From Chitinophaga pinensis (GTDB lineage: Bacteria > Bacteroidota > Bacteroidia > NS11-12g > UBA9320), in contig CAMDSC010000010.1 of assembly GCA_945907065.1 (NCBI GenBank), positions 1 to 64,000 on the forward strand: 64,000 bases of DNA, read 5' to 3'. This document shows positions 1 through 64,000 of the stretch, piece by piece. Each line of letters opens with the position of its first letter. Position 1 is the stretch's first letter. Both the position numbers and the translations under genes were made by a program. The notes under the pieces are model-generated. The model searched no databases and was not told the origin of the DNA. It saw only the letters and a program-made list of their open reading frames with translations.

Positions 1-1
1 C

Positions 2-577
2 CGTACTTGGATTATCGTATTAGTAGTTTTAGGAATTCTATTTTTAGGTGGGTGCAATACCTACAATGGTCTTATTGGCAAAAGAAATGAAGTTGACAAT
101 AAATGGGCTAATGTTCAGTCACAGTATCAACGCCGGTTAGACCTTATCCCTAACCTTGTAAAAACAGTAAAAGGCTATGCTGATTTTGAAAAAAGCACCT
201 TGCAGGCAGTTGTTGAAGCTAGATCTAAAGCTACCAGTATTAATGTAACAGCTGATAATTTAGATGAAGCTACAATTGCTAAAATAAATGCTCAAATGGG
301 AGCTGTTAATAGTTCTTTAAGCCGATTATTAGCAGTTGTTGAAAATTACCCTGACTTAAAAGCTAACCAAAGTTTTCTAAAACTTCAGGATGAATTGGCC
401 GGAACTGAAAACCGTATTGCTGTGGCTCGTGATAACTTTAACGAAGTAGTTAAAGTATATAATAATGCTGCGCAAAAATTTCCATCAGTAATATTTGCCC
501 GTCTTTTAGGTTTTAAAACCAAACCATATTTCGAAGCCGAACAAGGAGCTGAAAAAGCACCAAAGGTAGAATTCTAA
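2..577 (+). CDS. lemA: LemA family protein (5' end truncated by window start)
   Basis: Frame open from base 2: RTWIIVLVVLGILFLGGCNTYNGLIGKRNEVDNKWANVQSQYQRRLDLIPNLVKTVKGYADFE..., a typical LemA N-terminus; the supplied ORF starts only at 200. Confidence 0.93.
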   Translation, partial: RTWIIVLVVLGILFLGGCNTYNGLIGKRNEVDNKWANVQSQYQRRLDLIPNLVKTVKGYADFEKSTLQAVVEARSKATSINVTADNLDEATIAKINAQMGAVNSSLSRLLAVVENYPDLKANQSFLKLQDELAGTENRIAVARDNFNEVVKVYNNAAQKFPSVIFARLLGFKTKPYFEAEQGAEKAPKVEF

Positions 578-1008
578 TGGCTTGGCGTCCATTTTCCAAG
601 GAGGAAGAACTCATAATTACAAAAGCTGTTGCTGAAGCCGAAAACGGTACCTCGGGTGAAATACGGGTGCATATTGACCGCTATTGCAAATCCGATCCGT
701 TATTAAAAGCTCAAAATTTATTTCACCATCTCAAAATGGATGAAACTGAATTGCGTAATGGTGTTATAATTTATATTTCTATTGATGATAAGCAGGTTGC
801 TATATATGGCGACAAGGGTATTAATGAAAAAGTAGAAACCGATTTTTGGGATACCACTTTGTCAAAAATGACCGAGCAATTTAAGCATGCAAAAATGGTT
901 GAGGGAATAGCAGCAGGACTTAAAGAAGCAGGACTTCGACTAAAAGAATATTTTCCAAAATCAGACAACGATACAAATGAACTATCTAATGAAATCAGTT
1001 ATAGCTAA
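577..1008 (+). CDS. TPM domain protein (TLP18.3/Psb32/MOLO-1 family)
   Basis: Short TPM-like protein directly after lemA: ITKAVAEAENGTSGEIRVHI...GVIIYISIDDKQVAIYGDKGI. Confidence 0.85.
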   Translation: MAWRPFSKEEELIITKAVAEAENGTSGEIRVHIDRYCKSDPLLKAQNLFHHLKMDETELRNGVIIYISIDDKQVAIYGDKGINEKVETDFWDTTLSKMTEQFKHAKMVEGIAAGLKEAGLRLKEYFPKSDNDTNELSNEISYS

Positions 1009-1756
1009 AATAGTTACTGCATTTCTGCTTTTCTTTTATGTCGGGCAAGCTTCAGCATTTGATGTTCCTAAAAAACCACAAGGCAATACGCGTTATATAA
1101 ACGATTATGCTAATCTTATTAACTTAGATGAGGAAAATTTCCTCAATCAAAAACTTCAAAAATACTGGGACAGCACTTCAACGGATTTGGTTGTTGTAAC
1201 TATAGAAACTCTGAACGGGGAAGAAGCTTTTGATGTTGGTTTAGAAATTTATAATACTTGGGGAATAGGTACTGACGACAAAGACAATGGAATTCTTATT
1301 CTAATTGCACACGAAAATGACGACCCAGCAAAACGTAAAATATGGATAACAACCGGTAAAGGAGCCGAAGGCTTTTTGCCTGATGGAGCAACCGGAAGTA
1401 TTATACGCAATACAATGGCTCCGGCATTTAAAGAAAAGATGTATGGCAAAGGAATAAATGCTGCCATTGACGAAATAATTGCCCGATCTAAAGGAGAATA
1501 TAAAAACACAGAAAAAGAACCAAAGGGGAAATTTCCTGTTTGGCTTATTATCCTTGTAGTAGTCTTAATTATCAGTTTTATGGGCCGCAATTCAGGTCCA
1601 GGTTCACGAACTTATGGTGGCGGTGGCTTGCTAGGCCCAACCATGTGGGGAGGTTTAGGTGGCGGATTTGGTGGTGGTTCATCAGGAGGAGGTGGATGGA
1701 GCGGCGGTTTTGGAGGTGGTATGAGTGGTGGCGGTGGTGCAGGAGGAAGCTGGTAA
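977..1756 (+). CDS. TPM domain protein with signal peptide, TM and Gly-rich C-terminal tail (YgcG-like)
   Basis: NDYANLINLDEENFLNQKLQKYWDSTSTDLVVVTIETL... plus TM and GGGG/SGGGW tail; the start may be the ATG at 989. Confidence 0.88.
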   Translation: MNYLMKSVIAKIVTAFLLFFYVGQASAFDVPKKPQGNTRYINDYANLINLDEENFLNQKLQKYWDSTSTDLVVVTIETLNGEEAFDVGLEIYNTWGIGTDDKDNGILILIAHENDDPAKRKIWITTGKGAEGFLPDGATGSIIRNTMAPAFKEKMYGKGINAAIDEIIARSKGEYKNTEKEPKGKFPVWLIILVVVLIISFMGRNSGPGSRTYGGGGLLGPTMWGGLGGGFGGGSSGGGGWSGGFGGGMSGGGGAGGSW

Positions 1757-1849
1757 TCACAATTTAGATTTTTGATTTGCGATTTACATTGCAATAAACT
1801 TTTTAATCCTAAATTCGTAATTTTTAATTCCTAATTCGTAATTAATGTT

Positions 1850-2572
1850 ATGCTCGATCAACTAAAATTGGATAATATCCTTTTCATAGATATTGAAACT
1901 GTTCCTCAATACAGTAAATATGATGAACTGAACGACCGTTGGAAAGCTTTATGGGATAAAAAAGCTGGTTACTTAGCTCGTAATCAAGAAACGCCAGAAG
2001 AATTGTATAACCGTGCCGGTATTTATGCCGAGTTTGGAAAGATAATTTGCATATCAGCTGGATTTTTAAGCCGTAGTGGAAATGGTTGGTCATTCAGGGT
2101 AAAGTCCTTTTATGGCCATGATGAAAAATTGGTTTTAAAAGAATTTTCAGAATTACTTAACAGCCGGTTTTCAGATACAGGAAAAGCTCTTTGTGCCCAT
2201 AATGGTAAGGAGTTTGACTTTCCATACCTTGGCCGCAGGATTTTAATAAATGAATTGCCTTTGCCCTATATTTTAGATTTAGCCGGTAAAAAGCCCTGGG
2301 AAGTGAGCCATATTGATACCATGGATTTATGGAAGTTTGGGGATTTTAAAAGCTTTACATCTCTGGATTTATTAGCTGCCGCATTTGATATTTCTTCTCC
2401 AAAGGATGATATCGATGGAAGCCATGTTTATGGGGTTTATTACAACGAAACCGATGGACTAGAACGCATTAAAACCTATTGTGAAAAAGACATTGCCACA
2501 CTGGCAAGGGTTTTATTAAAGTTTACAGGGAAAGGTACTTTTGAGGATGAGGATGTGGTGATTTTGAAATAA
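1850..2572 (+). CDS. 3'-5' exonuclease (PolB-like, predicted)
   Basis: DEDD-like motifs: FIDIETVPQY, AHNGKEFDFPYLGRR, YCEKDIATLARV. Confidence 0.82.
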   Translation: MLDQLKLDNILFIDIETVPQYSKYDELNDRWKALWDKKAGYLARNQETPEELYNRAGIYAEFGKIICISAGFLSRSGNGWSFRVKSFYGHDEKLVLKEFSELLNSRFSDTGKALCAHNGKEFDFPYLGRRILINELPLPYILDLAGKKPWEVSHIDTMDLWKFGDFKSFTSLDLLAAAFDISSPKDDIDGSHVYGVYYNETDGLERIKTYCEKDIATLARVLLKFTGKGTFEDEDVVILK

Positions 2573-2587
2573 TTGAAGATAGAATAA

Positions 2588-3466
2588 ATGATAAAAATAT
2601 TTACCCCAAAACTATGGAAAGAATACAGTTTGATAGACTGTGGTGACTTTGAAAAACTGGAACAGTTTGGGCCATATACCCTTCGCAGACCAGAACCACA
2701 AGCCGTTTGGCGAAAGGGACTAAGCGAACAGGACTGGCAAAAAAAAGCCGATGTGGTTTTTAAAGCATCGACTAGCCACAAAGGCGAATGGGTAACTAAA
2801 CCCGGATTTAAAGAACCGTGGAATATTTCCTACTATCTACCCGATGCCGAACTAAAATTTAAACTTCACCTAACAGCATTTAAGCATGTTGGCATTTTTC
2901 CAGAACAAGCTGAAAATTGGGAGTATATTTTTAAAACAATTGGTAATTATAAGGCAGATGTAAGGGTGCCAAAAGTATTAAATTTATTTGCTTATACAGG
3001 CGGTGCAAGCTTGGCTGCAAGAGCAGCCGGAGCCGATGTTACCCATGTGGATTCTGTAAAACAGGTTATAAACTGGGCCAATGACAATCAAAATTTATCC
3101 AAACTTAAAGACATTCGCTGGGTGGTAGAAGATGCCATGAAATTTGCGGAGCGAGAAGCCAAACGTGGAAATTTATACAACGGAATTATTCTTGACCCGC
3201 CGGCTTATGGCATTGGTGCCAGCGGCGAACGCTGGAAACTGGAAGAAATGATTGATAAATTACTAAAAGTGCTTAGTAACATTCTACATCCCGAACATCG
3301 CTTTTTGGTTTTAAACTCCTATTCACTTGGATTTAGCAGTTTAATAGTTAAAAATTTATTAGAAAGTAATTTTAAGAATATCAAAAACCTTGAAATAGGT
3401 GAATTGGTGCTTCCGGCTAAATCGGGATTGGATTTGCCTTTGGGGGTAATTGGAAGGTTTCAATAG
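2588..3466 (+). CDS. class I SAM-dependent methyltransferase (RlmI/RlmK-like)
   Basis: VLNLFAYTGGASLAARAAGADVTHVDSVKQVINWANDN...GIILDPPAYGIG motifs. Confidence 0.85.
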   Translation: MIKIFTPKLWKEYSLIDCGDFEKLEQFGPYTLRRPEPQAVWRKGLSEQDWQKKADVVFKASTSHKGEWVTKPGFKEPWNISYYLPDAELKFKLHLTAFKHVGIFPEQAENWEYIFKTIGNYKADVRVPKVLNLFAYTGGASLAARAAGADVTHVDSVKQVINWANDNQNLSKLKDIRWVVEDAMKFAEREAKRGNLYNGIILDPPAYGIGASGERWKLEEMIDKLLKVLSNILHPEHRFLVLNSYSLGFSSLIVKNLLESNFKNIKNLEIGELVLPAKSGLDLPLGVIGRFQ

Positions 3467-3469
3467 TGC

Positions 3470-3535
3470 TTTGTCATTCCGACAAAGGAGGAATCTCTCT
3501 ATAAAATTATATACCTCGTGCCTCGGAATGACAAA
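3470..3535. repeat. REP/MITE-like palindromic intergenic element
   Basis: Perfect 12-bp terminal inverted repeat TTTGTCATTCCG (3470-3481) / CGGAATGACAAA (3524-3535) enclosing GACAAAGGAGGAATCTCTC. Confidence 0.75.
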
Positions 3536-3620
3536 TCTTTGAAAAAATTTGAATTGTTTAAAATTTGTTCTTAATACCAATCAATCCCGCTTAAATTTGC
3601 AACATACAAAAACTTAATAC

Positions 3621-4277
3621 ATGAAATTTTTTATAGACACAGCCAATCTTGACCAAATACGTGAAGCTCAGGATTTAGGAGTTTTAGATGGTGTAACTAC
3701 CAATCCATCGTTAATGGCAAAAGAAGGAATTACAGGAACTGAAAATGTTCTTAAACATTACAAAGCAATTTGTGATATTGTAGATGATAATGTGAGTGCT
3801 GAAGTTATCGCCACAGATTATGAAGGTATGATTAAGGAAGGAGAGGAGTTGGCCAAAATTGACCCTAAAATTGTGGTTAAAATCCCAATGATAAAAGATG
3901 GTATAAAAGCTATTAAGTATTTTTCAAACAAAGGAATTCGTACCAATTGCACTTTGGTATTCTCCGCCGGCCAAGCCATTATAGCTGCCAAAGCAGGGGC
4001 TACTTTTTTATCGCCATTCATTGGCCGAATAGATGATATGAACTGGGATGGAATAGATTTGATTCACCAGATTTCAAATATTTATAGCATTCAGGGATAT
4101 GATACTGAAATACTGGCTGCCAGCGTCCGCAATTCCTTGCATATTGTAAAATGTGCCGAAGCTGGCGCTGATGTGGTAACCTGTCCTTTATCAGCAATAC
4201 TTGGATTACTAAAACACCCGTTAACTGATATCGGGCTCGCACAATTTTTAGCAGACCACAGAAAAGCAAATTCATAA
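3621..4277 (+). CDS. transaldolase / fructose-6-phosphate aldolase-like, short form
   Basis: MKFFIDTANLDQIREAQDLGVLDGVTTNPSLMAKEG ... KIPMIKDG ... TNCTLVFSAGQA. Confidence 0.95.
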   Translation: MKFFIDTANLDQIREAQDLGVLDGVTTNPSLMAKEGITGTENVLKHYKAICDIVDDNVSAEVIATDYEGMIKEGEELAKIDPKIVVKIPMIKDGIKAIKYFSNKGIRTNCTLVFSAGQAIIAAKAGATFLSPFIGRIDDMNWDGIDLIHQISNIYSIQGYDTEILAASVRNSLHIVKCAEAGADVVTCPLSAILGLLKHPLTDIGLAQFLADHRKANS

Positions 4278-4291
4278 TAATGACTAAATAT

Positions 4292-4340
4292 TAATGGTAA
4301 ATGGTTAATTATTAGAATTGCAATTACCCATTTACCATTA
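4292..4340. repeat. AT-rich long inverted repeat in the fsa-like / glycosyltransferase spacer
   Basis: TAATGGTAAATGGTTAATT (4292-4310) vs AATTACCCATTTACCATTA (4322-4340): 19-bp arms with one mismatch, 11-nt loop. Confidence 0.75.
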
Positions 4341-4362
4341 CCAATTTACAACTTACCATTAA

Positions 4363-5091
4363 TTGAAAAACATCGTCATCATACCAACTTACAACGAGCG
4401 TGAGAACATAGAACTCATGATTAGAAAGGTATTTTCATTAAAAATGCCTTTTGATTTGTTGGTTATTGATGATTGCTCTCCTGATGGAACCGGTGCAATT
4501 GTAAAACAGTTACAAACTGAATTTAGCGATAAACTTCATTTACTGGAACGGTCAGGTAAATTAGGTTTAGGAACCGCCTATATCGCTGGGTTTAAGTGGT
4601 GTCTGGAAAAAGGATATGATTACATCTGCGAAATGGATTGTGATTTTAGCCATAATCCTGATGATTTATTAAAATTGCAAAAAGCGTGTGATATAGGCGG
4701 TGCCGATTTATCAGTTGGTTCGCGTTATGTTAATAATTTGGTAAACGTGGTAAATTGGCCAATGGGTAGAGTGCTTTTAAGCTACTTTGCAAGCATGTAC
4801 GTTCGTATTATTACAGGAATGGATGTTATGGATACCACCGCAGGTTTTGTTTGCTATAAACGCAAAGTTTTAGAAAAAATAGAACTTGATAAGGTTCATT
4901 TCAAAGGATATGCTTTCCAAATAGAAATGAAGTTTACTGCGATTAAATATGGTTTTAACTTGAAGGAAGTTGCTATCATCTTTACTGACCGCACAGCGGG
5001 AGAAAGCAAAATGAGTAAAGGAATTATACGGGAAGCTTTTTTGGGAGTTATTCAACTAAAAATCAGTAGTTGGTTTAGGGATTGGAAATAA
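4363..5091 (+). CDS. polyprenol monophosphomannose synthase-like family 2 glycosyltransferase
   Basis: IIPTYNERENIELMIRKVF...VIDDCSPDGTGAIV...EMDCDFSHNPDDL...GSRYV; TTG start. Confidence 0.92.
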   Translation: MKNIVIIPTYNERENIELMIRKVFSLKMPFDLLVIDDCSPDGTGAIVKQLQTEFSDKLHLLERSGKLGLGTAYIAGFKWCLEKGYDYICEMDCDFSHNPDDLLKLQKACDIGGADLSVGSRYVNNLVNVVNWPMGRVLLSYFASMYVRIITGMDVMDTTAGFVCYKRKVLEKIELDKVHFKGYAFQIEMKFTAIKYGFNLKEVAIIFTDRTAGESKMSKGIIREAFLGVIQLKISSWFRDWK

Positions 5092-5094
5092 AAT

Positions 5095-5508
5095 CTACCA
5101 AGGAATCAATAAAATCCCCCACAATGCAATTATTGCCCCAGTTGAATATATCCAATAACCTGTGCTTTTGGGAGGTACTGTTACAAGTTGAGTATTTGTT
5201 TTACCCGCTGTAACCTTTACTTCTTTGTTTAAATCTAATTCTTTTTTAAGATTATCAGATTCACCAGAAAAATGAATTGTATTTACTCCTTCAGGAACAT
5301 TTTTGATAGCAATACTTTTAACATACTTATATTTTACAAGCAGAGAGTCATTGAAAGTTAAATTAGAATATTCGGAAGATGTTGGTCTAACAACTATATT
5401 TCCAGAATTTGGAGATGGATTTCCATAGTTTACAACAATATTTTTAGCGCAAGAGCTAAAAATCAATAAGGCTGAAAATAAAATTAAAGTTGAATTTTGT
5501 GCTTTCAT
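5095..5508 (-). CDS. hypothetical lipoprotein with C-terminal hydrophobic segment
   Basis: Lipobox-like LLIFSSC near the N-terminus; C-terminus GYWIYSTGAIIALWGILLIPW. Confidence 0.65.
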   Translation of the reverse strand: MKAQNSTLILFSALLIFSSCAKNIVVNYGNPSPNSGNIVVRPTSSEYSNLTFNDSLLVKYKYVKSIAIKNVPEGVNTIHFSGESDNLKKELDLNKEVKVTAGKTNTQLVTVPPKSTGYWIYSTGAIIALWGILLIPW

Positions 5509-5566
5509 AAATTTTATATTTTAAAAATTTAAACGGTCATAATAAAAAATAGTTTCACACTAATTG

Positions 5567-6307
5567 TTATTTTTTTGTCAACCATTCCTCTGCTCTCTCC
5601 AAATCTTCAGGGGTATCAATAGCAATACTTTGAAAATCAGTTTCCAGTACTTTTATCAAAAAACCATTTTCCAGCCAGCACAATTGTTCCAAACTTTCCA
5701 TTTTTTGTAAAGGTGTTTCAGTCAGTCTAACAATATCCATCAGAATATTTGTTTTATAACCATACACCCCTAAATGCTTAAAATAAACCGGAAAATCAGG
5801 CAACGTTTCCTTATCATCACGCTTGTAGGGAATAGGGCTACGGCTAAAGTATAATGCAAAATCGTCTCTATCTGTTACCACCTTAACCACATTAGGGTCA
5901 TTTAATTCTTGAGCTGAATCAATTCGCTTTTTTAAAGTAGCTATTCCCGTTCCAGGATCTTGCAAGGCTTTAACAACCATGTTAATTTGTTGTGGTAAAA
6001 TAAACGGTTCATCCCCTTGAATGTTAATAATAATATCCGGCTTGGAATCCAGATGAGCTATGGCTTCTGCAATTCTCTCTGTTCCATTTATACAATTTTC
6101 AGAAGTCATAATTACTTCGCCACCAAATGACTTTACGTGGTCGTAAATACGGCTGTCATCTGTTGCCACAGCTACATAATCCAATCCACTGGAACAGGCC
6201 TGGTCATAAACTCGTTGAATCATGCTTACTCCGTTAATTATGGCTAAAGGTTTTCCAGGAAAACGGGTAGAGGCAAAGCGGGCAGGAATTATGGCGGCTG
6301 TATTCAT
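5567..6307 (-). CDS. kdsB: 3-deoxy-manno-octulosonate cytidylyltransferase (CMP-KDO synthetase)
   Basis: AIIPARFASTRFPGKPLAIINGVSMIQRVYDQA...NIQGDEPFI; ATG at 6307 preferred over the TTG at 6316, which lies inside a -7-like box. Confidence 0.95.
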   Translation of the reverse strand: MNTAAIIPARFASTRFPGKPLAIINGVSMIQRVYDQACSSGLDYVAVATDDSRIYDHVKSFGGEVIMTSENCINGTERIAEAIAHLDSKPDIIINIQGDEPFILPQQINMVVKALQDPGTGIATLKKRIDSAQELNDPNVVKVVTDRDDFALYFSRSPIPYKRDDKETLPDFPVYFKHLGVYGYKTNILMDIVRLTETPLQKMESLEQLCWLENGFLIKVLETDFQSIAIDTPEDLERAEEWLTKK

Positions 6308-6313
6308 CGGGTG

Positions 6314-6321
6314 CAAAAGTA
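6314..6321 (-). promoter_or_regulatory. Bacteroidota -7 box TACTTTTG, 6 nt from the kdsB ATG
   Basis: TACTTTTG-CACCCG-ATG on the minus strand; no clear -33. Confidence 0.45.
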
Positions 6322-6334
6322 AATTTATTTTTTA

Positions 6335-6354
6335 CAGTTCACTAAAGTGAACTG
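6335..6354. repeat. perfect 20-bp palindrome CAGTTCACT-AA-AGTGAACTG
   Basis: Read directly; first of three related palindromes. Confidence 0.8.
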
Positions 6355-6378
6355 CAATGGATTGGTATATTAAATTCT

Positions 6379-6403
6379 ATTGCCGTTGTGCTTTAGCCAA
6401 CAG
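6379..6403. repeat. imperfect palindrome ATTGCCGTTGTGCTTTAGCCAACAG (same family)
   Basis: GTTG.GCT-TT-AGC.AAC hairpin with a CTTTA core. Confidence 0.55.
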
Positions 6404-6410
6404 AACATTA

Positions 6411-7181
6411 TTATTTTCCAAATCCTTCCAACCCCATTCCAAACAAAGCAAAGTCATATTTCACAGGGTCAGTTTTATCAAATTTGCGAAGTTCTGAGGT
6501 TAACAGTTCTGCGGTATCCCAATTGCTTTTCTCAGTATTCAATAATCCTAAAGCATTGGCCACTCTAAGTACATGCACATCCAAAGGGCAAATTAATTGG
6601 GATGGGTTAATGGATTTCCAAATACCAAAGTCTACACCCTTGTCATCGTCTCTCACCATCCAGCGTAAATACATATTCAAACGCTTACAAGCAGATTTCT
6701 TAATTGGCGTGGCAATATGTTTTTTACTCCGCAAAGGAGCATACGATAAATTAAAGCACGACGTATGAAAATTTTCTAGGCCAGATTTAACCGTTTTATC
6801 ACCCATTTTAGGAAGAAACATCAATTCTAAGGAATCATGTTCTTTATAAAAGCCCCTGAAGGCTTCTATAATAAAAAGTAAATCTGTGCTATTAAATGTT
6901 CTATGAACAAAAGCTTCAAATTTTTTAAGTTCAATAGGAGAGTGGTTAGTTATGAAATCATAAGGCTTTTCATCCATTAAATGCATCAATCTGTTGCAAT
7001 TATTAATGATAGATTTCCTGTTTCCCCAAGCCAAAATTGCTGCAAAGAATCCTGATATTTCAATATCTTGCTTTAATGAAAACCGATGTGGTATTCCTAA
7101 AGGGTCATTTTGCAAAAATGAAGGATGGTTGTATTTTTCTACTTTTTCATCCAGCAGTTCTTTCAATTCGGTCGTTTTCAT
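6411..7181 (-). CDS. TIGR02757-family protein
   Basis: ELLDEKVEKYNHPSFLQNDPLGIPHRFSLKQDIEISGFFAAILAWGNRKSIINN. Confidence 0.85.
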   Translation of the reverse strand: MKTTELKELLDEKVEKYNHPSFLQNDPLGIPHRFSLKQDIEISGFFAAILAWGNRKSIINNCNRLMHLMDEKPYDFITNHSPIELKKFEAFVHRTFNSTDLLFIIEAFRGFYKEHDSLELMFLPKMGDKTVKSGLENFHTSCFNLSYAPLRSKKHIATPIKKSACKRLNMYLRWMVRDDDKGVDFGIWKSINPSQLICPLDVHVLRVANALGLLNTEKSNWDTAELLTSELRKFDKTDPVKYDFALFGMGLEGFGK

Positions 7182-7846
7182 AGATTTCGAAACGGTGAAC
7201 TATCATTATGAATTTTTATAGCCTTTCGGGTTAACCAAACTCCTAAAATTAAGGAAACAATAGCTCCCAATTGAATTAAGGGAATATTATTTATAAATAA
7301 AAAATAGTCATATGAACCGTGCAAAACAACAGCACCTCCAATACCCAGCCATGTATTAAACGTGTGATTGCCATTAAACTTAGCCTTTGCTAAAAAATAT
7401 CCCATAACAGCTGCAAAGGTGGTATGAGCCGGAACCGCAGTAAAAGCTCTCATTATTCCTACACCCGAACCATGCTCAAATACATAAAAAATATTTTCAA
7501 TAAAGGCAAAACCTAGAGAAACCATCACACTGTAAAGAATCCCATCATACGGTTCATCCACATAGGATTTTTTCATAATTCGCCTAACAAAAAAGAACTT
7601 ACTTATTTCCTCACTAAAGCCAACCACAATGTAGGCATAAAACGCCAAATATAAATTGCTGCCTTCTTGAGTAAACCCATAATGTTGCCATAAGCCTTCA
7701 AATAGAATAGCCGGAAAAATACTGATGCATCCCCCTAAGAAGGCAAAAAACAACATTCTTAAAGGTTCCTTATCAAATTTATCCTTGTGGTAAAACCAAA
7801 AGATGAGATAAAGAACCGGGGCTGCAGCGATGGCTAATAACAACAT
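7178..7846 (-). CDS. PrsW family intramembrane metalloprotease
   Basis: Multi-TM; GFSEEISKFFFVR, FAFIENIFYV and PAHTTFAAVMGYFL motifs. Confidence 0.9.
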   Translation of the reverse strand: MLLLAIAAAPVLYLIFWFYHKDKFDKEPLRMLFFAFLGGCISIFPAILFEGLWQHYGFTQEGSNLYLAFYAYIVVGFSEEISKFFFVRRIMKKSYVDEPYDGILYSVMVSLGFAFIENIFYVFEHGSGVGIMRAFTAVPAHTTFAAVMGYFLAKAKFNGNHTFNTWLGIGGAVVLHGSYDYFLFINNIPLIQLGAIVSLILGVWLTRKAIKIHNDSSPFRNL

Positions 7847-7964
7847 TAATATTTATGATTTTAACTTTTTCAATCTGTAATAAAGTTGAAATGGTTGTAA
7901 AGGTGAATAGTTGGGCTCATATTAACCAATCACTATTTTAATCTATTCAACCACTCTAACAAAA

Positions 7965-9101
7965 TTACAATGCGTTATTTAGATCTTCTATCAAATCATT
8001 CACGTCTTCAATGCCAACGCTCAATCGAATTAACGAATCTACCAATCCTGATTTTAAACGTTCCTCACGGGGAATAGATGCATGAGTCATACTTGCAGGA
8101 TGTCCGCAAAGCGATTCAACACCGCCTAAAGATTCTGCCAATGAAAACAGGTGAGTATTGGATAAAAATTTATGGGCATCTGCTATAGAATCACTTTTTA
8201 AAGTAAACGACATCATACCTCCAAAATCTTTCATCTGTTTATTTGCAATGTCATGGTTGGCATGATCTGTAAATCCGGGCCAATACACTTTATCTACCTT
8301 AGGGTGGCTTCTTAAAAATTCAGCTATTTTCCGTCCGTTTTCACAATGGCGTTCCATTCTTAAATGCAGGGTTTTAATTCCTCGTAAAACTAAAAAACAA
8401 TCTTGTGGTCCGGGAACGGCACCACATGAATTTTGCAAAAAGGCCAATTTTTCATGCAGTAATTCATCTTTTCCAACTAAAGCCCCCATCACTACATCCG
8501 AATGACCGTTGATGTATTTTGTAACACTGTGCATCACCAAATCAGCTCCTAAATCCAGTGGATTTTGCAAATAGGGGGAAGCAAAGGTATTATCAACAAC
8601 CGATAGAATATTATTAGCTTTTGCGACTTTGGTTATGGCTTCAATATCAATAATCGTAAGCATTGGGTTAGTTGGTGTTTCCATCCACACCATTTTAGTA
8701 TTTGGGTTTATAAGCTTCGCAAAATTCTCTGCATTACCCAAATCAGTGAAATGAAATTTTATACCATAATTTTCAAAAACCTTGGTAAAAATACGGTAGG
8801 AACCTCCATACAAATCATTGGTAGAAATAACTTCATCGCCTGGTTTTAAAAGCTTTGCAATAGTATCAATAGCACCCATTCCGCTGCTGAAACACAAGCC
8901 CCAATTCCCATTTTCCAAAGCTGCTAAATTATCTTGTAACTGAGTACGGGTTGGATTGTGAGTTCTTGAATATTCGTAGCCGTCATGGTCGCCCGGGCTT
9001 CTTTGAACATACGTTGACGTTTGATAAATTGGAGTCATAATAGCTCCTGTTTCCGGATCGGGATGTACTCCGGCATGTAATACTTTGGTGGCAAATTGCA
9101 T
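7965..9101 (-). CDS. metB: cystathionine gamma-synthase / Cys-Met metabolism PLP-dependent enzyme
   Basis: FATKVLHAGVHPDPETGAIMTPIYQTSTY...MHSVTKYINGHSDVVMGA. Confidence 0.92.
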   Translation of the reverse strand: MQFATKVLHAGVHPDPETGAIMTPIYQTSTYVQRSPGDHDGYEYSRTHNPTRTQLQDNLAALENGNWGLCFSSGMGAIDTIAKLLKPGDEVISTNDLYGGSYRIFTKVFENYGIKFHFTDLGNAENFAKLINPNTKMVWMETPTNPMLTIIDIEAITKVAKANNILSVVDNTFASPYLQNPLDLGADLVMHSVTKYINGHSDVVMGALVGKDELLHEKLAFLQNSCGAVPGPQDCFLVLRGIKTLHLRMERHCENGRKIAEFLRSHPKVDKVYWPGFTDHANHDIANKQMKDFGGMMSFTLKSDSIADAHKFLSNTHLFSLAESLGGVESLCGHPASMTHASIPREERLKSGLVDSLIRLSVGIEDVNDLIEDLNNAL

Positions 9102-9105
9102 GGTG

Positions 9106-9113
9106 CAAATTTA
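9106..9113 (-). promoter_or_regulatory. -7 box TAAATTTG, 4 nt from the metB-like ATG
   Basis: TAAATTTG-CACC-ATG on the minus strand. Confidence 0.45.
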
Positions 9114-9121
9114 TCCAATTT

Positions 9122-9149
9122 ATTGCCGTTGCTTTAAAGCAATGGCAAT
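9122..9149. repeat. 28-bp near-perfect palindrome ATTGCCGTTGCTTTAAAGCAATGGCAAT
   Basis: Arms complementary except one G/T position; same family as 6335-6354 and 6379-6403. Confidence 0.75.
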
Positions 9150-9154
9150 AAATT

Positions 9155-9811
9155 TTACACAATCACCCCATCCGCAAAATGAATAATTCTGTCGGCTGAA
9201 TCAGCGAGTTCTTCGTTGTGGGTAACTATGACAAAGGTTTGTCCGTATTTTTCACGCAATTCAAAAAAGAGTTTATGAAGTTCTTTAGCATTTGCTGAAT
9301 CTAAATTTCCAGTAGGTTCGTCGGCAAAAACCACCTTGGGTGAATTGATTAAAGAACGTGCCACGGCTACCCTTTGGGCTTCTCCACCCGAAAGTTGAGA
9401 GGGTTTATTATCCTTGCGATGTGCCACTCCCAAAAAGGTTAATAATTCCAAAGCTCTTTCTTCCGTTGCTTTTCTATCGGCTTTGCCTATCCATGCTGGT
9501 ATACAAACGTTTTCCAAAGCTGAAAACTCGGGCAATAAATGGTGAAACTGAAATACAAAGCCAATGTTTTGATTTCTAAAATCTGATAACGTATTTCCTT
9601 TTAAGTTTGAAATATCTTTTCCTTCAAAAAAGATTTGTCCACTGCTGGGTTGGTCTAAGGTTCCTAGTAGCTGCAATAGCGTAGTTTTTCCGGCTCCCGA
9701 TGAACCAACAATGGCCACTATTTCACCTGCATTAATTTGCAGATTAATTCCTTTAAGAACCTGGACAGTTCCATAGGATTTTTTGATATTTAAAGATTTT
9801 ATTATTTCCAT
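9155..9811 (-). CDS. lolD: ABC transporter ATP-binding protein (LolD-like)
   Basis: Walker [12 protein letters not shown], signature [13 protein letters not shown], Walker [13 protein letters not shown]. Confidence 0.88.
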
Positions 9812-9838
9812 TGGAGTTTATTATTGCTTTTAAAAAAC

Positions 9839-9864
9839 ATCCCCCAACCCACTTCAAAGGGGGA
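9839..9864. repeat. C-rich/G-rich intergenic hairpin repeat ATCCCCCAACCCACTTCAAAGGGGGAC
   Basis: CCCCC...GGGGG arms; resembles the widespread TCCCCCTAACCCCCTTCAAAGGGGGA intergenic element. Confidence 0.55.
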
Positions 9865-9954
9865 CTGTTGCTTCGACGAATTTCGGTTAATAACGTATAA
9901 CTTATTTGTATCACCCATTTTCAAATTTTCAAATTAATTAATTTTCAAATTGCA

Positions 9955-12900
9955 TTAAAACGCCCTATTAATCCCAACAACATACCTAAACGCCACATAA
10001 TTGGCCCCGGTTTCTACTCTGTTTAAAAAGAAAGGAATATCAAAACGCAAAACCAATGGTTGCAGTTTGTTGTACTTTCCAAAATTAATAGCCAACGTTG
10101 TTCCTAAACCTGCATCAGCTCGCAAACCGCTGTATTGATTTCCGTTACCTAAAATACCGGCATCGGCAAAGGCATAAGGATTGAAACGAAAGTTATTTAA
10201 AATCTTTGGGGTATTAATTTTAAAAAGTTTGCCAAATTCCAACTCTAAATTTATAGCGGCTCCTTTGTTTCCATTGTAAATATAAAAACTATCAACGCCT
10301 TTGCTATTAGTGGCTGAATAACCTGCCATGCCTCTAATATTTAACCCTCCACCCATTTGAAAAGAATACTGACCGGTATTGCCATAACCCACCCAATCTT
10401 GAGGAACAAACCCTCTGGAACGAGTAAATTTATTTTCAATCAGTTCTTCATTGTTAGCTCCTGCGGCAAACAGGCTGCTTTCTTTGGGCACATCGCCGTG
10501 AAGGTATTGCGTAAATATTCGGCTTTTTAAAATCATCTTTTTCCCGATTGGGTTGTTGTTGTTCACTTTTACTGTTAAGCCTGAATAGTTAAAATCACTG
10601 AATAAGGCTGTATTTCTTAAACCGATGTTTAATAAACCATTTCCTTTGCGGTAGCGGAATGGGTGCTGGTAGGAGAGGTTGAGGGTGGCGTTTATTTTAT
10701 TGTTATCAAAATATTGCGGGTATAAAAAGTAAGTTTTAGGTGATTCACTTTCAGGCAAATCTTTGAATAATATGCCAGTAGCACCAAACGTTTTATAAGA
10801 TATTTGCCATTTATCATTTTTTATTAATTTTTCAACACCAGTCTCAAACAAGCTAATTCCTTCTAAATATTTAAGTCGGGCTGTGAAATCCAACATTTTG
10901 CCAACTCGCGTTTTATAATTTAAGGCAAAATTTAAAGGCTTTATAAATTGCTCATTCCTATATCCAACATTTAATAATTGAGTGTTATACCAAACTGTTG
11001 CACTATAGATATGTTTAAAATTATAATAGTTACCAGATACATTTACCCCGACTTTCAAACCACTTGCATCGCTATACCATAATTCAGGTCGCCAATAGGT
11101 TTTTAGCTTTGTAAAATCCGCAGCAGGTATGGTTAATTTTTCTCGCTCAAAACTATAAGGCAGCTTTAAACTATTATTTAAACGGTTAATATCGGCCAAT
11201 CGGCCACTTGTATCAATTATTATATCCTTAATTCCATATTGTGATTGTACCCATAAAAAATCTCTTTTGTTCATCATATCCCACGAAATCCATCTATGAT
11301 TTACTTGTGCCTTGCCCAATTCTTTTGTATAATAAGTATTGGGAATATGATAATGCAAACGGTTTCCTTTTTTGTCAATTACAGTTACATCTAAAGGCAT
11401 ATGCAGGTCTCCTTTACGTTTTATCTCCACTACATAATCATATTTGGCATTGGTAACTTTGGTATAACCTTTTACTTTATAATCAATGGTTTTTGTTGTG
11501 GTCAACCAATCATCAAAAAACCAGTTTAAATCCACCTTTGTATAATCAATAATTGAATTACGAAAATCTTCTTCATAAGGATGGCAAAATTTCCATTGGT
11601 TAAAATAGTTTTTCATAGCATCCAAAAACAGTTTATCACCCAACACATATTGCAAATTATACAACATGGTAGCTGTTTTATAATACACTTGCCCATAGCC
11701 ACCACCATGCCTTTCAGCCGAATTAAAATGGTCGGAGTGGGTATTTAACCTTGCGGTATTTTCGTTAATAGCGTGATTGATATAACCGGCATACACATAA
11801 GCCCAATCAATATTATTGGGGGTATAATCTTTATTCGACAATTTTTTTATACTCCAAGCTGTTAAAAACTGAGTAAACCCTTCATCCAAGCAAGCACGGT
11901 AGGTTTCATTATTACCTACCATTCCAAAAAACCAGTTATGACCAACCTCATGCGCTATCACATATTGATGTCCTGGCCAATTGCCGCCATCCAGCGTAAG
12001 CATTGGGTATTCCATTCCGTCACGGGCATCGGCAGCTACCATTTTTGGGTAGGCATACATTCCAAAATCTTGTGAATAGGTTTTAACAACATTGGCCACA
12101 AACTTAGCTGTGGGTTGCCAAGCATGTGCATTCTGCTCTTGTGCCAAAGCAATGCATTTTATACCATTCCATTCTACTTCACTAATTCGGTAAGTAGGGT
12201 CGGTAGTAAATGCAAAATCATGAACATTATTGGCCATCCATAACCAGCGTTTGTATGTTCCATCAGGATTTACGGGTTGTGTTATATATTTTGTCGGCGT
12301 TGTAAAATTCTTAATATCAATTTTTTCTCTAAGGCCATTGGCGTATACTTCCCCACTATTGGTCAAAACCCCCGTGGCCTCGCAGATATAATGATTAGGC
12401 AGTTCTAACTCCACATAAAAAATACCATAATCGCCATAAAATTCCTTGCCTAAATGCTGGTCGGTCGTCCATTTAAATTTTCTATCATAAACCGAAAGTC
12501 TGGGATACCAATGCACTCCGTCAAAATGCTTGAAATTATTGTGCTCAAACCGTTTCATTCGGCGGCCCATGGTTCCTTGGTCAAAATAGGTTTTAAAATT
12601 CACTTCCATTTTTAGGATTTTGCCTGGCAATAAAGGCGTTGGCAAATCAATTATCATAATGGTATTATCTACCACAAAAGGAACTTCGGTTCCTGCAATT
12701 ACTAACTTTGAAACCTTAGTTCCTAATTTTTCCTGTTCATATTTACCAAATTTATTAAACACCTTTCCGCCTTTTTCCATTTCATCTTTATAGCTTCCTG
12801 GTTGAAACGCATTTTGAGTTAACCTGAAATACAATTTATAAATAGTATCCGGCGAATTGTTGGCATATTCCAAGGTTTCACTGCCGGTTATTACTTCGGT

Positions 12901-13095
12901 TGTATCATTTAGACGGGCCTTAATATGATAGGAAACGTCCTGCTGCCAGTAGCCCGGAAAAGGTTTGCGATTTTTCCAATACAGGTTATTATCTTCACTT
13001 TGGTATGCTGCAAGTGCACTTTCAGGTTCAAAAACCTGTGCTTGAGAAGTATAAAAAATAAACGAAAAGACTGCGAGAAGGCAATATTTATGCAT
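9955..13095 (-). CDS. M1 family metallopeptidase with C-terminal outer-membrane beta-barrel-like domain
   Basis: HEVGHNWFFGMVGNN...DEGFTQF zinc site and DGMEYPML; C-terminal ~400 aa rich in beta-strand patterns with LNIRGM, FADAG, LRFDIPFFLN and terminal F. Confidence 0.88.
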   Translation of the reverse strand: MHKYCLLAVFSFIFYTSQAQVFEPESALAAYQSEDNNLYWKNRKPFPGYWQQDVSYHIKARLNDTTEVITGSETLEYANNSPDTIYKLYFRLTQNAFQPGSYKDEMEKGGKVFNKFGKYEQEKLGTKVSKLVIAGTEVPFVVDNTIMIIDLPTPLLPGKILKMEVNFKTYFDQGTMGRRMKRFEHNNFKHFDGVHWYPRLSVYDRKFKWTTDQHLGKEFYGDYGIFYVELELPNHYICEATGVLTNSGEVYANGLREKIDIKNFTTPTKYITQPVNPDGTYKRWLWMANNVHDFAFTTDPTYRISEVEWNGIKCIALAQEQNAHAWQPTAKFVANVVKTYSQDFGMYAYPKMVAADARDGMEYPMLTLDGGNWPGHQYVIAHEVGHNWFFGMVGNNETYRACLDEGFTQFLTAWSIKKLSNKDYTPNNIDWAYVYAGYINHAINENTARLNTHSDHFNSAERHGGGYGQVYYKTATMLYNLQYVLGDKLFLDAMKNYFNQWKFCHPYEEDFRNSIIDYTKVDLNWFFDDWLTTTKTIDYKVKGYTKVTNAKYDYVVEIKRKGDLHMPLDVTVIDKKGNRLHYHIPNTYYTKELGKAQVNHRWISWDMMNKRDFLWVQSQYGIKDIIIDTSGRLADINRLNNSLKLPYSFEREKLTIPAADFTKLKTYWRPELWYSDASGLKVGVNVSGNYYNFKHIYSATVWYNTQLLNVGYRNEQFIKPLNFALNYKTRVGKMLDFTARLKYLEGISLFETGVEKLIKNDKWQISYKTFGATGILFKDLPESESPKTYFLYPQYFDNNKINATLNLSYQHPFRYRKGNGLLNIGLRNTALFSDFNYSGLTVKVNNNNPIGKKMILKSRIFTQYLHGDVPKESSLFAAGANNEELIENKFTRSRGFVPQDWVGYGNTGQYSFQMGGGLNIRGMAGYSATNSKGVDSFYIYNGNKGAAINLELEFGKLFKINTPKILNNFRFNPYAFADAGILGNGNQYSGLRADAGLGTTLAINFGKYNKLQPLVLRFDIPFFLNRVETGANYVAFRYVVGINRAF

Positions 13096-13174
13096 GCCGT
13101 GAAAATAAATAAAAATATGAAATGTACCGAGTAATTTCCTAATGCAATCAATTAAAACATTAATTAATAATATC

Positions 13175-13182
13175 TAAGTTTG
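13175..13182 (+). promoter_or_regulatory. -7 box TAAGTTTG, 7 nt from the murF ATG
   Basis: TAAGTTTG-CCAAATC-ATG. Confidence 0.45.
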
Positions 13183-13189
13183 CCAAATC

Positions 13190-14488
13190 ATGGTAACCAT
13201 CCAACAACTTTACCAATATTATACCGAAAGCAACTACACCGTTAGCACCGACACTCGCAAAATAGAGCCCGGTAGTCTGTTTTTTGCCTTGAAAGGTGAA
13301 AACTTTGATGCTAATACCTTTGCTGCACAAGCCTTGGAAAAAGGGGCAAAATGGGCGGTAATTGATAATCCTATATTTGCTCAGCTTTCAGGAACTATCT
13401 TAGTAGAGGATAGTTTAAAAACTCTTCAAAATTTAGCCAATTATCATAGGCATCAACTAAAAATACCATTTATAGGAATAGGAGGGAGCAATGGTAAAAC
13501 GACCACCAAAGAATTGGTTCATTCGGTACTTTCACAAAAATTTAAAACCATAAGCACTCCAGGAAATTTCAACAATCATATTGGAGTTCCATTAACTATT
13601 TTGGGTATAAAACCGGGAACTGAAATGGCTGTGATAGAATTGGGAGCCAATAGAATAGGGGATATTGAAGAATTGTGCCAAATAGCCGAACCTGATTTTG
13701 GGTTAATAACCAATATTGGTAAAGAACATTTGGAAGGATTTGGCAGCCTGGAAGGAGTAGCCAAAGCTGAAAGTGAATTGTATTACCATTTATTAAAATC
13801 TGATGGCTTAGCCTTTGTAAACAAAGATGATGATTGGCTTACCCGAATGGCTTCACGATTAACAAAAGTTCACGGATATTCATGTAAGGATAAATTGGCA
13901 GAAACTTATTGTGAGTTGATTCAAGATTTTCCTACGATTGAGTTTTCGTTTCAATCCACTTCTATGAGCAGCCAATTAAGTGGTTCTTATAATTTTGAAA
14001 ATATAATGGCGGCGGTTGCAATTGGGTACTATTTTAAAGTTCCAACTGATTTAATTAAAAAGGGGATTGAAAGTTATGTGCCTAAAAACAAGCGTTCGCA
14101 AATAATTACGTATGGTAGCATCCTAATTTTTTTAGATGCCTACAATGCCAACCCAAGCAGCATGGAAAAAGCTTTAGAAAATTTTGCTCGATTTAATTTT
14201 CAAAAGAAAATAGCCATAATGGGCGATATGTTTGAAATGGGCGATTATGCAGAACATGAACATGAATTGATTTACAATTATGCCAACTCTTTAAATTTTA
14301 ATCACCTGTTTGTAGCCGGTGAGCATTTTAAAAAACAAGCTTTAGCTAACGGAAATGATGGATTTGAAACAGCCAAAGAAATCAATTTGCTATTAAAAGA
14401 CTTAGATTTGACGAACACTGCTATTTTCATAAAGGGTAGCCGTGGAATGGCGATGGAAAATGTATTGGAAGGAATTATTGAAGTTTAA
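13190..14488 (+). CDS. murF: UDP-N-acetylmuramoyl-tripeptide--D-alanyl-D-alanine ligase
   Basis: STDTRKIEPGSLFFALKGENFDANTFAAQALEKGA...GIGGSNGKTTTKELV...SYNFENIMAA. Confidence 0.95.
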   Translation: MVTIQQLYQYYTESNYTVSTDTRKIEPGSLFFALKGENFDANTFAAQALEKGAKWAVIDNPIFAQLSGTILVEDSLKTLQNLANYHRHQLKIPFIGIGGSNGKTTTKELVHSVLSQKFKTISTPGNFNNHIGVPLTILGIKPGTEMAVIELGANRIGDIEELCQIAEPDFGLITNIGKEHLEGFGSLEGVAKAESELYYHLLKSDGLAFVNKDDDWLTRMASRLTKVHGYSCKDKLAETYCELIQDFPTIEFSFQSTSMSSQLSGSYNFENIMAAVAIGYYFKVPTDLIKKGIESYVPKNKRSQIITYGSILIFLDAYNANPSSMEKALENFARFNFQKKIAIMGDMFEMGDYAEHEHELIYNYANSLNFNHLFVAGEHFKKQALANGNDGFETAKEINLLLKDLDLTNTAIFIKGSRGMAMENVLEGIIEV

Positions 14489-14545
14489 ATATAATCACCT
14501 CATAAATTCCTAATTCCAGACTCCTAATTCCTAATTAAATAAAAA

Positions 14546-15256
14546 ATGGAACTATTTTTTAGCAACGAAATTTTTGAAACCCATCTTTTTCTAAAGATTG
14601 AGGAAAGCGGTCATTGTATAAAAGTACTTAGAAAAACGAACGGAGATGTAATAAAAGTGATTGATGGCAAAGGAAACCTATATGAAGGCCCCATTGAAAT
14701 TGAAAATAAAAACAAACCCGTAAAAGTTCGCATTCTTTCCAAAACCCATTTTGAAGCTTCAAAATTTCAATCAGGATTTCATTTGGTAATAGCTCCTACA
14801 AAAAATGCCGACCGCATGGAGTGGCTGGTTGAAAAAGCTGTGGAAATGGGCATTGCGTCTATAACCTTTGTGCATTGCGAACACAGCGAACGAACAAATT
14901 TAAGACTGGATAGAATTGAAAAAATTGCTATTGCGGCCTTAAAACAAAGTCAACAATATTGGTTGCCAAAAATTACAATACCAATTCCTTTAAAAAAATA
15001 CTTTGAACTTTATCCGGCAGATGAAAACAGTTTTATTGCTCATTGTGCAGATGGCGAGAAAACAGAATTTGGAGCAAACCTTACCAAAGATTTTTGTAGA
15101 ATATTAATAGGCCCAGAAGGAGATTTTTCAGAATCAGAAATTGAATTGGCCTTAGTAGAAGGATTTAAGCCGGTTTCATTAGGGTTATCGCGACTTAGAA
15201 CGGAAACTGCGGGTTTGTATGCATGTGCAGTTTATCGAAGTATGCTATCCCAATAG
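14546..15256 (+). CDS. rsmE: 16S rRNA (uracil(1498)-N(3))-methyltransferase
   Basis: GHCIKVLRKTNGDVIKVIDGKGNLYEG...ILIGPEGDFSESEIELA...LGLSRLRTETAGLYACAVYR. Confidence 0.95.
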   Translation: MELFFSNEIFETHLFLKIEESGHCIKVLRKTNGDVIKVIDGKGNLYEGPIEIENKNKPVKVRILSKTHFEASKFQSGFHLVIAPTKNADRMEWLVEKAVEMGIASITFVHCEHSERTNLRLDRIEKIAIAALKQSQQYWLPKITIPIPLKKYFELYPADENSFIAHCADGEKTEFGANLTKDFCRILIGPEGDFSESEIELALVEGFKPVSLGLSRLRTETAGLYACAVYRSMLSQ

Positions 15257-15268
15257 CTATAGAAAGAA

Positions 15269-15958
15269 TTAAATAAAACTATACCCGAATCCAATCATCA
15301 TTTGTCCAGAGGTATTTCGAAACCGATAATTATTATTGTGACCAATTCTGTTTTTTGAAGAATATTCTGTTGTAATAAAATTATAACCAGCTTTTAAATT
15401 ATAGCGTTGCTTATAGGTATAACGCACAAATACTTCCGAATAAAGAGTTCCCTTATTATTGTTTCCAATAAATAAAAAATTATTAGTACTTACTTTTACT
15501 TGCTCATTGGTAAGTTTTGTGCGTGAAGGTATTTCCTCTTGTGAAGCCTTACTTGGATAAAACTCTGAATTCTTTTTTTTACCAAAAGAAAATCCTAAAG
15601 CATCAATATTGCAACCTACCGACCATTCAGAAGTAAAATGATAAGACGCATTCAAACTAATATTAATACTAATAAACATTGGTTTTGAAACGATTACAGT
15701 ATCAATTCCATCCTCACTTTTAGTATGCTTGGCAGGAGCCGTTAAATACGAAACATCTTTGCCCTGAAAATAACCAACTCGGGCACCAACACCCAAATGC
15801 AGTTTTTCGCTTTTTAATACTTTAAAATTTTTAACCACATTACCTGAAAATGTATTTGAATTTTTGCCAAAACTATAAGCTATATCGGCATGATGCTCCC
15901 TTTGAGCAAAAGAAAATAGAGTTAAAAATAATATTAAAAGGCTTAAAAGGTACTTCAT
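15269..15958 (-). CDS. hypothetical outer-membrane beta-barrel-like protein
   Basis: N-terminal signal peptide, alternating strands, C-terminus MMIGFGYSFI. Confidence 0.6.
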   Translation of the reverse strand: MKYLLSLLILFLTLFSFAQREHHADIAYSFGKNSNTFSGNVVKNFKVLKSEKLHLGVGARVGYFQGKDVSYLTAPAKHTKSEDGIDTVIVSKPMFISINISLNASYHFTSEWSVGCNIDALGFSFGKKKNSEFYPSKASQEEIPSRTKLTNEQVKVSTNNFLFIGNNNKGTLYSEVFVRYTYKQRYNLKAGYNFITTEYSSKNRIGHNNNYRFRNTSGQMMIGFGYSFI

Positions 15959-16008
15959 AATTTAAGGGTTCAAAAATAGTACGGATTTGGGAAGAATTGG
16001 TTACTAAA

Positions 16009-16049
16009 TAATGGTTAATTAATCATTTAAAATTAATAATTAACCATTA
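16009..16049. repeat. AT-rich inverted repeat directly 3' of tRNA-Leu (possible terminator/repeat)
   Basis: TAATGGTTAATTA (16009-16021) / TAATTAACCATTA (16037-16049), perfect 13-bp arms. Confidence 0.65.
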
Positions 16050-16056
16050 AAATAAG

Positions 16057-16140
16057 TGCCCAGGACCGGAGTCGAACCGGTACGAGTGTAACCTCACAGG
16101 TGTTTGAGACCAGCGCGTCTACCAATTCCGCCACCTGGGC
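16057..16140 (-). tRNA. tRNA-Leu (anticodon CAA)
   Basis: GCCCAGGTGGCGGAATTGGTAGACGCGCTGGTCTCAAACACCTGTGAGG...GGTTCGACTCCGGTCCTGGGCA; 7-bp acceptor stem, long variable arm, loop CTCAAAC gives CAA. Confidence 0.95.
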
Positions 16141-16164
16141 AATTAAAGACTTTAAAGAATGTAT

Positions 16165-16680
16165 TTAAAGGGCTGCAATATTAGCCAATGTTTCCTTTAA
16201 ACGCAAAATATATTTATGCTTTAAAAGATTTTCTTTTACTTTTTTTAAAGGCATTTCATCTAAAGAATTACAACCATCTGAAATTTCTGCTAATACCTTT
16301 AATTCCTTTTCTAAAGCAGTATCAAATTCTAGTATTTCAACCCCTAAAGATTTTAGTTTATTGGAATCAGGCACTTGTTGTAAATTATCCAAAGCTTCAT
16401 TTATATCCATCATTTCCATCAAAAAATGAGAAGGTAATTTATCATCTAAAGTCAAGCCCGATATGGAAAGGATGTGATTGGCCCTTGAATAAAAATTAAA
16501 CAAACATTTATAAGCTTCATTATTTAAAGACGAACTTATTAATGACTCTTCGTATTTTTTAGGGTCATTTACAAAAAAATCAGGATGATTGGTTTTTAGC
16601 AGATTAAAATATTTAGCCTTTAATTCCTGCTCATTCAAATTGAATTTTACAGGCAAATCATAAAAATGAAAGTAATTCAT
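16165..16680 (-). CDS. hscB: Fe-S protein assembly co-chaperone HscB
   Basis: YFHFYDLPVKFNLNEQELKAKYFNLLKTNHPDFF (J-domain HPD) plus C-terminal helical domain. Confidence 0.88.
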   Translation of the reverse strand: MNYFHFYDLPVKFNLNEQELKAKYFNLLKTNHPDFFVNDPKKYEESLISSSLNNEAYKCLFNFYSRANHILSISGLTLDDKLPSHFLMEMMDINEALDNLQQVPDSNKLKSLGVEILEFDTALEKELKVLAEISDGCNSLDEMPLKKVKENLLKHKYILRLKETLANIAAL

Positions 16681-16700
16681 ACTTATTTGTTAAGTAAACA

Positions 16701-16744
16701 GATTCACTCTGTGTTCCTTTGCGTTCACTGTGCCTCCGTGTTTA
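16701..16744. repeat. degenerate GGCACAGTGAACGCAAAGGAACACAGAG-type intergenic repeat
   Basis: Minus strand reads AAACACGGAGGCACAGTGAACGCAAAGGAACACAGAGTGAATC, with an ~11-nt ACASAG/ACGGAG-like periodicity. Confidence 0.5.
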
Positions 16745-16749
16745 TACTT

Positions 16750-18081
16750 TTATTTACTAAACCATGTCTGGAAAATATCATTACCAAAGATAAATACCAT
16801 CAGAGCCAATAATATAAACATACCGATAAGTTGCATCACATACATAAATTTTTCGGGCAACGGGCGGCGAATAACCATTTCTATTAACAAGAATACAACG
16901 TGACCGCCATCTAATGCGGGTATTGGCAACAAATTCATAAAAGCTAATACAATAGATATCATAGCTGTGAAACCCCAAAAGCGGTACCAATCCCAAGTTT
17001 CACCAAACAGTTTACCAATTTGAATTGGGCCGGCCAATGATTTACGAGGATCCATTTCTCCCTTAAACATTTTTCCGAAAGCTGTAATTTGGGTAGATAT
17101 TAACTCTTTTGAACGATTTGCACCTTCAGGAACTGCTTCGAGTAATGAATAATGTTCAGTTTTTGCCCAAGATTCGTATTCATACAAATCTGGATTAAAT
17201 CCTACGATCAGTTCTTTTCCAATAGATATTTGCTTTATAAGCGTATCTTTTCCTCTTAGGATTACAAATTCCTGAGTTGTATTAATTTTTAAGGACTGCC
17301 TAATTTCATGAAAATAGGTAATTGGTTTATTGTCAATAGTTATAATGTAATCTCCTTTTCTAAGATCAGATTTAGAAGCCGGTGTATTAGGACCAATATT
17401 TCCTAGTCTAAACTTCATTCTTTCCTCTATAAAACCACTGTCTTTGCCAAGTTTGGTATATAGGTCGGCAAAATTATCAGGAAGTGTTAAAGTTAAATTT
17501 TCGCCGTTTCTATTGATAACATATTGAGTTCCGTTTTGAAGAATTGCATCTGGATTTTTAGCTTCATAAAATTTATCAATCGATTTTCCATTAACAGTTA
17601 CAATATTATCTCCGTCCAAAAATCCAACCTTTTTGCCCAAGGGCAAAGCATGAATTCCGTATTTAACATTGGCATTTGGCAAATATTGATCGCCATAATA
17701 AACCAAAGACAATGACATGATTAAAATACCCAAAATAGCATTAACAGTAACACCTCCAAGCATTACAATCAAACGCTGCCAAGCTGGTTTACTTCTAAAT
17801 TCCCACGATTGAGGTGGGGTGTTCATTTGCTCTTTATCAAGCGATTCATCCACCATACCTGCTATTTTTACATACCCCCCCAAAGGCAACCAACCTATTC
17901 CATATTCGGTATCTCCTTTTTTAAAGCTAAAAAGTTTTAAACCCCATGCATCAAAGAAAAGATAGAATTTTTCGACACGAATTCCAAAAGCACGAGCCGC
18001 CCAAAAGTGACCCATTTCGTGTAATGTGATTAAAATTGCAAGAGCCAATACAACTTGGCCAATCATTGTTAGTACACCCAT
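16750..18081 (-). CDS. rseP: RIP metalloprotease RseP (site-2 protease family)
   Basis: LHEMGHFWAARAFGIRVEKF...GYVKIAGMVDE...NLLPIPALDGGHV; PDZ region. Confidence 0.94.
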   Translation of the reverse strand: MGVLTMIGQVVLALAILITLHEMGHFWAARAFGIRVEKFYLFFDAWGLKLFSFKKGDTEYGIGWLPLGGYVKIAGMVDESLDKEQMNTPPQSWEFRSKPAWQRLIVMLGGVTVNAILGILIMSLSLVYYGDQYLPNANVKYGIHALPLGKKVGFLDGDNIVTVNGKSIDKFYEAKNPDAILQNGTQYVINRNGENLTLTLPDNFADLYTKLGKDSGFIEERMKFRLGNIGPNTPASKSDLRKGDYIITIDNKPITYFHEIRQSLKINTTQEFVILRGKDTLIKQISIGKELIVGFNPDLYEYESWAKTEHYSLLEAVPEGANRSKELISTQITAFGKMFKGEMDPRKSLAGPIQIGKLFGETWDWYRFWGFTAMISIVLAFMNLLPIPALDGGHVVFLLIEMVIRRPLPEKFMYVMQLIGMFILLALMVFIFGNDIFQTWFSK

Positions 18082-18100
18082 TTTTAAATATAAGTCGCGA

Positions 18101-18149
18101 AATTAAGGAATTAGAAATTAGAAATTGGAAATTAGAAATTGAGAATTGA
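18101..18149. repeat. short AT-rich tandem repeat (GAAATTAGAAATTGGAAATTAGAAATTGAGAATTG)
   Basis: Imperfect 7-8 bp units read directly. Confidence 0.65.
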
Positions 18150-18204
18150 CCAATAGGGTAATTTTTATCGTTAAAATTTTTTAGAGAGCCGATGCTTCGG
18201 GTCT

Positions 18205-20817
18205 CTATGAAAACAATTGCTTCCGTAATGTTTCAATCTTACTTTCAGCATCAGCCTTTTTTTGAAGTTCTTTTTCTACCAAATCAGGTTTTGCATTAGC
18301 CATAAATTTTTCATTGGTCAATTTTGCTTCCACTGATTTTAAAAAACCTGTGAGATAATCTATTTCCTTTTCTAGTTCTGAATTATCGACTTGTTTCATT
18401 TCCCAACCAATGTATTCAATACTTACTTCATCTTTCCCCACAAGGCCTTTTAATCCTTTATCATTTTTACCAAAGGTTAAAGATTCAACATTTGAAAGCT
18501 TTTTAATTATCCCTTCAAAGGATTTATAAACTCCAAGATTATTTGTTGAAATACTAACTTTAGCTGCAAGCTTTGGTGAAATACCATTTTCATTGCGTTT
18601 GTTTCGTATTAAAGCTATTAATTCAAAAGCCGCATCGTTTTCAACCTCTTTTAAATCAGCAGGAGTAGGCCAAGATGTATTATTTATAAAGGAATTTGAA
18701 TCACCTAGCAATCCATGTCTTATTTCCTCAGAAATAAAAGGCATAAATGGGTGAAGCAATTGCATCAATCGCTCAAATACTAATTTTACCTGAACCAAAG
18801 CTTCACTATAAATAGGTTCACCGTAAGGTGGTTTCATCATTTCTAAATACCATGAACAGAAATCATCCCAAATTAGTTTATAAATTGCCATCAAAGCATC
18901 CGACAAACGAAATTTATCAAAGTGTTCATTTATTTCAACAATGGCTTTATTCAGCCTTGATTCCATCCAATCCTGAGTGATGGATGTGTAATTTTTGTAA
19001 TATTCGGTTGCAGTTTCTGTAGTTTCCCAACCCATTACCAATCTGTATGCATTCCATATTTTATTGCAAAAATTGCGGCCTTGCTCTACCTGACTCATGT
19101 CGAACAAAATATCATTTCCGGCTGGCGAGCAAAGCAAACTTCCCATCCTTACAGCATCAGCCCCATAATCATCCATCATCAGCAATGGGTCAGGACTATT
19201 ACCAAGGGATTTGGACATTTTACGTCTTAATTTATCCCTAACAATTCCTGTATAATAAACATTACTAAACGGTTTTTGTCCTCTGTATTCATAGCCTGAC
19301 ATAATCATACGGGCTACCCAAAAGAACATAATTTCAGGAGCTGTTACCAAATCATTGGTAGGGTAATAATAATTTATATCGGCATTTTTTGGGTCTTTAA
19401 AACCATCAAAAACCGAAATAGGCCAAAGCCAGGATGAGAACCATGTATCAAGAACATCTTCGTCTTGAGATAAGTGCTGAACTGTTGAATTATTGAACTG
19501 TTTTCTATAAACCTCTAAAGCTTCTTCGTGGGTTTTAGCTACAACTGTATTTCCTTGTTCATCATACCAAGCTGGTATTCTTTGACCCCACCAAAGTTGA
19601 CGGCTTATGCACCAATCCTTGATATTAGTAATCCAATGGTTGTATGTATTTTTAAGTTTAGGAGGATAAAAATTGATTTCATCGTTCATCACGCTATCCA
19701 AAACCTCAGGATTGCGTGCCATGTATTTTTTCATGTCCACAAACCATTGCTTAGAAATACGAGGTTCAATAACAGCATCTGTTCTTTCGCTATAACCTAC
19801 TTTGTTTTTTATAGCTTCTTCCTTTTCTAAATGGCCTGATTCAGCCAAGTCTTTAGCTATTTGCTTGCGAACTGCAAAACGATCCATGCCTATATAAAAT
19901 CCAGCTGCATCACTCATCGTTCCGTCTTCGTTAAAACAATCTATAGCTGGCACATTGTGCTTTATCCCTAAATTGTAGTCATTAATATCATGAGCAGGTG
20001 TAATTTTTAAAACACCTGTTCCAAATTCAGCATCTACATACTCATCAAAGATTACAGGCACTTCGCGGTTTACAATAGGAACAATAACTGTTTTACCAAT
20101 AAATTTTTTATACCTTTCATCGTTAGGGTTGGCACAAACTGCAGTATCCCCTAGCAATGTTTCAGGACGGGTGGTGGCTACCATGATATAATTATCAGAA
20201 TTAGGTACAAAATATTTTATGTAATACAGTTTTGAATCTACTTCTTTATAAATTACTTCTTCGTCACTCACGGCTGTCTTTCCTGCCGGATCCCAGTTTA
20301 CCATTCTGCTTCCACGATAAATCAACCCTTTGTTGTGCAAATCAATAAACACGTCAATTACGGATTCCGAAAGACTTAGCTCCATAGTAAAACGGGTTCT
20401 GTCCCAATCGCAACTGCAGCCTAATTTTTTAAGTTGTTCCAATATTATCCCCCCGTACTTTTCTTTCCATTCCCAGGCATAGCCCAAAAATTCATCACGG
20501 CTAATATCTTTCTTATTTATGCCTTTTTCCTTTAGCATGGCCACCACTTTGGCTTCTGTAGCTATACTGGCATGGTCTGTTCCGGGCACCCAACAAGCAT
20601 TTTTTCCCACCATTCTTGCATGCCTAACCAACACATCTTGTATCGTATTATTGAGCATGTGGCCCATGTGCAATACCCCCGTAACATTGGGCGGAGGAAT
20701 GACGATGGTATAAGGTTCACGATTATCTGGAACACTGCGAAACAGTTTGTTGTCCAACCAAAGTTTATACCATTTGGTTTCAATGTCTTTGGGCGAATAT
20801 TTAGAAGAAATTTCCAT
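18205..20817 (-). CDS. valS: valine--tRNA ligase
   Basis: PPPNVTGVLHMGHMLNNTIQD, CWVPGTDHASIATEAKV, RKMSKSLGNSPDPL, C-terminal coiled coil. Confidence 0.97.
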   Translation of the reverse strand: MEISSKYSPKDIETKWYKLWLDNKLFRSVPDNREPYTIVIPPPNVTGVLHMGHMLNNTIQDVLVRHARMVGKNACWVPGTDHASIATEAKVVAMLKEKGINKKDISRDEFLGYAWEWKEKYGGIILEQLKKLGCSCDWDRTRFTMELSLSESVIDVFIDLHNKGLIYRGSRMVNWDPAGKTAVSDEEVIYKEVDSKLYYIKYFVPNSDNYIMVATTRPETLLGDTAVCANPNDERYKKFIGKTVIVPIVNREVPVIFDEYVDAEFGTGVLKITPAHDINDYNLGIKHNVPAIDCFNEDGTMSDAAGFYIGMDRFAVRKQIAKDLAESGHLEKEEAIKNKVGYSERTDAVIEPRISKQWFVDMKKYMARNPEVLDSVMNDEINFYPPKLKNTYNHWITNIKDWCISRQLWWGQRIPAWYDEQGNTVVAKTHEEALEVYRKQFNNSTVQHLSQDEDVLDTWFSSWLWPISVFDGFKDPKNADINYYYPTNDLVTAPEIMFFWVARMIMSGYEYRGQKPFSNVYYTGIVRDKLRRKMSKSLGNSPDPLLMMDDYGADAVRMGSLLCSPAGNDILFDMSQVEQGRNFCNKIWNAYRLVMGWETTETATEYYKNYTSITQDWMESRLNKAIVEINEHFDKFRLSDALMAIYKLIWDDFCSWYLEMMKPPYGEPIYSEALVQVKLVFERLMQLLHPFMPFISEEIRHGLLGDSNSFINNTSWPTPADLKEVENDAAFELIALIRNKRNENGISPKLAAKVSISTNNLGVYKSFEGIIKKLSNVESLTFGKNDKGLKGLVGKDEVSIEYIGWEMKQVDNSELEKEIDYLTGFLKSVEAKLTNEKFMANAKPDLVEKELQKKADAESKIETLRKQLFS

Positions 20818-20980
20818 GTATTAGTAATCTGCGAAATTAAGAATAATGGAGGGGTGTTGCAAAGGTGCTGAAATACAAAGTTTTTAGAAGTTTTTAAAAA
20901 AATAGCTTAATCCACATTTTTATAAAAATCTCTTAAATATCATTTTTAGTTATTATGTTTGAAATTTAAACGAAACCACA

Positions 20981-21259
20981 ATGAAGAATAAGGGACTTAT
21001 TATAACAACAATTGCTTTCTTCCTATATGTAAATACGAAACAATATTGGATTGGCAAAACTGAACCTTTTGGATTTCCGATTATTCTAATCGGTGCTATT
21101 ACTCTTTTGGGACTTGTTATTGCACTTACCAGACAAATTTATCTTACAACAAAAGAAAAGGGGTCTGATAGGAGTAGGATTTTAATTTTAGGGTTATTGG
21201 CAATTGTAGTAGCCTTGACATTTTGCAGACCAGCAGGACTTATTGACTTTGGATTGTAA
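20981..21259 (+). CDS. hypothetical small membrane protein
   Basis: 92 aa, three hydrophobic segments; TATGTTTG box at 20954-20961 upstream. Confidence 0.6.
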   Translation: MKNKGLIITTIAFFLYVNTKQYWIGKTEPFGFPIILIGAITLLGLVIALTRQIYLTTKEKGSDRSRILILGLLAIVVALTFCRPAGLIDFGL

Positions 21260-21315
21260 AACATAAATTGGTCATCCCATTTTTTAGGTTGTATTTTTTC
21301 TTTCTTTGCCTATAC

Positions 21316-21804
21316 CTAAACCAAACCTTTATCCTCTTTAATACTCTCCTCATACCCTTTATCAATCAATAATCCTCCGCCATCGGCAGCTTCGGTAGCC
21401 AATACATCACATCGTTCATTCATAGGATTTCCGGCATGGCCTTTTACCCAATGAAATTTTATAACATGCTTGTTATATAAAGTTATAATTGGCCGCCACA
21501 AATCCGGATTTTTGATATTTTTAAAGCCTTTTTTTTGCCAACCGTAAACCCAGTTTTTTTCAAAAGCATCCATCACATATTTGCTGTCAGTATAAATATC
21601 AATTACTAAATCATCTTTTGTTAGGGCTTCTAAAGCCACTTTTAAAGCCATCAATTCCATACGGTTGTTAGTTGTTAACCGATAGCCGCCACTCAATTCT
21701 TTGCAGTGCTGACCAAACATCAATACCGATCCATATCCTCCTTTTCCCGGATTACCTCGGGCTGCCCCATCTGTATAAATTGTTACTTTCAAAACGTGGT
21801 GCAA
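21316..21804 (-). CDS. rnhA: ribonuclease HI
   Basis: VTIYTDGAARGNPGKGGYGSVL...NNRMELMALKVALEAL...IYTDSKYV...HWVKGHAGNPMNERCD; start codon ambiguous (TTG at 21804 or 21792). Confidence 0.96.
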   Translation of the reverse strand: MHHVLKVTIYTDGAARGNPGKGGYGSVLMFGQHCKELSGGYRLTTNNRMELMALKVALEALTKDDLVIDIYTDSKYVMDAFEKNWVYGWQKKGFKNIKNPDLWRPIITLYNKHVIKFHWVKGHAGNPMNERCDVLATEAADGGGLLIDKGYEESIKEDKGLV

Positions 21805-21863
21805 TATTATATCAATTATTTAATGCATCTATTGTAAAAATATATCCCTTTATCAAATTACTC

Positions 21864-21894
21864 TTTGTAAAAAATTATTTTTAATGTAGGTTTG
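21864..21894 (+). promoter_or_regulatory. Bacteroidota promoter TTTG-N19-TAGGTTTG of the TonB-dependent receptor
   Basis: TTTG 21864-21867, TAGGTTTG 21887-21894, ATG at 21905. Confidence 0.7.
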
Positions 21895-21904
21895 GACTTC
21901 AATT

Positions 21905-24232
21905 ATGAGTAAAAGACTCTACCCTTTATTTTTATTACTAATATTATCAATTCCTGCATTTTCTCAATACGATTATCGTCTGTTTGGTTATATAACAGAC
22001 AAACAAACAGGCGAACCACTAGTAGGAGCAAGGATTAACCTTCCCGATTGGCAAACAGAAACGTATTCTAATAATTTTGGATATTTCAGTATTTCGGTTC
22101 CACCGCAGGATTTTTTTGTTGAATACAGTTTTGGAGGATTCAAAACCAAAATTGATTCGGTATACATCGATGCAGATATACAAGTAGATGTTAAGATGCA
22201 AAAAATACCGGTGGACGAATCGCAAATTAATGATGTTAAAAAATCTCAGAGCGATATCACCAATCCCATTAGTGGAAAAATAGATGTACCAACCGGTTTA
22301 TTAAAAGAATTGCCGTATTTATTATCAGAGCCAGACTTGATTAAAGGGTTACAAAGTTTACCTGGCATCACTGCCGGTAATGAATTTGGGAGTAATTTAT
22401 ATATAAGAGGAGGAGGGGCTGATCAAAACCTGACCTTATTGGATGGAGTTCCTGTGTATAATGGAACTCATATATTTGGATTATTCTCTATTTTTCAGCC
22501 TGATATTACCAATTCCATACAAGTGTATAAAGCCGGTTTCCCGGCCCGCTATGGCGGAAGAGTAAGTTCAGTTGTAGATATTACTTCTAACGAAGGTACT
22601 CTTAAAGAGCATTACGGTAGGGCTTCAATGGGGTTACTTATTGCCAAGTTATCTATTCACGGGCCATTGGGAATGAAAGATAAAACAACCTATTCTTTTG
22701 GATTAAGAAGAACGTATTGGGACGCATTGAGTCTTTTTCAAGCCAATGGTAGTAATCTAAACATACCTGTTGTTTCTGATTATAACTTGAAAATTAAACA
22801 TAAGCTTACTAAATATGATAATCTAATTTTCTCAGCATATTATGGGCGAGATAAATATCCTTTTGACTTATCAGATTCTTTAACTCAGGTGAAATTAAAC
22901 ATTCAATACGGAAATGCATCTTCAATCCTTCGATGGAATCATATTTTTAACCCTAAGTTATTTTCTAATTTATCTGTGGGTGCTACCCGATACAAAGTGA
23001 ATTATAACATTACTGAAACCTATTTCGATTCATTATCCAATAAAAATAAAACATCAAAATATGATTACATAAATGGAATTTCAGATATTGCTGTAAATGC
23101 TGAATTTGAGTACAGTTTGAATAATTCTCATTACATGCATTTTGGCATTCAAAATACAAACCATTTTATAAATCCAGGCTACAGTGAAATAACAAACTCT
23201 GATAATTCTACCCCAACTTTAAGTGGTAAAAAAACACCTTCATTTAATCCAGAAATAGCAGCCTATATTGAAGATGATTACAAAATTTCAGACCGAATTA
23301 AAGTAAATGCCGGTTTAAGAGCCGTTTATTTTACCAATAAAGATTATAATTATTCCCCTTTCTTTTTGGAGCCACGTATTTCAGGTCGTTATATTCTTAA
23401 TCCTGAATTGGCCTTAAAAGCCTCATATGCCCGCATGCATCAAACGGTATTTTTGCTTACGAATTCTGGAATAGGATTACCTTTTAATTTTTGGGTTCCG
23501 GCTACTCAAAAAATTCCAGCTCAGCAATCTGACCAAATTAATATTGGAATAGCTAAAGAACTAAAAGATGGTTATAGCTTATCTATAGATATCTATTATA
23601 AAAATATTAAAAATGTATTGTTTGCTAAAGAAGACCCTCAGTTTTTTGACAATGCTCAGGATTGGCAAAAAATATTAGAAACCGGCAAGGCTAATAATTA
23701 TGGGCTAGAAATGCTCATAAATAAACGTACAGGCTACCTTACAGGTTGGTTAGGTTACACATTTGCGTTTGCCAACCATCAATTTGATAACTTAAATCTT
23801 GGAAGATCTTTCGAGTTTTCATACAACCGCCGCAACACTATAAATTTAGTAATGAATTACCGACTTACTGAATGGAACTCATTGTTCATGAATCTTACTT
23901 TGGCTTCAGGGCGACATTTTACAATACCGGGCGGCAAATATTTAGACATTGACGGTAATGTAATTTTAGATTACAGTTCGCTTAATAATTATAAAGGTCC
24001 ATTTTTTCAAAGACTTGATTTGGGCTGCCTTTTCGAACGAAATAACAGCAACAGAATATTTGAGCAACAAGCCTTTTTAACCCTTTACAATACGTTATTA
24101 GCAAAAAATCCAATGAAAATTTATGCTGAATATGTTCCTAATAGCAATAATCCAAACAAAGGATCATATAAGCTAAAGCAAAATACTGTTCCTTTTTTCA
24201 TACCGGGTGTCACCTATATTTTAAGATTTTAA
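21905..24232 (+). CDS. TonB-dependent receptor with N-terminal carboxypeptidase-like regulatory domain
   Basis: YGYITDKQTGEPLVGARINLP-type domain, plug GLQSLPGITAGNEFGSNLYIRGGGADQNLTLLDGVPVYN, barrel. Confidence 0.93.
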   Translation: MSKRLYPLFLLLILSIPAFSQYDYRLFGYITDKQTGEPLVGARINLPDWQTETYSNNFGYFSISVPPQDFFVEYSFGGFKTKIDSVYIDADIQVDVKMQKIPVDESQINDVKKSQSDITNPISGKIDVPTGLLKELPYLLSEPDLIKGLQSLPGITAGNEFGSNLYIRGGGADQNLTLLDGVPVYNGTHIFGLFSIFQPDITNSIQVYKAGFPARYGGRVSSVVDITSNEGTLKEHYGRASMGLLIAKLSIHGPLGMKDKTTYSFGLRRTYWDALSLFQANGSNLNIPVVSDYNLKIKHKLTKYDNLIFSAYYGRDKYPFDLSDSLTQVKLNIQYGNASSILRWNHIFNPKLFSNLSVGATRYKVNYNITETYFDSLSNKNKTSKYDYINGISDIAVNAEFEYSLNNSHYMHFGIQNTNHFINPGYSEITNSDNSTPTLSGKKTPSFNPEIAAYIEDDYKISDRIKVNAGLRAVYFTNKDYNYSPFFLEPRISGRYILNPELALKASYARMHQTVFLLTNSGIGLPFNFWVPATQKIPAQQSDQINIGIAKELKDGYSLSIDIYYKNIKNVLFAKEDPQFFDNAQDWQKILETGKANNYGLEMLINKRTGYLTGWLGYTFAFANHQFDNLNLGRSFEFSYNRRNTINLVMNYRLTEWNSLFMNLTLASGRHFTIPGGKYLDIDGNVILDYSSLNNYKGPFFQRLDLGCLFERNNSNRIFEQQAFLTLYNTLLAKNPMKIYAEYVPNSNNPNKGSYKLKQNTVPFFIPGVTYILRF

Positions 24233-24236
24233 AAAA

Positions 24237-25118
24237 ATGAAAAAAATTGTATTCATACTCTTTATTACCTCTATTTTAGGGGCGTGTACCGAAGAAATTC
24301 CTACAAGTACAATTGATAAATATTCAGAAAAACTGGTTGTCAACGAATATTTTAATAATATAGAACCTTTTACAATTCAAGTTTCAGTGAGCAAGGATGC
24401 CTATAAAGATGCAGATCCATATATTTTAACAGCTGCGGAAGCTAAAGTATCATTAACTGAAAATGGAGTAGCTATTCCATTATTATTTAATAGTTTTGAT
24501 CGAGTTTTTTATTCCAATTTAAAACCTCAACCTGGTAAAAATTACAATCTTTCAGTAACAGCTAATAATTTCGGATCAATTACTTCCAACGGTGCTTTGC
24601 CCAATAATATAGCCAGTAAAATTGTTAAATTAATTGAAAATGGCGGGTTAGATATGCAGGGAAATAAATCAGACCTATTGAAACTAACTTTTAAAGACGA
24701 TGCTAATACTAAAGACTATTATAAACTTAATTTTTTCTACTATAGCGAATTGATTGGTAAATTTAATGCTTTTGATTTTGAACTAAAGGATATTTTAACA
24801 GCTGTGAACACTATAAAGACACGCGATGGAGGATTTCTATTTAGTGATGAATCATTTAACGGTAAAGACAAAACATTTACCGCTGTTCCCCCTTTTGGGA
24901 TAGTAGCAGCAAATACTGGAGCCAAATATTTAATTCAAATCCAACGTCTTAATGATGATTTTTGGAAGTATAATACTTCTCTAGAGCAATATAGGGGAGG
25001 ATTTAGTGGAGGTTCGGGCTCTAATATTTTTGGAGGTGCTGTAATTGTATACTCCAATATTCATAATGGATTGGGAATATTTGCCGGTTCAAATATTGAA
25101 AGTGATACACTTAAATAA
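24237..25118 (+). CDS. DUF4249-like lipoprotein, partner of the TonB-dependent receptor
   Basis: Lipobox ILGAC; KLVVNEYFNNIEPFTIQVSVSKDA...AKVSLTENG; 4 nt after the receptor. Confidence 0.75.
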   Translation: MKKIVFILFITSILGACTEEIPTSTIDKYSEKLVVNEYFNNIEPFTIQVSVSKDAYKDADPYILTAAEAKVSLTENGVAIPLLFNSFDRVFYSNLKPQPGKNYNLSVTANNFGSITSNGALPNNIASKIVKLIENGGLDMQGNKSDLLKLTFKDDANTKDYYKLNFFYYSELIGKFNAFDFELKDILTAVNTIKTRDGGFLFSDESFNGKDKTFTAVPPFGIVAANTGAKYLIQIQRLNDDFWKYNTSLEQYRGGFSGGSGSNIFGGAVIVYSNIHNGLGIFAGSNIESDTLK

Positions 25119-25121
25119 TTC

Positions 25122-26912
25122 TTATTTATTAGCAAGTTTACTGTGCTTGTAGCTGTAAATAAAATAAAAAATCAACCCTAATGTTAACCAAGCTATAAAC
25201 CATGCCCAATTGCTTTTACTCATTCCGGTTAATAAATAAAGGCAGGTAGAAACGCCCATTAGGGGAATTAAAGAGTATTTTTTAATATAAGTAAATATGC
25301 TGAGGATAATACAGATTAGCCAAAATGCAATTACAGAAATTTTGGGTGTTGCCAAATCCATAAATGAAGCCAAACCCTTGCTATAATCACTATTACTTGT
25401 GAAATCAAAATTAAAGATTTCAGTAAAGTAATCCTTATTAAAGAAACTAAAACATAGAGAAGTCAATATTACAAGTGACGGAAATATAACTTTTCCATTG
25501 ATATAAGGCATACTAAAACGACCTTTTCTTTTTTCAACTCTAGGCAAAAGCAAAACTCCTCCACACACCAATACAAATGCAAAGAGAGTAGCAATACTTG
25601 TAAAATCAAGAACAAAAGTTTTATCCGTAAATAAAATTGGTACACCAACTACCAATCCGGTAATAAGTGTTGCAAATGAAGGAGTTTTATATTTAGAATG
25701 GATTTTTTGAAATACCGGAGGCATCAATCCGTCGCGGCTCATGCTCATCCATATTCGTGGTTGCCCCATCTGAAATACTAATAAAACACTGGTCATTGCC
25801 ACCACAGCACAAATAGATACAAGTATCTGCATCCATCCAATATTTAAATTTTGTGGTTCAAAAATAAAGGCCAAAGGATCACCAACTCCGTCAAATTTTT
25901 TATAATGAACGGCACCTGTTAGAACCAAAGTAAGTAAAATATATACGATGGTGCAAATAACTAATGAATATATCATTCCACGCGGTAAATCGCGTTGTGG
26001 GTCTTTGCTTTCCTCGGCTAATACACTTACTGCATCAAACCCGATATATGCAAAAAAAACACCGCTAACGGCCATCATTATTCCACCAAAACCGTTTGGC
26101 ATAAATGATTTTATTCCTTCATCATTGGTTGGAGTCCAGTTGAAAGATAACCCATTTGAATAAATTAAATATCCACCAACTAAAATAACCAGAGTGACTA
26201 TAAATAACTTTAAGATAACCATTGCATTGCTAAAATTGCGACTTTCTTTTATCCCTCTGAACACTAAATAAGTTATCAAAATATTTATAATTAAAGCTGG
26301 TAAATCAAAAATCATCCTAATTTCACAGATAAGAGGAGCAGAGTTCCAGGCATTTAATAGTTCTGAATTTGCACCCCCGGTTTCAATAACTTTTTTAGCT
26401 TCTAAATAACTGCAGGTAAGGTAGTCGGGAATGTAAATATTTACTTTATGCATGAATGAAGTAAAGTAATCACTCCAGCTAAAGGCTACGTAAATATTTC
26501 CTATTGAATATTCCATTATCAATGCCCAACCAATTATCCAGGCAAAAAATTCACCAAAACTTGCATAAGCATAAGTATAAGCACTGCCTGCAACCGGTAT
26601 TCTACTGGCAAATTCTGAATAGCAATAGGCAGTAAAAGCGCAAGCAATTCCTGTAATTATAAATAGAATTACAACACCTGGGCCACCATTAAAAACTGCA
26701 CCTCCCAAACTACTAAAGCTTCCTGCCCCGATAATGGCTGCAATACCAAAAAAAGTAAGATCCCTAACTGTAAGTACTCGTTTCATTTTGTGCCTTGCAT
26801 GTGGCACAGCTTCCTGCAATCCATCTGATAGTCCACCCTGATTGGGGTTTTCATCGTCAAAGTCAATTTCGTTGGTAAAAGTTTTACGCCTAAATAAGCT
26901 AGAATAATTCAT
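25122..26912 (-). CDS. APC superfamily amino acid permease
   Basis: LTVRDLTFFGIAAIIGAGSFSSLG...; about 12 TMs; VFFAYIGFDAVSVLAEESKDPQRDLPRG. Confidence 0.92.
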   Translation of the reverse strand: MNYSSLFRRKTFTNEIDFDDENPNQGGLSDGLQEAVPHARHKMKRVLTVRDLTFFGIAAIIGAGSFSSLGGAVFNGGPGVVILFIITGIACAFTAYCYSEFASRIPVAGSAYTYAYASFGEFFAWIIGWALIMEYSIGNIYVAFSWSDYFTSFMHKVNIYIPDYLTCSYLEAKKVIETGGANSELLNAWNSAPLICEIRMIFDLPALIINILITYLVFRGIKESRNFSNAMVILKLFIVTLVILVGGYLIYSNGLSFNWTPTNDEGIKSFMPNGFGGIMMAVSGVFFAYIGFDAVSVLAEESKDPQRDLPRGMIYSLVICTIVYILLTLVLTGAVHYKKFDGVGDPLAFIFEPQNLNIGWMQILVSICAVVAMTSVLLVFQMGQPRIWMSMSRDGLMPPVFQKIHSKYKTPSFATLITGLVVGVPILFTDKTFVLDFTSIATLFAFVLVCGGVLLLPRVEKRKGRFSMPYINGKVIFPSLVILTSLCFSFFNKDYFTEIFNFDFTSNSDYSKGLASFMDLATPKISVIAFWLICIILSIFTYIKKYSLIPLMGVSTCLYLLTGMSKSNWAWFIAWLTLGLIFYFIYSYKHSKLANK

Positions 26913-26995
26913 AGTATGTTGCGGTCAAACCTACAATTTTTTTAAAATTTGAAACAAATTATTTTTAAATTTATAAATAGGGGAGTCCTAAATTT

Positions 26996-27021
26996 AAAAA
27001 ACCCCTAAAAAGGGGTTTTTC
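26996..27021. terminator. bidirectional rho-independent-like terminator
   Basis: AAAAAACCCCTAAAAAGGGGTTTTT hairpin between the desaturase 3' end and the permease 5' region. Confidence 0.8.
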
Positions 27022-27043
27022 TAAAGTATTGCAATTGATATCT

Positions 27044-28123
27044 TTAAGCTACTTGGCCTAATTTTTTAAGGAATCGATGATGAATAATAAATGCCTTTAA
27101 AAAAGAAGGCTGTGTAAAATAAGGTATTCCAAATTCTTTAGTAGTTTCTTTAACTATTTTAGAAATTTCTTTGTAATGCAGATGGCAAATACCTGGAAAT
27201 AAGTGATGTTCTACTTGAAAATTTAATCCACCGGCAAACCAATTTAAAAATTTACTTTTCTCACCAAAGTTAGATGTAGTTAATATTTGATGAACAGCCC
27301 AAGCACTTTCAATTGTATCATTTTCATTAGGTTTAGGAAAATTGGTTTCTTCCATCACATGCGCTAATTGAAAAATAAATGCAAGTATCCAACCGGCTAC
27401 AAACTGAACTGTACAAAAACCAATTGCCAATTGCCACCAGGTAATATCCAAAAGATATAAAGGGATAAAAACCATATAAAAATAATAGAAGAGTTTACTT
27501 ATTATCATGATTGCAAACTCCTTACGTTTGGTGGTATTGAATTTTACTAAAAAATCTTGTTGAGAATATCTACTCATTTGTTTAAAATCTTTGGTAGTAA
27601 CCCAAAGCATTGTCATAAAACCATATAAAAACCATGCATAATAATGTTGATATTTATGATACCATTTTTGAGCTGAGTGAGGAGAAAACCGTAATACACC
27701 TTTTCCTGTTATGTCTTCATCCATGCCTTCAATATTAGTATAGGTATGGTGAAGAAAATTGTGCTGAATTTTCCAATTCATCGAATGTCCACCTAAAAAA
27801 TTTAAGGTATATCCAAAAAATTCATTGATTTTATTGTTTTTTGAAAATGTTCCGTGACATGCATCGTGCATTACAGTAAGGCCTGTTCCTGCCATTGTTA
27901 AGCCCATAAACCCAGAAAATAGCCAAAGCCATCCAAGTGAAAGACCAGAGGTAAGTATTAGAATATAAGAAGTGATATAAATTCCCAGCATAACAAATGC
28001 TTTAATCCATATCCGATAATCTCCGTACTTAGAAATGTTATTGTCTTTGAAGTAATTTTCAACCCGACTTCGAAGGGTAAAGAAGAATTTGTCTTGTGAA
28101 CGATTTATAAATTTTACTATCAT
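27044..28123 (-). CDS. acyl-CoA / fatty acid desaturase
   Basis: His boxes HDACH, HNFLHH and QVEHHLFP. Confidence 0.93.
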   Translation of the reverse strand: MIVKFINRSQDKFFFTLRSRVENYFKDNNISKYGDYRIWIKAFVMLGIYITSYILILTSGLSLGWLWLFSGFMGLTMAGTGLTVMHDACHGTFSKNNKINEFFGYTLNFLGGHSMNWKIQHNFLHHTYTNIEGMDEDITGKGVLRFSPHSAQKWYHKYQHYYAWFLYGFMTMLWVTTKDFKQMSRYSQQDFLVKFNTTKRKEFAIMIISKLFYYFYMVFIPLYLLDITWWQLAIGFCTVQFVAGWILAFIFQLAHVMEETNFPKPNENDTIESAWAVHQILTTSNFGEKSKFLNWFAGGLNFQVEHHLFPGICHLHYKEISKIVKETTKEFGIPYFTQPSFLKAFIIHHRFLKKLGQVA

Positions 28124-28207
28124 TATTGTTTACAAAGTTATGCCATTTTAAATTATTTTTAGATATAATTTTCGACCAGCTATGTTAATTAACTGGATTT
28201 AAATAAT

Positions 28208-28657
28208 TTACGGCTTTTTTAGCAATTCGCAAATTATAGTCAGATTATGTAAATCGGTTGAATCAAAATTTTTAAAATGACTGCTATCAATATCCAATAC
28301 TCCCCATACTTCATCATTATTAATTAATGGAATTACTATTTCAGATTTTGAATATGGACTGCAAGCAATATGGCCATCAAATTGATTTACATCCTCTACT
28401 ATAAGAGCTTTTTTTTGTTTCCAAACTTTACCACAAACTCCTTTACCTAAACCAATACGGGTGCATGCTACTGGACCTTGAAATGGACCTAAAACTAATT
28501 CATCATTTTTTACAATATAAAAACCTGTCCAATGAAAATTAAATGCAAAATGAATTGCCGCACAGATATTACCCAAATTCGCAATAAAATCAGTTTCATC
28601 TTGTATGAGGGCCTTTATTTGAGGAATTAAAGATTGATAAACTTTTTCTTTAACCAT
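28208..28657 (-). CDS. msrC: GAF domain protein, likely free methionine-(R)-sulfoxide reductase
   Basis: NFHWTGFYIVKNDELVLGPFQGPVACTRIGLGKGVCGKVW...IACSPYSKSEIVIPL with conserved Cys positions. Confidence 0.85.
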   Translation of the reverse strand: MVKEKVYQSLIPQIKALIQDETDFIANLGNICAAIHFAFNFHWTGFYIVKNDELVLGPFQGPVACTRIGLGKGVCGKVWKQKKALIVEDVNQFDGHIACSPYSKSEIVIPLINNDEVWGVLDIDSSHFKNFDSTDLHNLTIICELLKKP

Positions 28658-29541
28658 TAATTAAAACCGCCAAACGAAATGGCACTTCCCATAATATTAT
28701 AGTTTTTTGCATTAACACATAAAACAGCTATTTGAGTGTCATTGTTCACAATTTTAACATCTTCATCAGCTACAAATATGTCTGAAATTTCTTTCTCTCG
28801 TTTTGTTGTAATAATTATTAGTCCTGCACTTATTGATGATGCGTAACGAATAACTTCTTTAGAAAAACTTTTAGAACCTTCGTGTTCATGAGCTTCTATT
28901 ACTTTAATACCATTAGCCAATAATTCGTTTTTAACAAAATTTGCATTGCCGGTAACTTTAATTTTCAAATATTCATCTTTTTCAAATTTTGAAAAAATAT
29001 GAACTACTGAATTATTTTCTATAGCAAATGAAATTGCTTGATTTGCTTTTTGTTTAGTTTCTACACTATCGTCAATAGGTAATACAATTGGGTTGTAACC
29101 AGCCGATGTAATTCCTTTTGACTGAACTATTAGAACTGGTGCAGGAGAGGAGGTTACAACTTTAAGTGCAAAGGCGCCTAATACATGCTGCATTCCTCTT
29201 ACTCCATGGGTACCAAGTACCACTAATTTTGATTTTGTTTCATCTGTTATTTCAGCAATAGTTGAAAAAATACTACCTTTACGTATTATTGGAAAAGTTC
29301 TTATGCCCGAATCAGCTGTATTTTTATCGGCAATCACTGTTAACTTTTGCTCTATAATATTTTCGACAGAAGTTGAATCGGCCTTAAATTTCGCTTTTGA
29401 TTCATTATTAACAATATGAACCAAAGCAATTTCAGCATTCGAATATTTGCTTAAATAATTCGCATGGTTTACTGCACAATCCGCTTCTTCGGTAAAATCG
29501 TAAGTTACAATTACGAGGTTGTTTTTTTCTTGATCAGCCAT
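28657..29541 (-). CDS. universal stress protein (two Usp domains)
   Basis: VIVTYDFTEEADCAVNHANYLS...LVVLGTHGVRGMQHVLGAFALKVVTSSPAPVLIVQ. Confidence 0.88.
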   Translation of the reverse strand: MADQEKNNLVIVTYDFTEEADCAVNHANYLSKYSNAEIALVHIVNNESKAKFKADSTSVENIIEQKLTVIADKNTADSGIRTFPIIRKGSIFSTIAEITDETKSKLVVLGTHGVRGMQHVLGAFALKVVTSSPAPVLIVQSKGITSAGYNPIVLPIDDSVETKQKANQAISFAIENNSVVHIFSKFEKDEYLKIKVTGNANFVKNELLANGIKVIEAHEHEGSKSFSKEVIRYASSISAGLIIITTKREKEISDIFVADEDVKIVNNDTQIAVLCVNAKNYNIMGSAISFGGFN

Positions 29542-30127
29542 AGGTTTTTATTCTTTCTATTATTTTTTGTAAATTTAATACCTTTTGTATGTTTCTTATA
29601 TCTCTGTTTGTTGCTGTAAAATAATGATGTGAATTAAAAAAATTAACCTGAATATTATCCCATACTTCCCGATTTGTAATAATTTTTCTAAACTTAAATT
29701 CCTCATAAAGTGATTCTGAAATTTCATCAAAATCATTTCTACCTAAATAATCCAAATCTGCGTCGCATAAAATCTCTGCTAAGTGCGAGTTTGGAGTTTG
29801 GGGAATTTTAGTAGCCATTACAATTTCACATACTTTATCTATTTCATTATCCGTGTAACCAAATTTTGGAAGCCAATTCATGCATAATATTGAACTTTGC
29901 TGTTCGTGATTTAACTCTGAAACCACAAAACCACTATCATGATAGGCTGCAGCAGTAAGCAATATTGTTAAATCTTCATTAGATTCTAATTTTTCAGCTT
30001 TAGCAATTCTTTGAGCCGCATTATATACATCTAAAGTATGCTCAACACAATGATAGGTTAAATAATGAGGGAGTGATTCCGTCAGTATATTTATAGCGTT
30101 TATTCTGGCTTCTTCTAATTGCATCAA
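29534..30127 (-). CDS. HD domain metal-dependent phosphohydrolase
   Basis: YHCVEHTLDVYNAAQRIA...AAAYHDSGF...ADLDYLGR. Confidence 0.85.
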   Translation of the reverse strand: MMQLEEARINAINILTESLPHYLTYHCVEHTLDVYNAAQRIAKAEKLESNEDLTILLTAAAYHDSGFVVSELNHEQQSSILCMNWLPKFGYTDNEIDKVCEIVMATKIPQTPNSHLAEILCDADLDYLGRNDFDEISESLYEEFKFRKIITNREVWDNIQVNFFNSHHYFTATNRDIRNIQKVLNLQKIIERIKTYG

Positions 30128-30442
30128 CTTTTATAAAATCAAAATTAATAATTTGCTGCAAACAAACTATATTTTTTTCATTTCGCTTCTAAACATGATG
30201 TGTATTATATTGGAATATTTTTTTTATTACAACAAACGGTTCTATTGAATTGTAATTAACTATATAATGCAATACATTAAATAGAAGCCTATTTGTATCT
30301 AATATTTCCCAAATGGTCTATATTTTTGTGTTTTTACATAATTATATTTCACCAAACCAATAAGTTCTATAATTTATATTATGTTAAGTAATATAAAATC
30401 AGCCTTACTCTTTTATAAATAATAACCGCTGCAACAAAAAAA

Positions 30443-30470
30443 AATCCTAGAAATTAATATTCTAGGATTA
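30443..30470 (-). terminator. rho-independent-like terminator of the TPR gene
   Basis: AATCCTAGAA-ATTAAT-ATTCTAGGATT hairpin followed by a poly-T run on the minus strand. Confidence 0.75.
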
Positions 30471-30492
30471 TTTATATGATTGATATTTTTCA

Positions 30493-31692
30493 CTACATCT
30501 CGTCTTTCAATTTTTTCATCTCAGCTTCTTTCCCTGAATTTCCAACGTTTTTATACAATCGCTGCATATTATCAAGCAAATCATATGTTTCCTTTTTATC
30601 ATCATTAGGAACCCCAATCTCTCTACACTTTTCAAAATAAATTAGTGCTTTGCTGTAAACTACTTTTATTTGAGCTTCTAGGACATCTTGGTCCGTCTTT
30701 TTATAGGTCTTTTGCAATTGCTCTATAATTGGTCGGGCTTTATTAACATTTAATACTCCCAGATTGAAATTGGCATCATAATATTCTGGATCTAGTTCAG
30801 CAGATTTTAAATAGTCTAATTCTGCAAGATCAGGTTTACCTAACTTTTCATATGTGGCAGCTCTGGCAAAATAATATATTTTATTTTGGTCATCTGCTTC
30901 TATTGCATCATCTAATTTTTTAATTAAAATATCTGTTTTGCCCTGTTTAAGGTAAATATCTAATTCCATATTCATTAAATCCTGATCTGATGAAAATCTT
31001 TCTCTCCCTGTTGCTAAAGTTTTTAATGCATTTGTGGTATCCATTTCCTCCAAATATACTTTAGCTAATGCTGAATAAATCTTAGGGTCATTAAATTTAT
31101 GGTCAATTAGTTTATTAATATATTCTTTGGTTAATTTATTATCACCTTTGGCCATAGCAGCATAATAACTATATTGATAAATAAGGTCTTCATTAATATT
31201 TATTGTTTTAAGATCTCCTTTTTTATCAAATGGAATTAATTTTAAGGTTATCTGGTAATAATCGAGTGCCTTTTCATAATTTTTATTTTGATACTCATTT
31301 ACGGCCGCATTGAACAATACATTAGAAACATTTAAAAGATAAAAATCAAATTGTTCAGTCCATTGTTTTTTAGTATCCGTTTCAGCACATTTAAACAAAG
31401 ACTCAGCTGCTGTTTTTACTGCATCAGGGGTTTCTTTATTTAAGTCATCTATTTTTCTTGAAATTTCAAAGTAAACAGCGGCCCTATAAACCCACATTTT
31501 AGGGCTATTCGCAGTTTTTGGGTGTGCAAATGCGTCATCAATTAAACGTTTACACTCACGTAAATCTTTAACAGCATTAGGATCTGTATCCTCCAAAATC
31601 ATTCTAACGGTTTCTACTTTACTTGGCTGAGCTTTGCTTACAAATGCACCCAACAATGCAGCCAGCAGTATCACATGTTTTAATTTTTTCAT
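30493..31692 (-). CDS. tetratricopeptide repeat protein, exported
   Basis: Signal peptide; TPR-like repeats YYFARAATYEKLGKPDLAELDYLKSAELDPEYYDANFNLGVL. Confidence 0.85.
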   Translation of the reverse strand: MKKLKHVILLAALLGAFVSKAQPSKVETVRMILEDTDPNAVKDLRECKRLIDDAFAHPKTANSPKMWVYRAAVYFEISRKIDDLNKETPDAVKTAAESLFKCAETDTKKQWTEQFDFYLLNVSNVLFNAAVNEYQNKNYEKALDYYQITLKLIPFDKKGDLKTININEDLIYQYSYYAAMAKGDNKLTKEYINKLIDHKFNDPKIYSALAKVYLEEMDTTNALKTLATGRERFSSDQDLMNMELDIYLKQGKTDILIKKLDDAIEADDQNKIYYFARAATYEKLGKPDLAELDYLKSAELDPEYYDANFNLGVLNVNKARPIIEQLQKTYKKTDQDVLEAQIKVVYSKALIYFEKCREIGVPNDDKKETYDLLDNMQRLYKNVGNSGKEAEMKKLKDEM

Positions 31693-31736
31693 AACTTCTT
31701 ACTTTTATTTATTACGTTATTTATCAATAATGATGC

Positions 31737-31767
31737 CAAACATAGTTCAGATATAAATGGCATCAAA
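31737..31767 (-). promoter_or_regulatory. Bacteroidota promoter TTTG-N19-TATGTTTG of the TPR gene
   Basis: Plus-strand CAAACATA 31737-31744 and CAAA 31764-31767, exactly 19 nt apart. Confidence 0.7.
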
Positions 31768-31806
31768 AAATATCTAATATTTCAATTTACCAATATGCAG
31801 TTTCCT

Positions 31807-34422
31807 TTATTCTACGGTATTATCAGTTTCAGGTTTTTCTTCACCATTTTCTTCTTGCGGTTCAATGATTTCAGAACTTTTATTCGCTTGTGGAATTCCT
31901 TCATCCTCACTTAAGCTAATAATAGGTTCTCCGTTTTCATCTAAATGAACTAAAGGCTCGTCTTCTTCATGGTCAACACTGGCTATGGAAGCTATTTCAT
32001 CTGATTCACGCATTTTTATAAGCCTTACTCCTTGTGTAGCTCTTCCCATTACTCGCAAATCAGCCACAGGAATCCTAATTGTAAGACCTGATTTATTTAT
32101 TATCATCAAGTCTTTTTCATCATTTACATCCAGTATAGCAACCAATACACCAGTTTTCTCAGTAATACTCAGGGTTTTTACCCCCTTTCCTCCTCTCCCG
32201 GTAATTCGGTAATCCTCAAGGTCAGTGCGTTTACCATAGCCTCTTTTTGAAACTACTAATACCGTAGAAGCATTTCCTTTTTCTACACACACCATACCTA
32301 TTACTTCGTCATTGGCATTTTCAAGCGTAACGGCTTTTACTCCCGAAGCATTTCTGCCCATCGGCCGTACCTTGGCTTCTGGGAAACGAATGGCTTTGCC
32401 CGATTGCTTGGCTATCACAACTTCGCAAGTTCCATTGGTTAATTGAACGTCTAATAATTCATCTCCTTCACGAATAGTAATAGCATTTATTCCATTAGCA
32501 CGTGGACGAGAATATGCCTCTAAAGTTGTTTTCTTTATTATGCCTTTTTTAGTAACCATGATAATGAAATTACTATTAATATAGTCGGCATCTTTTAGAC
32601 TTATAACATTTATACAGGCTCTTATCTTATCTTCGGCTGGTATGCTTATTAAATTCTGAATGGCTCGTCCCTTTGTAGTTTTGGCTCCTTCTGGAACCTC
32701 CCAAACTTTCATCCAAAAACACCTTCCCTGGTCGGTAAAAAATAATAAGTGATTATGGTTAGTAGCCACAAACATGTGTTCCACAAAATCTTCACCTCTA
32801 TGGCTCACACCCTTATTGCCCACTCCTCCTCTACCTTGCGCCTTGTATTCTGTCAGTGGAGTACGTTTGATATACCCCATGTGAGAAATAGTAACTACTA
32901 CCTCTTCGTTGGCTATTAGGTCTTCAACATTAAAATCTTCGGCTGAATGGATAATTTCGGTTCTTCGTTTATCACCAAATTTATCCTTCATTTCCCGAAG
33001 CTCAGTTTTTATTAATTCCATTCTCAAACTTTCATCCCCCAAAAGAGTGTTTAAGTAATTAATCAATTTCATAATTTCCTCAAATTCCTCTTTTATCTTA
33101 TCCCGTTCTAAACCTGTAAGTTTTTGCAATCTTAAATCAAGAATTGCTCTGGCTTGTATTTCAGACAATGCAAAATTTTGTATCAAACCCGTTCTGGCCT
33201 CTTCTACAGTTGCAGAAGCACGAATCAGTTTTATAACCGCATCCAAATTATCTAAAGCAATTAATAAACCTTCTAAAATATGAGCCCTTTTTTGAGCATC
33301 TTCTAATTCATATTTAGCACGGCGAATAACTACATCATGGCGGTGATCAACAAAATGATGAATTAAATCCTTTACATTCAACATTTCAGGACGGCCTTTA
33401 ACCAAGGCTATATTATTTACTGAGAATGAGGTTTGTAAAGGCGTATATTTATAAAGCTGATTTAAAATAATATTTGGAATACCATCGCGTTTTATATCAA
33501 AAACTATTCGTAATCCATCTCTACCCGATTCATCACGAACCTCAGCAATTCCATCAATTACTTTTTCATTAATTAAATCTACAGCCTTAATAACAATCTG
33601 TGATGGTGAAATTTGATAAGGAACTTCAGTAATAATAATTTGTTCGCGACCGGAAGACAAGGTTTCAAATTCAGCTTTACCACGCATTACTACTCTGCCA
33701 CGACCAGTCAATAAGGCATCTCTTACACCTTCATAACCATAAATTATTCCACCGGTAGGAAAATCAGGACCTTTTATAAACTGCATTAATTCTTCAATAG
33801 TAATATCGCGGTTATCTATGTAAGCCATAGTTCCATCTATTACTTCCGAAATATTATGTGGAGCCATATTAGTAGCCATACCTACTGCAATTCCTGATGC
33901 TCCATTTATTAATAAATTTGGAACTTTTGCAGGTAATACCGTTGGCTCAGTTAACGAATCATCAAAATTGGGACGAAAATCAACCGTATCTTTTTCAATA
34001 TCGGCCAACATTTCTTCGGCCATTTTTCGCATTCTGGCTTCGGTATAACGCATGGCTGCCGGTGGATCACCATCTATAGAACCATAGTTTCCCTGGCCGT
34101 CTACCATCATATACCTTACGCTCCATTCCTGGGCCAAACGTACCATGGCATCATAAACCGATTGGTCACCATGTGGGTGAAATTTACCCAACACCTCTCC
34201 TACTATTCTGGCTGATTTTTTATAAGATCGATTACTTGCTAATCCTAATTCAGACATACCGTATAAAACACGGCGGTGAACAGGTTTTAATCCATCACGT
34301 ACATCCGGTAAAGCACGACTCACAATAACCGACATTGAGTAATCAATGTATGCGGTTCGCATTTCATCCTCAATATTTATTGGGATAATCTTTTCATTTT
34401 CAGGTTCTAATACCTCGTCCAT
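31807..34422 (-). CDS. gyrA: DNA gyrase subunit A
   Basis: [36 protein letters not shown]...; active-site RYTEARM; GyrA-box region [10 protein letters not shown]. Confidence 0.97.
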
Positions 34423-34516
34423 TTAATTTTGAATTAAAACGTGAAAATAGGCATAAACGCTAAGGTTTCAGGATATTTTTAATGATGAGATACCCACAAG
34501 TTATTTACAAGAAAAT

Positions 34517-35911
34517 CTAAAGCCTAAACGTATTGCTTTTGTAAGGAATAGTAACATTCTCCACGCCTCTTTCAGTAAGAAAATTTTTAAATTCTTCAGT
34601 ATTTTTCTCTTCGCCATGTACCAAAAACAATCTCTTCAACTTTCCTGTTTGGCTTGCACTGATGTATTTAAAAAGTCCATCTCTATCGGGGTGTGCTGAG
34701 AATACATCAGTAGAAGCCACTCTGGCATATACGGGCCGGTCTTTGTTTTTTATTTTTATAGTAGATTGGCCTTGCAATAAGCGATGACCAAATGTTCCTT
34801 CGGCACAATACCCGGCAATTAAAATGGTACATAACGGATTTTGAATATTGTTTCGTACGTGTTCCTGAATCCTGCCACCTTCTACCATGCCTGCCGATGA
34901 AACAATGATAGATGGGCCGCTATGATAGGCCATTTGTTTTTGGTCACTCTCGGTTTGGATAACCAAAAGGTTTGGAAAATCAAACAAATCACCGTGCTTT
35001 CTGGCAAATTCTTTGGATTCTTCGTTTAAATATGCCTCGTATTTTTCGTGTACTTTAGTACTGATAATTCCCAAAGGACTATCGGTAAATATTTTTATTC
35101 CATTTAATTTCCCTTCCACATACAATTGATTTAAGGTAAATAAAATGGCTTGAGTTCGGCCAACACTAAAAGCTGGAATTACTAGTTTACCAGGCGAATC
35201 AATACAATTCTTTTTTACATATTTATAAAGTTCCTCTTGGGCTGGCACAGTAATGGAATGCAAACGACTGCCATAGGTAGATTCGCAAACTAAATAATCC
35301 AAATCGGGCATTGGTTCTGAGTCTACAACAATTTTTGAATGTAATTTTCCCAAATCACCGGTAAATCCAATTCGTTTAGTAACACCTGATTCATTTACTT
35401 CTACCGAAACGGAAGCGGCTCCTAAAATATGCCCTGCTGGATAAAACGTAATACTTGCTTCGTCATTTACTTTAAATATTTTTTTAAATGGCAATGTTAC
35501 CAATCGGTCAAGTGTTGCTTCTACTTGCTGCTGCCCATACAATACTATTGGTTTGTTTTTACCATGTCTATTATTTTTACCTTTTGATTTGGACTCTGCC
35601 AATTGCACATTAACAGAATCTCGTAATAAGTTTTCCGCTAATGCAGCCGTAGGTTCAGTACAAAGCACTTGCCCGTGGTAACCACGTTTTATAAGGGTTG
35701 GTATATTGCCCGAATGATCAATATGGGCATGAGTTAAAACCAAAAGATTGATAGAAGATGGTTCAAAAGGAAAACTATCATTCAACTCTATTGCATCCCC
35801 ACGTTCGTATGAGAGACCACAATCTATTAAAATTTTGTAACCGGAATTTAAAGTGAGAAGGTGCATACTCCCTGTAACCTGCCGTGTTGCACCTAAAAAG
35901 GATATTTCCAT
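34517..35911 (-). CDS. MBL-fold RNA-metabolising metallo-hydrolase (beta-CASP)
   Basis: LTHAHIDHSGNIPTL...PAFSVGRTQ...SSAGMVEGGRI...FSAHPDRDGLFKYI. Confidence 0.93.
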   Translation of the reverse strand: MEISFLGATRQVTGSMHLLTLNSGYKILIDCGLSYERGDAIELNDSFPFEPSSINLLVLTHAHIDHSGNIPTLIKRGYHGQVLCTEPTAALAENLLRDSVNVQLAESKSKGKNNRHGKNKPIVLYGQQQVEATLDRLVTLPFKKIFKVNDEASITFYPAGHILGAASVSVEVNESGVTKRIGFTGDLGKLHSKIVVDSEPMPDLDYLVCESTYGSRLHSITVPAQEELYKYVKKNCIDSPGKLVIPAFSVGRTQAILFTLNQLYVEGKLNGIKIFTDSPLGIISTKVHEKYEAYLNEESKEFARKHGDLFDFPNLLVIQTESDQKQMAYHSGPSIIVSSAGMVEGGRIQEHVRNNIQNPLCTILIAGYCAEGTFGHRLLQGQSTIKIKNKDRPVYARVASTDVFSAHPDRDGLFKYISASQTGKLKRLFLVHGEEKNTEEFKNFLTERGVENVTIPYKSNTFRL

Positions 35912-35951
35912 TTATTCGTTAATGCAAATCAAACTAATTTTGAACATTTAT

Positions 35952-37082
35952 TTAATGTTGAACCAAAAATTTATTAGTAACCATTTTACCATTTGAATGG
36001 AGGTATGCAAAATAAACCCCGTTTTTAAAATCATCTAAAGCTATATTTTTATCATTTTCGTTACCCCATTTGCTGTACCTTAAACGACCCATTTGGTCAT
36101 AAATAATTAAGTTGTAATCAGCGTTTGCTGTAACAATTAGCTCTTTATTTGTATTATAAACATTTAAACTATTGAAATCTGCAACTTTTTGATTAATTCC
36201 AACCGGAATTTCGGACTGAGAATAATGCATTACAAATGCCAAAGCTCCTTTAACGGTTGAGATTAAAGAATTAAATTCTATATATTTTAAAAGGTCATTT
36301 TCGGAATGATAATATGGAAACGATGAATATTGATAAATGCCTGAAATAAGATAACCCGAATCGCGAAATGATAAATAATCGGATGAATAAGCTGAAGTAA
36401 TTACTGGATTCAAATTGGTATAAAGGCTAAAAATTTTTGCCATTGAAACTGCCAATTCGTTGCTTTCAGCTTTCTTTGAAGATATTTCATCACGTTCGCA
36501 TTTTATGCCAGTATTGTCTTCATCTATGGTTCCACCAAGTTGATCGAGGTTTAGCATAAATTTAATTTTTACCGAGTCTTTATTTATATACTTTACAAAA
36601 TAACGGCTTCCTAAATAATCTATTTCTTCACCTGAAAAATAAACAAACCTTATGGTATATTTGGTTGTGATGCCTTTTAATAATTTTGCAATTTGATACA
36701 AGGCAAAATCTCCGGTTCCATTATCGTTTACCCCAAAACCTATCTTACTATCGTAATGTGCACCTATGATTATACAACTATCACTGGTTCCTTTTTTAGT
36801 AAATTCAAGATTGCGAAGTGTATCATTACCGTAAAGAAAGTTTTGAATTTTTACAACATAACCAGCTTGTTCTGCCATTTTTTTAAGCCAGAAACAGGTA
36901 GAATCCAATCCAGACTTATTTATTTCTTTAACTCCAAGGTTTTCACATTTTTGAAGGAATGAAAGAGGGTTTTCTACTTTTGAAATATAATCTGCTATTT
37001 TTTGGTCAAAGACTTGTGCGGATGCTTTAAATCCTATGCCTGTAAAAAAATAAATCCAAATTAAAACCTTTAATCTACCCAT
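35952..37082 (-). CDS. M28 family peptidase with T9SS C-terminal sorting-domain-like tail
   Basis: GAHYDSKIGFGVNDNGTGDFALYQIAKLL...YFSGEEIDYLGSRYFV; C-term LIIYDQMGRLRYSKWGNENDKNIALDDFKNGVYFAYLHSNGKMVTNKFLVQH. Confidence 0.9.
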   Translation of the reverse strand: MGRLKVLIWIYFFTGIGFKASAQVFDQKIADYISKVENPLSFLQKCENLGVKEINKSGLDSTCFWLKKMAEQAGYVVKIQNFLYGNDTLRNLEFTKKGTSDSCIIIGAHYDSKIGFGVNDNGTGDFALYQIAKLLKGITTKYTIRFVYFSGEEIDYLGSRYFVKYINKDSVKIKFMLNLDQLGGTIDEDNTGIKCERDEISSKKAESNELAVSMAKIFSLYTNLNPVITSAYSSDYLSFRDSGYLISGIYQYSSFPYYHSENDLLKYIEFNSLISTVKGALAFVMHYSQSEIPVGINQKVADFNSLNVYNTNKELIVTANADYNLIIYDQMGRLRYSKWGNENDKNIALDDFKNGVYFAYLHSNGKMVTNKFLVQH

Positions 37083-37498
37083 GCCGTCAATTGTCTTTCA
37101 TTCATGCTAAGGTAGCTCAATTGGCAGTTAACTAAAAGTTGCTGAGGTAATATTTCTGCTACTTTTTCAGGCCATTCAATAAAACAATAGTTATTGGAAT
37201 AAATGTATTCTTCCAAGCCAATATCCATGGCTTCTTCCAGATTTTTTAAACGATACAAATCAAAATGATAAATTTTTCCTTTGTCACATTCGTATTCATT
37301 AACTATCGAAAATGTGGGGCTTGAAATATCATCGATACTTCCTAATGCTCTGCAAAGTTCTGTTATCAGGGTAGTTTTGCCTGTGCCTAAATTACCGGTA
37401 AAACAAAACAGTTTGTATTTATCAAAACGAGTCAAAAGTTGAGAAGCTATCTCGCCAATCTGTTCTTTCGAAAAATTTATTTCAAACTTATCCCCCAT
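37070..37498 (-). CDS. tsaE: tRNA threonylcarbamoyladenosine biosynthesis ATPase TsaE
   Basis: FTGNLGTGKTTLITELCRALG...SPTFSIVNEYE...YHFDLYRLKNLEEAMDIGLEEY; ORF start at 37636 rejected in favour of MGDKFEINFSKEQIGEIA. Confidence 0.93.
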   Translation of the reverse strand: MGDKFEINFSKEQIGEIASQLLTRFDKYKLFCFTGNLGTGKTTLITELCRALGSIDDISSPTFSIVNEYECDKGKIYHFDLYRLKNLEEAMDIGLEEYIYSNNYCFIEWPEKVAEILPQQLLVNCQLSYLSMNERQLTAWVD

Positions 37499-37505
37499 TC
37501 TTTTT

Positions 37506-38597
37506 TTAACGGTCCTTGGTTTCCAATAATTCACCGTTATCCCATTTTTCTGAACGAATTCGCTTTCCTTTATAGTTATAATAAAACCAATCGCCGTGCT
37601 TATTTCCGCCAATAAAGCTTCCATTACACTTTCCATAAATTCTGCTCATGCCAAAGGTCCAAGCCCCATCTCGTTCACCGTTTATATAATTTCCTACACA
37701 TTTGGTTTTGGGGTCTGAAGCCTTTTCAACCCAAAGCCCGTCCTTCTTTCCTTCTTTATAATTGCCTTCGGCATCTACTACCCCATCTACCCATTCGCAA
37801 TAATGCCCGTCAACAATATCTTCATCGTAATTAACCTCTTTTAATTTTAAACCAATTAAATCGTAATACACCCATTTACCATCCTTCTTTCCATTTTTGT
37901 ATGACTCTTCATTTATTTTCCGGCCTTTAGGATCAAATTTTAAAATCCTTCCATCCGGCAAACCGTTTTTATAAGTTCCTGTTTCCCCTATTTGTCCGTT
38001 GCTATGATAAATTATTGATTTTCCATCCCGCATCCCGTCTTTGTATTCAATATCCTTTCTTATTTTTCCATCATCTGAATAAGAAATCACTTTGCCGTCA
38101 GGCTTTCCGTTTTTTAATACAGCTTCTTGTTGTTTTTTGCCATTTTCAAACCATAAGGAAATATTTCCGTTTTCTAAACCATCAATAAAATTAGTTTCTT
38201 TTTTGGGAGTTCCGGTTTGATAATAACTTTTAAAAGGTCCATCCAAAACGCCTTGTTTGTAGTTGCTAAATTCTTCAGGTTTGCCATTGGAATACCAGGA
38301 TTTATAAGTTCCATTACGTTTTCCGGCGGTGTATTCTATTTCCGTTTCTTTAATTCCAGTTTCAAAATAGGAACGGAATAATCCATCAATCTTTCCGTTT
38401 TTCCATTCTACTTCCTGCCATTTTTTATTATTGGCGTGACTTAAAATAGATTTTCCGGTAAAGAGTTTGTCTTTGTAGTAATAATTTCCATCCCCATCTT
38501 TCTTCAGTTCCGAAAATTTAACGGATTGTGAAAAACCGATAAAACTTAAAATTAAAAAGAGTAAAAGAAACGGATGTCTGTAGGACTTTATTCGCAT
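37506..38597 (-). CDS. MORN-repeat / YwqK-like repeat protein
   Basis: Tandem ~23-aa motifs YKNGKKDGKWVYYDLIGLKLKEVNY, signal peptide. Confidence 0.88.
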   Translation of the reverse strand: MRIKSYRHPFLLLFLILSFIGFSQSVKFSELKKDGDGNYYYKDKLFTGKSILSHANNKKWQEVEWKNGKIDGLFRSYFETGIKETEIEYTAGKRNGTYKSWYSNGKPEEFSNYKQGVLDGPFKSYYQTGTPKKETNFIDGLENGNISLWFENGKKQQEAVLKNGKPDGKVISYSDDGKIRKDIEYKDGMRDGKSIIYHSNGQIGETGTYKNGLPDGRILKFDPKGRKINEESYKNGKKDGKWVYYDLIGLKLKEVNYDEDIVDGHYCEWVDGVVDAEGNYKEGKKDGLWVEKASDPKTKCVGNYINGERDGAWTFGMSRIYGKCNGSFIGGNKHGDWFYYNYKGKRIRSEKWDNGELLETKDR

Positions 38598-38663
38598 TAA
38601 CAGTAAAATTTATAAAGGTGCAATTTTACTTAAAATAACGCGGTTATCCCTATCTTATTTCAG

Positions 38664-38780
38664 TTAGAATAAAAGAAATAAAGCAACCAAAAATAAAATA
38701 TTGACTAACAATGCACCAAGAAGAAATTTTATATCTTTTTTTTGAATGGGTTCTGATGAGTTGGGTGAATTAATTTCCAT
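38664..38780 (-). CDS. small single-pass membrane protein, 38 aa (not in the ORF track)
   Basis: ATG...TAA reads MEINSPNSSEPIQKKDIKFLLGALLVNILFLVALFLLF: polar N-terminus, KK, then a hydrophobic helix. Confidence 0.6.
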   Translation of the reverse strand: MEINSPNSSEPIQKKDIKFLLGALLVNILFLVALFLLF

Positions 38781-38906
38781 GATTGAAATATTTTATAATA
38801 TGAGGAACTGATGATAATCCAAATTTCGTTTTTTAAATCATTACTTTTTTTGACGCAGGTACTATAAATAGTGTTACAGACGGTTTAAAATTAATAATAT
38901 TGCACC

Positions 38907-39488
38907 GTGTTAGGATTAAAACTTGCAACCGACCCGCGCTGGGTAAATATTGCCGAAAAAACAATAGACGAAATATTAACCGACCATGCCTATTGCGAGC
39001 AAAAGGCTACTACCAACTGCATTTCGCTAGTGGTAAGGTATCCGGAGTATGAGGACATGGTGGATGAGGTAACGGCTGTGGCTGCCGAAGAATGGGGCCA
39101 TTTTAGAAAAGTATTGAAGGAGTTAAAAAAACGCGGCTACAAACTTGGTCGAACCCGCAATGATAATTATGTGGTAAAACTGCGAGACTTTAAGTTAAAA
39201 GGCGATTCTCGCCTTAAAGGTTTTATAGATGAACTGCTTATTGCAGCTATGATAGAAGCCCGCAGTTGCGAACGGTTTCGATTATTATCGCTTCATGTGA
39301 ATGATGATGAACTTAAAAAGTTTTATCACGAATTTATGGTTTCGGAAGCCGGGCATTATACCCTGTTTATTGATTTGGCTAAAAAGTATATTGACTCCGA
39401 ATATGTTAAAAAACGCTGGGAAGAGTATTTAAACTATGAGGCGGAATTGATTCAAACGATTGAATACCGAGGAGATAGAGTGCACTAG
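38907..39488 (+). CDS. miaE: tRNA-(ms2io6A)-hydroxylase MiaE
   Basis: LATDPRWVNIAEKTIDEILTDHAYCEQKATTNCISLVVRYPEY...AAEEWGHF...EARSCERF...SEAGHYTLF diiron motifs; GTG start. Confidence 0.93.
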   Translation: MLGLKLATDPRWVNIAEKTIDEILTDHAYCEQKATTNCISLVVRYPEYEDMVDEVTAVAAEEWGHFRKVLKELKKRGYKLGRTRNDNYVVKLRDFKLKGDSRLKGFIDELLIAAMIEARSCERFRLLSLHVNDDELKKFYHEFMVSEAGHYTLFIDLAKKYIDSEYVKKRWEEYLNYEAELIQTIEYRGDRVH

Positions 39489-40150
39489 CGAAATGCAACA
39501 GTCATTTCCCTTTTCCCCGGAGGGCCCGGAAATGCTTTAACCGTAAAACCGGCTTGCTTTAAATTTCGCTTTACTGCTCCCTTGGCACAATAGGTGGTTA
39601 ACAAACCTCCGGGGTTTAAAACATCAAAAAGCTTTGTAAAAATTTCCAAAGTCCACATATCCGGTTGTTTGCCCGGTGCAAAGGCATCAAAATAAATCAA
39701 ATCGTATTTATCAATAAAATTAAACGTTTGTAGTTGGGTTAAATGAAGCGTAAATATAAAATTTGAACCAACATAAATCGGCTTGCCTCCCTCCGATTGG
39801 GATAATAAAATCATGGTTTCGGCTATCGTTTTGGGATACCCAGCAGCCACTTCGTATATAATTTCAATAGGTAAAGGATAAGGTTCCAATGCGGTATAAT
39901 TAATTGTTATATCCGATTCAAGGGATTGCAAATACGTTAAAGCAGCATTGAGTCCTGTACCAAAACCAACCTCTAAAATGGCTTTGTTTTCGGATTTTAA
40001 GAGGTGTAATCCGTGGTTTATAAATACGTGGTTCGACTCTTGCAAGGCACCGTGGATGGAGTGGTAAGTTTCGTCTAATGAGGCATTGTAAATAGACGAC
40101 GATCCATCCTCAGTTTTAATAACCTTTAATTCATTTTTATTATTACTCAT
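39485..40150 (-). CDS. mnmD: tRNA (5-methylaminomethyl-2-thiouridine)(34)-methyltransferase MnmD
   Basis: TEDGSSSIYNASLDETYHSIHGALQESNHVFINHGL...ILEVGFGTGLNAALT...YFDAFAPGKQPDMW; start at MSNNKNELK preferred. Confidence 0.92.
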   Translation of the reverse strand: MSNNKNELKVIKTEDGSSSIYNASLDETYHSIHGALQESNHVFINHGLHLLKSENKAILEVGFGTGLNAALTYLQSLESDITINYTALEPYPLPIEIIYEVAAGYPKTIAETMILLSQSEGGKPIYVGSNFIFTLHLTQLQTFNFIDKYDLIYFDAFAPGKQPDMWTLEIFTKLFDVLNPGGLLTTYCAKGAVKRNLKQAGFTVKAFPGPPGKREMTVAFR

Positions 40151-40169
40151 AAAAACTAAAATTTGCAGC

Positions 40170-40886
40170 ATGCAAATCAACACCCTTTCTATTATAGTTC
40201 CGGCATATAATGAAGAAAAAACAATTCATCTTATTCTGAACAAAATAAAGGAAGTAGCCTTAATTAATAACATAAAAAAAGAGGTAGTAATAGTGAACGA
40301 CTGTTCGAAAGACAAAACGTCGGAAGCCATTACTACATATATGAAAAATAATCCCGAACTTAATATTTCCTATTACGAACATGAAGTAAATAAAGGAAAA
40401 GGGGCTGCATTGCACACTGGAATAGCCAAAGCCACCGGTGAAATAGTGGTAATACAAGATGCCGATTTGGAATATGATCCGAATGAATACAATGATTTAT
40501 TAAAACCCTTTTATCTAGCCGATGCCGATGTTGTTTATGGCTCACGCTTTATTGGCGGAAACCCACACCGTATCTTATTCTTTTGGCATACCATAGGCAA
40601 TAAATTATTAACCTTATTATCAAATGCGTTGACAAATCTAAACCTAACAGATATGGAAACCTGTTACAAAATGTTTAAGCGTGAAATTATTCAGGGATTA
40701 GATTTAAAAGAAAAGCGATTTGGTTTTGAGCCGGAAGTAACCGCCAAAATATCTAAAATTAAGGAGATTAAGATTTATGAAATTGGAATTTCATACTATG
40801 GCCGAACCTATGCCGAAGGAAAAAAAATAAGTTGGAAAGACGGTTTCAGAGCCCTTTGGTGTATAGCTAAATATAATCTAAAATAA
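40170..40886 (+). CDS. glycosyltransferase family 2
   Basis: SIIVPAYNEEKTIHLILNKIKE...VIVNDCSKDKT...QDADLEYDPNEY...VYGSRF. Confidence 0.93.
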   Translation: MQINTLSIIVPAYNEEKTIHLILNKIKEVALINNIKKEVVIVNDCSKDKTSEAITTYMKNNPELNISYYEHEVNKGKGAALHTGIAKATGEIVVIQDADLEYDPNEYNDLLKPFYLADADVVYGSRFIGGNPHRILFFWHTIGNKLLTLLSNALTNLNLTDMETCYKMFKREIIQGLDLKEKRFGFEPEVTAKISKIKEIKIYEIGISYYGRTYAEGKKISWKDGFRALWCIAKYNLK

Positions 40887-41764
40887 TGCAAGCCACAAAA
40901 AGTCCACTGGCTTGGATTCTGCTCATCATTTTATCCATCATTTGGGGCAGCTCGTTTGTCCTAATGTTTGAAGGGTTAAAGTCGTATTCAGCTACTCAAT
41001 TAGCTGCTTATAGAATCTGTATAGCAGGAATATTATTTATTCCATTTGGTATAGCCAATTTATTTAAGGTTGAAAAAAGCGATATTAAGTGGTTTGCGTT
41101 GTCCGGCATAATGGGAAACTTTATTCCCGCCTTTTGTTTTGCTTATGCTCAAACGTATTTGCAAAGCTCAACAGCAGGAGCATTAAATTCGCTAACGCCT
41201 TTTTTTACGCTACTTTCCGGAATATTCATATTTTCCAAAACCTTTAATAAATACAAAATTATAGGAATCTTAATTGGCTTAATTGGCGCTTTATCCTTAA
41301 TTATAAATAAACCCGGCGGAGGAATAGAAACACATTATGAATATGGTTTAATAATTTTAGTATCAACGTTGCTTTATGGAACCAACGTAAATGTGATAGA
41401 AAATAAATTAAGTAAATATAGCCCACTCTATATTGCATCTATACCATTAAGCTTAATTTTTATTCCTGGCTTAATTTGTCTTTTCATCTTCAAATTCCCT
41501 TTTCAAAGCGCCCTTTCACCTGAGTTTTTAAAGAGCACTATTTCTATCAGCATGCTTGGATTACTAGGCACAGGGCTAAGTTTAGTGCTATTCAATCGCC
41601 TTATCCAAATCACAAACGGGCTATTTGCTTCTACGGTTACTTATATGATGCCGGTGGTTTCCACCCTATGGGGTGTTTACTATAACGAACCAATCGGCTT
41701 AATTCAGATTACTTCATTAAGCTTAATTTTATTAGGTATTTTGGTTGTTCGCAAATTCAATTAA
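40886..41764 (+). CDS. DMT/EamA family transporter
   Basis: Ten TMs, two EamA repeats: LIILSIIWGSSFVLMFEGLKSYSATQLAAYR. Confidence 0.93.
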   Translation: MQATKSPLAWILLIILSIIWGSSFVLMFEGLKSYSATQLAAYRICIAGILFIPFGIANLFKVEKSDIKWFALSGIMGNFIPAFCFAYAQTYLQSSTAGALNSLTPFFTLLSGIFIFSKTFNKYKIIGILIGLIGALSLIINKPGGGIETHYEYGLIILVSTLLYGTNVNVIENKLSKYSPLYIASIPLSLIFIPGLICLFIFKFPFQSALSPEFLKSTISISMLGLLGTGLSLVLFNRLIQITNGLFASTVTYMMPVVSTLWGVYYNEPIGLIQITSLSLILLGILVVRKFN

Positions 41765-41785
41765 GCTATTATCTTATTGTAGACA

Positions 41786-41802
41786 AACTGTTTAAAACAG
41801 TT
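41786..41802. terminator. short hairpin AACTGTTTAAAACAGTT after the EamA gene
   Basis: Palindrome followed by AATTTTCTT. Confidence 0.4.
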
Positions 41803-41836
41803 AATTTTCTTCACTTAATATTGCTTAATATTTTGT

Positions 41837-42922
41837 ATGCAGAATTTAAGTATCATTTGTGAGGAGTATCCGTTTATCCAATACTGTATTGATGTAGTCG
41901 TAAATAACATTCAGCTTAATGACGAGCTAAAACTTCAGATTGACGAGAAGAGGTTGGCTCGTTTGCTTAACTCATCTAACTCAAAACCGCAATGGTTTGA
42001 TTTTAGTGAGATAGCTTTAGATAGGATTGCCAATCCTGCTCAACTTGATTTGCTTGGGCACTCCAATGAACCTGTAATCCTTATAAAACCTGATACCGGC
42101 AGCAGTATTTATTTATTTAAACTAAAGAAATACGAAACAAGTGATGACATGTTTTATGGCAGAGATCAGAAATACTTAATTGAAAAATGCTTAATTATTT
42201 GGTTGTCTAACTATGTCAAATTAGGTAACACTGAAAAAGAGAATTTTGAAAAATATTTTCAAGTATGTAAAGATCAGCAGTTTAAGATAAGTGAGTTAAA
42301 TGATATATTAACTGGGCTAAATTTGAAGACAGAAAAAATATATACAGCCCTCTTTAATTACTTTTTAAAAGAAGAAATTTTGCCTGAATCTAAAATTTCG
42401 TTGAGTGATTCTACTTTAGATTACCTCCAATCACGTGATTGGGACTTTGCAGAATTAGAAACCATTGCCAAGGAAGCATTTAAAATTGCATCAAAACTTA
42501 GCCTATCCCCCACTGACATTAGGATTAAGCGGTATTTTTTACAGGAACAAACTCAAAATAATTCGTTTAAAACTGATTTAGCAGATAATGACAAGGAAAT
42601 ATTCGAATCTATCAACGATGTAATTCCTGAAAAACAACCGGAATTAAAATTAGAAAGTAAACCAAGTCTTTCAAAATTGGAAAAGACTAAAATTTTACTC
42701 GACCGTTATGAATTGGCTGTAAAAAAACTTATGGAAGAGAAACAAGCAGTTTTAGGAAAAAGTATAGCTAAAGTTTGCATTCCCGAAATAAGCGCCCCTG
42801 CCCTAACCGACTCCATCAATAAACATAAAGAACGGATTGCTGAATGTTTGAAAAGCTATCCTGACAAATGGCAAAACCTTCGGAATAATTATTTACCCAT
42901 ACAAAAACTAAATTACCATTAA
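41837..42922 (+). CDS. hypothetical protein (361 aa, helical)
   Basis: Long ORF with Bacteroidota-like codon usage; no recognised motif. Confidence 0.7.
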   Translation: MQNLSIICEEYPFIQYCIDVVVNNIQLNDELKLQIDEKRLARLLNSSNSKPQWFDFSEIALDRIANPAQLDLLGHSNEPVILIKPDTGSSIYLFKLKKYETSDDMFYGRDQKYLIEKCLIIWLSNYVKLGNTEKENFEKYFQVCKDQQFKISELNDILTGLNLKTEKIYTALFNYFLKEEILPESKISLSDSTLDYLQSRDWDFAELETIAKEAFKIASKLSLSPTDIRIKRYFLQEQTQNNSFKTDLADNDKEIFESINDVIPEKQPELKLESKPSLSKLEKTKILLDRYELAVKKLMEEKQAVLGKSIAKVCIPEISAPALTDSINKHKERIAECLKSYPDKWQNLRNNYLPIQKLNYH

Positions 42923-43027
42923 GTATAACATTATGCGTTTATTTTAAATTTAACCGTTTGATAAATTTTAATTGATGTGCTAAATATTTTCGGTAAATTG
43001 AATGAAATAATTATGTTTGAAACATTT

Positions 43028-43399
43028 ATGATTATACCCAAAGATATCAATTCCTTTATTTCAACCTTTCCATCAGAAACCCAAAAACTTTTCCAACAAG
43101 TTCGAGAAACAATACAAAAAGCAGCACCCGAAGCCGAGGAAGCCATGAGTTACGGAATCCCTACCTTTAAGTTAAAAGGCAATTTGGTTCATTTTTCAGG
43201 CTATAAAAATCATATTGGTTTTTATCCCGGGGCTTTGGGTATTAAGACTTTTGAAAAAGAAATTGCCAGTTATAAAAGTGCAAAAGATTCCGTTCAATTT
43301 CCACTGAGTCAACCCATTCCTTTTGATTTAATTACCAAAATTACTTTATTCAGAGTACAACAAAATTTAGAAAAGGCAGAAGCAAAAAAGAAAAATTGA
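43028..43399 (+). CDS. DUF1801 / YdhG-like protein
   Basis: TFPSETQKLFQQVRETIQKAAPEAEEAMSYGIPTFKLKGNLVHFSGYKNHIGFYPG; ATG 43028 preferred over 42977. Confidence 0.88.
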   Translation: MIIPKDINSFISTFPSETQKLFQQVRETIQKAAPEAEEAMSYGIPTFKLKGNLVHFSGYKNHIGFYPGALGIKTFEKEIASYKSAKDSVQFPLSQPIPFDLITKITLFRVQQNLEKAEAKKKN

Positions 43400-43817
43400 A
43401 AGAGCCTCAGAAACCCAATGATAGTAAACTCGTTTCAGTTCATATAAATAATCTTGAGCCAACTTTAAGTAATATTGTTGAAACCATTCGCTACATTATT
43501 TTGAGTACAGACAATATTGTTGGGGAACGCATAAAATGGAATAATCCCAGGTTTATTATACAGGTGAAATGAAACCGTTTGACCCAAAGGAATATAAACG
43601 AGAAATAGCTGTTTTCAATCTTTTTAAAGGGCGAATAATGCTTGTATTTCTAAACGGAGCAAAGGTTAACGATACTTCTGGATTATTGAAAGGTGATTAT
43701 AAAGATGGAAGACAAGTGATGATTTTTAAAGATTTGGATGATGTAAAATCAAAAGAAAAATCGTTAAGAAGGATACTAAAAGATTGGTTAAAATTAGTTG
43801 GGAAGGATATAACTTAA
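43396..43817 (+). pseudogene. second DUF1801-like gene split by a one-base frameshift near 43550
   Basis: Frame 1 reads LKEPQKPNDSK...TDNIVGERIKWNNPRFIIQVK*; the -1 frame continues YYTGEMKPFDPKEYKREIAVFNLFKGRIMLVFLNGAKVNDTSGLLKGDYKDGRQVMIF. Confidence 0.75.
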
Positions 43818-43825
43818 ATTTGCTT

Positions 43826-44362
43826 ATGGATTTTTCTCAAACTGCGTTTAAGGACATTTTTAGGGTAAGGCTTAATAAATCTCAGATTTCAGAATTGGAA
43901 AAAATCATTTCCGACTCTAAAGAATTATTTGATGAACTTGTTTCAATCATTATCAATGGAAACAAACATGAAGCATTTATGGCCTCATGGGTATTGCAAT
44001 ATGCAGCCCTAAGAAAACCCGAATGGTTTTATCAATATCTTCCCGAACTTTTAAAATCAATTGAAAATAAATCCAGTGAATCGGTTCAGAGATGCATTGC
44101 AAGAGTGTTATGGAAAACAATTCTACCTGAAAAACAGATAGGATTGATAGCACAAAAATGCTTTGAGTGGCTTGAAAACAAAAAAGGTACAATTGCTTCA
44201 AAAGCCTTTAGTATTCAAATTTTAGCAAAAATAATAGATCATGAACCGGAACTTTGCCATGAAGTGAAAGATATCACAGAATCAATTTTACCTTATGCTT
44301 CAGCAGGAATGACAAATGCAGCTGAAAAGCTTTTAAAAAAGATTAGAAAAATGGGTTATTGA
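43826..44362 (+). CDS. hypothetical HEAT-repeat-like helical protein
   Basis: MDFSQTAFKDIFRVRLNKSQISELEKII...ASWVLQYAALRKPEWFYQYLPELLK; start at 43826 preferred. Confidence 0.7.
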   Translation: MDFSQTAFKDIFRVRLNKSQISELEKIISDSKELFDELVSIIINGNKHEAFMASWVLQYAALRKPEWFYQYLPELLKSIENKSSESVQRCIARVLWKTILPEKQIGLIAQKCFEWLENKKGTIASKAFSIQILAKIIDHEPELCHEVKDITESILPYASAGMTNAAEKLLKKIRKMGY

Positions 44363-44922
44363 TTTTGACGAAACTTTTGTAATTCATCATACACCCTATT
44401 TACTGGCAATCCCATCACATTAAAAAAATCACCTTCTATTTTGGTAACCCCAATATATCCTATCCAATCTTGAATTCCGTAGGCTCCGGCTTTATCTAAA
44501 GGTCTAAAATTTTGAACATAGTAAACTATCTGTTCATTGGTTAAATCCTTAAAATAAACGTTTGTTTTGTCGGTAAAAGTAATCTCCTGCGTTTTACTCC
44601 TTAAACAAACTCCTGTAAAAACCGTATGCATTTTACCTGAAAGTTTGGTCAACATTTTTACAGCGTCAGCTTCATCTTCGGGCTTATTAATTATTTCACC
44701 ATCCAAATAGACGGTTGTATCTGCGGTAAGAAGTATTTTATTTTCAAGGTTTCCTTTATAAGCTTCGGCTTTCTTTATTGCTAAATACTCAGCAACTTTT
44801 TCCTTTTCCATATCATCAGGAAAATCTTCGTCAGAGTCAATATTTACTAATGTATATTCAGTACCTGCCCCTTTTAACAGTTCCTGTCGACGGGGTGATT
44901 TAGAGCCTAATAATAACTCCAT
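44356..44922 (-). CDS. maf: Maf-like nucleotide pyrophosphatase
   Basis: LLLGSKSPRRQELLKGAGTEYTLV...LTADTTVYLDGEIINKPEDEADA...DKAGAYGIQDW. Confidence 0.94.
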   Translation of the reverse strand: MELLLGSKSPRRQELLKGAGTEYTLVNIDSDEDFPDDMEKEKVAEYLAIKKAEAYKGNLENKILLTADTTVYLDGEIINKPEDEADAVKMLTKLSGKMHTVFTGVCLRSKTQEITFTDKTNVYFKDLTNEQIVYYVQNFRPLDKAGAYGIQDWIGYIGVTKIEGDFFNVMGLPVNRVYDELQKFRQNQ

Positions 44923-44925
44923 ACC

Positions 44926-45786
44926 TTAAAAAAACAACATTGACAAAGTTCCGGTAATCATTATATATAAAGCCACTTTGCTTAAATATTTAAAGTCGCC
45001 TTTATCTCCAGCCAACTGCAACCGAGATAATAAATGAAACAAAGGTAAGCCTATACAAGCTATGTTATAGCTTAAAAAAACATAACTTAAAGGTGATGAA
45101 AAATATCGCATCATCATGAGCCTTAAAAAGGTAGTAAAAACAAGAATGTATAAAAATAAAAGAATGACAAGTAAGGTTCTTGTAGCTTTAATTCCTACAA
45201 GCAATGGAAATGTCCTGTATCCCGCGGCTTCATCACCATCCATATCTTCAGTATCTTTAATAATTTCACGGATAAAATGAATGGCGAAGGCATTAATTGA
45301 AAAAATCAAGGTGAGTTCAAAATTTAAATTGGAATCAAAAGCTAACAAAATAAATATTGAAAAAGCTCCTAAAAGAGCAATTATCAAGTTGCCTATTAAT
45401 GGGAGTCGCTTTAATAAAGTACTGTAACTAAACAAAAGAGTTATTATTAGGGTTATTAAAACACCAAGTTTGTAGGATTTAATAAAAGCGAATGATATAG
45501 CCAGAACAGCTGCTATTATGGCAATAATTAAAGCTGTTTTTCGGATTTTAGGTTCAGATAAAAAGTTTTTAGCAGGCCGGTTTATGGCATCGGCTTTTAT
45601 ATCCATAATATCATTAAACAGATATCCAAAAACTGCACAAAGCAAAGTAGTAAGGTATATTGACAAATGAGTTAAGTCGAAAACCTCCTTAATTGTATTA
45701 CCAAAACCTAAGAAATAGGCTGTAAGAAATTGAGCAAATAGAAGAATAAAAAGATTTAAAGGACGGGTGGCTTTAAAAATATTCAT
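44926..45786 (-). CDS. UbiA prenyltransferase family (geranylgeranylglycerol-phosphate geranylgeranyltransferase-like)
   Basis: NDIMDIKADAINRPAKNFLSE and IREIIKDTEDMDGDEAAGYRTFPLLVG Asp motifs; multi-TM. Confidence 0.92.
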   Translation of the reverse strand: MNIFKATRPLNLFILLFAQFLTAYFLGFGNTIKEVFDLTHLSIYLTTLLCAVFGYLFNDIMDIKADAINRPAKNFLSEPKIRKTALIIAIIAAVLAISFAFIKSYKLGVLITLIITLLFSYSTLLKRLPLIGNLIIALLGAFSIFILLAFDSNLNFELTLIFSINAFAIHFIREIIKDTEDMDGDEAAGYRTFPLLVGIKATRTLLVILLFLYILVFTTFLRLMMMRYFSSPLSYVFLSYNIACIGLPLFHLLSRLQLAGDKGDFKYLSKVALYIMITGTLSMLFF

Positions 45787-45788
45787 CC

Positions 45789-46343
45789 TTACTTTTTGAA
45801 ATAAAATTTCATTTTATAGTCTACGTCTACCTTACCTTTTGATATATTAATAAGCTTTCCTTTGATCAATTGTTTTTTTAAGGGTGAAAGATGGTCAATA
45901 AACAAAACACCTTCAATATGGTCAAACTCATGCTGAATAACTCTCGCCGCCATATCATCAAAGGATTCCTCGTTCCAAATAAAATTTTCATCCTGATATT
46001 TAATTATTAGTTTGGGCGGTCGTTTTACGTTTTCACGAATTTTAGGAATACTTAAACAACCTTCTTCAAAACCCCACTCAACACCAGATTCTTCAATAAT
46101 CACAGCATTGATAAATATCTTTTTTACACCCTTAATTTTTTTATCTGAAAAAGCATTTGTATCAATAATAAAAAGTCTAATATCATGTCCTACCTGAGGA
46201 GCAGCAAGACCTACTCCATTGCTCTCATACATGGTTTCAAACATATTTTCAATTAACTGGTTTAACCCCGGAAAATCAGATGTAATGGATTGGCATATTT
46301 TTCTTAAAACCGGATCGCCGTATGCCCGTATAGGTAATATCAT
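45789..46343 (-). CDS. def: peptide deformylase
   Basis: GVGLAAPQVG, EEGCLSIP and QHEFDHIEGVLFIDHL motifs. Confidence 0.96.
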   Translation of the reverse strand: MILPIRAYGDPVLRKICQSITSDFPGLNQLIENMFETMYESNGVGLAAPQVGHDIRLFIIDTNAFSDKKIKGVKKIFINAVIIEESGVEWGFEEGCLSIPKIRENVKRPPKLIIKYQDENFIWNEESFDDMAARVIQHEFDHIEGVLFIDHLSPLKKQLIKGKLINISKGKVDVDYKMKFYFKK

Positions 46344-46753
46344 TGAGTGGAGAGTAAGTAACTTTGCAAAATTAGGGTTGCACTCATAGAATCCAAGTGT
46401 TTTTTATCTTGACGTTGTTTTTTTTTATATCCCCCTTCAATCATTGTGCTTATAGCCATTTTAGTAGTAAATCGTTCATCATATCTAACCACAGGAATAT
46501 TTGGCAATTGCTGCATAAGTTTTTTAAGAAATGGTTTAATATGTATTTCACTTTCTGATGGCTGTCCGTTCATTTGAATTGGAAGACCAACAACTATAAG
46601 TTCAACAGGTTCTTTTTTTAAATAATTGGTTATAAAACTTATAACATCATTTGGATGGATTGTATCAACGGCGGTTGCAATAATATGAAGTGGGTCTGTA
46701 ACTGCAATTCCAACACGTTTTGTTCCATAATCAAGGGCTAATATTCTGCCCAT
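46340..46753 (-). CDS. ruvX: Holliday junction resolvase-like RuvX/YqgF
   Basis: ILALDYGTKRVGIAVTDPLHIIA...VVGLPIQMNG...DERFTTKMA. Confidence 0.93.
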   Translation of the reverse strand: MGRILALDYGTKRVGIAVTDPLHIIATAVDTIHPNDVISFITNYLKKEPVELIVVGLPIQMNGQPSESEIHIKPFLKKLMQQLPNIPVVRYDERFTTKMAISTMIEGGYKKKQRQDKKHLDSMSATLILQSYLLSTQ

Positions 46754-47175
46754 TAATTACTAAATATTATTGGAATCATTTGATAAACAGGAACCACTTT
46801 ACCGTCTTGTTTACCAGGAATCCATTTAGGCATGTTTGAAAAAATTTTAACTGCTTGCTCCTCTAATCCATAACCTAGCTTTGGCCCTACAGTTGTCACT
46901 TGAATCAAAGAGCCATCCTTTTCAACCACAAATTCAACATTCACTTTACCATGAATATTATATTTCATAGCTTCAAAAGGATAAGTTAGATGCTCAGAAA
47001 TATAACGATTCAATGCCATTTTACCTCCTGGGAAACGTGGCATTTCACCAACAATTAAAAAAGGTTTTTCTGTTGGTTTTGTTTGCACAGGTTTATTTAC
47101 CGTTGATTGAAACGATAACATTAGAATTCCCAAGGAAAGGGTGACAAAAATTATATTATTATTATTTATTTTCAT
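46753..47175 (-). CDS. TonB family energy transducer
   Basis: FPGGKMALNRYISEHLTYPFEAMKYNIHGKVNVEFVVEKDGSLIQV...WIPGKQDGKVVPVYQMIPI. Confidence 0.88.
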   Translation of the reverse strand: MKINNNNIIFVTLSLGILMLSFQSTVNKPVQTKPTEKPFLIVGEMPRFPGGKMALNRYISEHLTYPFEAMKYNIHGKVNVEFVVEKDGSLIQVTTVGPKLGYGLEEQAVKIFSNMPKWIPGKQDGKVVPVYQMIPIIFSN

Positions 47176-47211
47176 TTTATAATCAGTAAAACGAAATTAA
47201 TTAATTAAAAA

Positions 47212-47679
47212 TTATTTTACAACCTTATTTGCACAATACGAACTTGCAAAAGCATCAGGTTTTGCTTTAAAAGTATACCCCATTCCTAATATATAGCCCA
47301 TAGCTTCTTTAAGGGCAATATTTGACCTAAATTGTGGATCGGTGTTGATATCTGCATGTACCTCCAATTCGACGTTGTACTCATCCAAGATGTTACAAAT
47401 ATTATATGCCACTTGAATTGAATCCGACACTTCTAAAATCAATCGTTCTTTTAACGACATTTTCCGTTCCGTTTGGTAGGCATTATGAAAAATAAAACCG
47501 CCTTTGCCTTCTCTTATAAAAACAATGGCGGTGGCAAATTCGGTAATATTACCTTTCACTTGTGAGTCGGTTCCAATACACACTTTTATTTTATTGCCTT
47601 GTTCCTCTATCATTTTTAGCCTTATTTCATCTAAAATAGGGAGTTGAAGCAATTCACCATTTAATTTTCGCCATGCCAT
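47212..47679 (-). CDS. YkuK-like RNase H-fold protein
   Basis: KVCIGTDSQVKGNITEFATAIVFIREGKGGFIF...VELEVHADINTDPQFRSN. Confidence 0.82.
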   Translation of the reverse strand: MAWRKLNGELLQLPILDEIRLKMIEEQGNKIKVCIGTDSQVKGNITEFATAIVFIREGKGGFIFHNAYQTERKMSLKERLILEVSDSIQVAYNICNILDEYNVELEVHADINTDPQFRSNIALKEAMGYILGMGYTFKAKPDAFASSYCANKVVK

Positions 47680-47760
47680 ATTACAAATTTCAACAAAACA
47701 TTCAGATGATTAGTCACATCATTTACACAATATTGTAAAAATGCCTTTTAAAACGGAATT

Positions 47761-48792
47761 TTGCAGGCTCTATTTTATAGCCCAAATCCATTGACACAAT
47801 CTGAAATAATAATTGCCCTTGAAATATTAGGGAAGAAATTATCATCTATAACAGAAGAAGATTCTTTAATAAAAAAAGCCCAAATCGAAAACCAATGGTT
47901 TACTCCACAATGGCAATTGTTTGCTTTTAATTACTGGGCCGGCCAATTAAACCAAGCTAACCTCAATCACTGGGTTGCAAATTACCAATTCACCAATAAT
48001 CCTAAAAAAGTGGGTTTGATAATGGCCGGAAACATTCCTCTTGTGGGAATGCATGACTTAATAAGTATTTTAATTTCAGGTAACATCGCTTTAGTTAAAT
48101 CTTCATCAGATGACAAAACCCTTACACCTTGGATAATTGAGCAATTGATTTTAATTGACCCCCGGTTTAAAGAAAAAATTATTGAGGTGGAAAAACTGAA
48201 TTCCTGCGAAGCTCTGATAGCAACTGGAAGTAATAATACTGCACGCTATTTTGAATATTACTTTAGTAAAGTTCCGAAAATTATCAGAAAGAATAGAAAT
48301 AGCATAGCTGTATTATCAGGAAATGAAACCAACGAGGAACTTGGAGGATTAGCCGATGATATTTTTTCCTACTTTGGTTTAGGCTGCCGCAATGTTTCAA
48401 AATTAATGGTTACTGAAAATTATGATTTTCAACGTTTTTTTGAAGCTTTAGAAAAGTATAAAGAATCCGTTAACCACAATAAATACTATAATAATTACAC
48501 CTATCACAAGGCTTTATTTTTAATGAACATTGCCCCGCATTTTGATAATGGTTTTTTAATTCTAAAAGAAGATGAAAAAATAGCATCGCCTTTAGGATGC
48601 ATTTTTTATTCGGTTTATAAAGAACGAAATGATATTTTAGAATTTATAGACTTAAACCGGGAAAATATTCAAATTGTAATTGGTAACCCAAATTATATAA
48701 AAGAATGTATATCTTTTGGTCAGTCTCAAAATCCCAAAATTGATGATTATGCAGACGACATGGATACCATGAAATTTTTGAATCAATTGTAA
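47761..48792 (+). CDS. acyl-CoA reductase (LuxC-like)
   Basis: VGLIMAGNIPLVGMHDLISILISGNIALVKSSSDDKTL...LGCRNVSKLMV; apparent TTG start. Confidence 0.88.
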   Translation: MQALFYSPNPLTQSEIIIALEILGKKLSSITEEDSLIKKAQIENQWFTPQWQLFAFNYWAGQLNQANLNHWVANYQFTNNPKKVGLIMAGNIPLVGMHDLISILISGNIALVKSSSDDKTLTPWIIEQLILIDPRFKEKIIEVEKLNSCEALIATGSNNTARYFEYYFSKVPKIIRKNRNSIAVLSGNETNEELGGLADDIFSYFGLGCRNVSKLMVTENYDFQRFFEALEKYKESVNHNKYYNNYTYHKALFLMNIAPHFDNGFLILKEDEKIASPLGCIFYSVYKERNDILEFIDLNRENIQIVIGNPNYIKECISFGQSQNPKIDDYADDMDTMKFLNQL

Positions 48793-48865
48793 AATAGGGA
48801 ATTAGAAAAAATAGCTTTCACAATCGACAGTTTAAACGTTTATTTACACCTTAAAAAAAGAAATC

Positions 48866-49825
48866 ATGCAAATGGAATCGCTTATTTCAACAAACTTAGC
48901 ATTAAAAAAACAACGTGACTTTGGTAGAGGAAAAGTTAGGGATGTATACAATATAAACGACGACCTCCTTGTGCTTGTTTCAAGCGACCGCATCTCAGCT
49001 TTTGATCAGGTGTTGCCAAGAGCTATTCCTTATAAAGGGCAGGTATTAAATCAGGTAGCTTCCTTTTTTTTAGAGAAAACTAAAGATTTGGTCCCCAATT
49101 GGAAAATAGCCGAACCCGACCCTCATGTAACCATCGGTTACAAATGTGAACCTTTTAGCGTCGAATTTGTAATTCGGGGATATTTAGCCGGCCATTCATG
49201 GCGACTTTATAAATCCGGTGAACGAAAAATTTGTGGTGAAACATTGCCCGAAGGACTTAAAGAAAATGACCCATTGCCTGCTCCAATACTAACTCCAACA
49301 ACCAAAGCCAAGAGCGGTCATGACATTGACATATCTAAAGATGAACTTATTGACCAAAAAATATTAAAGAAAAAAGATTTGGAAAAATTAGAACATTATG
49401 CCCAAACACTTTTTAAAGCCGGCACTGAACACGCTGCTTCGCAAAATCTGATATTGGTAGATACCAAATATGAATTTGGAACCCGCGATGGCAAAATAAT
49501 GTTGATTGATGAAATACATACCCCCGATTCATCCCGCTATTTTTATAAAGATACTTATGAGTTGATTCAAAGTAAAGACCAGCAGCAACGCCAGTTATCC
49601 AAAGAATTTGTGAGACAATGGTTAATTGAAAACGGATTTCAAGGAAAAGAAGGTCAACTGGTTCCTGTGATGACGGATGATTTTATTAATTCGGTAACCA
49701 GCAGATACATTGAATTATTTGAACAAATAACTGGAACAAAATTCATAAAAAGGTCATATCAGAATATTTCTGAAACGATTGAATTGGCTGTTAATACTTT
49801 TATAACAAATTATTACGAGAAATAA
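48866..49825 (+). CDS. purC: phosphoribosylaminoimidazolesuccinocarboxamide synthase
   Basis: FGRGKVRDVYNINDDLLVLVSSDRISAFDQVLPRAIPYKGQVLNQ...VEFVIRGYLAGHSWR...IDEIHTPDSSRY. Confidence 0.97.
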   Translation: MQMESLISTNLALKKQRDFGRGKVRDVYNINDDLLVLVSSDRISAFDQVLPRAIPYKGQVLNQVASFFLEKTKDLVPNWKIAEPDPHVTIGYKCEPFSVEFVIRGYLAGHSWRLYKSGERKICGETLPEGLKENDPLPAPILTPTTKAKSGHDIDISKDELIDQKILKKKDLEKLEHYAQTLFKAGTEHAASQNLILVDTKYEFGTRDGKIMLIDEIHTPDSSRYFYKDTYELIQSKDQQQRQLSKEFVRQWLIENGFQGKEGQLVPVMTDDFINSVTSRYIELFEQITGTKFIKRSYQNISETIELAVNTFITNYYEK

Positions 49826-49860
49826 TCATATTTGCAAACTTTAGAAAAAAACTTAATTAT

Positions 49861-51525
49861 ATGAACATTAAAAAAACATCTCTTTTATTATTATTATTTT
49901 GCTCTGCCTCACTAATGGCGCAAACAGTAAAACAATTTGCAGGAATTGCAAATGATGTAGATCCATGGGCTAAATACGAAAACACAACAGTAGCGCTATC
50001 TGCAGCTCGTTTTTACGAACCTGAAGGAATTACTTGGGATAAAAACGGGTACATGTGGATTACTGAAAAAAATAAAATCCGTTTGGTAATAGGCACTCAA
50101 GTTTACATTCGAGCTGGCAAGTTAGGTGCAGGAGATATGTCTCAAAGTTATAGAAACGGAACAGGAACAGGAGGGGATTTTTCAGGAGCACATTTTTTTG
50201 CACCCTCATCTATTGTTACCGACCCTACATCAGGTGTCATCTATATTGTAGACTCATATAATCATGCCATTCGTAAAATGGATGCATTCGTAAATGTTGG
50301 AAACGGACAAGTAGTTTCCACTTTTGCAGGTGCTGATGTGCAAACTAATAATGTTGGTTTATCAGGCAAAACTGATGGAACAGGGCTAAATGCGCGCTTT
50401 AATGATCCTAAAGGAATAGTTAGAGATGCCAGTGGTAATATGTATGTTACCGATTGGTCTAATTTCACCATTCGAAAAGTAACCTCAGGTGGAGTTGTAA
50501 CTACATTAGCTGGAAAGGCTGGAGTTACAGGATTTGCAGATGGTATAGGTACAGCAGCCACCTTTGCCGGACCTTATGGAATTGCTCAATTAGATCTCAA
50601 TAATTTAGTGGTTAGCGATATGGATAATGGAACTATTCGCACAGTTCACATGACTAGCGGAGTTGTTACTACAATTTGTGGTAAAGCTGAAGATTGGGGT
50701 TATACAGATGGAAGTTTTGCAAATGCACGATTTAATGCACCAAGGGGTTTAGCAGTAGTTGACGGTAAAATATACGTTTGTGATGGTCCTGTAATAAGAG
50801 TGATAGATGTAAATACAAAAACAGTTTCTACATTTGCCGGAAGTTCATCAGCTACCGGAAATTTGGACGGAGAAGGTACTGCAGCTCGCTTTGGTGAATT
50901 GGTTGGTATTGCATACGATGGGAAAACCAGTTTATATGTTACAGATCACGTTTATAATGTTATAAAAAAGGTAAATATTAATAGTCTTGCTCCTACAGTT
51001 AATTTTTCAGCTAGTAAAACCAAGGCAGTGGTAGATGCCGAAATAATAACATTAACAAATACTTCTGCTGGAAAACAAGCTACTTCATTAAATTGGACTA
51101 TTACTCCTGCATCATATTCTATAACAGGAGGAAGTTTAACAGCAGATAATTTGAAAATTAAATTTACTGCCACAGGATTTTATAACGTTAAATTAACGGT
51201 AACAAACAGTTATGGTACTGATGACTCATTAAAATCTAACTACATAAGTGTTTCTACAGTTGGGATAAAAGAAATTCCTGAAAACATTTCTGTAGGAGTA
51301 TATCCAAATCCGTCCAATGGAATATTTACTTTACAAAGTTTGTATGGTAATTTCCCTATTCAATCCTATGAAGTAATTGATATAACAGGAAAACTAATTT
51401 TATCAAAATCATGCAGTAATTCATTGACTGAAAATTTTGATATAAGTAATGCTCAAAGCGGGTTTTATTTTATTAGGGTAAAAACTTCGCAAGGGGCTAA
51501 CACACTCAAACTACAAAAGATTTAA
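49861..51525 (+). CDS. NHL-repeat protein with PKD-like domain and T9SS type A sorting domain
   Basis: Repeated G.ADG.G..ARFN.P.GIA motifs; C-term VGVYPNPSNGIFTLQSL...YEVIDITGKLI...AQSGFYFIRVKTSQG. Confidence 0.92.
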   Translation: MNIKKTSLLLLLFCSASLMAQTVKQFAGIANDVDPWAKYENTTVALSAARFYEPEGITWDKNGYMWITEKNKIRLVIGTQVYIRAGKLGAGDMSQSYRNGTGTGGDFSGAHFFAPSSIVTDPTSGVIYIVDSYNHAIRKMDAFVNVGNGQVVSTFAGADVQTNNVGLSGKTDGTGLNARFNDPKGIVRDASGNMYVTDWSNFTIRKVTSGGVVTTLAGKAGVTGFADGIGTAATFAGPYGIAQLDLNNLVVSDMDNGTIRTVHMTSGVVTTICGKAEDWGYTDGSFANARFNAPRGLAVVDGKIYVCDGPVIRVIDVNTKTVSTFAGSSSATGNLDGEGTAARFGELVGIAYDGKTSLYVTDHVYNVIKKVNINSLAPTVNFSASKTKAVVDAEIITLTNTSAGKQATSLNWTITPASYSITGGSLTADNLKIKFTATGFYNVKLTVTNSYGTDDSLKSNYISVSTVGIKEIPENISVGVYPNPSNGIFTLQSLYGNFPIQSYEVIDITGKLILSKSCSNSLTENFDISNAQSGFYFIRVKTSQGANTLKLQKI

Positions 51526-51547
51526 ATTTTTTAAAATATAATTATAT

Positions 51548-51580
51548 AAAAAAGAGACTGCTTCAACAGTCTCTTTTTTT
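51548..51580 (+). terminator. rho-independent terminator
   Basis: AAAGAGACTG-CTTCAA-CAGTCTCTTTTTTT right after the NHL/T9SS gene. Confidence 0.88.
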
Positions 51581-51689
51581 ATTGTAAAAATTTCGTTTCA
51601 AAAATCAAGCATATAATAATTTCAAACTGATTTCAATCATTTTTTATTACTAAAAAAAAGAATTAATGTTGAATAGTAAATAAAATACA

Positions 51690-52736
51690 ATGCAGTATCC
51701 AAAAAAAGTAACTATTGGTGATATAACAGTAAGAGATGGTTTTCAACACGAGGAAAAATACATTCCTGCAGAAGCCAAACTTTGGCTTACTGAGCAATTG
51801 ATGTTGGCCGGGTTTAAACATATAGAAGTAACCAACCTAGGAAATCCAGTGGGAATGCCTCAGTTTAAAGATGCCGATCCTTTAATGAAAGCATTGCACC
51901 ACAGTAAACGGGTGGCTCATTTAATTAACGATGTATCGTTAACTGCAGTTACCATTCGCGAAAAAGCTGTGGAACGAGCCATTGAAAACCGGAAAGAAGG
52001 ATTTGGGCCCGACCGAATTTTATTTATGGTTTCAACAAGCGAGTCACACCATATCAAAAACTCAGGATTAACCCTGAAAGACTATTGGAAAATGGCTGAA
52101 AAGTATATTAAATTGGCTCATGATGCTGGAATAAAAGTAAATGGAACAGTTAGCACAATATGGGGTTGCCCTATTGAAGGGCCTACTGACATGCACAAGG
52201 CTGTAGATTATGCAAAACGTTGGTTTGATATTGGGGTAAACGATGTAGAACATGCGGACCACGATGGCTCAGCTTCACCGGATAGAATTTATCGTTATTT
52301 CTCTATGCTCATGGATGAATTTCAAAATCCAAATAAACATATAGTTCATTTACACACTACTCGCGGTTGGGGATTAGCCAATGTTTTAGGGGCATTGCAA
52401 GCGGGCATGACCAATTATGAAGCAACCATGGGAGGTATTGGCGGACAACCCGCCAACTTTGTAAGCGGGGTTCCGGTTAGCGGCACCGGCGATTATTATT
52501 ATGCCGACCCAAGTTTAGTTGGCTTGGTATCTACCGAAGATTTGGTGGTAATGATGGATGAGATGGGTATTGAAACGAATCTGGATATTGATAAAATTTT
52601 AGAAATTGGAAGAATGACCGAACGAATTGTAGGAAGACGGTTGCGTTCGGAATGCATCAAAACAGGAAGAATTCCAAAATCATTAACCGGTCGAGGTCCT
52701 TCTGTAGAAATCCCTTCCCGCTCAGATATAGTTTAG
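51690..52736 (+). CDS. DRE-TIM (HMGL-like / pyruvate carboxyltransferase-like) metallolyase family protein
   Basis: TIGDITVRDGFQHEEKYIPAEAKLWLTEQLMLAGFKHIEVTN...VHLHTTRGWGLANVL...GGIGGQPANF. Confidence 0.85.
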   Translation: MQYPKKVTIGDITVRDGFQHEEKYIPAEAKLWLTEQLMLAGFKHIEVTNLGNPVGMPQFKDADPLMKALHHSKRVAHLINDVSLTAVTIREKAVERAIENRKEGFGPDRILFMVSTSESHHIKNSGLTLKDYWKMAEKYIKLAHDAGIKVNGTVSTIWGCPIEGPTDMHKAVDYAKRWFDIGVNDVEHADHDGSASPDRIYRYFSMLMDEFQNPNKHIVHLHTTRGWGLANVLGALQAGMTNYEATMGGIGGQPANFVSGVPVSGTGDYYYADPSLVGLVSTEDLVVMMDEMGIETNLDIDKILEIGRMTERIVGRRLRSECIKTGRIPKSLTGRGPSVEIPSRSDIV

Positions 52737-52764
52737 CTACAGCTTAATATTAAACGTATAATAT

Positions 52765-53610
52765 TTAAGCAAACACGCTAGAAGCCATTAACATTGCTTC
52801 ATTAAATTTTTCTTTATTCAGACCGAGGTCTATTCCTTGCTCTTCAAAATATTGAACCATTTTTTCAGTCGGCATATTTCCTACCAATTCATCATCAGCC
52901 ATAGGGCAACCACCAAAACCTTTTAATGCCCCATCAAAACGGGTGCATCCTGCATTCAATGCGGCTTCTATCTTTTCTTTCCAATTATCAGGGCGAGTAT
53001 GAAAATGACATCCAAATTTTAAATAAGGGATTTCATTATGTAAATATGAAATAACCTGTGTAATGTTATCCGGCTTTGAAATACCAACTGTATCGGATAA
53101 TGAAAAATATTTGGCACCTAATTTTTCCAACTCTTTTATCCAAAAACTTAATATTTCAGGACTCCAAGGCTCATTATATAGGTTTCCAAAACTCATTGGT
53201 AAATAACAGATAAAAGTTTTGTTATGCTTTTCACAAAGTTCAATAATTGATTCGGCAGTTTTAAGAGATTCTTCCCGCGTAGTATTTGTATTTCTTTTTT
53301 GAAAGGTTTCAGAAATTGAAAACGGAAATCCGAGATACGTTATTTTATCATATTGCACTGCCATTTCAGCTCCTTTGGCATTAGCCACTATTACTGAAAG
53401 TTTGGTTTGTGTCATATTTAGTCGTTTTATTACCTCAGCAGTATCGGCCATTTGGGGTATTACTTTAGGATTTACAAAACTCCCGCAATCCAGAGTATCA
53501 AAGCCAACTTGAAGTAAAGCATTGAGATAATTCACTTTAATATTAGTATCAATAAATTTTGTTAATCCCTGCATAGCATCTCTTGGGCATTCTATTATTT
53601 TAACCGTCAT
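52765..53610 (-). CDS. hydroxymethylglutaryl-CoA lyase
   Basis: IIECPRDAMQGL...GFDTLDCGSFVNPKVIPQMAD...FGCHFHTRP...FDGALKGFGGCPMADDELVGN. Confidence 0.9.
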   Translation of the reverse strand: MTVKIIECPRDAMQGLTKFIDTNIKVNYLNALLQVGFDTLDCGSFVNPKVIPQMADTAEVIKRLNMTQTKLSVIVANAKGAEMAVQYDKITYLGFPFSISETFQKRNTNTTREESLKTAESIIELCEKHNKTFICYLPMSFGNLYNEPWSPEILSFWIKELEKLGAKYFSLSDTVGISKPDNITQVISYLHNEIPYLKFGCHFHTRPDNWKEKIEAALNAGCTRFDGALKGFGGCPMADDELVGNMPTEKMVQYFEEQGIDLGLNKEKFNEAMLMASSVFA

Positions 53611-53704
53611 AAATCTTATTTAATATTGCGTTGTATATTGATGTCAAAATTACCATTTTTGCCCTTTAATAGAAGTACATAGAAAATTATTGCAAACAGA
53701 AAAC

Positions 53705-55867
53705 ATGTCGGAACAAGAAAACAACCAGGAGGTATTGAATACCAACGAAGAAGCGGTTGTAACCCAAATTGAAATGGAAGCTACAAACAGTGGTAGTGAG
53801 AATTCCATTGAACCTACAGAAATTACAAAAGAAGTAACTGAAGAAGAAATTATGCCTACTGAAGCTTTAGAAAATGCAGAACCTGAATTTGAAACTGAAC
53901 AAGATGCTGTATCAGAAATTGTAAACGAAGTTGAAACTTTTGAAAACACAGAATCTTCGGTTGAACAAACGGAAGAACCTATCCAAGAGTTATCAAAAGA
54001 AGATAAAGCAACCGTTTCAACCCCTAATGCAGAATCAATTGAAAAATCGGTTGAACCATTAACAGAAACCATTGCCAACATTCATGATGACGAAGATATG
54101 GATGAAGAATCAAAAATGATGGATGCTGAAGAGGCTATCAATATTGATTACTCTGCTTATACCAAATCGCAATTGTTGACCATGGCATTAGATGCTACTC
54201 AAAAGATGGTAGCTCGGGAAGCGGTTAAAAAAATACAAAATATACGTCCGTTTTTTGATGATCTTTTAAAATTAGAACGACAGGAACAGTTCCAAAAACA
54301 TTTGGAAGCGGGTAATGAAGAAGAAACCTTTGAATTTGCTGATGATAGCTCACGGCAAAAATTTTATGATGCGTTTAAACAAGCACAGGAAGACCGTGCT
54401 GAAGAAAAGAAACGTATTGAAGATGAAAAATTAAAAAACCTAGCCACCAAAAACGCAATTATAGAACGCATTAAAGTATTAACTGAATCAGATGAAACAG
54501 TTGACAGTATTAATGAAATAAAACAATTACAAAACGACTGGAAAGCAATTAGAGTAATACCTAAGGCTAATTTACAGGAACTATATGATCGCTACCATTT
54601 TTACCTTGATAAATTTTATGACAACTTTGCTATTAATCGTGAATTAAAGGAATTAGACCGACAAAAGAACTTAGGTATAAAAATTGACCTTTGCAATAAA
54701 GTAGATGCCTTGCATGCAGAACCTTCCTTAAAAAGAACGTTTATTATGCTTGCTAAATATCAAGAGGAATTCAAAAATACTGGTCCTGTTCCTAGAGAAT
54801 TTAGTGAAGAAATATGGTCACGATTTAAAGCCACGCTTGATGAAATATACAAGCAACGCAAAGCTCAATTTGATGAAATTGAACTTAAGCGGGTTGAAAA
54901 CCTAAAACTAAAAGAAGTATTGGTTGAAAAAGCCCGACTTATAGCCAATCATATTCCAACAAAAGGAGCCGATTGGAAAAGCAATTTTGATGAATTAAAC
55001 AAGTTGATGGAGGAATGGAAAACTATTGGACAAGTTCCAAAAGCTCAAAATGAAACCATTTGGCATCATTTTAGAGAACAATTCAATATTTTCTCAAAAA
55101 ACAGAAATGAACAATTTAAACGTGTAAATTCTGAACGCAAAACCAATATTGCACTTCGTGAAGATTTATGCAAAAGAGCGGAAGCACTTAAAGACAATGA
55201 AGATTTAGGATACGCTACCAAGGAATTTATTAAACTACAGGAAGAATGGAAAACTAGCGGCCCGTTGCCAGAATCCGTCTCCCAAACGTTATGGAAACGA
55301 TTCCGCAAAACCTGTGATGAATTTTTTAATCGTAAACAGCAAAATTTTGAAAGCCGTAAAGGTGCTGAAGTTGAAAACTTAGAAAAGAAGCAAGAGATAA
55401 TTGCCGAAATGGAAGAGCTTCAGAAAAATGAAGATGGCGATGAAGTTTTGGCAAAATTAAAAGAAGTTCAAACCCGATGGAATGAAATAGGCTTTGTACC
55501 TATTAAAAATAAAAAGGATATTGGAGATAAGTATCATGAATTATTAGATATTATTTACAAAAAATTTCGTCAAAACCGAGATTCATATAAGCGAGCACAT
55601 TTAAATGAACACTATAACCAAATTGCAAGCCAGCCAGGTGGCGATAAAAAATTAGGGGATGATGAACGCCGTTTGCGTGAAAAAATAAAAGGACTGAAAA
55701 CTGAAATTGAAACTTGGGAAAACAATATTGAATTTTTTGCAAAAAGTAAAAATGCTGAAAAATTCCGTAAAGATATTGAAGATAAAATAGCAAAGGTAAA
55801 TAGTCAAATAGATAGCATGAACAAGGAATTGGCAGCTTTAAAAGCTGCTAAGACTGAAATAGTTTAG
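53705..55867 (+). CDS. DUF349 repeat protein with acidic N-terminal region
   Basis: Repeated W/R-rich helical units (LQNDWKAIRVIPKANLQELYDRYHFYLDKFY; WKTIGQVPKAQNETIWHHFREQFNIF; WKTSGPLPESVSQTLWKRFRKTCDEFF). Confidence 0.9.
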   Translation: MSEQENNQEVLNTNEEAVVTQIEMEATNSGSENSIEPTEITKEVTEEEIMPTEALENAEPEFETEQDAVSEIVNEVETFENTESSVEQTEEPIQELSKEDKATVSTPNAESIEKSVEPLTETIANIHDDEDMDEESKMMDAEEAINIDYSAYTKSQLLTMALDATQKMVAREAVKKIQNIRPFFDDLLKLERQEQFQKHLEAGNEEETFEFADDSSRQKFYDAFKQAQEDRAEEKKRIEDEKLKNLATKNAIIERIKVLTESDETVDSINEIKQLQNDWKAIRVIPKANLQELYDRYHFYLDKFYDNFAINRELKELDRQKNLGIKIDLCNKVDALHAEPSLKRTFIMLAKYQEEFKNTGPVPREFSEEIWSRFKATLDEIYKQRKAQFDEIELKRVENLKLKEVLVEKARLIANHIPTKGADWKSNFDELNKLMEEWKTIGQVPKAQNETIWHHFREQFNIFSKNRNEQFKRVNSERKTNIALREDLCKRAEALKDNEDLGYATKEFIKLQEEWKTSGPLPESVSQTLWKRFRKTCDEFFNRKQQNFESRKGAEVENLEKKQEIIAEMEELQKNEDGDEVLAKLKEVQTRWNEIGFVPIKNKKDIGDKYHELLDIIYKKFRQNRDSYKRAHLNEHYNQIASQPGGDKKLGDDERRLREKIKGLKTEIETWENNIEFFAKSKNAEKFRKDIEDKIAKVNSQIDSMNKELAALKAAKTEIV

Positions 55868-55883
55868 TCTATTAATAAAATTA

Positions 55884-55953
55884 TCAATATTCAACTCTCA
55901 ATACCTGCGGAAATAATTAATTCGACGCAATATTTGAGAGTTAGATATTGAGT
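55884..55953. repeat. imperfect inverted repeat 3' of the DUF349 gene
   Basis: TCAATATTCAACTCTCAATA vs TATTTGAGAGTTAGATATTGAG, separated by ACCTGCGGAAATAATTAATTCGACGC. Confidence 0.55.
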
Positions 55954-55988
55954 ATTATTTCATCAACTCAAAATAAGTATTCTATATT

Positions 55989-56768
55989 TTGAACCAAATT
56001 CTCAATTACCTCTCCTACCTTTTTAAAAGCACTAACCTGCATGGCATTCACTCGCCATTAGTATATTCTTTGGTAAAAGATGTGATTTATAAACGTAAAG
56101 ATAAATCTGAGAAATTCAAATCAATTGAAGCCATTCGCAAAGAGTTAATAAAAGAAAGATCATTAATATCAGGATTAGATTTTGGTGCAGGAAGTTCATC
56201 CAATTCATCCCAAAAAACGATTGGAGACTTTGCTCGTTCTTCTTCTAAATCTGTAAAATTTTCAAGACTTCTGTATCGTTTGTCTAAATGGCAACAGCCC
56301 AAATATGCTTTGGAATTGGGTACAGCCTTGGGAATTAGTGGAATGTATCAGACTATAGGATTTGGAGATTCTGCAAAATTTATAACCTTAGAGGGAAATT
56401 CTTTATTAGCTGCAAAAGCTCAGAAAAATTATAAAAAACTAAATTTCAATTCCATTGAAATAATTGAAGGAAATTTTGATAATACCTTATCAATAGCTTT
56501 AGAAAAAATGCCACAATTGGATTGGGTATTTTTTGATGGAAACCATAAAAAAGAACCAACCATTAGATATTTCCATCAATGCTTGGAAAAAGCTTCAGAA
56601 AAAGCATTGTTTATTTTTGATGATATTAATTGGTCTGCCGAAATGCAGGAAGCATGGGACGAGATAAAACAACATGCTAAAGTCTATATAACGATAGATT
56701 TATTTTTTTTAGGTTTGGTTTTTTTAGAAAAAAGACCACAAAAAGAACACTTTATAGTTAGGTTTTAA
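55989..56768 (+). CDS. class I SAM-dependent methyltransferase
   Basis: QPKYALELGTALGISGMYQTIGF...LEGNSLLAAKAQKNYKKL...DWVFFDGNHKKEPTIRYF; TTG start. Confidence 0.85.
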   Translation: MNQILNYLSYLFKSTNLHGIHSPLVYSLVKDVIYKRKDKSEKFKSIEAIRKELIKERSLISGLDFGAGSSSNSSQKTIGDFARSSSKSVKFSRLLYRLSKWQQPKYALELGTALGISGMYQTIGFGDSAKFITLEGNSLLAAKAQKNYKKLNFNSIEIIEGNFDNTLSIALEKMPQLDWVFFDGNHKKEPTIRYFHQCLEKASEKALFIFDDINWSAEMQEAWDEIKQHAKVYITIDLFFLGLVFLEKRPQKEHFIVRF

Positions 56769-56811
56769 TTGGTTAAACCTTCATTCACCATTCTGCATTA
56801 ACAATTTACCA

Positions 56812-57813
56812 TTATTTTATTCCTCTTGCATCCAATGCAGCTCTGTATTTCTTTGCATTTTTCAAATGTTCGGCATAGCTTTTGGTAAAATAATGGGTAT
56901 TTGAAAAATCTTCTTTTGCACAGAAATACAAATAATCATGCTGTGTATAATTCAGTACAGCCTCCACTCCTTTTTTTGTAGTAATTCCAATTGGGCCAGG
57001 CGGCAATCCTCGGTTTTTATAGGTATTATAAGGCGATTCTGTGTCTAAAATTCCGGTAATTCGCTGCATGGTTTTATTTCCAATGGCATATTTTAAAGTT
57101 GGGTCAGCTTGCAAAGGCATTCCAATCATCAATCGGTTAATATAAACTCCTGCCATTATAGGTAATTCCTCATCTTTAACTGCTTCTTTTTCAATGATAG
57201 AAGCCAATATATATGCTTCCTTTGAGGATTTTAAACCAGCCTTTGTTAACTTATCAAATTTTTCAGTATCCCAATAAATTTGCTGCTCGTTTACAAACTT
57301 TCTTACCATTTTTTCAGGTGTCACCGCCCATGAAAATTTGTAGGTATCTGCCCAAAACAAAGCCAATACACTAATACTGTCTAACCCCAGCACTTCCAAT
57401 TGAGTTTTGTTATTTATTGCTTTAGCAAAATCAAAGGAATCTGCTTCAAACTTTCGTCCTAAAGCTGCATACAATTCATTTGGTAAAATATTGTTTCCAA
57501 ACCTGAATTCAACTTCACTTTGTTTACCATATTTAAACATATTAATAACTTCACGATTGTTCATACCTTCAGTAATAATGTACTTTCCGGGATAAACCTT
57601 TTCAAATTTCATAACATACTCAGCCACCTTAAATGAAAAATTACTCCCAATACTTTTACTTTTTTCAAGACTTGAGTAAAGGCTGTCTATCGAGTCTCCT
57701 GTTTTTATATAAATCTCTGATTTATGAGTGTTGGATGCACTGAAAATCCAGATTACAAGCACCACAATTAATACAAAAGCTATGGTTAAACTTAAAAGAA
57801 ATTTATTTTTCAC
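56812..57813 (-). CDS. mltG: endolytic transglycosylase MltG
   Basis: ILASIIEKEAVKDEELPIMAGVYINRLMIGMPLQADPTLKYAIG...SPYNTYKNRGLPPGPI. Confidence 0.96.
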   Translation of the reverse strand: MKNKFLLSLTIAFVLIVVLVIWIFSASNTHKSEIYIKTGDSIDSLYSSLEKSKSIGSNFSFKVAEYVMKFEKVYPGKYIITEGMNNREVINMFKYGKQSEVEFRFGNNILPNELYAALGRKFEADSFDFAKAINNKTQLEVLGLDSISVLALFWADTYKFSWAVTPEKMVRKFVNEQQIYWDTEKFDKLTKAGLKSSKEAYILASIIEKEAVKDEELPIMAGVYINRLMIGMPLQADPTLKYAIGNKTMQRITGILDTESPYNTYKNRGLPPGPIGITTKKGVEAVLNYTQHDYLYFCAKEDFSNTHYFTKSYAEHLKNAKKYRAALDARGIK

Positions 57814-57877
57814 GATTACTGATTTAGTGTGTAAAATTACCTAATAGCAAAACACAAAAAAAGCGGTTGAACTATTG

Positions 57878-57885
57878 TAGTTTTG
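57878..57885 (+). promoter_or_regulatory. -7 box TAGTTTTG, 7 nt from the dapB ATG
   Basis: TAGTTTTG-CACACTT-ATG. Confidence 0.45.
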
Positions 57886-57892
57886 CACACTT

Positions 57893-58618
57893 ATGCAAAT
57901 AGCCCTTATAGGATACGGCAAAATGGGTAAAGCTATTGAAGAAATAGCTTTAAAAGCAGGCCATAAAATTATTAGCAGGATAGATTTTAATGATGATGTG
58001 CTTCAAGGAATTAAAGGAGCTGATGTGGCCATAGAATTTACAAATCCTGAAGCTGCAAAGGGCAATATTTTAAAATGTTTTGAAGCTAAAGTTCCTGTAA
58101 TAGTGGGAACCACGGGTTGGTATAATGATTTTGATGAAATTAAACATCTGGCTGAATCTACTGGCAATTCATTGTTTTATGCCACCAATTTTAGTTTAGG
58201 AGTAAATATTTTTTTTGAACTAAATAAACACTTAGCCAAATTGATGAATCCAAATGAAATGTATGAGCCTGAAATGGAAGAAATTCATCACTTGCAAAAA
58301 AAAGATGCCCCAAGTGGAACGGCTATTACTTTGGCTGAAGGACTGATTGCTAACCTTGATAGAAAAAAAACATGGGTTAATCGTGAGGATGAAAATAATA
58401 AATCGACTAACCCGTTTGAACTAAATATTATTTCTAAGCGTGAAGGTGAAGTTCCAGGAACACATACTATTGCGTATAAAAGTGAGATTGACGAAATAAT
58501 TATTACCCATCAGGCGTATAATAGAATGGGATTTGCTACGGGTGCTGTAAAGGCGGCAGAATGGATTAGAGGTAAAATAGGCGTTTATACAATGGCTGAT
58601 ATGCTTGGGTATAAATAA
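57893..58618 (+). CDS. dapB: 4-hydroxy-tetrahydrodipicolinate reductase
   Basis: IALIGYGKMGKAIEEIAL...VGTTGWY...EEIHHLQKKDAPSGTAITLAEG. Confidence 0.96.
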   Translation: MQIALIGYGKMGKAIEEIALKAGHKIISRIDFNDDVLQGIKGADVAIEFTNPEAAKGNILKCFEAKVPVIVGTTGWYNDFDEIKHLAESTGNSLFYATNFSLGVNIFFELNKHLAKLMNPNEMYEPEMEEIHHLQKKDAPSGTAITLAEGLIANLDRKKTWVNREDENNKSTNPFELNIISKREGEVPGTHTIAYKSEIDEIIITHQAYNRMGFATGAVKAAEWIRGKIGVYTMADMLGYK

Positions 58619-58656
58619 AAGTTAAAGTAAAAAGATTAATACAAGAAACTAAAAAA

Positions 58657-59943
58657 ATGAATTTTATAAAAAAACTGATAGAAAATATCAAAGGATTTCC
58701 AAAGAACACTAAAATTTACTTCGCAATATGGTCTTTTATCAATGTCCTTATTTTTTTCCTTTATACCATTGGTGCTGGTGCTAATATTCTTATTGCTCTT
58801 GTATTTTTTATAATGTGGCAAGGAGCAGTTACCTTTTATTATTATTACAGATATTATATTAAAAAAAACAGAAAATATGGCGAGTGGCTGGATGCTATAA
58901 TGTTCGCAGTATTAGCAGCTACATTTATCCGCTCTTTGTTTATTGAAGCTTATCAAATCCCTACTCCATCTATGGAAAAATCATTACTGGTTGGTGATTT
59001 TTTATTTGTAAGTAAAGTAAATTATGGCGCAAGATTACCAATGACTCCATTATCGGTTCCTTTTGCTCATCAAACGTTACCAATATTTGAAATGAAAGCT
59101 TATTCAAACTCTTTGCAACTCCCCTATTATAGACTTCCGGGTTTCCAAAAGATAAAGAATGGTGATGTAGTGGTTTTTAATTTTCCTTGTGAATATGATA
59201 ACCCAGTTGATAAAAAAACCAATTATATAAAGCGTTGCATAGCTATACCGGGTGATGAAATAAAATTGATTAATGGTAATGTATACATCAATGATAAAAT
59301 TTTTGGGGATCCACCTAATAGAGAATATTCATATACTATAACTACCGATGGTACAGGTTTCAATAAAAAACTGTTGGATGAATTGGATATTACCGATAAA
59401 GATTTATACTCAAACACCTATTGGATGACGGATGAGACACGTGAAAAAATTAAGAAGGAAAGTAATGTTGTAAGTCTTGATACCATTATGAAACCCCAGC
59501 CAACGGCTGGTGAAACCTATCCTCAGTGGCAAGGTATAGTTTGGAGTCGTGATAATTTTGGTCCTCTTTATGTTCCCAAGGCAGGTGTAAAAATACCGAT
59601 GAACGAAAAAAATTATTGGTTGTATAAATTACCGATTGAGCAATATGAACATGCGGGTAAATTGGAGCAAAACGGGAATGAATTTACCTTAAACGGCAAA
59701 CCTATTAAGGAATACACATTTAAGATGAATTACTACTTTATGATGGGAGATAACCGCCACAATAGCGAAGACTCGCGTTTTTTTGGGTTTGTACCCGAAG
59801 ATCATATTGTAGGAAAAGCATTATTTGTATGGCTTTCATTAAAATATGATACCCAACATATGACCAAAGCTGATGGCCAACAACTTGAAACTAAAAAATT
59901 CAAAGGTATCCGTTGGAATAGAATATTTATGGGTATTAAGTAA
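58657..59943 (+). CDS. lepB: signal peptidase I
   Basis: FIEAYQIPTPSMEKSLLVGDFLFVSKVNYG...YIKRCIAIPGDEI...MMGDNRHNSEDSRFFGFVPEDHIVGKA. Confidence 0.96.
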   Translation: MNFIKKLIENIKGFPKNTKIYFAIWSFINVLIFFLYTIGAGANILIALVFFIMWQGAVTFYYYYRYYIKKNRKYGEWLDAIMFAVLAATFIRSLFIEAYQIPTPSMEKSLLVGDFLFVSKVNYGARLPMTPLSVPFAHQTLPIFEMKAYSNSLQLPYYRLPGFQKIKNGDVVVFNFPCEYDNPVDKKTNYIKRCIAIPGDEIKLINGNVYINDKIFGDPPNREYSYTITTDGTGFNKKLLDELDITDKDLYSNTYWMTDETREKIKKESNVVSLDTIMKPQPTAGETYPQWQGIVWSRDNFGPLYVPKAGVKIPMNEKNYWLYKLPIEQYEHAGKLEQNGNEFTLNGKPIKEYTFKMNYYFMMGDNRHNSEDSRFFGFVPEDHIVGKALFVWLSLKYDTQHMTKADGQQLETKKFKGIRWNRIFMGIK

Positions 59944-59954
59944 TCAAAAAAGCC

Positions 59955-60857
59955 ATGAGAATTATATTTTATGGCACACCCCAGTTTGCAGTAGCCTCGT
60001 TAGAGAAAATTATTGAAAACGGTTTTGAAGTGGTTGCCGTGGTAACTGCTCCTGATAGGCCTGCTGGGAGAGGTATGCAATTGCATCAATCCGATGTTAA
60101 AGTATGTGCTTTAAAATATAATATTCCGATACTGCAACCCACAAATCTTAAAGCTCTACAATTTATAGAGCAACTTGAAAGTTTAAAACCCGATTTACAA
60201 GTTATCATTGCTTTTAGAATGTTGCCTGAAATGGTTTGGAATTTTCCGCCATTTGGTACCATGAATTTACATGCTTCACTCCTACCTAACTATCGCGGTG
60301 CTGCGCCCATTAATAGAGCTATAATGAACGGTGAAACCCAAACTGGAGTTACCACTTTTTTTCTTAAACATGCCATTGATACAGGCAATATTTTAATGCA
60401 AAAAGAAGTTGAAATTTTGAAAGACGATGATTTTGGGACTTTGCACGATAAGTTAATGAATATTGGTGCCGATTTGGTTGTTGAATCTTTATTAAAAATA
60501 GAAGCTGGAGAAATGGCTACTAAGTCTCAAATCGTTTTGCCGGAACATAAGCACGCCCCAAAAATATTTACAGCCGATTGCGAAATTGACTGGCAAAATC
60601 CTGCTGAGCAAATTCACAATCAAATTCGTGGCTTGTCTCCCTATCCGGGGGCTATAACAAAATATCAAAACAAAATTTTAAAGATTTATAAAGGTTATTA
60701 TTTATTGGAAGAACCAGCTCAACCCGCAACTTTTCAATTGGAAGGAAATAAGCAATTTCGTATTTCAGCTATTGACGGTTGGTACTACCCTACCCTAGTG
60801 CAGCATGAAGGCAAACGCAAAATGCCAATTCAGGATTTTGTGAATGGATTGAAATAA
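59955..60857 (+). CDS. fmt: methionyl-tRNA formyltransferase
   Basis: IIFYGTPQFAVASLEKIIENGFEVVAVVTAPDRPAGRG...MNLHASLLPNYRGAAPINRAIMNGETQTGVT. Confidence 0.97.
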   Translation: MRIIFYGTPQFAVASLEKIIENGFEVVAVVTAPDRPAGRGMQLHQSDVKVCALKYNIPILQPTNLKALQFIEQLESLKPDLQVIIAFRMLPEMVWNFPPFGTMNLHASLLPNYRGAAPINRAIMNGETQTGVTTFFLKHAIDTGNILMQKEVEILKDDDFGTLHDKLMNIGADLVVESLLKIEAGEMATKSQIVLPEHKHAPKIFTADCEIDWQNPAEQIHNQIRGLSPYPGAITKYQNKILKIYKGYYLLEEPAQPATFQLEGNKQFRISAIDGWYYPTLVQHEGKRKMPIQDFVNGLK

Positions 60858-60862
60858 ATTCT

Positions 60863-61507
60863 TTATTTTCTTATTAAAGGCGTTAACGGAATATAATATG
60901 GTTTTTTTCTGGCTATTACTCCTTCCCAAAATATGGGATCATTTAATACTTTTTGGCTTAATTCATTATCCGGATCCAAATCATTTGAATACCCTTTTTT
61001 ATACCCATAAATAGAGGCTGCAGCACCTGTAATTATTGTAATAGCTGTAATCCATACATTATTAGATTTTGAAACTGTACCTACATTTTTCAAAGTAAAT
61101 CCTCCTGTTACTCCCATAGTAGCAAATAGCGCGGTATAATCTTCTTTAGACAATCGTTTTTTATGGTCTCCTGCTGTGTAACTTAAATTATTTACTTTGT
61201 TAACAATACCTGATTTTTCTAAATACACATAGGAATAGCGACCTGTAGGAAATTCAGAAATCACTAATGTATCCATTATTAATGTCATTGAATTAGAATC
61301 TGAGGATAATGACTTGTATTTTTTTGGTGTTTTAATAAATCGATACTTATAACCTCCAAATTTTAGAAATGACTTTTTTTCAATGCCATCTTCCACGTAT
61401 GATTTTTTTGAATAGTCGGGCGATTTTATTTTACCAATTGTAAAACCAATCAAAAAAAGACCTACTAATATTGATGCGATAACTAAAACGATTTTAATAT
61501 ATTTCAT
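60863..61507 (-). CDS. hypothetical membrane protein (two predicted TMs)
   Basis: N-terminal YIKIVLVIASILVGLFLIGFTIG and internal NVWITAITIITGAAASIYGYKKGY hydrophobic segments. Confidence 0.65.
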   Translation of the reverse strand: MKYIKIVLVIASILVGLFLIGFTIGKIKSPDYSKKSYVEDGIEKKSFLKFGGYKYRFIKTPKKYKSLSSDSNSMTLIMDTLVISEFPTGRYSYVYLEKSGIVNKVNNLSYTAGDHKKRLSKEDYTALFATMGVTGGFTLKNVGTVSKSNNVWITAITIITGAAASIYGYKKGYSNDLDPDNELSQKVLNDPIFWEGVIARKKPYYIPLTPLIRK

Positions 61508-61538
61508 AGTTAATATAATTTCAAAGATGATGATAAAC

Positions 61539-62216
61539 CTAATTCAGTTCCTGAACTATTTCATTCAAATTATCTTCAGTTTTAGCAGCACTAGTTTCAA
61601 GTTCTTTAAAAATAGTTCGATATTCGTTTAATTTTAAAGCAGCCTCAGGCACTTTTGATGAATGCATCATACCATTTAAACACAAGGCCTCAGTCACATC
61701 TTCAATTGCTGCATTCATGCTCTCTGCCATTTTATAAACAGTATTATATAAATCCCTTTCATCATTATAAATCCCTTGTAGTAATTCTCCAAGTTCTTTG
61801 TTTTTTTCTTCTGTATTAAAACCTAAATATTTCCAAAAAGAATCTTGATTTCCTTGACTTATTTTATCTGCATGATATTTGATTTTTTGGCAATGTCCTT
61901 TTAAAGAACGGATTAAATTTCCTGCTTCATTTTTATTGGTTTTATATTTAATAAACCACTCATTAAATCGAGTTGGATCTTTATCCATATCTGATGAATT
62001 GAAGCGGAAATTCGTAATCACTCTTGAAGCTGTTGCAATTGCTGCGCAAGTTTTCTTCATTTCTTCACACATTGCAGCCACATCACTTTTTATTTCAGGG
62101 TGTTGGGTTTCAATATATTTTTTACCATCCTTAATAGCTTCATATATCGATTTAATATTTTTAATCGAATCAGAAACAATTTTTATATCATCAGTTACTT
62201 CTTTAAGAATACCCAT
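61539..62216 (-). CDS. hypothetical all-helical cytoplasmic protein
   Basis: 225 aa, heptad-rich, no signal peptide; preceded by a consensus promoter. Confidence 0.7.
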   Translation of the reverse strand: MGILKEVTDDIKIVSDSIKNIKSIYEAIKDGKKYIETQHPEIKSDVAAMCEEMKKTCAAIATASRVITNFRFNSSDMDKDPTRFNEWFIKYKTNKNEAGNLIRSLKGHCQKIKYHADKISQGNQDSFWKYLGFNTEEKNKELGELLQGIYNDERDLYNTVYKMAESMNAAIEDVTEALCLNGMMHSSKVPEAALKLNEYRTIFKELETSAAKTEDNLNEIVQELN

Positions 62217-62233
62217 GGTTTGTTAATTTTTTT

Positions 62234-62264
62234 CAAATATATTTATTGGCTAAAGAAATACAAA
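62234..62264 (-). promoter_or_regulatory. Bacteroidota promoter TTTG-N19-TATATTTG
   Basis: Plus-strand CAAATATA 62234-62241 and CAAA 62261-62264, exactly 19 nt apart. Confidence 0.7.
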
Positions 62265-62315
62265 AAAAGAGCTTTATTTAAATAATAAAACTACATTAAT
62301 TGAGATGTATTAAGT

Positions 62316-64000
62316 TTATTTCAAAAGTGTAATCGTTCCCTTTACTAATTGCTTACTATTATTTTCGGTAGAAATAAAATTAGAAACATAATAATAAACT
62401 CCCGACTGGCATAGTTTACCTTTAAACGTTCCGTCCCAGCCTTTTTCAATATCAGTGGTTTCAAATAGCAGTTCGCCCCAGCGGTTAAAAATTCGCATTT
62501 CATAATTTTCAAAGTTTATAAGTGTGGGTTTAAAGGTTTCGTTCAATTGGTCGGTATTGGGAGTAAAACTATTGGGAAACCAAAATTGGCTAATGCAATT
62601 GCCGTTAATTGTGATTTGCCCTTTGCCTGTGCAGCCGTCGTTACTAGTAATCGTTACTTTATAGGTGGTTTGTTTTTGGGCAATAATCGTTTGAGTAGTT
62701 TCTCCATTTGGCAGCCAACTGTATTGCATTCCCGGATTTTGGGCATCCAATATATATTGAAAAAAACCACAGAGTGAAGTATCTTTTCCTAAATCAATTG
62801 CCGGACTTTTTGATATTTTTAAATCAACAGTATCACTTATTATCCCGCAGGGGCTGTTTACTTTTACCCAATATTTTCCGGGAGTAGTAAAAGTTTCAAT
62901 AGTGTCGTTTCCACCAGTTGACCATTGGTAGGTTTCGGCACTGTTGGTGGCTTTAATTACTCGTTTGGATGGCGGCATATAATCGCAAAAAACCTGATCA
63001 GGACCTATTTGCGGGTTGGGTATTTTATAAAAACTAAGATTTATACTGTCTTTGGCCGAGCCACAAAAGTTACTCACGGTTACGCCATACATTCCGGGGG
63101 TATTTACCAATAGTGTAGGAGTTGTTTGCCCCGAAAACCATAAATAGTTAACTTTAGAGCTATTGAAAGTAGCATTCAAAATTCGGTTTAACGTTCCGCA
63201 ATAAGTGGTGTCGTTGCCTAATTTTACAGAGGGTTTTTGATAAAGAGCGGTAATAAAATTCATAGAATCCTTGCCACAATAATTTGTAGCTTTTACCCAA
63301 TATTTTCCAGCGGTTGATATAGTTATGGCGGCGGTTGTTTGAGCTGTGCTCCAATGATACGTTTCTTCATTCAAGGGTTTATTAATATTCAAATTAAGAT
63401 TTACGTTTCCGCAATATTCGTAGAGTGAATCTAGAATCAGTTTGGGTTTAGTCAATTGTTTTATTAAAAAGGTATCTCTTTTTTCACCGCATTTATTTGT
63501 AATCACGGCTTCTATTTTGCCGGTTGTAGATAAATAAATACTATCCGAATTAAATAATCCGGCCTGTGTGGTTAAATCATTCCAGCTGTATTTTTCGCCA
63601 TTTTTACTTTTCCCTATTTTCAGTTTCATGCTAAATGAACTGCAAAATGTGGTATCTATAAATGGTTTGATAACAGGTTTAAGGTACTTTAAAAAATGAG
63701 TAGAGGCTGAATCTTTTCCGCAAGCATTCGTTACTATTAACTTGTAAATTCCTGTATCATTGGCTGTAATCGTTTGGGTGGTGGCTTTGGTATTCCAAGC
63801 ATATTTTACATCATTATTGGTGTTAGCCCCATCCAAAGTCATAGTTACCGTATTGCAAAAAATACTGTCCTGGGGCAATGTGGCCTTGGGTTTGGTCAAA
63901 AACTTTACCGCAACCGTATCAATGGATATGCCGCAGGCATTGGTAACTCTCACCCAATATTTTCCTGTTTTTTTAGCAGTATCCGTTTGTTTGGTAACAT
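62316..64000 (-). CDS. multi-repeat Ig/PKD-like surface protein with gliding-motility-associated (T9SS type B) C-terminal domain, 5' end beyond the window
   Basis: C-term QFWFPNSFTPNTDQLNETFKPTLINFENYEMRIFNRWGELLFETTDIEKGWDGTFKGKLCQSGVYYYVSNF; frame open to base 64000, so the GTG at 63953 is not the real start. Confidence 0.92.
   Translation of the reverse strand, partial: VTKQTDTAKKTGKYWVRVTNACGISIDTVAVKFLTKPKATLPQDSIFCNTVTMTLDGANTNNDVKYAWNTKATTQTITANDTGIYKLIVTNACGKDSASTHFLKYLKPVIKPFIDTTFCSSFSMKLKIGKSKNGEKYSWNDLTTQAGLFNSDSIYLSTTGKIEAVITNKCGEKRDTFLIKQLTKPKLILDSLYEYCGNVNLNLNINKPLNEETYHWSTAQTTAAITISTAGKYWVKATNYCGKDSMNFITALYQKPSVKLGNDTTYCGTLNRILNATFNSSKVNYLWFSGQTTPTLLVNTPGMYGVTVSNFCGSAKDSINLSFYKIPNPQIGPDQVFCDYMPPSKRVIKATNSAETYQWSTGGNDTIETFTTPGKYWVKVNSPCGIISDTVDLKISKSPAIDLGKDTSLCGFFQYILDAQNPGMQYSWLPNGETTQTIIAQKQTTYKVTITSNDGCTGKGQITINGNCISQFWFPNSFTPNTDQLNETFKPTLINFENYEMRIFNRWGELLFETTDIEKGWDGTFKGKLCQSGVYYYVSNFISTENNSKQLVKGTITLLK

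Follow-up and report, generated by a model that had tools for sequence, protein, structure and literature searches.

We describe a gene in which an M1-family zinc metallopeptidase is apparently fused to an Omp85-type outer membrane barrel. It lies in a 64,000-nucleotide stretch of Chitinophaga pinensis DNA, which we refer to as the window. Our preferred reading, to which we assign a probability of ca. 0.7, is that the product is an M1 exopeptidase that faces the periplasm and is anchored to the outer membrane by a barrel without POTRA domains. The 1046-aa open reading frame, running from ATG to stop on the minus strand, had been pointed out in a sequence-only reading of this DNA and was borne out by full-length homologues (Table 1). 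Because the identical full-length frame is carried by many independent genomes, an assembly or frame artefact could be ruled out as the origin of the fusion. Three close relatives (L001, L002 and L003; 76 to 89% identity to the window) have the same gene order as the window, and type I-like signals without lipobox, similar to that of the window protein, are found in the homologues. In one homologue (L008:6502-9168, plus strand), the first ~170 residues are missing from the frame, probably owing to a frameshift in the metagenome-assembled genome.

Table 1. Features of the peptidase-barrel gene, in window coordinates
Feature	Position	Strand	Evidence or remark
Whole gene, signal peptide + M1 metallopeptidase + Omp85-type barrel (predicted), 1046 aa	9955..13095	-	Full-length homologues, 42-89% identity
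N-terminal signal peptide, residues 1 to ~20	13036..13095	-	Sequence MHKYCLLAVFSFIFYTSQAQ; cleavage site judged by eye
M1 N-terminal beta domain (domain I), residues ~49-300	12196..12951	-	Strand-rich in AlphaFold2 (AF2) model; Foldseek
M1 catalytic domain (domain II), residues ~301-535	11491..12195	-	Pfam PF01433, 2.2e-14 at 378-530; Foldseek
GMEYP, residues 360-364, at position of GxMEN exopeptidase motif	12004..12018	-	Invariant 26/26
HEVGH zinc-binding/catalytic motif, residues 382-386	11938..11952	-	H382, E383 and H386 invariant 26/26
E405, third zinc ligand (HExxH-x18-E)	11881..11883	-	Invariant 26/26
Y471, probable M1 catalytic tyrosine	11683..11685	-	Invariant 26/26
M1 beta-sandwich (domain III) + linker, residues ~536-635	11191..11490	-	AF2 strands 539-627
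Omp85-type 16-strand barrel (predicted), residues 664-1046	9958..11106	-	AF2, Foldseek, hhalign
Long loop L6 between strands 11 and 12, residues ~869-943	10267..10491	-	AF2; Omp85-like topological position
GGGLNIRGM, RG motif of L6, residues 915-923	10327..10353	-	R921 39/39, G922 38/39, residue 923 = Y/M/F
E951 in strand 12, expected partner of R921	10243..10245	-	39/39
FADAG in strand 13, residues 976-980; D978 expected partner of R921	10156..10170	-	F976 and D978 39/39

The full M1 zinc site that had been recognized in the N-terminal half (HEVGH plus E405) proved to be invariant in an alignment of 26 diverse homologues, with identities down to 22%. This includes the catalytic E383, and it holds as well for Y471, which we take to be the probable catalytic tyrosine of the M1 family. 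The Pfam Peptidase_M1 model matched residues 378 to 530 with 54 bits (gathering cutoff, 27.7), and the NCBIfam scan gave weak aminopeptidase N matches and nothing more. With the full-length model, Foldseek produced alignments of ca. 650 columns to M1 aminopeptidases, with IRAP, ERAP1 and PepN as fold matches of the M1 part (E down to 1.4e-21). The fold of domains I to III, the HExxH-x18-E signature and the tyrosine are shared with the M1 aminopeptidases (PepN, IRAP/ERAP1, tricorn F3 and LTA4H). However, the window protein has GMEYP in place of GxMEN, and domain III is followed by the barrel rather than by a helical domain IV. The sequence-only reading had noted this altered motif. The motif itself is confirmed, with Gly, Met and Glu kept and Asn changed to Tyr in 26 of 26 relatives, the equivalence to GxMEN being one of position only. 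Yet, since GMEY is found in all of them, including barrel-less members, it is the norm of this M1 family and not a peculiarity of the fusion. The change from Asn to Tyr may mean that the exopeptidase specificity differs. In our preferred reading, the window protein is an M1-family zinc exopeptidase, probably an aminopeptidase.

The C-terminal half was modeled with AlphaFold2 from an alignment of 39 barrel sequences, down to 25% identity. The barrel alone was predicted with 16 strands (pLDDT 82.9, pTM 0.82), located at residues 664-675, 679-690, 694-704, 721-732, 735-744 and 747-758 (strands 1 to 6), 761-771, 801-815, 818-829, 836-850 and 854-868 (strands 7 to 11), and 944-953, 969-984, 992-1003, 1014-1024 and 1039-1042 (strands 12 to 16). 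The 16 strands were already present in a model of the whole protein made with 15 homologues (pLDDT 74). The Foldseek list of the full-length model contained M1 enzymes only, with no barrel matches, so the barrel-only model was needed. In a comparison with the PDB, BamA and TamA took all of the first 50 places (best E 1.5e-8), with modest TM-scores (0.36 to 0.50 by query, up to 0.58 by target). Within the strands, residues alternate between polar and apolar with a value of 3.05, versus 1.45 ± 0.27 when shuffled within strands (0 of 2000 shuffles). The elements singled out earlier from the letters, i.e., GGGLNIRGM, FADAG, LRFDIPFFLN and the terminal F, are all there, and the pattern exceeds chance because it is conserved in the 39 sequences, the strands are amphipathic, and AlphaFold2 closes them into a 16-strand barrel. 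Only the start of the barrel had been misplaced, at ~640; the barrel proper begins at around residue 664 (window position 11106). A soluble beta-sandwich for this half, which the sequence-only reading had named as an outcome that would refute it, is ruled out by AlphaFold2 and Foldseek. The structure prediction that had been proposed as a check thus returned 16 strands, a loop bearing the RG motif that connects strands 11 and 12, and BamA/TamA as the best folds, and the models support a predicted barrel of the BamA/TamA type.

By sequence, the relation of this barrel to Omp85 proteins appears to be distant but specific. With hhalign, the barrel profile matched the C termini of Bacteroidota BamA with an E value of 2.8e-5 (probability 74%) and those of TamL-like proteins with 7.8e-5 over 306 columns (probability 62%). 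For comparison, FadL-like outer membrane barrels, used as a negative control, gave 0.31, and BamA versus TamL profiles, as a positive control, 2.6e-24; the barrel of a divergent branch (A4) gave 0.031 against BamA. None of the 39 barrels matched Pfam Omp85 (PF01103), the Pfam scan of the window protein assigned nothing to its C-terminal 400 residues, and the barrel profile had no match in the PDB by sequence. There is no model in Pfam or NCBIfam covering the barrel, and therefore, scans of these libraries see the M1 peptidase only. The GGGLNIRGM segment lies where Omp85 proteins carry their (V/I/L)RG(F/Y) motif, and none of the 39 sequences deviates at R921 (L6) or at its expected partners E951 (strand 12) and D978 (strand 13). 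The counterparts of these two acidic residues in Escherichia coli BamA are E717 (strand 12) and D740 (strand 13), both contacted by the RGF motif (PMC3871556), and a salt bridge R661-E717 has been described (PMC12505904). Barrel fold, strand number, the L6 RG motif and the positions of the E/D partners are common to BamA, TamA, TamL and the window barrel. In contrast to these proteins, the window protein has an enzyme domain instead of POTRA domains and is not universal in the phylum. POTRA models gave no match in the window protein at E<1, and in the full-length model M1 domain III runs straight into strand 1. Without POTRA, it is not a classical Omp85 protein but would belong, if anywhere, to a POTRA-less branch. 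The claim of an Omp85-type barrel fused to M1 is thereby supported by the AlphaFold2 and Foldseek results, together with profile similarity that is weak but specific when set against the FadL control.

In Bacteroidota, the fusion is widespread and probably of early origin. Within the order of the window, 67 of 108 genomes contain the barrel, in frames of ~1000 to 1100 aa where complete, and HExxH was found upstream of it in 27 of the 28 loci inspected. Across the phylum, an M1 relative of some kind was present in 227 of 297 sampled genomes and the barrel (E ≤ 1e-6) in 66. In this sample, the barrel frames fall into two main size classes, one of at least ~985 aa (30 genomes), mostly at the position of an M1 match, and another of ~400 to 470 aa that corresponds to the barrel alone. 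A homologous barrel is also found on more divergent M1 proteins of 1000 aa (E 6.4e-34). In a phylogeny of the M1 part (67 rows), barrel-bearing proteins occupy all main parts, with 16 barrel-less proteins on starred branches within one barrel-bearing group and another, L016, within the group of the window itself. The simplest reading would be an early fusion followed by at least two losses of the barrel, the direction being likely rather than proven because the root rests on a single long outgroup branch. Barrel-less relatives end directly after the M1 beta-sandwich, at an NRxNN segment, and therefore, the barrel is a discrete module. The window-clade member without barrel (L016:5974-8013, plus strand) ends in a lysine-rich tail (KEEKKRYKHKLKK), and a profile search of its locus detected no barrel remnant.

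Standalone barrels with a signal peptide (400 to 470 aa) were found in several genomes, e.g., L159:1108-2409 and 2483-3625 (both minus strand), which lie in tandem, L160:1126-2421 (minus strand), and L161 to L178. They keep the RG motif, as GGANLRGY, and FxDAG, and they are homologous to the fused barrel (hhalign E 1.1e-41; BLASTP 3e-17); those tested against Pfam had no Omp85 match. Genomes with the fused form also have standalone barrels. One was present in all the sampled f24 genomes, where the M1 protein is barrel-less and located at another, unlinked locus, and in the f6 and f9 genomes with a barrel-less M1, no barrel was found elsewhere in the genome. A split version, with the barrel next to a barrel-less M1, was looked for and not found; the standalone barrels sit elsewhere in the genome.

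To our knowledge, the Omp85 proteins investigated to date serve to assemble or move proteins, and PlpD is the first one shown to carry a resident enzyme. PlpD of Pseudomonas aeruginosa and FplA of Fusobacterium likewise combine, in a single chain, a soluble hydrolase with a 16-strand Omp85 barrel that follows it. In the patatin-Omp85 proteins, the enzyme is a patatin lipase, whereas here it is a zinc M1 peptidase, and PlpD has a POTRA domain, whereas in the window protein the M1 domain alone was found before the barrel. Pfam family PF00149 we take to be Metallophos. It defines the “Metallo” subfamily of Omp85 proteins (Heinz and Lithgow 2014; PMC4104836), in which a metal-dependent domain precedes the barrel in few taxa. 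The enzyme domain of the window protein matches PF01433 instead. That survey distinguished ten subfamilies, including patatin-like, WD40, noNterm and “Metallo,” with no M1 subfamily among them and no mention of PF01433 in its text (PMC4104836). The noNterm subfamily consists of barrels without POTRA; our standalone homologues look similar, likened by type only, and the window protein differs from it in carrying the M1 enzyme. No description of an M1-Omp85 fusion was found within the open-access literature, so it seems to be undescribed, such an absence being no proof of novelty. With a second, unrelated enzyme on an Omp85-type barrel, conserved phylum-wide although apparently lost on several occasions, enzyme-bearing barrels would become a recurrent design. 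Because fused, barrel-less and barrel-only relatives all occur naturally, a test system is at hand in which what the barrel adds to a periplasmic enzyme should be directly measurable.

The usual arrangement of Omp85 proteins has the N terminus in the periplasm. With that orientation, the extracellular loops of the model total 152 residues and the periplasmic turns 37. The barrel-less orthologues have a plain signal peptide, with no lipobox or recognizable T9SS-like tail by eye, as fits a periplasmic enzyme. In PlpD, it was found in 2024 that the patatin domain is not secreted and stays in the periplasm (PMC11116518). Based on loop and turn lengths, this precedent and the plain barrel-less orthologues, we place the M1 domain probably in the periplasm, under the outer membrane, and the same evidence does not support the autotransporter-like or surface-tethered peptidase suggested at first. 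The protein would be exported by Sec and its barrel inserted by BAM. L6 would fold into the lumen, where R921, together with E951 and D978, would hold it in place. The M1 domain would hang beneath the barrel, with its beta-sandwich joining strand 1 in the place of POTRA. There, on the inner side of the outer membrane, it could trim peptides from their N termini, a role suggested by analogy with the M1 family. Its substrates might be peptides that come through the membrane or fragments from the turnover of outer membrane proteins, and the barrel would be at least an anchor. A more ambitious version, which we consider unlikely, would make these proteins a separate Bacteroidota subfamily of Omp85 type in which the POTRA-less barrel and the zinc peptidase function as a single unit and the L6-plugged barrel delivers peptides or the ends of outer membrane proteins directly to the peptidase below, coupling passage or assembly at the outer membrane to proteolysis.

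A quite improbable alternative is a type Vd-like secretion or display, in which the barrel would carry the attached M1 domain through the outer membrane, so that it acts outside the cell on environmental proteins. The arrangement of an enzyme N-terminal to an Omp85-type barrel was first proposed to work in this way for PlpD (PMC4104836), and a bacterium that feeds on peptides could well use a peptidase outside the cell. However, the patatin domain turned out to remain inside, the periplasmic N terminus typical of Omp85 agrees with the loop and turn lengths of the window protein, a folded M1 of ~600 residues would have to pass an L6-plugged lumen, and the tails of the short orthologues offer nothing T9SS-like by eye. 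We give little credence to a role in assembly or quality control, with the barrel as an insertase or chaperone like BamA, TamA or TamL and the M1 domain clipping or monitoring its clients. The fold, the L6 motif and the R-E-D positions are indeed those of assembly factors, and the barrel also occurs alone, like the noNterm proteins, for which a role in membrane protein biogenesis has been suggested (PMC4104836). On the other hand, there is no POTRA domain to receive clients, no bam or tam genes are present in the neighborhood, and the barrel was lost without replacement in several lineages and is therefore not essential. That the barrel comes from another outer membrane family, with a converged RG-containing loop, and serves as an anchor only is hardly credible: the missing Pfam Omp85 match, weak profile scores and moderate TM-scores would suit it, but strand number, L6 position, the R-E-D triad and the F-x-D-x-G and GxG motifs fit Omp85, the Foldseek top list is all Omp85, and the FadL control was clearly worse.

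The genomic context gave no functional clue to the peptidase, as no conserved gene neighbor was found across the relatives. The genes murF, rsmE and that of a LolD-like ABC ATPase adjoin the peptidase gene in close relatives only; they are absent beside it in relatives of 42 to 48% identity and were therefore dropped as operon partners. In the window, the LolD-like gene (9155-9811, minus strand) is located downstream on the same strand after a gap of 143 bases. A related gene lies similarly near behind the peptidase gene in close relatives only, and in L008, one is ~2.7 kb away.

The genome of the window codes for two further M1 proteins. One of them (L019, contig C36; 812 aa) is distant and lacks a C-terminal part of the kind seen in the other, L018 (contig C32, 1420-4404, plus strand; 995 aa), in which the last 412 aa are strand-rich. 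This L018-type part, which has no RG motif, is conserved within the order (61 of 107 genomes). Its profile similarity to the window barrel is weak (E 0.0011) and confined to 57 columns that cover the linker and the first strand. L018 may be another M1-barrel fusion, though a very divergent one.
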